Source: Amia ocellicauda (lineage: Eukaryota > Chordata > Actinopteri > Amiiformes > Amiidae). From it: a stretch of 64,000 bases of DNA. Under the pieces are notes generated by a model. It saw only the letters and a list, made by a program, of their open reading frames with translations. It was not told the origin of the DNA and ran no database searches. Every line of letters begins with the position of its first letter. The stretch's first letter is position 1. The stretch lies in the NCBI RefSeq assembly GCF_036373705.1, contig NC_089867.1, forward strand, positions 5,052,501 to 5,116,500, written 5' to 3'. Shown in pieces: positions 1-64,000 of this stretch. The translations under genes were made by a program, and so were the position numbers.

Positions 1-1892
<1,892 letters not shown>

Positions 1893-2460
1893 TTTAATGT
1901 GTGTATAGGTAAAAACAAGTTAAAAATATAAAAAATATACTCCAAAAGTGCTTAAAAAAGTGCTTTAGTCCTTCCCTTTGAAAATAAATATTAGTAACAA
2001 GATGTATTTATTGTCTTTAAAAGTTGACACTTGGGGCAATTTGCTTAGCCGGTAATGTTGATCTACTGACTATTCTCCCATTATCAGATACTGGAATTTA
2101 AGTCTCAATTTTCATCCCGTTTTAGATGCAAGAGGATTATTATACAGATCCCACCGGTGCAGCCTCGACCAGCTCAAAAACCTCTCAGTGGTATTTTAAA
2201 ATGAGTAGAAAAGCGTTTTGTAAAAATCCCAAATATCTTCAGGTGGGTGAATTCCCTTCAGATGTTTTGAATAATAATATTATTAAAGTCTGGACAGTGA
2301 TTAATCCAACGGTTAAATATTGTTCATTCTTTCCAGAATCGTCCTGCCAGCCCGTGTTGAGATCTGGGGTATTGAAGGATGTGCAGACTCTCCTGCTGCG
2401 ACCCAGCCGGCGTCACTTGGGCAGGATGCGGAATATTTTATGATAATAAGGGCTGCATGC
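1893..2460. other. Upstream region of SQLE, no gene recognised
   Basis: This is AT-rich sequence between the SQLE start codon and the GC-rich promoter-like block. It probably holds the SQLE 5' UTR or a 5' intron. A short open frame on the plus strand (2126-2443) resembles nothing I know and is not supported as a gene. Confidence 0.4.
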
Positions 2461-2700
2461 TAATTAGACGCGTGTTTTGATCGCTCTCCGTCCCGCCCCT
2501 CTCTGAGTCCGGGAGCCAATCAGGAATCGCTCCGCGGTGAGCAGAGCTCACGCTATCTGGTCATTGGCCAATCCGGGAGTGCTGGTCAGAGCGCTGGCAG
2601 GCAGCGCTGCTCTAGTGTGATGTGACGTCACGGGGAAGGTAGACCTGCGTCAGTCGGCAGTTTTTCTCCATCCAGTGTCTCAGCAGGCGGGTCTGCCGCA
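2461..2700. promoter_or_regulatory. GC-rich promoter-like block with NF-Y (CCAAT) and CRE motifs
   Basis: The GC content rises abruptly here against AT-rich flanks. I see a GC box (CCGCCCC, 2493-2499) and a CCAAT box at 2516-2520. Back-to-back ATTGG (2563-2567) and CCAAT (2568-2572) boxes follow, then a perfect palindromic CRE (TGACGTCA, 2623-2630). The block lies about 0.6 kb upstream of the SQLE start codon, so it is most simply the SQLE promoter. NF-Y sites commonly work with SREBP at sterol genes, which fits, but I did not identify a convincing sterol response element. Assignment to SQLE is inference. Confidence 0.55.
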
Positions 2701-3187
2701 GTAGACATCCACACCACACATGCATTTTTGATTGGAATGTCTTTTCATGAGAATGCTTTAATTTATTACATTTGTAAAAACTGCGACCATTATCAATTAG
2801 TATATAATTTGTATTTTCATGTACAGTGCTTGCATTTTATTCCTCTGATATTACATATAACAAATACACTCAACAGTGATATTCATTTCTTAGTAATTGC
2901 TTTTACAGTGTATGGATATCAATGACAATCTAAACTAAATATAGGTCAATATTTCATACAGTATTATTTATACATTGTTAAGCCTTTAATAATTGCTTCT
3001 CACTACTTATACCTGCTTGTACATCTAGAACAAATACTTATGTCTACATTACACTGCAAAGCCACAACTGTTTCTGTATAAGATTGCTGACTAAAGACCT
3101 AGAGGAAAGTTATGGCAGCTACCAATTTTATACAGGATAGGAATCAAATTTGGTCAGATATTCCACTGTATCTGACATACCTCTGCT
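2701..3187. other. Intergenic, 3' flank of the xylose isomerase gene
   Basis: AT-rich with no coding signal. On the minus strand an AATAAA hexamer at 2836-2841 lies about 350 bases past the xylose isomerase stop codon and is a plausible polyadenylation signal. A second hexamer lies at 2762-2767. Confidence 0.4.
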
Positions 3188-6100
3188 TCACAGGTAATGA
3201 TTAATAATTGATTCATATTTTTCTTGTTTCCCAGATGTGATCTTTGGTTCTCCATTTCTCATGGTAAACTCCTGCAAATAGAGAATAAACAACTGAAGAA
3301 AATTAAATGAATCTAACCCAACTTTGATAAGAAAATCCAATATTATTATTATTGTTCTTGCTGTTAGGCTGAAAGGCTAAAGCCTATTGTTCTTGCTTGG
3401 GAGTTTTTTATATTATTTTCTAGCTTTATATTATATCTACATTATAATGTTAGAATGATTACATAAATGACCATGAAACATATCTATTAGCTACCCTGAA
3501 ATGCAGCATATTACCAAAGTAATCTGATTGGTCAGGTGGCCTGGCACATTAGTATTATTATTTTTTTTACTTTTGTTTGCTCCATTTTTTGCAGAATAAA
3601 TAATTAAATTAATTGGACCTTCATACTTGTTCATTATCTCAATACAGCCTCCATTATATCAAATTAGTTTTTAAATGTTGTATTTGCATAAATAAAATGT
3701 TTATTTTTACACATATAGAGTGCAAGGGTGCCAAAGAAGCAACAATAACAGCAAACTGAATTGGATGATTTCACATTCTAAAACACTGCCATGCGAGTGA
3801 CATCCCTATGGAAAAAATAACCTGAAAGCTGAAAAGTGTAACATAAAATAATTCTGTTTATAAAAGATAACTTAAAGACAGAAGACTTTAAATTATTATT
3901 ATTTTGTTCCTGAATAGTCTGCATTCACATACCTCGTGGGATATTTAGCTGTATTTTTAAATTGATACTATATAATGGAGTTATTTACTACAGCACTAGG
4001 TATCACGTATTGCTCCTGTTAAGCTGGAAAAAGGGCAACGTCAGAAGTAATGTTTACTACCCAACTCTCTGATACATCTGCATTGGTAATGTGTTTTTCC
4101 TCATATGAACAAAACATGTTACAGTTTACCTCCAGTTCCTCCAATGTGGCAGTGCCCTCCTCCACTTTCTGACCAATCCCAGTGCTGAAGCTCAGGTAGC
4201 GTTCCTGTGCAATAAATACAAAAATACTGAAGTCTCCCATGCTGGAGGAGTTGCACTGCAAGTGGCATCAGCTGGTCCTGAATCACCCAACCTAGAATAA
4301 CATTGGGTAGTGCAATGTCTAGTGCTAATCTGGTCTGTGAAACCAGCCCTACCAAGCTTACCTTCACCATCTGTGCAATCACTCCCTCCTCTATGATCTT
4401 CACTGCATTTCTTAGACCCCGTGCAAAGGCATCCATCGCACCGATATGTGCAATGAACAAGTCTTCCAAGTCTGTGGACTCCCGGCGCACTTTGGCATCA
4501 AAATTCAGTCCGCCCGGCTGCAGCCCACCTTGTTCAACTATGCTCTGGGAGAGATACAAGAAACATGGAAAACCAGGCACCTTCTCATCAATGTCTAAGG
4601 GTTAAGAGGTTTGTGTATTACACATGAGAAGAACTGTATTAACTGTTATATCATTAAAGGCATTTTTGTAGAAAGGTTGAATATACACTCACCTAAAGGA
4701 TTATTAGGAACACCTGTTCAATTTCTCATTAATGCAATTATCTAACCAACCAATCACATGGCAGTTGTTTCAATGCATTTAGGGGTGTGGTCCTGGTCAA
4801 GACAATCTCCTGAACTCCAAACTGAATGTCTGAATGGGAAAGAAAGGTGATTTAAGCAATTTTGAGCGTGGCATGGTTGTTGGTGCCAGACGGGCCGGTC
4901 TGAGTATTTCACAATCTGCTCAGTTACTGGGATTTTCACGCACAACCATTTCTAGGGTTTACAAAGAATGGTGTGAAAAGGGAAAAATATCCAGTATGCG
5001 GCAGTCCTGTGGGCGAAAATGCCTTGTTGATGCTAGAGGTCAGAGGAGAATGGGCCGACTGATTCAAGCTGATAGAAGAGCAACTTTGACTGAAATAACC
5101 ACTCGTTACAACCGAGGTATGCAGCAAAGCATTTGTGAAGCCACAACACGTACAACCTTGAGGCGGATGGGCTACAACAGCAGAAGACCCCACCGGGTAC
5201 CACTCATCTCCACTACAAATAGGAAAAAGAGGCTACAATTTGCACAAGTTCACCAAAATTGGACAGTTGAAGACTGGAAAAATGTTGCCTGGTCTGATGA
5301 GTCTTGATTTCTGTTGAGACATTCAGATGGTAGAGTCAGAATTTGGCGTAAACAGAATGAGAATGTGGATCCATCATGCCTTGTTACCACTGTGCAGATT
5401 GGTGGTGGTGGTGGTGTAATGGTGTGGGGGATGTTTTCTTGGCACACTTTAGGCCCCTTAGTGCCAATTGGGCATCGTTTAAATGCCACGGCCTACCTGA
5501 GCATTGTTTCTGACCATGTCCATCCCTTTATGACCACCATGTACCCATCCTCTGATGGCTACTTCCAGCAGGATAATGCACCATGTCACAAAGGTCGAAT
5601 CATTTCAAATTGGTTTCTTGAACATGACAATGAGTTCACTGTACTAAACTGGCCCCCACAGTCACCAGATCTCAACCCAATAGAGCATCTTTGGGATGTG
5701 GTGGAACGAGAGCTTCGTGCCCTGGATGTGCATCCCACAAATCTCCATCAACTGCAAGATGCTATCCTATCAATATGGGCCAACATTTCTAAAGAATGCT
5801 TTCAGCACCTTGTTGAATCAATGCCACGTAGAATTAAGGCAGTTCTGAAGGCGAAAGGGGGTCAAACACAGTATTAGTATGGTGTTCCTAATAATCCTTT
5901 AGGTGAGTGTACAACCCTGTGATGTAACCACCATCTGATTCAGTGACCTTTTTTTCGCAGTTCCCAGTACAAAAGTGACTACCACCGCAAAAAGATGATC
6001 TTTCTCTGAATAATGTGTTTGTTTCATATTCATCTTGTGGCATTTTCTGTATTATTTCTGATGAGGTTCTCAATGGTCATTTTCAATACCTACTGTCTGA

Positions 6101-9100
6101 CACCAAATTTAAACTTAACTCAAAATCTATTTATATGATCCTTTCAAAAGTGCATGTCTAAAATGGTTACAGGTGTATTTTACAGAGGTGGGATTGTATA
6201 TAGGTTAAGCCAGATTACCTTCTGTGATTACTCACCTTCATCACCATAGTGGTATTCTTGATATCCATGGGGAACTGGTCAGTGTCCCAGCCCAAATCTG
6301 GAGAGCCAGTATTGGAATCCACTGAGCCAAGCATTCCAAACCTGCAAACACACAGGGCAGCAGTTCCCATGACACCTCGCTGCCAAAGCTGTCAAAGCAT
6401 GGTATGTGAATCAATTGCTCCATTACTGCAAATCTACATATTTAACGTGCCTAATTACATTGCGGTTTCGGTTATACCACAGGTAATATAATGTCCCCCA
6501 AGACTGATATGTTTTATTTCATTGCAATATAGTCTGCAACCTGCTATGCGTGGGTACTAGTGTTTCCTGCCTGGTGACCCGGGGCACCGAAAACCCGGGT
6601 AACCCACATGATTTCTCAACCCCGCAAGCCCGGGTTTGACATGGGTATAAAACCAGGGTTGAAGGGGAAAAAAAAACATAATTGCGTGCACAGCACAACA
6701 GTGAAATCTTGTATACTTTAGTGTATTTTTTCATTCGGTGAGAAGATTGATGTTCATCAGTAACCTGTTGGCAAAACCTGCAATATAATTGAGCACTTGC
6801 AAAATACAAGGAGTTCAAGAAAAATGTTCCGATCCATGCTCGGTTTGGTTCTACTTCCTATAAGAAGTACACGGCCAATCAGCCAAATGCAAAACGTATC
6901 TAAACAAGGTATTGCAAACAGCTGGGGGCTCTACAAGGTCACTTCAGTTAATTCAAATGATCAATACATAATAACTATGTGAATTAATAAATAATAATAA
7001 TAATGCAAAATACTGAGTTTGTGTTTAATTTCAGCTCAACATAAAATACACACAAAAATGGTGTTTATTATTTTACTTATTTATTATTACTTAGTTGATA
7101 TGGCCAGGGGTTCTAGTTTAATTAATAAAATAAGGGGGAAAACTAAGATTTGAGGAGTTCAGACATACGTTTGATGTGTCTAACAGTGTGAGACAGGGTG
7201 ATGCGTGTGCCTGCAAGGTGCCGTGCCACGCCTGCTGTGCTGAAAGTGTCGTATAATGAGAGAGAGAGAGAGACGCAATCGGAAAAGTTTAGAGTAAGCT
7301 TAGTGTTTTTTATTTAGGCCTATTTAATTTTGTTTCCATATTTTTTACATTTATATGCCTATGAACAGGGGCGGACTGGGACCAAAAACCGGCCCTGGAC
7401 TTTTACCCAGGGGGGCGACGGCTGGTGAATGATGGGTCTCAATAAGGGCGATGTGCGGTTCTGGTTGCCGACGAAGTGCAGTCCAGGGGAAGGCGGCTTT
7501 GGCTTCAAGTCCTGGTGACCTGGGGATCTCGGGTTTATGAATTTTAAACTCCAAAAACCAGGGCCTGGAATTTTCTCCTGGTTTTGGAAACCCTAGTGGG
7601 TGCATTATGTTGTTGGGTTCTCTGTTTTTTCTTTGTGTTTCTTTGAACTCTTCTATTGAAAGATGGCACTGTGGACAGAAGCACTTTACAACAGTAGAGT
7701 GTGACTCAGATGAAAACGGTGATGATTCATGTATGGTAGTGGTACCAAAATTTAACAACGTTCTTGAAGCATAAATGAAGTGATGATGTGGTTAGAACAT
7801 CAGGCTGATAGTGAATACCTTCATTTATTGAATCTGACCAGTATTAAGGGTTAGCTAAAAAAAACAAAATACAATTAAGTAGTTTAATCAAATACATTTC
7901 TAATTTCAAATAGATTATCTGACTCTTCCAGATAGTAGGCATAACATGAAAGTAAGTTAAAGAAATGTGTATCATTTGAATCAATAAAATAAAAATAGTA
8001 AATGTTTCTTAGTCTTGTAGTCCAGTGGTTCTCAACCCTGGTCCTGGAGGACCCCCTACCCTGCTTTTTTGTTACAATTGAGCTCTCAATTACTTATCAT
8101 TAATTGAAGTAATCATTTGCTTATGTTTGACTGAAAAAAGTTAGTTCCTTAATAAGACAATTTCCATATACAAGTTTTTACTTATCGTGAACCCCCTACT
8201 ATTTAAAATAATAAAAAGCTCTGATTTAGGAAATGATTAGTTAAATTAAGGGTTCAATAAAGTAATTGAGAGCTTGGCTGGAACAAAAACCATCAGGGTA
8301 GGGGGTCCTCTAGGACCAGATTTGAGAACCACTGTTATAGTAATTGTGTACTATATAAAATGGTACACGATTTGGTAAATGTTAGTTTCACTTCTTACTC
8401 CGATTGTTGTGAATTACATCATGGTCAGTATTCAATGACTGCTGACTGTACTATACTCAACTGACAAGCCCCTTCTATTTACATCAGACCAGACCTTAAA
8501 CACATGGTCATGGTGACTAATTAAGCCCTGAACCAGTTTAGTTAATGCCAGGTTCAGATCAAACAAGAACCAGGACCAGGGTTGGCCTGTTCTGATGTAT
8601 GTCATAAGACCAAGCATCCTGTTATAAGGAAAATGTTGAAAAACATGTTGTTCCACTTACGCCGAAGCTACGACTATGTCATGCTCGTAGGAATGTCCTG
8701 CCAAAGTGGTGTGATTTGGCTCGATGTTTAACTTGAAGTGGCTGTCAAGCCCGAAGTGCTTCAGAAATCCAATAACACTCATGGCATCTAGCAATGGCCA
8801 GAAAACAGTCATCAGCAAAGATAGATCACATCCAGTAAAAAAATCCAATATAAAAATGTGTATACTGCATATATTATGTATGTATATAATTAATATTTAT
8901 GGTGAAATCTGAAAGCTTGTTTAACAAATACAGTCATTTTACATCTGTATCTTACATTCTGTATATCTGAAAAGAGCTGAGGTGTATATGCAGGGCCTTA
9001 TCCATTTAGTTTTTTCTGAAAACCGAATGTCATTCTTACCGTAATCATATTGATGTCTGCATGGTTCTTTAGGCTTGGGTTCAATAAGAAACTGGCACTT

Positions 9101-12100
9101 CAGACCAATCTTTTCTTTGTAAGCTGCAATGAGTTCAAAGACTTCAGTTATCTGCATTTAGACCAGGACGAGCAAAAAAAATAAAAAAATATATATTTGC
9201 AAGCATTACTCACCCACCGCCATTTTGAAAAAGTTTGCCATGTGTCTCAATTCAGCAGCTACATCAGTGTTGTGGAGAGTCAGATAACCCTCCCTGCCAC
9301 CCCAGAAAACTGGAAGATTATATACAGTAAAACATCAGCATTCATGTGAACTATTGTTGGTTTATCTCCTTCCAGTATAGCAGTAATGCTCCATTAATGT
9401 AGTTTCATTAAACAATTTGGTCACATTCAGTTTAGCAGTTGAACTAAATACAATTTCCAACCTATTGGTTATGAACCACATGTCTTGTGGATAATGCAGC
9501 TGTATTAATACATCATAAAGGGTTGCATCTGTAGTATTGCAACAATGATATATCTTTACTGGAATCCACCATAAATATTCAGGTAGAAGTTTCCAGAAAG
9601 CCATGCCCCAACCTGATTTATATGGTGCAGTTTTTAACTCTGACTGTCTGAAGGGCATTTCTCACCAAAGTTCTCTGCCCCCAGTTTCTTGGCTATTTCC
9701 AATCCTTTCTTCACCTGGGCTCCAGCATAGGCCAGCACATGGGAATCTGGGTTGGTGGCGGCACCATTCATGTACCTGTTATAACCATAGGGGAGATATG
9801 AGGGTTTGAGACTGAGGACTGTGGCCAGCTCAAGGTTACAATCTATTAACATCTTGCCTTTACGGCTCTCTGGCTCAGATCAGTGACATGGGAAGGTCTA
9901 TTCTAACATCAGAAGGGCTGACCTGGGGTGTGCAAAGAGGTTACAGGTGACCCAGAGCACTCTGATGCCCGTTTTCTTCTGAAGCTGAAGGGCCAAGTCA
10001 GTGATTTCAACCAGATTCCTATTAGACTCCTCCAGTGTGGAACCTTCTGGGGCCACATCTCTGTCACAGGGAAAAAGGCATAAACATCAAAGTATAGCAT
10101 CCATCACAATCAAACTTTACCATTTGAAATTTCCCCAATAAGTAATTGTACATTTAATTCACACATATGTTTTGGAGTCTTGCTTACACCATGCATGGTT
10201 AATTACCTCTTCATGACTTTGTACTGAGTTATTTTTTTAGCATATTTAATCAAATAAGACTGCCACCCAGAAAACACAACTGGATATGAAAGGGTAAGAA
10301 CTGATATCAAAGCTAAAAAAATATTTAAAGAGGTAAAGAAGTCAAAAATGTATCTTAAAGGGATCAGCACAATTTTCTATATATGATCAAGTATAGCTGG
10401 AGTCATACCTGTCATGAAAAGTGTAATACTTCACCTAGAGGAGAAAGAAAGCAAATAACTAAAATGTAATACAATATATGTTTATAATATTATACGGTTG
10501 TATTGTAAGAATATACATTAGATCCAAATTAACAATTCTAAATAGCTATAAATCATGATCATAATACAGAATAAATGCAGTTGTATGAATAAATACATGA
10601 ACAGGTAAACAAGTGGGTGTGGGGGGGGTGTGAGCTCACTTACACCTAATTTAGTGAAGAACTCAAAAGCTGCATGCATTCTCCTCTTAGCGGTCTCCAT
10701 TGAATCCTTCCCATCATCCCATGGCCGACACAGTGTGGGAAATCCAAAGGGATCGGCTCCTGAGAGATTAAGAAAAATGGGCTGCAGCACAGGCCAACAC
10801 CTAGGAATCTGGGTTCATGGCAGCACCATGGATTTACTTGTTGTAACCACAGGGGAGATACTGAGACTTAGGACTTCTGCCAGTGTTGAGCTGAAGGTTA
10901 TGGTTTAAATGGACATTAAGTCATCAGAATGAGGTTTTAGAAATTACTTAGCGACCAACTGATTTGGCACCTGAAGTCGCCTGCTGTTTATATTGTGCAT
11001 TTTTGTGTGTGTACATGCTCTACATTTTTCACTGTCCACTTACTGGTGTAATTGGTGTAACATTTATACTTGTTTTGACTGATAAAGGGTTGCTGTTGCC
11101 CTATAAAAGCTGCACTAATGCGAGAGCTCTGTCTGTACATAGAAACCGATTTCTTTCATTGTCCCGCATCCCATTCCCTTGCAAGTAATTTTTGTTTTAT
11201 AGTTGTATTCATCCATATATCTACAGGGGCTACAGGCCACTGTATATAAAACTGGACGGAAGTACACCCCAACCTAGCATTTGTTTTACCCTAATGTCTT
11301 GCTCAATTAGCAGTGTTACCAGCCACCGACATACAAAAACCTTAATTACATTAAAGTATTTTGGTTTTATTTTAGTCATCTTAAATTCTATTTTTAAATG
11401 TTGTTGTACTATCTTATCTTTTAAACAGCTCTTGTGGTTGGAAGTAGGGAATTTAGTATTATTTATAGAAGACCTCTGTCTATTTATACGGGTCTATTGC
11501 TGAACTGATAGATATCTAGTATAGGTTCTTACACTCCTAAAAGCTCTGTTCTCACCAGAGGCATAAAGGCAACACTTTAATCAGCCATTGCAGCACCTGC
11601 CTGGCACCAGAGCAGTATTTTTAAAACACAACAGCAGAATTGCAAGCCAAAAACTAGGTGCGAGCCTCACTCTTCGTGAATAACCCTTTCTGCAAAGCTG
11701 AAGAAATGACTGCCCCTTTTTCTAGAGTTAATCAGTAATCAAAAACCTCCACACTGACTACACACAGAAATGTCAGTTGCAAATGGTGGCAAGCATCACC
11801 AAAGTCATTTTTCATTTCGTGGCTCTGCCTGAAACTCTTACCAGTCCCACGGAAAGTGTGCCAGTAACAAACCGAGAAACTCAGCCAGTCTTCCATTGTC
11901 TTCCCGAGAAGAACCTATACAGTAAGATGGAATAAAAAAATGTAAAGTTTAACACTTCAGTTTGATGCATTCAGAAAAAGATTATAAAATATAAGAAAAT
12001 GTGTTAAAAACTAAAAATAAAGGGCAGAGTATAGGAAGATGAAAGTAGAATATATTATTAATTACCATTTTTATTCAAACTGCCCCATAGTGAGAAAGAC

Positions 12101-13774
12101 TGTATTTTACTTCTGTAGAAATGACTGCTTATTATTTTAGGGATCATCTTTTTCACTTGGGGTGGTCTGTGCGGCCGATACATTAGGAAGCTTACGATGA
12201 CAGCTGTGATCCCTTCTTCTGAAGAACGACCACGGCTTTGGATTTTAATTCTATCTCACCCTGTGCACTCTTGTGTAGGTGCTTTGGAAAAATGTTTAGT
12301 GGCCCTGAGGTAGATCGGGGCTCCCTTCTCATACTAAGTCATATATTCATTCTTCCTGCTTTGTCACTGGTTTATTGTCACTGTCAGGTGGAACCAGTGT
12401 TAATTGATTTGCAGACAGCGTATCTGGGCTGGTATATACCACTGAAAAGTCACACTAAAAGGCAGCCCTTGCTAGTGGTAGAGTCCTAGTAAAATGTTAT
12501 TTAAAAGTTAGAAAAGTTTGTTAGAGGCATTTATGATTCAACTCCATATTGACTGCCTCCTGAATATAATTTAAAAATAAACAGCAATCCTTTAAGTTTC
12601 TTTACTAATTTTGTTGCATGTATTCTTAATTCTGATAACATAATTTAACATTATCCAAAAGCTCAAACAACCTGTTTTGGATGCAGGCTGGGTTAACAAA
12701 ATTATTTGATGAATTAAGAATCTCCTACACGACGAAAAATTATGTTTTCTGTGTTCTCACAGCTTTATTATTGTGGGGTTTTAAAAATCTACTTGTTTAC
12801 CACTCGTTTGGCAGTGTCTATAAATATCTGATGTCCACTGAGGGTAAAAGAAAAGAATAAGACTGATGAGTTGTAGTGAAGCTCACTGAGGAATAACAGC
12901 AGCCGTCTATGCCAGCCTCACCTCTTGGGCATTGTAGTACTTGAAGCCCAACACGTTTCCTGCTCCGGCACCAGCCACATAGGGGATTTTAGAAATACCT
13001 GTGGAAAAGCAGAACGGAAAGCTATGATTGACTAGCATACCGTGCCCAAGTCAGCCCATTCTCTACACTGCGAAGGCAAAATACAGAAAGCAAATCTCTG
13101 AAATGGTCTACAAAGGTGGCAAAACATGAAGAGCAGGGACATCCCACCCAGTACGACCAGAGGGAATTAATTATATTTTTAAAAATAGGGGAAGGAGTGT
13201 GGGAGGAATGAGATCTGTTTGACCTCCACACAATGTGCTTGTTGTGTACCATGACATTTTTTGCTCAATTTAATCATTTACAGGGCTGGTTTCACAGACC
13301 CTGTTTAACACTAGTCTTGGACTTCCCAGTGCTATTTAGGTAGTGCAAGAGCAGTGCTGATCAGGTCTGTGAAACAATGTGACACTAGTATGTTTTTAAA
13401 AACCGAGTCGGCCTACATGTGTTGCAAAAATGATGATTTTACAAAGTCTGGACATGCAATACGTGGCGAAATCAACAAGGAAACCCTTATAAACATAGAT
13501 GTAGCCAGGAAAGCACGTACGCTGAGCGACTTAAAAAATAATAATAACAGGATTTTCTTTATACTGCCGGTATTTTACTGTTAAAACGCATACTATACTC
13601 ATAAACTACAGGCACACGCTTCTATGGGCTTTTGTTCTGGCTGTAAATAACGCAGGAAAGACTCGCAGCGCACTTCTCTACGGATGACGTCAGCATATGC
13701 TTTCCGGCTACAGCCAGGCTGACCAACACGGTGCAATTCAGACACCTACCACGAAAATACTCTTCATCTGCCAT
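3188..13774 (-). CDS. Xylose isomerase (XylA family), complete 14-exon gene
   Basis: The enzyme interconverts D-xylose and D-xylulose (and often D-glucose and D-fructose) using two divalent metals. Minus-strand exons are 13774-13750, 12998-12922, 11914-11842, 10759-10644, 10434-10409, 10060-9923, 9775-9666, 9309-9214, 9123-9040, 8787-8661, 6341-6236, 4544-4362, 4204-4130 and 3271-3188. All introns are GT-AG and phases agree. The 1320 nt give 439 residues; E. coli XylA has 440. Visible motifs include CYWHTF (W52), [10 protein letters not shown] (H104, D107), WGGREGY (W191), IEPKPKEP (E235, K237), LNIEPNH (E271, H274), SVDSN (D299), GWDTDQ (D310, D312) and [11 protein letters not shown] (D342). 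Each lies +3 from the E. coli residue. The C-terminus NHYL also matches. The start ATG has an in-frame stop upstream (13838-13840) with no ATG between. No signal peptide is seen, so it is probably cytosolic. It is unusual in a vertebrate. Confidence 0.95.
4262..4353. mobile_element. MITE-like repeat remnant beside a xylose isomerase splice donor
   Basis: The end tctggtctgtgaaaccagcc (4330-4349) belongs to a common fish MITE type whose end reads gggctggtttcacagacc on the other strand. A related copy is at 13282-13378. The repeat begins only a few bases inside the intron that follows the exon at 4544-4362. Its left boundary is approximate. Confidence 0.5.
4686..5909 (+). mobile_element. Tc1-like DNA transposon, copy 1, inside a xylose isomerase intron
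   Basis: The element is 1224 bp. It has terminal inverted repeats cactcacctaaaggattatt at the left and the reverse complement at the right. It is flanked by TA on both sides (4684-4685 and 5910-5911), the target duplication expected for Tc1/mariner. It carries one plus-strand transposase frame (4834-5877). It lies between exons 11 and 12 of the xylose isomerase gene, in the opposite orientation. A near-identical copy is at 31615-32834. Confidence 0.92.
4834..5877 (+). pseudogene. Tc1-like transposase, disabled by one stop codon
   Basis: The frame starts [19 protein letters not shown] and has paired-type helix-turn-helix DNA-binding regions (for example [15 protein letters not shown]). These are followed by a DDE domain. 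Visible acidic residues are in [15 protein letters not shown] and [12 protein letters not shown], giving the DD34E pattern. A glycine-rich stretch ([14 protein letters not shown]) is typical of Tc1. The frame is open except for TGA at 5305-5307, where copy 2 has CGA, so a CpG-type C-to-T change explains the break. Without it the length would be about 347 residues, normal for the family. It is presumably inactive. Confidence 0.92.
6520..7800. repeat. Unclassified repeat fragments in a xylose isomerase intron
   Basis: The intron between exons 10 and 11 holds a C/G-run-rich block around 6555-6670 (repeated acccgggt words). It also has a (GA)n run at 7256-7272 and a block starting ggggcggactgggaccaaaa at about 7370. 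That starting word recurs at 29231, so the block is interspersed. No protein-coding signal is seen. Confidence 0.45.
8023..8334. mobile_element. hAT-like MITE (312 bp) in a xylose isomerase intron
   Basis: The element begins cagtggttctcaaccctggt and ends with the near reverse complement gatttgagaaccactg. The inner arms (gctctcaattac and taattgagagct) also pair. The 8-bp flanks ttgtagtc and ttatagta match at 6 of 8 positions, consistent with a decayed hAT target duplication. Diverged relatives are at 17720-18015 and 37795-38040. Confidence 0.75.
13282..13378. mobile_element. Short MITE with gggctggtttcacagacc end
   Basis: The ends gggctggtttcacagacc and ggtctgtgaaac are inverted relatives about 95 bp apart. 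It lies in intron 1 of the xylose isomerase gene and is the same family as the remnant at 4262-4353. Confidence 0.6.
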
Positions 13775-13840
13775 CTCCGATAGATTTACACCTTTGAACA
13801 ACAGGGAATTCCACCTCGCTTTCAAAAGTGGTGTCCTCTA

Positions 13841-15499
13841 CTCCAGTAAAGTAGAGCAACTTTAACTCTGGAAAAAGTCGGTGATGCATTTTTAGATCTG
13901 ACCACACGGTGTCGCCTCAAAACCTTTTATTGTACTTCAACTGCCAAAGCCTGCCTAGGTGACTGTGTATGTATTGTGAATATTTGCATTCATTTTGAAC
14001 TCAATGACGCAACACATTCAAAGAAAGTGTTGTTGTGTTTTGTTTATCAAAATAACACTTCCCTGCATTTACTGCACACAATTTGACGCTCAATGGCTTT
14101 CAGTCATGTTTTCTTAACTCCAGTGTGTGCTCAGAATAACTACTGTATGCCTGTTAAGTGCAGTTTTACAGTACACTTGTTAACACTTAAAAGCATGTGC
14201 AAATAAACAGCACTTCCTCAGCCTGATTCCTGCACTTTCTTAGCAACAATGAAACAAAAGAGTATATTCATTTGACTTCAGTTTACAATGTAAACAGCTT
14301 CTTTGTCACATGTGAAGAAATCCTGCTTTGAAATCTAGAAGAGCAGGTTTCAATGATCACTTACATTTTGGATGAATTACTGCTTCCTAAAGAGAAAAGT
14401 TGTTTAATGTTGCATTATGAGGGACAAACCTATTGTGATGTTCATTTTAAAAGGAGAACAGTGGGGCTGAACACATAAACCCATACAGAACAAACATTTT
14501 TAATATATGGTAGAAATGTGTGATTCTTATATTTTTGATCTGCAAAAATTTGCCCCTTTTTTTGTACATGTAAAATTGTAGCCTTTAATGAAAACTATTG
14601 TATAGGTTGAAAATATATAAGTTTAACTTGTAAAGTATCTTTTGAACAACATGGTAAATGTTTATCTGAAATATATTCACTCTTGCAGGGAACCGCTCTA
14701 GCAGACTCTGGCAAATACCACAATGACAAATAGCTTATTCATTTGTGGATTTTAATATAAAACATATGCAATTATTGGTTGCTGAACTTGATGTCCTGGA
14801 ATGTCACCCCCAACACAGATTTTCAGTTCATCAGTTGAAGCATTTGTTCAGCACAAACTTCCCCAATACTAAACCTGTATATTTAATGTGAAGAACCAGA
14901 AACTGGCCTCTAGGCAGAGTTAGATCATAAAAAAAAAACTCCTTATACTTTGCAAATCAGGTTTTAATGATCATGTTTTTATAACAGTTGACTGTTACAA
15001 AAGATTTAAAAAATATAAACAAGACATATACATTACACATAGTTAATGAGCATTATTTACACAGTACAAGTTATACTTCAGAAAACTATTTTTTACAGTA
15101 CACAGAACAGCATAAATTATAATGAAAAAGTTAAAGGAATGATTGCAATGTTAAACTGGTTAAACCCAATTATATTTTGGTATTTCCTACGCTTTTCCAA
15201 TGAGATTTAGGTGTGTTCTGTGTCTTTACATGAACCAAGGAGATGTGTACAAAAGGTATATGTGGAAGCCAAGCAACAAGGTATTAATATGTATTCTATC
15301 AATAAAACAGAATCCCGGCTTGCTAATAAATAGCAAAGCAAATGTGTAGAAGTTCAACAATTGCGTGAACACAGGAATATTGTGGCAGCTGCAGGAAAAT
15401 TCTTCAGGTACGCCACACTGAAATACCACGAGCAACTAAAGTTAAATGAAAATACAGGAATATGCTGCCGATATCATTTACGCCCTTCAATTTTACCTT
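13841..15499. other. Intergenic between xylose isomerase and RNF144B, no gene seen
   Basis: AT-rich sequence. I find no exon with conserved protein sequence, no clear repeat boundary and no RNA gene. It should contain the xylose isomerase promoter just right of 13774, but no TATA or GC box stands out. A minus-strand AATAAA at 15500-15505 is a candidate RNF144B polyadenylation signal. Confidence 0.4.
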
Positions 15500-15827
15500 T
15501 TTATTTTACTCTTTGCCCACCATATGAAAAAGAACAGTTTATCCAGACAAAACAATAAAGACTGGCCTCCCATGTCCTGTACTGCTTCCCACACACCTAT
15601 ACAAAAACAAAGAGTTCATATCGAAGAAGAGATTCCCCAGCGCTTGATCCAGCCTGCCTTCTTCTGAACTGTTAGACTGGAAGGTAAGACCAGCACCGGA
15701 CCTGAACATGCAGGCACAGTAATATAGGCACTTGTGCACCTACGGAGAAGGATTTGGTATCGGATTATAAGAAATGTGGGATATGGCACATGGAAAAATG
15801 GATATATAGCTAATATATGTATTTCAG

Positions 15828-18800
15828 CTATATTCCCGTTTCTGTGTGGTTGACCTTCTTCTTTTTTTTGCCTCTACAGGACTTGCAGATGCAGCAGATT
15901 ATACAGGGCGATGCCAGCACAAGGAGTGGTGAGGTCACCAGGACAATTAAACTCATACCAACCAAGATGCCCACCACCTGTGAGGAGGAAGAATAAACAG
16001 TGCATTATGGTCTGCAGTCAGGTCAGCTTGATCTTCTGTACTGCACTGAAGCATTAGCACAACCATGCAGAGTGTACACAAGGAGTCTCATTGTGAAGAC
16101 AACTTTTATCCATCACTTGGTACAATGAATGACACTACATGAAACGTGCCAGTCAGTGAAACTTATGGAGAGAAAAAAAAAAATCAGGATTGAACTTCTC
16201 TTATTTTAAATAAGCAAGAATATGCTTATTTGAATATACCTGATGAGGAAATACATTTTGGTTGACTATTTTTAACAGTTATATATTTAGCAGTTATTTT
16301 AACTGCTGCCTTAAACAGAGCTTAAACAGTTTTGAGAGAGGTAGGCAAGAGAAATGCAACAGAAGTTACAGGAAATCTTCACCTCACCAAGGCTGAACAT
16401 TAATAAAAAGCAAAGAAAGCAAAAAGCCAACATTCGACCAGTGCTGACCACCTGCACTCACCTGTGTTCGATTCCACATCACTGAAGCCCGCGAGTGGCC
16501 CAGTTTATTTCTGCACGGTCCTTTATCGTAATGCCTCAGGAATATGTCGCCCTATGTAATCAAGAAAACCATGTTCAACACAGTATATATTACCAATTTG
16601 GCAGTATGTTCACAGATACTTATGTACACTCTGCGTCACTGAAGACGTGCGTCTTTTATCCGACATTCAAAGATGGACAGTGAGTCGAATGAGACAATTC
16701 GGCCTACCCCTGCAGCCATACTTCCTTCTTTCCTTCCCACAGCTTTCACAGTATTTATTTATCAAGGTGTAAAAAATGTCAAGAGGGAGTGGCACATCAA
16801 AAGTAACTTAAGGGTGTTGAATTGAATGATTTACTGTATATTATGCTTTGTACAACATTAACATAATAAAGCAGCATTTAATAAGGCTAATTGAATGTCA
16901 TATTGACACAGCAGTGAATAGATGGACTTTGGTAACGCAGGCTTTGTCTGTCTTCCAATTGGCACTTGAGCCCCTCTGAGGTCCCAGTGTACAGTCCCAC
17001 ACTCCCTAGACTCTATATGGGCATCTCTGTAACTGCAAGGGTTATTGCAAGACATGGACTGAGTCCCAACAAGTGCCACCAAAACCGGGAAACTGATCAT
17101 TGCGGACGCGGTCCAAATCTAAGAAAATAAATTCAAATTGTTTGAATCTTACATCTAAATTCTGAAGACAGTACCAACAAAAGGTGTGCTTGCAGCTCTT
17201 GCACATCATCTGAGCACACCCTTGGTTCCTCTCGATGTAGACGCCGCACACCGGACACTGCTTGACAGGGGCGTCTGGTTCGTTGCTGATCTGAACGCTG
17301 TATAAACAGGAAAGTCAAACATATCTAAGAAATATACTAGGTTTCACTGGAGATACAGCGTTGTTCTCCTGCCAGAATCTCTCTGGACTTTCCTAAAGCA
17401 AACATTTCAGATTTGTAAGAGGTTCTACCTGTCATCCACAGAAGGCAAATTCAGAGACCGGCGTTCGGAGCAGGAATGGCCTGGCTGCCAGTCCCCCTTG
17501 CACACTGAGCAGAATACAACACCGCAAGCAGGACACAACACAGACACTGGCTGGGCATTGCTGTGCTGCCCGATGCTGCAGACAGCTTGACATCCCAAGA
17601 CAGGACACCAGGTTTTATCAGGATCCAGCTGCACCTCTGAGTGTAAATAAAGAGGGGGAAAAAGTGAATCAGTTAAAGCAGTGTCTGGGCAATAGTAACA
17701 GTTTTTAGTATCCAAATTGGTGGTTCTGAACCCCTGCTCCTGGGAGCCCACTGCCCCTGCTGGTTTGTGGTCAACTGAGCACTCAGTGACTTCTTTGGCA
17801 TCTTTTTTAATTGCTTAGTTTACATATTGGAGAATTCAAGTGCCTTATTACACTGTTTTATATTTAACTTTTAATCTCCAACGGTTTAATACAATTAAAA
17901 GGCCCGATTAGGCACATTTTGAGTTGAATTAATGTTTATGTTAAGTAATTGAGAGCTCGGTTTGAACAAATATTAGCAGAACAGCGTACCCTCAGGACCA
18001 GGGTTAGAGACCACTGATTTAGAGAGAGATAAATCCCATTCATAGGATACACATGAAGACAGAAAGGTTAGTATGCTCTTAAAATACGGACATTGTTTAA
18101 GAAATGTGCATTTCTCTTTAGTATTTAGCTATTTTGGTACTCTTCTTTTGGTGTGCAATTTTCCTTTCCGCCGTTTGAAAAGATTCTCATTCAAATGTCT
18201 TAACCCTAGATTAGGACATTCAAATACAAACAAGAACCTTTAGTTTAGCTGGAGACATAAAAGGAAATAGCAGCAGTGATGGTAGCTGTATGCTAGAGGT
18301 TGCTGTAAGATTATTTTAGATGAATAATAGCTAGAAGCACATGATACGGTTTCTCGAGCTTATGCAAATTGGAAAGATAAAACCTACTGTTCTTCACTTC
18401 CAGGAATTTCACAAGTCTGTACAGATAGGGTGGTTAATCCAATGTGCTCTAACTTTCCAGTAAATCAAATTATCCCAAATGCACCTTTGCTAATTATAAT
18501 GCAGCTTTCTTTTCAATACTGTAGTACTTTTGCGCCTCTCTATCTGCGAGTCATTTTAGGTTCTGCTCTTGTTTACTGAGAATCAAACAGGCAAATTACA
18601 TTTCAAGTTCAATGGAAGAGATAGAAACTATGGTAACCAAATGGTAATCTGAAAAATAAACTGAAACTACTGTACATGTCCACACTCGCTTAGCAAAGTC
18701 AGTAACCGTTTATCTAACTTGCTTTTATTTATTTTTTCCCACAGCAACTGCTTTGAAAAAGGGATACACCTAAAACAATAGCTTATCACAGAGAAGAAAA

Positions 18801-21800
18801 GCAGCTATTGTACTCTAGTTTGGGAAAAAGTAAAACTAAAAAGAGTACAAATAATGTGTGGGTGTCTTTGCACAATTAAGAATCAGAGGTATTCAATTTT
18901 TATCAAATCTGAGTACTGCAAAACTGGAAACAATATGGTTTTGGCTACTGCAGTACAGCCAGAACTTAAGTAAGCTATATTATGTGTTACTACAGACATG
19001 CTATAACACCGTCCAGCATTCCTTTTAAGATTGTTTCCCACAGCTAACTATTCTATATTTTTAATATTCACTATTGTTTTAGTCTTTGAAGTAAATACCT
19101 CAATGGTAAAACTAGCTTTTTAAGTATGTGGCTCCAGTTCTTTTGTTTTTATTGGTTGCATCTTACTACCGCAGACACAGCCGCTGATGTGTACTTTTAT
19201 GCAATAAGTCTTACGACACATTTGCTTTACAAGATCTTCCTTTAAATACAAATAAAAAGGCCAGACTGCATTCAACGAAAAGCAGAACTTAAAAAGTGAA
19301 ATTGAAAATACAAAGCGGTCAAACTTCCATGAACAATGCTCAGCGCAACGATCCACCCCTCCGTCTCTTCATTATTCTTGGAATTGGAAACCTGTTTAAA
19401 AGCTATGCGTTTCCATATTCATTGCAATTGGACACAGTAGGCATGTGTTCTGACATGACCGTGTTTTGGTTACAAAGACATATTAGATTAGAGGGAGTGT
19501 TGTGAAGCAACATACCTGTTGTATGTGTTCCAAACACACCCAAAACCCAAACCTGATGTGGAAAAGAAATACCATGCACACCTTGCAGGGAGAGGGATAT
19601 TTCGGAGATACACTGAAGGTTTCTAGGCAAGCTTAGGCCAGGAGGATAGCTCTCCCTCTTGATAGATTGGCTGTACTGATGCCACCAGTTGGCCCAGAGT
19701 GTGAAATAAAGCACTTGGCGATAAAGTCAGCATTACCACAGACGAGAATCCTGACATTACACTTTTGTTTGCAGTAAGACAATTGCAAGCATACTGCACC
19801 TCTTTCGAACCGCAGCCGCTGATAAAGCTGAACTTGATCAGAAGGGGCCAAGCAGGCAATCTGCAACAAAAGGACAAAGTGAAAGCAATCTATGGCAGCT
19901 TGTAAATAATGCAAACATATAATTTGGGAATAAAGAGAAGCGTGCGATATTGCTGCTGGGCTACTTAAATCCCTTTACAAAAGTGTTGGGGTGGAACGAA
20001 AAACAAAGTCTTTTACAACACACCCGTGCGGCTCCTTTTCCATTGAGAGTACATTTTTCAGAGCAGAAGAGTTTTGGCAATATTCAAAAGTTATGCAAGT
20101 GAACAATTCAATGATCTTGTAGACACTTCCCTTCTGAACACACTGAGAGTGCACAGGAATTTGGCAGTTTTCCCAGGCATTGTGTCATGCATTGTGTCAT
20201 TGTGGCATTGTGTCATGCATATACATGCATACAGTGAGGGAAAAAAGTATATGATCCCCTGCTGATTTTGTACGTTTGCCCACTGACAAAGAAATGATCA
20301 GTCTATCATTTTAATGGTAGGTGTATTTTAACAGTGAGAGACTGTAACAACAAAACAATCCAGAAAAACGCATTTCAAAAAAGTTATAAATGGATTTGCA
20401 TGTTAATGAGGGAAATAAGTATTTGATCCCCTATCAATCAGCAAGATTTCTGGCTCCCAGGTGTCTTTTATACAGGTAACGAGCTGAGATTAAGAGCACT
20501 CTCTTAAAGGGAGTGCTCCTAATCTCAGCTTGTTACCTGTATAAAAGACACCTGTCCACAGAAACAATCAATCAATCAGATTTCAAACTCTCCACCATGG
20601 CCAAGACCAAAGAGCTGTCCAAGGATGTCAGGGACAAGACTGTAGACCTACACAAGGCTGGAATGGGCTACAAGACCATCGCCAAGCAGCTTGGTGAGAA
20701 GGTGACAACAGTTGGTGCAAAATAACAAAATAACTGTCAGTCTCCCTCGGTCTGGGGCTCCATGCAAGATCTCACCTCGTGGAGTTTCAATGATCATGAG
20801 AACGGTGAGGAATCAGCCCAGAACTACACGGGAGGATCTTGTTAATGATCTCAAGGCAGCTGGGACCATAGTCACCAAGAAAACAATTGGTAACACACTA
20901 CACCGTGAAGGACTGAAATCCTGTCGCGCCTGCAAGGTCCCCCTGCTCAAGAAAGCACATGTACAGGCCCGTCTGAAGTTTGCCAATGAACATCTGAATG
21001 ATTCAGAGGAGAACTGGGTGAAAGTGTTGTGGTCAGATGAGACCAAAATCAAGCTCTTTGGCATCAACTCAACTCACCGTGTTTGGAGGAGGAGGAATGA
21101 CCCCAAGAACACCATCCCCACCGTCAAACATGGAGGTGGAAACATTATGCTTTGGGGGTGTTTTTCTGCTAAGGGGACAGGACAACTGCACCGCATCAAA
21201 GGGACGATGGACGGGGCCATGTACCGTCAAATCTTGGGTGAGAACCTCCTTCCCTCAGCCAGGGCATTGAAACTGGGTCGTGGATGGGTATTCCAGCATG
21301 ACAATGACCCAAAACACACAGCCAAGGCAACAAAGGAGTGGCTCAAGAAGAAGCACATTAAGGTCCTGGAGTGGCCTAGCCAGTCTCCAGACCTTAATCC
21401 CATAGAAAATCTGTGGAGGGAGCTGAAGGTTCGAGTTGCCAAACGTCAGCCTCGAAACCTTAATGACTTGGAGAGGATCTGCAAAGAGGAGTGGGACAAA
21501 ATCCCTCCTGAGATGTGTGCAAACCTGGTGGCCAACTACAAGAAACGTCTGACCTCTGTGATTGCCAACAAGGGTTTTGCCACCAAGTACTAAGTCGAAG
21601 GGGTCAAATACTTATTTTCCTCATTAACATGCAAATCAATGTATAACTTTTTTGAAATGCGTTTTTCTGGATTTTTTTGTTGTTATTCTGTCTCTCACTG
21701 TTAAAATACACCTACCATTAAAATTATAGACTGATCATTTCTTTGTCAGTGGGCAAACGTACAAAATCAGCAGGGGATCAAATACTTTTTTCCCTCACTG

Positions 21801-23776
21801 TATAGTATCTCCGATTACTATACCGTCACATGTCTTGATTTTCTGCATTTTACTGTGATTTCACCATGGTATACTACAGTAAACTTTAATCAAAAATGTG
21901 TGGCACTACTCCCAGCACTGTAGTGAAGATGCGCAGATCACACATACAAACTTTCTACTTCAAGGGGCAGAGTTTTCTTACACTATTAAAAATTATTTCT
22001 TATATATTAGACCTCAAAAAATCATTTAAATGTTTTTTAAAGCAGAGATTGAGTTTACTCAGATGGTGAAGTAAATACAGGGCCGGCCGACGAGTCCACA
22101 CTACCATTTGTACTGTATGGAAGTACACAACACAAACGAAGGAAACATTTCAGAATTAAGCAACTTCATCCTCTGGCCTCGCAATGAATTGGCAAACTTA
22201 ATTTCCTTGTCACGATATGGACTAATCTTTACAGAATCTTTGAAATGACTAGAGTCAAGGCAAGAAAATAAGAATAAAAAGCAAAATAACAATTGGAAAA
22301 TGCTGTTATGATGTTATCTGGTCTATTGTCAAAGAGCCGTGGTACCTCAGAATCCAGCAATGTTCCCTTCTTCAGACAGGCCATGTCTGGACAGGTGACA
22401 GGAGCTCCACAACCCTCCTTGATTGCAAACTGCACATACTGCTGCAGGCACTAAGGCACAGGAGATAAAGCACTACATTCACAAGCATTCAAAACTCAGT
22501 CTGAAAACTGTACTGTACTGTAATTTGAAAATTATTCAATATAACCTCTCGTTAGTATTAAACTGTTGCTGCCTTAAACCTGTTTAAACAACCTTTTATA
22601 GGTTACCAATTAATGCTGCTCAGATACAAGTGGTAATTATACAGTATCAATCACTCTCATAATAAGCACTGTTAATTCTGCAGGGGCTCAGCTGGTTTAA
22701 TTCCGGACACTTGGTCGCTGGAGGAGCTCACCTCGCTGTTCAAACAGGTTAATGCGATCTTCTAATGCTGCAGGATCTCATTACAAACTGGACTGCATTG
22801 TAACAACGGTCTTCGGTTCAATTAAAGGGTTTGATCAGCTTAAGTAATCAAGAGCTCAGGTGGAACGAAGAACCAGAAGACCCGGAATTCCCCAAGTCCA
22901 GGAGAGGGGAAGTCCGTTTGATAGGATATAAGGCATCTAACACTAAATATTGCTATGAAACCAGCTTCAAACAAAGACAGGGGGAAAAAACGTATGACAT
23001 CACCCTAGCAATGAATCGGTTTTATGTATCCTGCAGGCCGGTAAATACAGCATTGCAGCATTACAAGATTATAATTACATGCGTCTCAAACATCTATCAC
23101 TGACTCAAGGTTTTTATTGTGTGCTAAGGAGGTTAAAAGCACAGTCAACCCAGTAATTTGCTGATGTCTAAATTATTGGTTTGGGACTGAACACGAACAC
23201 CTTTCCCTTGAAGCACTTTCACAGTGAGGAGTACTGCCAAGATAACACGATAAACCTCCTGCAAAGTACTCAAAGGATGTCCTTGTTCCCTTTTCTCTGT
23301 ATTTTGAATGAAAAAGATTAGGAACCAGGTACGCCTTTCCTTCCTTAATAACACGAACAGACTGTTTCAAAACATGGGTGTTGCTTATGAGTTTATCCAA
23401 ACTGTTTCAGTTTAAGACCAACCGTATTAGCCTAGCAACTGTACTGAAACCGGACTCCATACCTTTTTCCTGGGAGGCCTTCACAGCTCAGGAAAGCTGT
23501 TTGCATATAGAATATATATATATTTCAGTAAATGAAACGTGCCAGATATGTTAATACTTATCTCCGATCTACACCAGAATTCACCTGTGTGTGTGTGCCG
23601 TGCAGGTCTTTGCCAACAGACTGATTATGGTCCGAGCTTACCGGGGTACAGAAGACGCAGTTGCACGTATGAAGTTGGCTCCTGTCCTCGAGGGGGTATT
23701 CGCTAAGGCACAGCTTGCAGAGCACCAGGGGCTGTAGTGGCACCTCCTGCAGACCACTTGGACTGGTATTTGGCAT
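15828..23776 (-). CDS. RNF144B: RBR-type E3 ubiquitin-protein ligase RNF144B, complete coding region
   Basis: RING-between-RING ligases pass ubiquitin from an E2 to a RING2 cysteine and then to the substrate. Minus-strand coding exons are 23776-23642, 22450-22346, 19860-19800, 17636-17429, 17297-17153, 16551-16462 and 15977-15828. All have GT-AG introns with matching phases. They total 894 nt, or 297 residues (human RNF144B is about 303). RING1 spans residues 20-70 (CKLC, CNCVFC, CPDMAC). The IBR has [20 protein letters not shown]2 has [20 protein letters not shown], with the likely catalytic Cys at residue 197. A C-terminal membrane helix ([20 protein letters not shown]) is followed by a basic tail. 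The wording [14 protein letters not shown] and SPCIICC favours RNF144B over RNF144A. Any 5' non-coding exons lie further right. Confidence 0.93.
17720..18015. mobile_element. hAT-like MITE, diverged copy, in an RNF144B intron
   Basis: It begins ggtggttctgaacccctgct and ends ggttagagaccactga, with internal taattgagagctcggt. It is the same family as 8023-8334 but more decayed. No clear target duplication. Confidence 0.6.
18020..19799. other. RNF144B intron, no other feature
   Basis: This is intron sequence between the coding exons at 19860-19800 and 17636-17429. No conserved coding sequence or recognisable repeat boundary is seen. Confidence 0.45.
20150..20226. repeat. Short tandem repeat of cattgtgtcatg words
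   Basis: About three imperfect copies of a ggcattgtgtcatgcattgt unit lie directly left of a Tc1 insertion at 20232. Confidence 0.55.
20459..20554. repeat. Near-perfect 96-bp hairpin inside the Tc1 element
   Basis: The arm aggtgtcttttatacaggta and the rest to about 20503 pair with agtgctcctaatctcagctt through gacacct. That gives about 45 paired bases with a tiny loop and one or two mismatches. It lies between the inverted repeat and the transposase start codon. Confidence 0.85.
20597..21593 (+). pseudogene. Tc1-like transposase, broken by a small deletion
   Basis: The first segment starts [20 protein letters not shown] at ATG 20597 and stops at 20723-20725. The second segment continues in another frame from about 20726 to 21593 and includes the N-domain end and the DDE core. 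Acidic motifs are [18 protein letters not shown] and [11 protein letters not shown] (DD34E). At the junction the text jumps from TTVGA to [11 protein letters not shown] short piece of the DNA-binding linker is therefore missing and the frame shifts. The C-terminus ends FATKY, as usual. It is presumably inactive. Confidence 0.9.
22680..22930. repeat. Decayed hAT-like MITE remnant
   Basis: The words taatcaagagctcaggtgga and ccaagtccaggagagg resemble the inner parts of the MITE at 8023-8334. Boundaries are not clear. It lies in an RNF144B intron. Confidence 0.35.
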
Positions 23777-26700
23777 GACGAATTCTGGGCCTGGTCCTTG
23801 TTGTCACAACCTCCCAACTCTAACAGCCTGGCAGCACTATCTCCACATTCCTGTTGGACAGCAAAACAGATCGTGCCTGCAGCTAGTGAGAGGCTGCTCC
23901 CAATGAAATAAAACAATGCAACCCCTTAATCACATATTCCGTGCTTAAAATAAGAATATTACAGAGGATTAAAGATGCTCAGACATCCCAGTTTAAATGA
24001 AGGAGCATAGAAATACTTAAAGGCAGCATAGTAAATACTGTCACTGGTATTTTCCTCTCCTGGATTTTTTGTAATGCCTCTCAGCTGTTGTGCAGCAGTC
24101 ATTTCATATTTAATGTTATAAAAATAAGAATAAAAATAACTATAGATACTTTATACTAGTTCCAAAACAAAATGTCACAATGTGTAAGGATTGCAAATAT
24201 AAATGAAAATTGGAACACAAATGAGAAATTGTTAAAACAATATGTTTCTTTTTCTGCCGGACTTGTGGGAACATGAATCCAATTATTTTAAAACATTTTG
24301 TGAGTGTGTTTTTTTTGCATTTCCTGTTTTAGAGTAATGTGATTGTCATACATCTGATACATGTTTATAAATGTGACTTTATTGCGTATGTTAAAAACCG
24401 GTCAAAAAATATATTTGAAAATGATTTATCCATTCACTAAAAAGGTTAATTGAATTAAACTCCATAAGAATTTGATGTGGACCCAAGTCTTTTTAAATGA
24501 AAGGTGTACAATTATTGTTAAAATAATTAGACAAATGATGATTTAAGAATTCCAAAAATTAGATAGCATTCTTCTGTTCAGAATGGGTATTATTATATCT
24601 ACAATACTGGACGTGCTATCCCTCTAATTACCTCATTTGTATTTGTGACTATAATTGTACACCTGTTACCTACACCACTATTGATTTTTCAAATGTTTTT
24701 TTAGGGACAGGGACAGCCAAAGCCTCAGCAGTGTCCACACAGGGGCCCTTCATGGCACCTCCTGCTAAACTGGCACACTTTAAATGAGTTACCCATGATG
24801 AGCCTCAAATCGCTGCCAAATCACTTATTATTTGAGCTGCAATGAGAGGAAATGCAACTGTAGCATCAGCTGCAACTTGGGGGTATATAAAAGGATAAAC
24901 CCAGAGCCAATTTCAATTCAGCCCAATCCCAAAGAGCACTGGGTATAGAACTATAATCTGGGATCAAGATAGATTACTGTACTAAGAGTGCAGGAGTAGG
25001 TCACGAAAATTGTAAAAGTAAAATGCATCCATCTGGATCTGTGGCAGAGTAGCTGTTGAATTATCCACCAGTATGTCAAATATTTTGTATCTTCCTTTCA
25101 TACTAATTGTTATTGTTCTTTCTGATGGACCTATTGACTGGAATACTATCAGACTTAAAATCATATAAAAAAAGGGAAAGACCAAAATATGATGACTGTT
25201 TCCCAAAGGAGAGACGTACACATCTTATTCCATTAAAAAGTTTTGTTTCCCCCATTTAATTCCTTTCAAGCCATCTCAACAGCCTATGCAATGACTTCAA
25301 ACCCAACCGCAAACAGACATCGACGCGTTTGTTTCTAGACTGCAAATTAAAGCACACTAGGCCCATATCAGCCTAAGCAGGCAGCAATTACTTGGTCATG
25401 CGACAAGCTCAATCCTCTGCCTTTTACACACCCCTCTGGCAGGCTCACCGCGTTAATATTGGGACACGAAATGCTTAGATCTCGTTCTCCATTCGTTCCT
25501 CGGAGCTACACATTTGAAATAAACCAGACTAGCCCTCAATCACAGCTCCGGTATGCCTCCCTTTCCTCCCCTGTCTGCTTTGGCTGGAATACAAGAGTTT
25601 GAAAGTGTCAGATGTCCAAAATAAGCAGCAACAATAGCAGACCCTATCATAGCTTGGTTTTCCTGTAATCCAAGCCCCTGTTATACGATATCTGTGAGTA
25701 ACTTATTACAAAAGATTTGCACTGCACTGTATTCCAAAACAACTTCTTAACCATACTACTTAAGTATAATGTGCTTTAAAAAAGAGGTCTTGTGTTTTGG
25801 TAATAAACCTGCCCTTGTGTTGATGGTGTTGTGAAATTAGTTTTAAAATATTATAAGTGAGTCAGTATAGCCAGGCACCCAAATCTAGCTGATTTCTCCC
25901 AAAAAGCTGATGCCAAAACCTAATGTGATCCAGAAGAGGGAAGGAAAAGTGCAGACAGCTGCTCTTTTGTTCGATCGGCTGAAGCCAGAGGCACTTCAGC
26001 TCCCTCCCTTTTGTGACACAAAGCAGCCAGGGGAACCAGCAAAATATTACTGTCATACATTATTCACCATACCTCGTTGCAGTTTGTGGGCTTAACTCGC
26101 CCCGCATTTCCTTCAAGAAACATTGTGATTCTGAGCAACTGGTTAGGCATTCATCACTGAGTGATGGCCCCCAGATCTTAACGTTTGCAGGACTGTGGGT
26201 AGAAAAGGTTGCATTCATGTAAGCCATTATGAAAGTCATATTAACCACACCAAGAAGAACAACGAGAGATACAAAGTCCACGCTATCATGGGTGTCCTAC
26301 CTTACAAGCAGGGCACGGTGTAGTGTCTCCTCTCTTGTCCAGCAGCTGTTTTGGTTTCAGTCACACTAAGGCACGAGGCGAACTCTGCATACAAACACAC
26401 ACAATCACCTACAGAGCAGCTCCTGTCACCTCTAAACTGGCACCACCCAGTTGGGCAAATAATCCCTCCCTGCTATAAAAAGAAAGCTATCCATGACTGC
26501 AAAGGTGCCTCACAGCCTGCTAAACAAAACGGTGTGGAAAGCACTTCCTACTTCCTCCTGTCCACAGAGGGCTTAACTCTTTGTGGAATCTCAACTTCAT
26601 GGCTTTGATTATAGGTTTTATTTTGCATTCAATCCATCACCCCTCTTCTTTATCTTATATGATTGTAATGTGATCATTTAGAGTCAAAGTTAGATTGTTC

Positions 26701-27330
26701 TCATGTTGTACAGCTGCAAAGAATGGTGCACATTTTAAAGTGAATACACTGCTTTGAATTAATGAGAGTGAGAAATCACTTGTAGTAGTCTCACCGCATA
26801 CAGCTGCACTGTCATAACATGTGTGTTGTTCGTGTTGCTGTTGAATTAAATGGGCAATATGTATTCAATCCTGTATCAGATGAAACACACAGGTATAAGA
26901 GAATGCACCTCTTGTTGGTGAACAATGAACCGCGGCTTGTATACAGATTGACATGTTACAGGTGTGGACAATAACTGGTACTCATCTACTTTTAATCCAT
27001 TACACAGACTAAAATGTGCGTTCATTACATCAGTTCTCGCGAGAATCAAATATAACTATCAATACAGCCAGAGAATCAAGCGCTACACGTTCATATTAAC
27101 TAAGAGAGGTTAGGTAGGTATAGAGTTAATTATAAAAACAAAAAAGTCGCCCATATAACTCACCATTTTCTCCCAGGGATCGGATTACATTTTGACGTTG
27201 GACAATAACTGTGAAAGAATAGTAATTGTCCTCATCCTGTTTGACTCAATCACGTTGTCTGTAATCGTGTTCTGCTCCTGCGAACCCAGGGCTTCATGGT
27301 CTCCATAAAATGACGACTTGTGGAAAAGAA
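23777..27330. other. 5' region of RNF144B, no coding exon seen
   Basis: The first coding exon ends at 23776, and an acceptor-like cag lies a few bases upstream of its ATG, so non-coding 5' exons are expected to the right. A strong minus-strand donor (ATG|gtgagt around 27164-27170) could end such an exon; this is inference. The remainder is AT-rich with no recognised gene or repeat. Confidence 0.35.
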
Positions 27331-27688
27331 CAACTGCCCAACTCAAAACATGTATTTCATTTGCACACGCTAGGTGGCACTATTTACATATCATTACATT
27401 GATAGGTAAGCTAGAATGAGCTGCGTACATTATTATTGAAATGAATCCACACCCATCATTTGAAACAGTGTCACTGGGTGATTCATTTATTTAAGCGCCT
27501 TCTCCCAGAGTCTCCCATGTGTTTTATATTCATGAAATGCCACAACTACATTATGCTGTTGAAAATAATGTATTATTTTGTTCCTGATTCAGCCCATACT
27601 AATTGCGCTTTAAATACATTACAGAACAGAGGAAAGACAGAAGAGACTTCATATGGCAGAACTTTAGCTTGTACATTTCATGTCCATG

Positions 27689-27691
<3 letters not shown>

Positions 27692-27754
<63 letters not shown>
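27692..27754. repeat. (ATT)n microsatellite, about 21 units
   Basis: Uninterrupted ttattatt run. Confidence 0.97.
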
Positions 27755-27757
<3 letters not shown>

Positions 27758-30700
27758 GATTACTAAAACATTTTCTCACTGTTTTATTTATTATCAATGT
27801 AGCATTCCTACTTAATGTAGCATAGATTTAAAAAAATGTCTGTGATTTAATGATATGATTACATCCTATAATGCAGTCACTAATGATTTGTCAGGTTTCT
27901 CTGTCTAACCCCATCCCTTCTATAACATAAGAAGTAATTTACCACTGATGCATAAAACATTTTTGACTCAGCATTGAGGGGCAAATATGCAAATAGTTAC
28001 AAAATAGTATTCTTATGGCATATTATGTTTTTAAAGGTGTCCATTTTGACAGGAGTACAATTTAAAATGTACTCAACAGTAAGTCATCAGTTTATACCTT
28101 AATTGAAATTGATAGTTTTTCCATTTTTAACGGGAGCCAAAAGGTGATGCCTTTCTTCAACATGAAGTTGCATTGCGTTTGACCTGATAGCTTGTAAATT
28201 ATTTCACACCATGTTGTGTTTCCAGCAGATGGCTTACAGAGCACAAATATAAAGAGGCTCTGCCTTTAGCTAAGATGACAGCTCTACACAAAGCCACTGT
28301 CCAGGAACACTCAATGTAGTTGACATTTTATTTAATTAAGTGAGACCTCAGCGGGGACAAAAGAAAACAACACCAACCTGGACCTGAGTTGAAGATCACT
28401 ACCCTAAAAGTATAACATTTTAGTCTTTTCTGAAGCATAGTCTAGACTTCCTGTAAAATATTCCTTGAGAACTTTTCTCAGATTTAAGGCATATATCGAT
28501 CTAAATAGGAAAACAAACTGTTTTGCATTAAGGTTGTGTATAATGTATAGTGCTGGATATAACATAAGAGAAGTTACAGACAAGATAATGCCATTCAGTC
28601 CACAGAGAATGATGCAGAAGAGACCATTTTAAATATAATTCTGCATAATATTTTCTAAAAATCAAATAATAAATAAATACAAATAACAAAAAGGGCATTT
28701 TTAGATGGTGTGTGGTTAGAAATCTAGGTCCTAAGCCTGTCAATATGAAACAACCAAATGACCCCTTGTCTGGTCCAGTGCCTGGGGGACTTATAGCATA
28801 CGCTAGGGCTATCAGACCACCAGGCATCATCTGGCAAGTTCATGTAAAAAACACTTCTGATCACTTCTAGGCTGAAATGGCTTATGTCTATGGGGACTAA
28901 GACCTAATTATTAGACCATAAAATCTGTCATTCCCCACTAATGCTGTAGACCCAACAGAGAATGATAAGTGAGCAAAATAATACAAACCTGCTAATCTCA
29001 ATGAACCAATTCACTCATTGTGGTGGGTGTTGTTTTGTAGGAAATTCGATATCTGTTTTGGTCAGTTGTTTCTAACTTCCTCTAACTTTTATTTTTGGAC
29101 ATCGGAGGCTGATGTCAACATTCGCTGACTTTATTATTGCATTATCTTGCTTCCAGTTTGCTCCAGTCTTGTTCCCCAAGTCATAGCAGCTTGCACACAC
29201 TAGAGTGGTGTTGTAACGTACCTGGACTCAGGGGCGGACTGGGACCAAAATATCAGCCACCATTTATGTCAAAAACAACATACAGGAGTCAGTTCAGGCA
29301 GCTCGCCATCATGATGAAGTAAAAAAAAGAGTTTTATATTGTTAGGGTAAAATGTATTTATAGATTTTAGGCTATAGTTACTACCAGGTTTTCAAACATA
29401 TGAGGAGCATTTTAAGTATGGTAAAGTATAGGCTATGTTGCCATACTGGATAGACATGTTTCTGTCACAGGTATGTTCCTATCTTTATGTACCTGACAAA
29501 GGCATTGGTGCCGTCCTGTCCCAGCAGTTAAACTGGGGAGAGAGTGGTGGCATTTGCCAGCTGTACACTGACTAGAGAGCAATGTAAGTATGCAACACCT
29601 AAGAAAGTTGATTGCTTACACTATAGTTGCATAATCCCTGTTTGTCCAAGAATAGCTCACTGTAGAACCCTGGATAAGGGTGTCTGCCAAGAAAGAAATA
29701 ACAACAACAACAACATTAATAACAGTAATAATAATTATTATAATGCCTAAATTTACAATGGACTTGTAGAATTCTCATCATTACATCAGAATAATATCAG
29801 CTAAGACTAGAGGGAAAATATGTGCAGGATACATTTACACAACACTTTAATAGGTCGACCGCTAGTTTGGAGAAACTAAAATGTTGCCTCCAAGGGATTT
29901 GTCAGATGTCCAACTGGATGATCCTGACCTATTTTCACATTCCCATCTCTGAGGTCCCGCAGCGCACAATCTTTAACTGTGTGGATCTCTCTCTCTCTCT
30001 CTTTTTTTTGAGCTTGGTGGGCATCTTCTTGGGACACATGATTTCTATTCCTGGTGTTAATGCTAACTGCTCTCTGGGCATTATGCAGAAGGTTGGAGAC
30101 AGTGAGTCTGGTTATCTGTCCCTGGATGGGTAGAAAGCATTTCTGTTTTCCAGCTTCCAAATTGCTCCTCTCTCCAGAGAGCACTGCATCCTTGTTGACT
30201 TGGCTGTCTTTCATTGCTTCTCTTTCTTAACATCAAATGTAGTTGCAGTATTTGAGCTCTCTTTTTGAATAATTACAGCACACTCTCATGTTCACAATTC
30301 TATTTGATTCCATTTTAAATTTGTATGGCCCCCTTTGCGAAGAGTCGCCACAGAGCACTTAAGAACACAACAAGAACACAGTAAGAACATATTAAGAACA
30401 GAAAAAAGGGATGGAGGAGATCAAAACAAAAACAAAAAGGATAATAGAGATGGTTATAGGAGAAAATAAATCTCAATTGGTCTGTGGTTAATTGGGGAAT
30501 AAAGTTCAGGTTCTGCCTCCAGGGGGCTCTAACTGTCATATATATTGACTTCCCACTGGGGTGACCTTGTCGGAACGGTGGGTCATGTTCACTTGTTCAG
30601 ATTCAGCTTCTCTGGAGTCTTGTCTCTGGAACTGGGAGACAGGCCCTCTGGGTGGGGGGACAACAAAGTTGTGTTAGTACAGTGATACTTTTATGACTCA

Positions 30701-30868
30701 TAAAATTTCTTCTTAGACTCATTTTTCTTTTTCTACTGTTAGATGTAAGATTACAATCTTGGACAAAAATGTAGTTATATCATCTTAACATTCACTCAGT
30801 TATCTCCAGACAAATATTCCTTAAAAGTATAAATGGAATTCTCTTTCCTCTGCTGAACCTGCTTTAAT
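27755..30868. other. Intergenic repeat-rich stretch, no gene recognised
   Basis: It contains a hAT-like tail fragment near 28340-28405 and a ggggcggactgggaccaaaa repeat fragment at 29231-29290. A SINE-like 3' tail (tggataagggtgtctgccaa followed by caa/taa repeats) lies at about 29668-29740. Short open frames here have no family resemblance. Confidence 0.4.
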
Positions 30869-30895
30869 CACACACACACATACACACACACACAC

Positions 30896-30962
<67 letters not shown>
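30869..30962. repeat. Compound (CA)n-(TA)n microsatellite
   Basis: A (CA)n run at 30869-30897 passes into about 29 TA units up to about 30958. Confidence 0.97.
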
Positions 30963-30963
<1 letters not shown>

Positions 30964-31582
30964 TATATATACACATTCTCACTAACTCGTGTGTGTCATT
31001 AAAGTTTACAAATGAGAGGAGTCCATTCATCGTGCTCGTTTGGTGTCCATTAATAACTAAGTGGTCCAAGGATGTATCATATGCATCTGGCAAATGAGCT
31101 TTAAATTTCTTATGCAGTGTCAGTGTAGTGAGTAAACTGCTTGTAACTGGTGACCAGCTGACCCCTTTAAAATGGGATTATGATTGCCAGTCATAAAACA
31201 TGAAGCCCTCCTGAAGGCCTTTTCTGAGTGAGTGAAATCATTAGGACAGCCTGTTCTTGTTGGACACCCTTCAGAATGCGCTCTCTCTGCCAGTCCCCAG
31301 CTTACTCAATTTCAGCTTCACTGATAGAAAATGTGGGCAATGAAAGCATATCCATCATTAGTGACAGCTCTCATATCCTCTGAGAGTGGTTATGGCAGGG
31401 ATATTTGACTCAGATTACACTGCCCAAGCACTGACGCAAACAATGGCAAAACGGCTCAGTGCTGCTTCACCCCTCAGACCACACACTGTCAGACAGTAAA
31501 GACCACAAGCTTCTTTGAAGAGAAAAGCTTGCTTTTGGAGAAAAGACTATTATAGAAAAAGAAAACTGAATTTGAAGCAATA

Positions 31583-31583
31583 A

Positions 31584-31614
<31 letters not shown>
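31583..31614. repeat. TA-rich tract at the left edge of Tc1 copy 2
   Basis: Imperfect (TA)n directly abuts the transposon end. It may represent the target or expanded TA duplication. Confidence 0.85.
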
Positions 31615-32834
31615 CACTCACCTAAAGGATTGTTAGGAACACCATACTAATACTGTGTTTGACCCCCTTTCGCCTTCAGAACTGCCTTAATTCTACGTGG
31701 CATTGATTCAACAAGGTGCTGAAAGCATTCTTTAGAAATGTTGGCCCATATTGATAGGATAGCATCTTGCAGTTGATGGAGATTTGTGGGATGCACATCC
31801 AGGGCACGAAGCTCCCGTTCCACCACATCCCAAAGATGCTCTATTGGGTTGAGATCTGGTGACTGTGGGGGCCAGTTTAGTACAGTGAACTCATTGTCAT
31901 GTTCTAGAAACCAATTTGAAATGATTCGACCTTTGTGACATGGTGCATTATCCTGCTGGAAGTAGCCATCAGAGGATGGGTACATGGTGGTCATAAAGGG
32001 ATGGACATGGTCAGAAACAATGCTCAGGTAGGCCGTGGCATTTAAACGATGCCCAATGGCACTAAGGGGCCTAAAGTGTGCCAAGAAAACATCCCCCACA
32101 CCATTACACCACCACCACCAGCCTGCACAGTGGTAACAAGGCATGATGGATCCATGTTCTCATTCTGTTTACGCCAAATTCTGACTCTACCATCTGAATG
32201 TCTCAACAGAAATCGAGACTCATCAGACCAGGCAACATTTTTCCAGTCTTCAACTGTCCAATTTTGGTGAGCTTGTGCAAATTGTAGCCTCTTTTTCCTA
32301 TTTGTAGTGGAGATGAGTGGTACCCGGTGGGGTCTTCTGCTGTTGTAGCCCATCCGCCTCAAGGTTGTACGTGTTGTGGCTTCACAAATGCTTTGCTGCA
32401 TACCTCGGTTGTAATGAGTGGCTATTTCAGTCAAAGTTGCTCTTCTATCAGCTTGAATCAGTCGGCCCATTCTCCTCTGACCTCTAGCATCAACAAGGCA
32501 TTTTCGCCCACAGGACTGCCGCATACTGGATGTTTTTCCCTTTTCACACCATTCTTTGTAAACCCTAGAAATGGTTGTGCGTGAAAATCCCAGTAACTGA
32601 GCAGATTGTGAAATACTCCGACCGGCCCGTCTGGCACCAACAACCATGCCACGCTCAAAATTGCTTAAATCACCTTTCTTTCCCATTCAGACATTCAGTT
32701 TGGAGTTCAGCAGATTGTCTTGACCAGGACCACACCCCTAAATGCATTGAAGCAACTGCCATGTGATTGGTTGGTTAGATAATTGCATTAATGAGAAATT
32801 GAACAGGTGTTCCTAATAATCCTTTAGGTGAGTG
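31615..32834 (-). mobile_element. Tc1-like DNA transposon, copy 2
   Basis: The element is 1220 bp and nearly identical to copy 1 (4686-5909). It has the same cactcacctaaaggatt ends and TA flanks inside a TA tract. Its transposase is on the minus strand. It is followed after only 14 bases of TA by a truncated third copy. Confidence 0.92.
31647..32686 (-). pseudogene. Tc1-like transposase, disabled by a one-base deletion
   Basis: The frame starts [19 protein letters not shown] and is open past the codon where copy 1 has its stop. It breaks near 32055, where copy 1 reads gtgccaattggg and this copy reads gtgccattggg, a one-base loss. The remainder (to [10 protein letters not shown] at 31650) continues in another frame. 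DD34E motifs AWSDES, DNAPCHK and [10 protein letters not shown] are all present. The two copies therefore carry different lesions. Confidence 0.92.
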
Positions 32835-32848
32835 TATATATATATATA

Positions 32849-33104
32849 CACTCACCTAAAGGATTATTAGGAACACCATACTAATACTGTGTTTGACCCC
32901 CTTTCGCCTTCAGAACTGCCTTAATTCTACGTGGCATTGATTCAACAAGGTGCTGAAAGCATTCTTTAGAAATGTTGGCCCATATTGATAGGATAGCATC
33001 TTGCAGTTGATGGAGATTTGTGGGATGCACATCCAGGGCACGAAGCTCCCGTTCCACCACATCCCAAAGATGCTCTATTGGGTTGAGATCTGGTGACTGT
33101 GGGG

Positions 33105-33108
<4 letters not shown>
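32849..33108 (-). mobile_element. Tc1-like transposon, copy 3, truncated
   Basis: About 260 bp matching the transposase 3' end and terminal repeat of copies 1 and 2. It starts with the same cactcacctaaaggatt terminus at 32849. It stops abruptly at gactgtgggggcca, where full copies continue, and passes straight into a (TA)n run. Confidence 0.92.

Positions 33109-33168
<60 letters not shown>
33108..33168. repeat. (TA)n microsatellite, about 30 units
   Basis: It directly adjoins the broken end of Tc1 copy 3. Confidence 0.97.
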
Positions 33169-33169
<1 letters not shown>

Positions 33170-34954
33170 TATAAACAATATAGGATTGTATTCTTTCAGG
33201 AAGCATTTTTGTATATTTAGCATTTTCTAAAAATAACTCAAGATTCATATTTTAATGTATAATATATTGAAGAAAATAAATAAATACTAACATAACTAAA
33301 AGAATATGCATCACCTTGTAATACTGTTTGATTTACTTTACTCCAAAATACACTAGCCATGGTAAATTGAACATTAGTAAGCATTTTATTTAAAAAATAA
33401 AACACAGACAGAGCTGATTGAGATTGGTTACTCATTCTTATAATAGTCAAGTGTGTAGCTTGTTAAAGGCAAATGGTCTTCCCCTTCCACTTCAGAAGGA
33501 GGTGAAACTTGGATTTGCTTTCAGTTTAATGAATAGTCAACCAGAACGCCCACTGCTGTGTGTAACTAATCCCATTCTGAACTTGCCAGGAAAAAGCGGT
33601 TGTTAAAAGCGTCAGCCATTGACAGGGTGTCAGTTTCAGAAGCTCTGTTGCTTTGGCCCAGACCCTTTGCAATATGATTCTCAAATGTGTTGAATGATCC
33701 CCGAGAATGCCCAGTCTTGCCAACTGCATTCTTTGGTCTTAAAGGGTTACTCAATGTAATATTTTTTTGCCTCTCATTTTTCATATGGCTTTTGAAAGAG
33801 CCCTTGTGAAAGGTGACAGCAAAGCGAAGTGGGGGACCGTATCAGTGTTACACATTATTCTGATGCCCATGTGTGAAGTATAGCATCTTAAGGTCTTGAC
33901 AAAAGACAGTTTGGAGTTTGGAAAACTGTATTTACCTTTATTATAATCAGTTTTGAATAAAGAGCACAGTGAGCATCATTATTTCAGAGTTATTTAATTT
34001 GGTAATTTCATTTTTAGTCTAAAAACGGGAGGCATTATGACTGTTTTGCAAAGCTATATGACAAGACTGTACTGCCACTACAAGTTTGGGCAGGATGCTT
34101 TTTTTGTGACAGGATAAGCAGGATATTTTAGCACACTCCTTAGAGTAATTCTTCACATTTGACAACAGCTGTTATGACAAGACCCGAAACTGGTAGGGGT
34201 TGCTCTTTATACCTTGTGTATTGCCTTGACAGGAGCCTCATTCAGTCTTTACCCTCAGTGTGAACCATTCTGTTTAAGGTCATACTGGATGACACGAATG
34301 CCGACAAACCCATATCTTTAGTTAGCACATACTGGAAGACAAAAGCGCTTTCATAAAGACACGTGATCAGCCTCCTCTCAGCCTTTCAGTCTAGATACAC
34401 AATACAGTTCATTAAGATGTATTCAGATCAATTAAGAAACTGATTCCAAAGACTGAAAGCTGTTTGGCTGAATCTTAGGCGACTTAAAATAACAAACTTC
34501 AACCAAAAACAGAACACTTACAATATCACAAAATTGGGGGTTTAAAACAAAGCCTTCAAGACCATTATCATATATCATAGCAGGTTGTTGTATAGATTTA
34601 TAAAACTACATGTTTCAGTAATGATTGACCATTAAAGTTTATATATTACCTAGAATTGTGCTGACAGGCACTGAAGGGAAAAGGGAACATGTGTCACATG
34701 CGACTCCTGAGAACTTCTGTGAAATGTATATCGTTAGATGGATGTAGGATTAGTCAGTCTCTTTTCCCATTGCTCATTCTGGCAGCCAGCATAATAAACA
34801 CATTTGCAATGATGCACTGGAACTAAAATAGAGAGCCGGCATTATTTAAGAGGCTCGAGACCACACGGCGAGAACTGTCATTCAACGGCAGCACGGAGCC
34901 AACCGCCATAAAAAAACAATTATCCCCATCAACCAAGAGTCTTATCCTCCCAAA
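33169..34954. other. Intergenic upstream of the unknown two-exon gene
   Basis: No conserved coding sequence and no repeat boundaries recognised. The region right before 34955 should hold the promoter of the unknown gene. I see no clear TATA box. Confidence 0.4.
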
Positions 34955-36021
34955 ATGCATTCCTCTAATGCAAAGGATAACCCCTGTCTGTTCAACGCCT
35001 ATTGTGATGTAAAGGAGAACAATGAGCTGAGGAAGGAGTCCTATAAATCAACGTGGCTGGATCTGGTCATGGAAAGACGCCCTGAGGAAAAGTAAGTATT
35101 CAACTGAAAAGTTTTAATATTTAAAAGTATATAAAAAACACCATTCCAAATGAGCCAAATATCAGTATTTGTATCTTCTTGAAAGTCATTGCTTTGTGTC
35201 TCCAGAAACGTGGTTGCCTTAAATTAAACAAGCAGAATGAATAATCAGATTAAGGGTGATCGTACTTTAAGGAAGCTTAGAAAACAGCCTTGATATTATT
35301 TTAAAAGTGGCTCAAGTAAAATATGGTTATATTCAAGTTTGCTGTGTTACAAGCTAATATAACATGCTTGTGAATTACAAAAATGATCAAGGGAAAAATA
35401 CAATATTATACTTCTCATAACCTATGGGTAAGAAGTTTTTTAAATGATATATTAAAGACATAAATATGGATATTTTCCATGAAGGTGATTTATACACAAA
35501 TTTCTTTGGATGATAAGTAACTGATATACTCCAGTACTAATGTTGAGCAGTACTGAATTGCATGGGGAAACTGAGCTACTAGTGCTGACAACCTCCTGTT
35601 ACCCTTTTGCAGGACGACTCTCTTTGAAAATGACATGTCGCGGAAGGAGACCTACGAGAAGAAGCACATCGCTTATTTTCTAGTACAGAGACACCCCGCC
35701 CAGAAGATAAAGCTGGGGAGACTGGGGGAGAAGATGAAGGAATACCAGCTTCCATACAAGCTGCCTCTACCCATCTTTGTGCCCAGCAAAGCTGTGTCCT
35801 CAAAGGAGCGTGACCGGGCACCCACGCCAGCAGAACTGAAAGGCATCATGGAGTTCGAGAGTGCCTTGTCCAGCGGCCTGAGCAGAGACAGGAGAGAACT
35901 ATCTGAGATCAAGAAAGAAATGCCCAAAGTGATCCAGCCTAACCAGTTAAGCTTCAGAGCCTCCAGTCTCATTTCTCCCCCCAATGTGCCTGGCCAGTTT
36001 GAGGCTGTCCAAAGAAGCTAG
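34955..36021 (+). CDS. Two-exon gene of unknown function (181 residues)
   Basis: Exon 1 is 34955-35091 (ATG to GAGGAAAA|gtaagt). Exon 2 is 35613-36021 (ttttgcag|GACGACT to TAG). Joined, they give 181 residues in one frame. I do not recognise the family. The protein starts MHSSNAKDNPCLFNAYCDV and is hydrophilic and basic in the middle (RKETYEKKHIAYFLVQRH). It has a Pro-rich patch (YKLPLPIFVPSK) and ends NVPGQFEAVQRS. No signal peptide, membrane segment or catalytic motif is visible. Codon use and GC content in exon 2 are clearly higher than in the flanks, and both splice sites fit consensus, which supports a real gene. Small fish genes of this style are often ciliary or testis proteins, but that is only a guess. 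AATAAA at 36771-36776 or 37180-37185 could end the transcript. Confidence 0.75.
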
Positions 36022-37794
36022 TGCTGGATCTTGGGTCAATTCAATAGGGGGATACATTTCACTCCACTCTCACAGCTTAAAGACTTACATGCTATTAGGA
36101 TGTAAGTGTTGATGCGATACAAATTCGAGACTAATACGGTGCATTGTTTATTACATTTCCCACTTTATACACATTCAATTATATGTCATTTGTGTCAGAC
36201 TGTTATTCTATACACTTTTCATAAGAACTAATGTCTCAGAGCTCCCTGTACAAGCTGCTATGAAGCCTGATGATGGGGTTTCATGCACCGAAGACTCGCA
36301 TCTCACATTTTAACATTGAGAAATTCTTAGAACAGCTATTACAGAGTCATTGAAAACACACACATGAGACAAAACATAACAAGGAAAATGCACTTATCTT
36401 ACATTTGAATACATTATGGTGTACCAATAATGTGAATTCTACATCTATCATGATTACTGTCTTAACATGGTAAATATGGGTTTGTTGCATTCAAACTGAA
36501 ACTGTATGTTTTTGTGTGTGAAAGGCATAGACTTAATGGCTATTTTAATGAAACTGAAAGATTACTTAAACAGACATTTGCATTTTACAAAGCGGAATTT
36601 TGGTTTTATGTCTTAATCAGAGACAACTCAGCATTTTTTGCACATTCTTAAAAAAAAGCTATACTGAACTACTGTTGTAGTTAATAACCTCAACATCCTT
36701 GCATGAAAAGAAGGTGTTATGGTTTTTGAATGCATCACCAGCACAACTTATGTATCAACATACTGCCAGGAAATAAATAATAATAACATAGTCATGACAA
36801 TACGCAAAACCAACCAAAATCTAAAAATAACAGAATTGAAGTAGAGTGTTGAAATATGTTTTTCAGAAAGTATTGTGAAAGTTCCCAGTGTAAGTGTTTT
36901 GAGAGTGTCCGTAATCCTGGTTACTAATCTCATTTAATGACATTAATACTGGATCAGTTGAGTCAGATAAAAAGAAAGTTATGAAATTGTGAAAGGTTGA
37001 AAAAGAAAGAATTTTGTCATGTATATTAGCCTTAGATATAAGCACCTTCAATTCTTTGTTTAAATGTGCAATATAGGGGTTTGGATTTATTGTCTGTCTG
37101 CAATTCCTTATTATAATAATAACAATTATGTGAAATATTCTTTGTGAGCAATTCATCTTCAAGGGAAGAACAGTTACCTAATAAAGCTATTCAAATAATT
37201 TAATTTTTTTATTGAATACATTTTCGTCTGTGAAAGATATTATTTTGATCTTTAACTGAAATTGATTTTACTTGAACAATATATTATAAAAGGTTTGTCC
37301 AAATAAAATAATAACTACAAATAAGTGATTCACTGTGATAACAAACACTCAGCCTGTACAAAGTCAATTCCCCTTGCACTATGGTACAGAGGGGTGATAC
37401 AGATGCACAGTTGAAGACCACAATGATCTGACTTATGAATTTATTTTTTATCTGCAGCATAAACTGTGGCCACCTTGTGGAGAAAAAACATAGCAGTGTG
37501 GTAGTGAAGCGCCCCCTCTTCACAGTGCTGTGATTCAGCTATAATCTGGTTAAATCTGAATGTTACAATACATCCTTCCTTTTCAATACCTTATGAAATG
37601 GGAAATAATCCGGCCATTAGAAGAAGAAAAAACACATCCTGAATACAAATAGCATTATGGAAACAAATAAAATAAACTTGCTTTATAAACAAATGTTTTA
37701 AATCTAAATCACTACACATTAACCTTAAATTATGTACCTTATTTATACACGTTCAATTATAGCAATTTGGATGAAGAAAAATAAAAACATGTTG

Positions 37795-38040
37795 GCTCCT
37801 TAATTGTTCTAATTAAACAATTAATTGGTGACTTGAATTGGTGAAAAATTAAATATGAAAGTTTTAGATGAGCCTACCTGAGTAAATAATGACATTTAAA
37901 TATCATTATTTACTAAGGTAGTCTCATCTAAAATGTTCATAATTAATTGTTCAATTAGACCAATTAAGGAGCTAAGTGCTGGGCTGGAACAAAATCCAGC
38001 AGACACTGCGCCCCCCCCAGGACTGGAGTCTGACACCCCT
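37795..38040. mobile_element. Palindromic MITE with hAT-like tail
   Basis: The left arm gctccttaattgttctaatt pairs with the right arm ending ccaattaaggagc at 37972. The inner words ttttagatgagcctacctga and aaggtagtctcatctaaaat also pair, making a hairpin about 180 bp long with an extra 20-odd bases in the left arm. The tail gggctggaacaaaatccagc to cctgatct resembles the 8023-8334 MITE family. Confidence 0.65.
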
Positions 38041-39702
38041 GATCTAAACAAATGTGTAGAACAGCAGAGTTCCTATATATAAAAAAAAAACATTGTACAG
38101 ATTTAATTTCTTCTTTCTCTTTTTTATTAATTAAAGGATCTGTTATGAGCTATGAAAAAATTAAAAAGGGTTGACCGAGATAATAAAAATAACGTGCAGG
38201 GTCCAGACAGGAAGAGCCAGGCTTACCTGCTTATAACATTTCTCCCGTAGGGATTGTCTTCAGTTTTCTGAAGACTCAATAGAAAACATCAAGCCAACAG
38301 CACCTTGATTAATGAACAAAAGATACTACCAATTGAATTACAGAGAGACAGGAGTTATTTGATGTTTGGAGACTGCTGGGAAATTAACCTTCCAAGTGAG
38401 CTGTACAAAGAGTTATACTAACACCCGCCAGTCCGAAAGACCCACATCTGTGGATTGTAGTGAACAGTTAACTAATCAAATTGTCACTTGTTATGTGCTG
38501 ATCAGATCTACAAAGCACACAGAATAATATACACTCACTTATATCACGGACACATATTAAATAATAACAGGGATGTTACTGAACACCACTGGAACTGTAA
38601 TGCTCAACATGTAGGTAAATCAAATTACACAGATTTATCAAAATTGCTTTCCCCACTTTTTCCTTTATTTACACAGAACGGTAAGATGTGACACACTGTT
38701 TTCAGACACCCCCACAGCCGAAGACCACACACCAACAGTGAAAGCCACTGCACTGTATCCTGGCATTTGTGTAGAAACACTGCAGGAAAAACTTATCCTG
38801 TCCAGTTCATAAAAGCTATAATATGAATAACAACAACAACAAACACATCTGCAGTACACAACTCTGTGAAAAAGATCTATGGGTACAACTGGAATTTGCA
38901 ATACCATTTACTTATTTGGGAAACAGGACACAAAATATGCAAGGGTGCAGTTTTTTTATGTTCAAAAATTCATCATAAATGTAGTTGAAACCATGAGTAA
39001 AACAAAATTAAACCTTTTTCTAGCTTTTGCATACCTGTATTAGTCCTGGTCCTATATGTATATGGTTATTACAATCATGACCTGAAACAACACTGACCAT
39101 ATTATTGGATCAATCTGCTATCATTTTAATCTTATTAGCCAGATTGTGAATTCACAAATGATAATGTGTTGGTGCTGCAGAAGAGATATTACTGTGTATG
39201 TTTCTTGAGTTGATTATTGAACAGACGCCAAGAAAATCAAACAGTAGACTTAACACAACAAATATATCGCCCAGCTCATAATTTCACCTACCAAGAAATC
39301 CCTGTGTATATTTTGTAGGACACACAGTGCAGTAGACAGGACACAGGACACACAGTGCTGTAGAATTCATCACATCGAATCCTGTGTTACTTTCAATCGA
39401 TACAGGGGACTGTATATACATGAACAAAAATACTCCTCTTAAACCGCACCGAGTGGAGTACATTGACATCAAGTGGTGGAAATGTTAACTGCAATACTTT
39501 CAGCTATTCCTGCCACTGAGCTTCAGAACTATACTGTATATTTTATTATAACAACGTCTTTAGTGTTAAATGATGACAGCCAGTCCTCTTAGAAACCACT
39601 CAGACCAAAGAAGTATGGCAGTAACTACAGTGAAGTGCTTCATTATGCATTTGAAGTCAATGAAATAGGTTCCGGAAAAGTCCCAGTATTTCACACAGGC
39701 CA

Positions 39703-39800
39703 GATGCATTTGTCTTCATCTGATGAGCCACAACAGACCTTTAGAGGTGTTCAAACCCAACAAGCCCAGTGGTGGCTCGTCAGATGAAGACAAATGGATC
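39703..39800. repeat. Compact inverted repeat, 30-bp arms with a 38-base loop
   Basis: Left arm 39703-39732 (core tttgtcttcatctgatgagc) pairs with right arm 39771-39800 (core gctcgtcagatgaagacaaa) at about 27 of 30 positions. The loop contains a small nested pairing (acctttagaggt). It could be a MITE core or a transcribed hairpin. Nothing else in the window repeats it. Confidence 0.8.
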
Positions 39801-40407
39801 TATTATACATGAGTATGAATTAACAAAATTAGTTACACAGGCAGTAAGCCCACAATTTGCTTACAGGAAAAATCAGGCTCTTTCTGTGCATATAACTGTG
39901 CTTTCCTAATGACAGAATGTTATATTATTGAGATACCTTAACCCCTCAGGTGATTACCTTTTCTTTTCGTTTTGCATATTTAAGTTCTTATAAATATATA
40001 ATTTGAAAAGTGCTTAACAGTGACTTACAGAACTTTATTAATTAAATATTTATGATGATATTAATTCAATAATCTGAAGATAGACTAATGATTGTATTTC
40101 AATCTATGGTGTTTGACCACTTTACATACCCTATGATAGGCATGCAGTAAATAACATACAGCTTTTTTATTAAATTAAGTAGCATAGATTTTCCTTTCAG
40201 ACACTTAATGGTTTTAATTATTCTTATACTGAAAGAAAATGAGTTTTACAGTTCACGTGCAACTCAACGATGTCTACTATCCACTTCCATCTGAGTTCAG
40301 CATCCCTGTCTTTAAAGCTCCCTTTTCCCGACTTACAGAAGTGCAAAAGAAACGTAAAGCTTCCAGGTGGCTATTGGTGATTCAAGTTTTTATGTCTTGC
40401 TGCAAAG

Positions 40408-42130
40408 TCACTGAGAGTTCGGCGGCGTTCCAGCAACAGAGCGCTCCACTCGCTTAAACTTCTGCAGCTCAACTTGCAGCTCCCAGTACCTGAGGTAAAG
40501 CCACATCAGCCTGCCGTTCTTGCGCTTGTCTGTGTTCATAAGATCGGCGCAATGCTTGTCGTGTTTGAAAATGTATTTTATATCTGCTTCCATGTTCAGT
40601 TCAGCAGCGAGCGGGTCTTTGGCGGCTTTGATGAGCACGTTCTTCTCCATCTCAAAGCGCTTCTCTCGTGGCAGGAGGACGCTGCAGTAGGCACTCTGCC
40701 GTTCTACCAATGCCTCTTCGAATTCCTTCAAGACTAGCGTGGCCTTACGCTGCCAGAAGGTTTCCCGTTGCAAAGCACTGCGCAAGAGGGCTCCCGCCGC
40801 ACCCGACTGCAAAAGCTGATTTTTCTCCATTTCCAGTTTCTCCCGGTCCTGCTGCAGTTGCTTTCTTTCTGCCAAAAGCTGCTGACTCTGAGACATGAGG
40901 GCCTGCCTGTAGCCCTGCACTCTCTGGCGCTCTTTCTCCAGCTGCAGCTCCAGGTGAGCCGCGGCCCGTCGGCTCTCCAGGACAGCTTCCTTGTACTTCA
41001 TCTCCAGATTCTGGGCTATGGACTCCATGTCTTGGTTGTACTTTGCTTTCACTTCCCGGATCTCCTTTTGTGACTCTCTGGTCCAGATCCATCCTAGGAA
41101 AAAGTACAAGCGAGTTCAGTTGGTACATAAGGCTCTTGCACTTTCCCAGAAAGACACATTCAAATTGAGATTTAGCCTATTTGTTTTCCAACTAGAGCTG
41201 TAGGAATCCAAGAACAGATCTGTCTACATATTATGAAAGCTGTCCAATTTATTCCCAAAGCAAGTCCTGCTGACTGAAGTTCACAAAAGTACAAAGAAAG
41301 AGAAAATATGATGCCAGTTTGGTATATTGTTACTGTTAATGGACCTGTATTTCCTGCTGATTTTGATCCAATTCCACTTCCTATTTGGTTATTAACTGTA
41401 TTGAGACTCTACTTACCCCCCAACAAAAGTTCACATTAAAACATCAGAGTTGACTGTAAATGTGTATAACCAAAATAGCAGTTTCAAATTGTATAAAAGT
41501 CAAACCCAATTCCCTGTGCAAATTCGGTTATAACCGATTCATACAGAATACGTCTGCTCAGGAAATAAACATGTGAATTCCACATTAGATATTCGATTGA
41601 ATGGTTCCCGACTACCTCACGACACACCTGCTCAGATTGTACCTGTTCTGACTTTACCTGTTCCACAGCCTGATCTCCTGGGAAGCTCAGCACTCTTGCT
41701 CTTATGCACTTTCTTATTGAACTACTCAATCATGCTCCTGATTACTGATATATTTTTTGCACTTCTAACATTTTAACTCCTCCTATGCCCACCCCACTCC
41801 TTAGCACAAACCAGTGACACATTTGTACTAGGATTTATGCTTATTGTAATCTGTACTGATTGCATTTGCTGCACTTGAACTACTTTGAAAATGCTTCTTG
41901 TGGAAAGTGCATGTCACCTGTGTAAGGGTGTCAATAAATGAAACACTGTTTCCTGCAGTGTTTGCAAACTCTGTGAAGCTCTACACAGAAGATTAATGTA
42001 GTTCACACTTACTGAAGGCAGCCAGGCCCAACATTGGCACTAGGAGGGCATAATTCCACTTGTTTCCATCCCCATCCCCTCGCTGGTTTGGTTGGATATT
42101 CCACCCAGGAGGATCATTCAGGTTGTTCAT
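40408..42130 (-). CDS. CCDC127: Coiled-coil domain-containing protein 127
   Basis: Exon A is 42130-42013 and begins MNNLNDPPGWNIQPNQRG. Its end, NYALLVPMLGLAAF, is a short hydrophobic segment. Exon B is 41093-40408 (acceptor ttcctag, stop TGA). The 804 nt encode 267 residues; human CCDC127 has 260. The middle is a long Glu/Lys/Gln-rich coiled coil (for example LELQLEKERQRVQGYRQALM). The C-terminal block RKNGRLMWLYLRYWELQVEL is close to the human sequence. CCDC127 has been linked to mitochondria, and its head-to-head arrangement with SDHA is conserved in human. A minus-strand AATAAA at 40166-40171 is the likely polyadenylation signal. A non-coding first exon probably lies near 43000. Confidence 0.94.
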
Positions 42131-43345
42131 GGAGACGCACTGAAGAACAGACCATAAACACACAAAATGGTACAGCACAGGTCACAGAGTTATTTACAAG
42201 GTGCCATGGCAATGTAGTCCTGTTTTGAGTCTAGGTTTTACCTTGGCTGTGCCAACGATAAATGCTCTGACCTGCTAAGGCACTAAGCTAAATGCAGGTG
42301 CTATTAGGGCCATGTTTGGAAATGAACTGAAACCATCTTCTAATTAACCACAAAACACACAAAAATCAAGAACAAAAGTAGCATAAAGATTTGTTAAATT
42401 GCTTATTCTACAATCATCTGTTTGTTGTGTATACAGTACCTTTCTATTTCTAGTGATGATCTGGATTAATTTGTTTACAGGAATGTCTGGAGCAGACAAG
42501 GGCATTGCATTTTCCCTTATTGAAACTGGGCTCATTTAAAAAGGGATTAACAGATTTCAAGACACAGCTTCTACGAGTGACAGCACGTACTACTCTTTGG
42601 GTGTCAAAATACCATTACTGGGTGTAACAATCTCTTTCGCCTGTATTTTAAACTATACCTACTGAAAGCACATCATACATATTTTGCAATAAAATAAAGA
42701 AACGCCACAATTAGTATATATCACAGACGAAACATCGCCCATCCAATGCTATCATTAGTCAGCCAGGCTTTCCACTCATGTAGTCTGTAGTGTTAATATT
42801 ATCGCTCATGCACCTCTTCTGCCGAGAGCCAGCACAACACACCTTATGCCGTCTGTATATTTCGCTGTTCCCCTGAAGTGTCTGTGATCAGATAACCCTT
42901 TTAACTCTGCATCGTTAAGGTAATGCGGAAAACACAGAGGATGTAAACACACACACTGAACTAGTTATCTGCTCACCTTGGAAAGTCACTCACTCGGGTC
43001 CGTCTCAAACACTCCCCACTTGCACAAGCATTACACAACACGTTCTGTCATTTTTGGACCGTTCAACTACGAAGGGAGGTAGACTGTAAAGGTATTTAAA
43101 TGTATTATGTTACTAAAAAAAACAATTGAATCAACACATTACATAATCTTACGTAAAACATATTTTTATATATTGTTTTATTGTAAAGTCTGACTAAGGC
43201 TTAAAATGTTGCATTGCATTATATTGATTTTTATAAGATACCCCTTCACGGCCGTAGATTCAAAGATGGTACATCTGTAGTATGAACGGAAGAGAGGATG
43301 TGGGTTTGTTCTGGCGCATGCGCATTGAACCGTGTAGCGAACATC
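42131..43345. promoter_or_regulatory. Shared divergent CCDC127-SDHA promoter region
   Basis: The two genes are transcribed away from each other from this interval. A palindromic NRF1-type site, GGCGCATGCGCA, lies at 43313-43324, 22 bases before the SDHA start codon. An Ets-like acggaagag lies at about 43286-43294. NRF1 and Ets (GABP) sites are classic controls of respiratory-chain genes. No TATA box is seen, as expected for housekeeping promoters. Confidence 0.65.
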
Positions 43346-52112
<8,767 letters not shown>

Positions 52113-52690
52113 GCTGCCAAACTGTAACTTTGCATTAGTCAGAACTTGTAACAGCGGATAAATGTTGGATTTTGTTTTGTTCTTGTACTGTACTATACTG
52201 GCGAATACTACACATAGGAATGTTACTTATTTCCTTAGAAGACATAAAGTACTATTATGGTATTCCGTGCATTGTGGTTTAAAGTATATTATTGATATCT
52301 GATTTGAATTATTCTAATGTAGAATAAAACAAAGTTAAACTGTATGCAGACATTGGAATACTTGGAGCAATCGTGGTTAAAAAGCTGCCACCTTGAGAAA
52401 AGCAAAACCTTGTATGTAAATAAAATACATTTTTCACTCATTCTCGCCTTTCTTAATGGGATAATACAAATGTATTTAAAGTGGTGTGTATCCTGCATGC
52501 TTACTGCTTACTGGATTTATTTAAAATCTCAATAAAAAGGCTACGAATCTTCCTTTATGCCTGACATTGTGTGCTTGGGCAGTGTTGTGGAAATGTACAT
52601 AAACATGCAGAGAGATGGGCTGAAATATAATTTATGTAAGTATTTACCAATAACAAAGCATATCAGAAGTATTGTCTGTGTCAAATGATA
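52113..52690 (+). other. SDHA 3' UTR and polyadenylation signals
   Basis: AT-rich sequence after the SDHA stop. AATAAA occurs at about 52420 and at 52531-52536. The second gives a 3' UTR of about 440 bases. Confidence 0.6.
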
Positions 52691-53600
52691 GAATTCAAAG
52701 TTTTCATTGAAAACAATTATATATGGTAATTGCATAGGAATTCAGAGTCAAAATTTGGTGGCAGCAATTACAGCTGCAAGTCTTTTTGGGTCAGTCGCTA
52801 CCAACTTTGTACACTGGCTTGGTGAATTTTTTTGCCCATTCTTCTTGGCAGATTTGCTCAAGCTCAAGTTGCGTGGGGGATCGCTTATCGACAGCAGTTT
52901 TTCCACAGTTCTTTCCACAGATTCTCCATTGGATTCCAGTCAGGACTTTGACTGGACCACTCAAGGACATCCACTCTTATTCTTGAGCCACTTCACTGTA
53001 GCTTTGGAACATTGCCCTACTGAAAAGTACATTTTTGCCCCAGTTTAGCAGACATATTTTCTTAGTATTTTGTACGTTGCATCATACATTAATTTGCTTG
53101 AAGTGTTCTGGATATTGTTGATTGATGCACAGTTTCTCCCATCTCAGCCACTGAACTCTGAGGCCTTGATACCTGCTTTTCAATTATTTTATCCCAACTT
53201 GCTTTGATCATGGTTGAGTCTTTGCTTGAAATTCACTACCTGACCAAGGAACCCCACAGAGATGGGTGCTTTTTTTCTGATATCATGAGAGCCACTATTA
53301 GCGCACACAGGCCATTCAACAAATTGTGTGTCTTGTTAAGATCGTTTTGTGCACCTGAATTAATTTAGGTTTCCCACTCTAGAGGGTTTGAATACTTTGA
53401 AGCAATCATGACTTTTGATTTCATTTTATAGATTTGTTTTTGTTTTTGCTTTGAATGTGTAGAGTAGGTTGTGCATATAACTCATTCATTCCTGCTTCAA
53501 AGTGTCATGATTGTAAAGCAACACCATTAAAATGTGTGAGAGGGTCTGAATACTTTTGTAAATCTACGGTCTCTTTTTCATTCATTATTACACCATATTA
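52691..53600 (-). mobile_element. Degenerate Tc1-like element (third family)
   Basis: On the minus strand, 52870-52990 reads [20 protein letters not shown], a mutated form of the Tc1 DDE-domain end. It is followed by the decayed words EQICQEEWAK. Further stops and frameshifts break the rest. The right part ends gagggtctgaatacttttgtaaatct (about 53540-53565), a terminal phrase I recall from fish Tc1 elements. Borders are approximate. Confidence 0.7.
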
Positions 53601-53734
53601 TATTTTTTGTGGAGGGGCATTTGTGATTTTGTGCTTTTCTCAAAGTTACACTGTACCTTCATTGTAGCCCACTTATTATTTTAAGTCATTAACAACTGCA
53701 ATTAATGTCAGATGTATCGAAGTCAGCCATACTA

Positions 53735-56030
53735 GTGCAGTGACACTATGTAACACAATTTTTGTTCCTGGGTAGTAAGTGTTATTTCCTAATTGCTTAT
53801 GCCTCAAAAGTATATAAAATGACTATCATTCCCCACAAATTTTGTGGACAGTGATATTGTACCTATTTCCAATGAGAAAATGGGCAAATTTGTGTCTTTT
53901 CGTTCACATACAGTCAGAAAAAAACAACATATGAATCCAAATTAACATACAAGTAATACAAAAATGACTACAAAAGATTTAGAAGTGAGTTTTTTGAGAT
54001 TTACAATTATACCGTAAATCACTTTCACGAATCAGCCCCCAAATGTAGTCTCCCATCATGTTCTTGTTATACTGTCCTTGGTAGCGGCATTCAAAGTCCA
54101 GTATATGCTGGTGGAAGCGCTCGCCTTGCTCCTCCGAGTACGCTCCCATATTCTCCTTGAATTTATCAAGATGAGCATCAAGGATATGGACTTTAAGGGA
54201 CATCCTACAGCCCATTGTGCCGTAGTTCTTCACCAGAGTCTCAACCAGCTCCACATAGTTTTTCGGACTAGTGAGCTTCTTGGAGAATTCATTGCACTCC
54301 AGGATCTTCTTTATCTGTGGTCCAACGAAGACACCGGCTTTGACCTTTGCCTCAGACAGCTGTGGAGGGAAAGCTAGAAATTCCTTTCTCACACATGTTT
54401 TACTTCATGTATATTTAAGAAAAATAAGGTCAAGCTAAAAGGTCAGGCCAGAAGGTAGTTTGACCTCTGTTTGTTATTTACGATGAGCATCTTGGAGAAG
54501 ATGCCAAACAGTATGATTTGAGTGTCTGCTCCCTAATCCTAGTATTGACCTATGAACTATTGCCTATAATGATATATATTGTGCTTAGCTAGCTTTTAAG
54601 ATAACATAGTAATGACTTGTTAATGATAACCAGATCTTTGACTTCTGTGTGTATAAAAAGCTCTGACTTTTATCAAGGAATCAGAGCAACTTTGGAATCT
54701 CCTTGATTCACTGTTCCTCTCCACGCTGCGTGTAATAAAGGCATTACAACGAACGTTCCAACCTGATTGAAGACTGAGTGTCTTCCACATAGCTTAGGGA
54801 AGAAGTCTTAAAGGTACTTGAAGGCTGCTGACTCCTTATCTAGAGCTCTGACAAATTGTTTTATAAGGCCCAATTTGATGTGCAGTGATGGCATCAACAC
54901 CTTCCGGGGGTCCACCAGTGGCTCCCATTTACGTTGTTCCTCCCCACAGAGAACTCAGTCCGCTGTGACCAGTCCTGCCTGTGGTAGTGTGCCTTGGTGT
55001 CCCTGCTGTCCCAAAGGCAAAACTTGGTAGGAAAACTTGGTAAAACTGCCTTTTTGCCACCATTTTGAAATCTCCTATGACCTCCAAGCCGTACTCATCA
55101 TACTTCTAGGTGTCCAGCAACGTCTTGATGCTGTTGTAATCCTCTTTGAGGTGCACTGAGTGAGCCAGGGGAAGAGACGGGTACTTGTTGCCATTATGGA
55201 GCAGCACGGCTTTGAGGCTCCTGGATGAGCTGTCAATGAAGAGGCACCACTCATTCTGGTTACAGGTGATTGCCTCGAACAGACTGGTCACATTGTGGCA
55301 GATCAGAGCCCATCTTGATGGGTGAAGAAGCTAGAAAAAGGTTTGTGACACTTCCTCTGATCTGCGACTTGCACACTTTCATCCAACAAGTTCCACTGCT
55401 TGAACCTAGACGTCAAAAGCTTGGCATTGGACTTGGTGAGATCAAGATCTCTAAACAAGTCGTTGAGGTCTTTTTCTCTCCTCAGCTCCACCTCTGAAAT
55501 TGTCATCTGGATCTACAACGTCTTCCTCGCTCTCTTACTTGCTGCTTTCTTCTTAAGATGGCTGTTCTCTTCAAGGAGAACATTGGAGCGTACTCGGAGG
55601 AGCAAGGTGAGCGCTTCCACCAGGATATACTGGACTTTGAACGCCGCTACCAAGGACAGTATAACAAGAACATGATGGGAGACTACATTTGGGGGCTGAT
55701 TCTTGAAAGTGATTTACGGTATAATCGTAAATCTCAAAAAACTACTCACTTCTAAATCTTTTATAGTCATTTTTGTATTACTTTAGTATAAATAGATGTT
55801 AATTTGGATTCATATGTTGTTTTATCTGACTTTATGTGAACGAAAAGACACAAATTCGCCCATTTTCTCATTGGAAATAGGCACATTTCAAAATATCACT
55901 GTCCTGGTCACAAAAACAAAGTTTGTGGGGAATAATACCCATTTTCTATACTTTTGAGGCATAAGCAATTTAATATAATTAAATGACACTTACTACCCAG
56001 GAATAAAACAAAACAAAATGTCACACGGTG
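53735..56030 (-). mobile_element. Fold-back element with about 430-bp inverted arms and broken ORF
   Basis: The left arm (about 53738-54158) and right arm (about 55563-56024) are inverted copies. Both contain the word ctttatgtgaacgaaaagac or a close variant, the phrase ttttgaggcataagcaatt and the end of a protein frame (GERFHQ, YNKNMMGDYIWGLI). Minus-strand coding pieces run from 55506 to 53979: VELRREKDLNDLF, WCLFIDSSSRSLKAVLLHNG, WEPLVDPRK followed by LMPSLHIKLGLIKQFVRALD, and LSEAKVKAGVFVGPQI with GERFHQHILDFE. I recall this protein family as a multicopy, mobile-element-associated type in several animals. It has no name I can vouch for. An LTR interrupts it at 54396-54789. Confidence 0.7.
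54396..54789 (+). mobile_element. Solo LTR inserted in the fold-back element
   Basis: The 394-bp segment begins tgttttac and ends cttccaca. It has a TATA box gtataaaaag (54651-54660) and AATAAA (54734-54739) in U3-R order. It splits the surrounding ORF between FKYL and FLAFPPQLSEAK. A clean target duplication was not found; cacat near both edges is suggestive only. Confidence 0.65.
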
Positions 56031-58800
56031 TTATAATTGGTCTGTTTTGTTCTGGATTTCAGCCTGACTTGTCTGACATCACATTATGTAATTAGTCTGA
56101 ATGTGTACTGAGTCAAAAATTCTTCAGCACTGTTAATGCTTGCCTGTTGCCACTTAATTAACTTGAACAGTGTTGGAGTGATGGGCCATTTTGATGTACA
56201 TAGAATTACTGATAAATTATTCACAGGAGGAAAATCCACAACATGAATTGAATGCATCCACTAAGTGTCAATCAAGGGCTTATGTTTTTATTATTCCATT
56301 ATTATCTTCTCAAGGTTGCAGAGATCAATCCTGACCATGAAATGACAGGAATTTGGAGAAATTACATGGCTATTGTTCAGATAAAGGATGTTCAGATAAA
56401 TACCATGTCTCGAATTCACATCTGCACAGCTACAGGCATCCATTACATCTTATGACACGTTTACCTATAAATCTATCAACCGATAATTGTTATTTTACTT
56501 TAGGGCAAAAAATAACCCCTTCATAATTATAATGTTACAAAACAAATAAATAAGCCTTAATTTGATGGTCTGTTCTTGAGTGTTGTCCAAAATAATGTGA
56601 ATATTCCCTTTTGGGAGGAAGGGGTTGTTTTTCCAATGGAGAACATAACTTGGGTGATTTCTGATCTTTTGTGATGTCTGACAGGCCCCAACAAGCCAAG
56701 CAGCATACCATTACTTTCCTGTGTAGAGTTATACAAAGGTGGCATTTTGGAGTGAGCAGAGGGTCACAGCAGATGGAAAAAAGCAGCTGGAAGTCTGGAA
56801 CCTCACTAGGTAAGAGATCATTTACTTTAGAATGATTCATGATTATGGGTATTGAAAATGTTTAAGGACACAATCCTCATTTTAAACAAAAATGTCACTT
56901 CTGAATTGATTTGAATTCCCCTGTACTTCAGTGTTCTCTAAGGTTCTACTTAGACTGCACATTACAGCCAAGAAAAGCTACTCAAAAAACACTGCTTTTC
57001 TCCCACTGGTCTATTTCAATGATAATACCACATTTTTTGTTGTAAATGTGATGAAAAAGGCATTGCATTGATCTGTAGTTGACCAATGGGGCAAATGTTG
57101 ACTAGATTCAGAAAGTAAGCTTTTATCTCTATTGAGCAGCAGGTCTTCTTTTTCATCATATTAATAACCCTTTCTGCTTTGTGCAATTTTGTTTGGTCTC
57201 TATAAATTACATGTCAGATATTCTTGAACAACCAAGACAAATCTGTCATAATATGAATGTGTATCATAGCATGTGTGTAGCTTTGGTTTTGCAAATGCAC
57301 CATCTATCTCCATTCCCCTAATATAAACCAACAAACAAAAGATGTGTGAAGATGTGGATTTTGATATTGATAAAATTAGAAGTAAAATGAAGGGAGTTAG
57401 TGGTGAATTTGACAGGTATTTTTACCATTATTTTCAATTCCCTTAATCTGCTTCACTTTCTGTCTGTATTCTGCTGTTTATTCTGTGACATGAAGAAGTT
57501 TACATAGTAGAAAATATCAGTTTAGCTATGTGCAAACTAAACAGAGCCTAAGGCTTGGTAAAAGTAAAGACACAACTTCAGACTTGCAGCTGCAGGGAGA
57601 CTGGTGTTTTTACCCTCCTGCGAGGTATACACATGAGCACTGAGAGTCACAAATGATCTACCTCATGCTTCTCACATTACATCTACAGCATTTTACTGTG
57701 AAACATACATCTGTGTACTACATTATCAAACTAACTGAAACTTTGACATGTAAGGTCTTGTACTGTGTATGTGAATTTCTGTAATTAATTTTGTTAATGT
57801 GAATTAAATTGGCCTCTGGGAGCAAATCATAATAAAAAATATTACTATAATGGTATTCATCAATTTAATTCAGTGCCTGTATTGTTTTTGGCTTCTGCCT
57901 GAAAAATAATCTTTCTCTCAAGTGGTATTAAAACGTGTTTGAATAGGAATATGTTGAATGGAAGCTTTTTTTGATAGATTTTTTTTAACATTAGGAAAAA
58001 GCAATAAATGTTTAAGCTTTGTTTCCACTCATGATTTGTATCCGTCAAAATATTATTTTAAACCAGTTTTACAATAAATGTTTAAGTTTCTGCAAATGTT
58101 AAAATGTGCAGGTTTTCCAGGAACAAGAAAAATATCCTGTCACACAAAGAAAGGGTGACAATAAGGATTTATATTCACCAGGACAGGACAAGATTTTTGC
58201 ATTAAAACAGAAACAGCAATTTGTACATGTACTAATACAGTCATCACTATACATTTTATTTAATAATAATTTGTATATAAAAATGAATGTGCAATTGTTG
58301 TCCTGTTACAATTGTTGTCTGTGTTTACACTCAATTAAATAAGTAATGACAGAAAGATACTGTCACAACTTAGTTAAGGTAGTTAAGATTAAGGTTTGTT
58401 TTTGAACTAAATTGGGTTAATATCTTAATACAAATTAAACAAATGGAAAAAATAAACACATAAAAGTCCAAAGGAGGAATCACAAATGATGAACTTGTAC
58501 CCAATCACATTGTGGTAATAGAAAGTGGCTGCTGACAGTGAAACAGACCACCATTGAGTGCCAGTTTGTAATTTGTGATTACAAGTAGGTCAAAGTTTTG
58601 ATTTGACCCAGGCCTCAGGGGTTGATCAGTGTTAGCTTTTGCTGCACACAGTAATTAAGCACCCATTCTCATCTCCATGTCTAAAACTAGGGAGCCATAC
58701 TGGTCATGGAACAATTTGAAAAGACCATTTCTTTACATTTAAAAATCAGAAATTAGGTCAAGGCAGGAAAGCAACTGCTAATAAAAATAGTTATATGATT
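56031..58800. other. Intergenic upstream of the collagen VI-like gene
   Basis: AT-rich with no recognised exon, RNA gene or repeat boundary. Two short repeated phrases (aataaatgtttaag near 58000-58090) are the only local structure noticed. Confidence 0.4.
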
Positions 58801-58803
58801 GTG

Positions 58804-58810
58804 TATATAA
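58804..58810 (+). promoter_or_regulatory. Candidate TATA box of the collagen VI-like gene
   Basis: TATATAA followed by AG lies about 90 bases before the start ATG. No other promoter motif supports it, and an upstream non-coding exon ending near 58839 is an alternative. Confidence 0.35.
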
Positions 58811-58900
58811 AGAATTATGTATCTTTCCTTGTTCACAGCCTAGACACAGTTAAGGGATACATCATTGTCTCTTCTATTCCCCCCTCAATGTGCATTGAGT

Positions 58901-61900
58901 ATGGAAGTCCTGCTCAAGATTGCCTTCCTCTTGTGGACAGTGCAGCTGTCTACCCAAGACCCTGAGGCTGAAAGTCTCCTCATAAGGCCCAGGAATTTGA
59001 AAGGTGAGAACCAGTCACGTGTGGGAAGATCATTTGCAAACCACAAGCATTTACATAAAACGAATGAAAAAACTATTGCCAACATTTCTTTCTCTTTTCA
59101 CTGTTGTCTTTGTTTTGCTTTTTTTTAAGCTAACAGAGGTTATACAATAGCATATATACCCTCTGACAGCTCTGTACACCTCTGACTATACATCACTTGC
59201 TTGGCCAAACTTTATCGCCACATATGTATTCATAAATCCCATTGCTTGTGTGGTTCTGATTTGTATGTATAAAGCATCCACAACCCTGTAAACTGCAAAT
59301 CCTGGAAAACGGGGGCCAATCATGGATTGTGTACTATGTACTATGATACATGAGCCATCAGTTTGTAATAGTAAGTAAAATGGTACACACATAACCACAA
59401 GTGATAATGAGCATATGATGAGAGCATGGATCAGCATTCAAACAAAGTTGCAGTCCTTTTCTAAATATTGCGATGTTGACAGGTCAATGCATGTGAAATA
59501 TGGGGTATAATAGTGTGGAATAGCATACACTAGTGTACCTTCAGTATAACGTGATGATCTTTGTTCTGTATGCATGTACTATAGGCAATGACGACTGCCC
59601 TATCAACGTATACTTCACCGTGGATACCTCAGAGAGCGTGGCACTCAAGGAGTATCCCTGGGGCAGCCAGGTGGACGAGCTGAAAGTGTTCCTCGAGATG
59701 TTTGTGCAGAAGCTGCAGGGGAGCACCCTGCAAGCCAAGAAGGTGAAATGGTCCTTCGGGGGACTGCATTTCTCAGACCGGGTTGAGGTCTTCAGTCAGA
59801 TAACTACCGACACCACTGCCTTCCTGACGAGGGTGAGAAATATCAGGTACATCGGAAGAGGGACCTTCCTGGACTGCGCCCTGAGGAACCTGACGGATCA
59901 GGTCCGGAAAGCGTACTCCTCAGTGAAGCCGCAGCTACAGTTCGCCGTGGTCTTGACCGACGGGCATATCACAGGGAACCCCTGTGGAGGAGTCCAGCAG
60001 GCCACTGAAGCAGCCAAAGCTGCAGGCATTAAGATCTTTGTGGTGGCGACCAGCGATGACACGATGGAGAGCGAACTAAAACAGATCGCAAGTTCTCCCG
60101 TCGAGCTTTACCGCAAGGATTACTTGGCCTTCCCAAAAAACCGGAGGCAACTGGCGGTTAACAAGATCACTGACACAATGGCAAGTATGACCAAGGCTGT
60201 GAGTCTCGTCCTGCCCACAACACATACCAATGCAAACTCATCAAAATATGTTGACTGATGCTTTGCATAAAACGTTGATTCCCGACCCCAACTGAAGCCT
60301 TAATGTCCTTATATACATTTTACAAAGTGAAAGGCATTGTTTCTTCATTTTAATGTTTTTAATTGCAATCTTTTTTGTGCTTTAGGTAAACGAAGGTGAA
60401 TCTGAGGTGAGGATACTTTGTTATATTACACAGATAACACTATCTTCTTGCTGCCAGGGAAACCAAATAGATATTTTTAGTGATATGTTTTTTTTTGTGT
60501 GGGTTATGCAGGCACATTCAAAGGCCTGTCATTCACTATCATTTATTTGTTTGTTTGTTTGTTTATTCAGTCATCTATTTGTTCATTCATTAATTTGTCT
60601 ATTTGCTATATTGTAGTGTGCAGAACAATCATGCTTACAAACTACTGGGACATCAGGACCTAAAGGATTGAAAGGAATAAAGGCAAGAAATATTGAGTTG
60701 TCTATTTAAATTAAGGTTTTGTAATTCCATGTGCTATATTTTAATGTTTTTGTTTTTGGTGGTGGGGGTTCATTTTCTAGGGTGCCAAGGGAAGCTTTGG
60801 CACTATTGGTGATGCAGGCACCACTGGACAAAGGGTGAGCTAAACAAAATGGACATACTAGGAACCACATTTTCACAAAATAAAGTCACAGATGAGAAAT
60901 CAGGAGAAGAATAAACCACTAAAACACACTGTGAGTGATCTGGAATATTAAATGTTATAATGGATGGGCTAAGTCATTAGAAAAAGGTAACATACAGAGT
61001 TCTTTCACACTTCTAAAAGGAACTGACACATCACAAAACAACGCTTTGAGGTTCTGTCCAGTTGTGGTAACCTGAATAAATATAAAAATATAATGCTTTG
61101 CTTTTTTTTTTTTAGGGAGACCCTGGAATAGAAGGTCCAATAGGTTTGCCTGGGTCTAAGGTATGTGTACTAATAAGAAAACATAATTGTATTTCTTTCT
61201 GTCTTCCCTGAACTATTTTGACAATATTCCACCATTCCATTTTCAGGGGTATCCTGGACTTAAAGGAGAAAAAGTAAGTTATAGTTATACAAATATTTTA
61301 TAATTTTGTGCATGTTTATCTATGTATATATGCTTTATAGTGTTTGACCCTTTGTTACTACATTAACTCCATAATGTTGTTTTTTGTATAATTTTACAGG
61401 GAGATATTGGAATTTCTGGCGTGAAGGTACACTTGTTTTACTTAATAAATACAGCCTATCCGTATCCTCTCTAAGTTATTATACTTAGTGTACTGCTGAT
61501 TTTACATACATTCCCAAGACCACGAAATAAATACTTGCCTGATTATGAGAAAGTGAATGAACCAACAAAAGGAGGTAATGTTTCAGATAAATGGTATTTT
61601 AAATGACCAAGGACTGGCTTCAATCACCCAGATTATCAGTCTTGGAATATGATCTCACTTTAGGTGGGGTTACAAGATGACTGAAGTATGATAGGTCATA
61701 TGTATGAAAATGTATATCTGAATATATCAGTGTATTAGGGCTGCATTCAAACCCAGTTTAATACAAATGGGAGGGTAAGATAAAATTGTAATATTCTCTT
61801 CAGGATTTTGCATCGATAACCTTATATAAACCTGAAACAAAAGTGTATGTTTTATTTGATCTGTTTAAGGGACAACCTGGAAATTCTGGATACAATGGGA

Positions 61901-63997
61901 TAGATGGCATAAAGGTAGGGTTGACTGCATTATGTTTATCATTGTCTGCTTTTGCCATGTTGACTGCTGTTGGCCCATTCCTAAACACAATTTGCATGTG
62001 GACAGTAGTGTGGAGTGGTCAGGGATCTGGACTCCCAAGCAGAGGGGCATGTGTTCAGTCCCAGGTGGTGGACACTGCTGTTGTACCCTTGAGCAAGGCA
62101 CTGTACCCAGAATGCTCCAGTAAAGACCCAGCTGTATATGGGTAATTGTATGTTAAAATAATGTGATATATTGTAAGTTGGGGGTGTCTGCTAAGACATC
62201 TAATAATAATAATGTGTTTTCTCAAAGGGAAAAGTTGGTTCTATAGGCTCACCTGGATGCAAAGGAGACCCTGGTATGCAGGTAAAAAATATTTCCATTA
62301 CATATCAACACTTATCCAGCTGTTCTCATATGTTCAAAATGGGCATTCATTACCTTAAACTAGATTAATCTCACCACTTCTGTAGATTACTATCTAATTT
62401 TTCTTCTTTCCGTTGACCTTGAGTGTGCAGAAATAGGGTGATCAGTTTTATCAGATGATTTGAATTTGATCACAGAGCTCACAGTTGCTGTTATAGATAC
62501 ATTGCACCGACCTCATTCCTCTTTGTTTCCCCAGTGCTTCATTTACTTGCTCCTGGTCCACGCTTTCTTTGAGACATAGCTGTTTTTATGGCTATAGTTG
62601 GAAAGCATATGAAACAAGCTAAAGAAGGAAATGCAAGATGATAGATTATACAAATAGTGTTCAATATCCCTCACTGATACAGAAGTGTAAATCTAGTGAC
62701 TGTTACATTCTCAAACAAGCTCATTCTATGTTAGATGAAAATTACTTTAATATCTAAATCTATTTTTTATTGATTGGGTTTCCTGACAGGGAGATATGGG
62801 GCCAGCAGGTGACTTTGGAGTAAAGGGTGAAGCTGGAGATCCAGGGGACAAGGTATGTAGCTGGGCACTAACTCATATAACTTATTAATGTCTGGTAAAG
62901 GGATTGCAGCTTCCATTATAAATATCCTGCAGAGCAAAGCAACTTATCTTAATAAAACAAAAGATCTCTAAAGTTGGCTACCGTTATTAAATGAAACAGC
63001 TATATATACCAAAATGTTTAACCTCCTCATTAACTATCTTCTTGTTAAAATGGGATTCCTTGTTTCAGTCAAACAAAATAATTTCCAAGTAATTGCCAAT
63101 GAATATTCCTTAGGATGCAGAAGCCTTTGCTTATGGAGAGGATCTTATTAATATGGTTTTATGGCAGTTCATGGGTTATGAATGGGAGTCTGATTACCTT
63201 TCCTTTCGTCGCCGACTCAGGGTTTTGCCGGACAGAGTGGCAGACCTGGAATGACGGGATTGAAGGGACTGCATGGAGAAAAGGTATAGTGCCTAAAAGA
63301 TCACTCAAGATCAACCCCCCTCTCCCATGATCAAAGACCTGAGCAGCAGCGCTTGGGGAGATTGAGTAAGACAGGATCTCTTTTGTTAACACAGGGTGTC
63401 CTCGGCTACATCGGAAATCCAGGTCTTCCGGGTCAGAAAGGATCGAAGGTATCTTATTTGGAGATTTGTAGAATTAAAACAATCTAAGTTTTTGTCAGTA
63501 ACATTCTTTTTTAAGCTTTTTGTTCTTTTCTAATTTTAAGGGGATGCCAGGACTTCCTGGGGATGTGGGTGACCTTGTAAGTATTATTTTAGTTTAAAAA
63601 CAGTGCAAACCAGTAAACCCATACAATAAACAGGCTGTACAATAAAACAATAAAAGTTGCAGTGTTTTTAAGAAAACATAGAGGACAGCAATGGTAGTTC
63701 TGGCTCAGGAGATTTGTTGTTGTTGTTGTTTCAGGGTGACTAAATCAGGCCTGGATCTGGTGCAAAAATTACCATATCATTCATCAAACTTCTGCTGGGC
63801 CATTTTTCTTTCTGTACTAATGCTGCAATTGGGGAAAAACACTTCAGAACTTGAAACCAAATGAAAATGTTGATCTATGTGTGTCCACTGTTGTATAAAG
63901 AATTAGCCCTGACCTACTGGACTTTCATTGGCAGGGTACAAGAGGTGACAGTGGGGCATCGGGTCTACGTGGTAAGACAGGGGGCAAAGGTGATAAG
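58901..63997 (+). CDS. Collagen alpha-2(VI)-like chain, N-terminal half, continues off the right edge
   Basis: Collagen VI alpha chains form beaded microfibrils in the extracellular matrix. Exons are 58901-59003, 59585-60198, 60386-60406, 60617-60682, 60781-60834, 61116-61160, 61247-61273, 61400-61426, 61870-61914, 62228-62281, 62790-62852, 63221-63283, 63395-63448, 63541-63576 and 63935-63997, still open at the edge. A signal peptide (MEVLLKIAFLLWTVQLS) precedes a von Willebrand A domain (residues 38-205). Its MIDAS motif is DTSES (D48, S50, S52), T128 and D160 in LTDGH. From 60617 on there are Gly-X-Y repeats. Triple-helix exons are multiples of 9 nt (27, 36, 45, 54, 63). The helix Cys in GSPGCKGDPG and the DGHITGNPCGG loop match COL6A2 better than COL6A1. 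It could be COL6A2 or a fish paralogue. Intron 4 uses a GC donor. Confidence 0.88.
62005..62214 (+). mobile_element. tRNA-derived SINE in a collagen VI intron
   Basis: The head has an A-box-like tggtcagggatctgg and a B-box-like gtgttcagtccc (62051-62062). The body contains ttgagcaaggcactgtaccc, and the tail is gggtgtctgctaagacatct followed by (taa)n. This order is typical of fish tRNA-core SINEs. It lies in the intron 61915-62227. Confidence 0.8.
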
Positions 63998-64000
63998 GTA

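Follow-up and report, generated by a model that had tools for sequence, protein, structure and literature searches.

An unbroken gene for a predicted class II D-xylose isomerase on a chromosome of the fish Amia ocellicauda

The genome of Amia ocellicauda carries a gene that is very probably a working nuclear gene for a class II D-xylose isomerase, present in a single copy as far as searched, which would descend from early animals and have been kept in this fish. Its exon structure, open frame, family, conserved residues and animal neighbourhood can all be read from the window, by which we mean the whole stretch of 64,000 nucleotides that was analysed. In textbooks xylose isomerase belongs to microbes and plants, and animals process xylose via reductases; no mammal is known to have the enzyme. 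The gene is real and unbroken, and the surprise is its vertebrate host, not the protein itself.

Gene structure

Splicing of the 14 exons (Table 1) produced 439 codons and a stop in one open frame, and all 13 introns were bordered by GT and AG. At the junction of exons 8 and 9, exon 8 ends at 9214 with the donor GTGAGT, while exon 9 starts at 9123 after a CAG acceptor. An unbroken protein of 439 residues, claimed in an earlier note on this DNA, is therefore what the gene encodes. The CpG observed/expected ratio reached 1.07 at 13400–13800, a peak over the gene start, and this peak together with the AATAAA signal beyond the stop is weakly suggestive of a live gene. Rfam at gathering thresholds and ARAGORN gave no matches on the window.

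Table 1. Features of the xylose isomerase gene and its surroundings (positions in the window)
Feature	Position	Strand	Basis or remark
Xylose isomerase gene, ATG at 13774, stop at 3188	13774..3188	-	splice reconstruction
Exon 1, start codon	13750..13774	-	splice model
Exon 2	12922..12998	-	splice model
Exon 3, W52	11842..11914	-	splice model
Exon 4	10644..10759	-	splice model
Exon 5, 26 bases, H104	10409..10434	-	splice model
Exon 6, D107	9923..10060	-	splice model
Exon 7, F188	9666..9775	-	splice model
Exon 8, W191	9214..9309	-	splice model
Exon 9, E235 and K237	9040..9123	-	splice model
Exon 10, E271 and H274	8661..8787	-	splice model
Exon 11, D299, D310 and D312	6236..6341	-	splice model
Exon 12, D342	4362..4544	-	splice model
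Exon 13	4130..4204	-	splice model
Exon 14, stop codon	3188..3271	-	splice model
AATAAA polyadenylation-like signal	2836..2841	-	~350 bases beyond stop; consensus match only
Further polyadenylation-like signals	ATTAAA 2985-2990, AATAAA 2762-2767	-	consensus match only
Decayed duplicate of exon 7 (part) with the intron upstream of it	10778..10900	-	within intron 3
Tc1-type transposon copy, two open stretches	4834..5877	+	inside intron 11; type by likeness to known Tc1 transposases
Squalene monooxygenase	3' side of gene		sequence match; more exons in left flank by eye
IBR-domain protein	17.4-17.8 kb		Pfam domain match
Telethonin	35.6-36.0 kb		Pfam domain match
SDHA	49.5 kb		sequence match
VWA-domain protein	59.5-60.3 kb		Pfam domain match

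Enzyme family and conserved residues

Against TIGR02630, the NCBI equivalog profile for class II XylA, the spliced protein scored 655.8 bits over profile positions 1–435 of 435, with a curated cut-off of 533.25 bits, and it matched PDB 1a0d with an E-value of 4.1e-153, which excludes a chance resemblance. Eight PDB chains that we take to be class II aligned over nearly the whole protein at 478–513 bits, and chains presumed to be class I gave about 80–101 bits in partial alignments beginning at residue 52 or later; the distant chain 3ktc gave 31 bits. We assign the predicted protein to class II rather than class I.

Twelve residues that presumably serve in metal binding and catalysis, as in the bacterial enzymes (W52, H104, D107, W191, E235, K237, E271, H274, D299, D310, D312 and D342), were all present in the spliced protein, as the earlier note had said of ten while naming twelve. 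The near-gapless co-linearity that it had also described was borne out in a comparison with 79 bacterial relatives, which yielded one insert column, gapped in more than half of the bacterial rows, and no deletions, defined as a gap in the fish protein where more than half of those rows are filled. The fish protein kept 89 of the 92 columns invariant in these relatives, the three misses being E17A, Y188F and A300S, as well as 122 of the 134 columns conserved at at least 95%, figures that are somewhat flattering because the relatives were chosen by likeness to the query. The protein is thus like the class II bacterial xylose isomerases (TIGR02630; PDB 1a0d, 1a0c and 1a0e) in length, in its near-gapless full-length alignment and in the 12 active-site residues, whereas the gene differs from theirs in having 13 introns and lying on an animal chromosome.

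Expected function

The protein would be an oligomer of TIM-barrel subunits, located in the cytosol and binding two divalent metals; it would open the sugar ring and then carry out a metal-assisted hydride shift between C1 and C2. This is the chemistry expected of the family, given the metal ligands, His104/Asp107 and Lys237. It would convert D-xylose to D-xylulose (EC 5.3.1.5), and perhaps D-glucose to D-fructose as well; D-xylulose would then pass through xylulokinase into the pentose phosphate pathway, and the animal may in this way recover the xylose that it takes in with algae, plants or prey.

When the genome was searched with a 46-residue XYLB fragment, identical to PDB 4bc2 (XYLULOSE KINASE), a single xylulokinase-like exon was found on contig C2 (E 2.3e-9, 78% over 32 of the 46 query residues), and this one matching exon points to a xylulokinase in the same genome. 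An FGGY_C profile search of the genome gave four matches (L084, L085, L086 and L087), which were rejected as xylulokinase candidates, since none of them resembled that enzyme; from their translations we take L084 to resemble FGGY and L087 to resemble GK5, while L086 lies close to L084 on the same contig.

We consider it unlikely, if worth weighing, that the gene encodes an intact enzyme with the same chemistry whose main substrate is not xylose but, for instance, glucose/fructose or another aldose. The diet of a carnivore may be poor in free xylose, and glucose and fructose are substrates of some xylose isomerases according to PMC6139898; against this, the 12 listed active-site residues are unaltered in the fish protein, and the thraustochytrid T18 enzyme, as described in that paper, had no glucose/fructose activity in the authors' assay. 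The T18 enzyme was reported to be active on xylose, and a eukaryotic member of the family can therefore act on this sugar. Like the fish protein it is eukaryotic and 439 residues long; unlike the fish gene, its gene comes from a protist and is described there as a 1.32-kb open reading frame (PMC6139898). A D-xylose isomerase is accordingly the function that we prefer.

Origin of the gene

The bacterial comparison covered the best 80 of 215 loci. Identity to the loci returned was at most 62%, the closest being two Fibrobacterota loci at 62% and 59%, followed at 55% by Planctomycetota and two gammaproteobacterial loci. Two trees, which contained the fish protein and bacteria and no other eukaryote, both placed the fish protein beside two Fibrobacterota, at 97/79 with a branch of 1.02 in the tree of 80 rows, and at 90/60 with a branch of 0.64 and no starred set in the tree of 33 rows. 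Judging from its position in the trees, the gene may have an old origin in Fibrobacterota, and bacteria may long ago have been the source from which eukaryotes first received it. That any sampled bacterium donated the gene recently seems unlikely, because the best returned match was 62% and the branch is long.

Xylose isomerase is named in several other animals in published papers. An Arctic charr transcriptome includes a contig of that name, in one table row that could be mislabelled (PMC5007756), a crab transcript (PMC9312322) and the snail protein XP_025110989.1 (PMC8533556) are annotated as xylose isomerase, a scallop match (XP_021350524.1) was suspected by its authors to come from a neighbouring gel band (PMC12357810), and octopus ink peptides were assigned to an oyster xylose isomerase-like protein (PMC10142993). 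The likeness of the charr, crab, snail and scallop entries to the fish gene is by name, and likeness at the peptide level comes from PMC10142993 only. The peptide LGAENFVFWGGR from that paper equals residues 183–194 of the fish protein at 12 of 12 positions, F188 included, and FSVCFWHTFR agrees with it at 9 of 10 positions, while a third peptide, FCCLYIFNK, has no match in it. Residue 188 is Y in all 79 bacterial rows and F in none of them, and the C of FSVC is present in 22 of the 79, so that only F188 is distinctive. The proposed kinship with animal genes draws on the 12-residue identity, the 9/10 peptide and the annotations in these papers. F188 is by itself a thin signature, but an old animal gene is favoured once the occurrence of the name in molluscs, a crab and a salmonid is added to it.

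Some papers were set aside as support. Both xylose isomerase peptides in the isopod paper PMC6798089 fail to match the fish protein, and the beetle, nematode and sponge papers concern gut microbes or a mere Pfam domain name. As a separate observation, the peptide LGAENFVFFHPR, labelled glucose-6-phosphate isomerase in the isopod paper, aligns to residues 183–194 at 9 of 12 positions, and the labels there may be shifted.

A later horizontal transfer, from a Fibrobacterota-like donor into an ancestor of the fish and followed by the gain of 13 introns, is improbable. It would account for the Fibrobacterota loci being the closest returned and for their grouping with the fish protein in the trees, but the branch is long in both, no close donor appeared in the best 80 of 215 loci, and 13 introns are present; moreover, F188 is common to the fish protein and the oyster/octopus peptide and foreign to the bacterial rows, and the papers cited above give the enzyme's name to entries from molluscs, a crab and a salmonid. 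The earlier note had left open an ancient animal gene or an acquisition that gained introns; the former is now the better supported, by the animal annotations, the peptide identity and the distance of the returned bacteria, and a recent acquisition has lost ground.

Constraint on the gene

The copy of exon 7 within intron 3 matched the original at 77% over 124 columns and at 81.7% over 60 exon bases. Two in-frame stops were found in the duplicate, read in the exon frame, and none in the true exon 7, suggesting from this one short comparison that the gene is likely to be under constraint. That it is a pseudogene or a dying gene is very unlikely: three otherwise invariant residues have indeed changed, but 439 codons run without a stop or frameshift, the active-site residues are complete, and exon 7 itself is intact where its duplicate has decayed.

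Genomic setting and copy number

The gene lies on contig C24 (28,146,611 bases) of a genome of 988 Mb in 385 contigs. No second copy was seen in a whole-genome protein search in which 11 candidates were scored, as all 12 matches fell inside this gene. A PF01261 profile search of the genome gave one match (L081, on contig C25), which was absent from the xylose isomerase search results and was rejected as a second copy, and two pattern matches on viral contigs were not relatives.

The genes around it include squalene monooxygenase, telethonin and SDHA (Table 1), and with its 13 introns the gene is chromosomal and set between animal genes, as the earlier note had proposed; a vertebrate chromosome is supported by the match to telethonin, which is not known outside vertebrates. 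Genome size, the Tc1-type elements and the shortness of the introns are in keeping with a ray-finned fish. The VWA-domain gene presumably resembles a collagen VI chain, and we take the gene at 40.4–41.1 kb, for which a Pfam search gave no match, to resemble CCDC127. Transposons had been reported inside the gene, and intron 11 indeed holds a copy which we take to be Tc1-type by its likeness to known Tc1 transposases, and transposase domains were found by domain search on a second Tc1-type copy at 20706–21590. Bacterial contamination or an assembly artefact, suggested by the mainly microbial occurrence of xylose isomerase, is refuted in practice by the exon–intron structure with its 13 introns, in company with the Tc1-type transposons within the gene and close to it, the animal genes on either side and the 28.1-Mb contig.

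Significance

The finding is not new in kind, because papers already name xylose isomerase in other animals. In the open PMC literature, among the titles and abstract beginnings of the matches listed, none had a vertebrate xylose isomerase as its subject.

To our knowledge, the enzyme has been lost in most vertebrates, including land vertebrates. Whether some vertebrates keep a complete bacterial-style xylose route (xylose isomerase and xylulokinase) or an ATP-free glucose–fructose isomerase, so that an enzyme thought absent from jawed vertebrates would have been lost separately in several lineages, is a proposal whose chances we regard as evenly balanced. An unbroken gene in a vertebrate makes it testable whether fish can make use of xylose in their diet or employ its products as signals; the time of the presumed loss of the enzyme in land vertebrates becomes testable likewise. 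The gene may also have a bearing on plant-based feeds in fish farming.

Features in and around the xylose isomerase locus

Within the xylose isomerase gene, the decayed duplicate, which covers part of exon 7 and its upstream intron, is interrupted by two stop codons when read in the frame of that exon. The window and the flanking stretch L082 hold several transposons of the Tc1 type that fall into two or more kinds, with the type tested by domain in one of these copies. Elsewhere in the genome, the separate AP_endonuc_2 match (L081) was absent from the matches of the whole-genome search performed with the 439-residue xylose isomerase. In an isopod paper (PMC6798089), the labels of the peptides given for xylose isomerase and for glucose-6-phosphate isomerase may be off by one entry.

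Collagen-like and VWA-like exons, recognized by eye, extend past the window into the flanking stretch L083. We take them to resemble a collagen VI chain.

Locations of the features
Feature	Position	Strand	Remark
Decayed copy, part of exon 7 and upstream intron	window 10778-10900		in intron 3 of xylose isomerase gene
Telethonin stretch	window 35575-36018	+	
Collagen-like and VWA-like exons	L083, about 3900-7000	+	by eye
AP_endonuc_2 match (L081)	G000:C25:14520656-14520787		contig other than that of xylose isomerase gene
Tc1-type copy	window 4834-5877		in intron 11 of xylose isomerase gene; type by likeness to known Tc1 transposases
Tc1-type copy	window 31647-32686		
Tc1-type copy	window 20706-21590		type tested by domain
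Tc1-type copy	L082, up to 9326	minus	

Near the telethonin stretch, the window carries SDHA and a gene that we presume to be CCDC127-like, and the gene order around these three may aid in tracing the locus in other fish.
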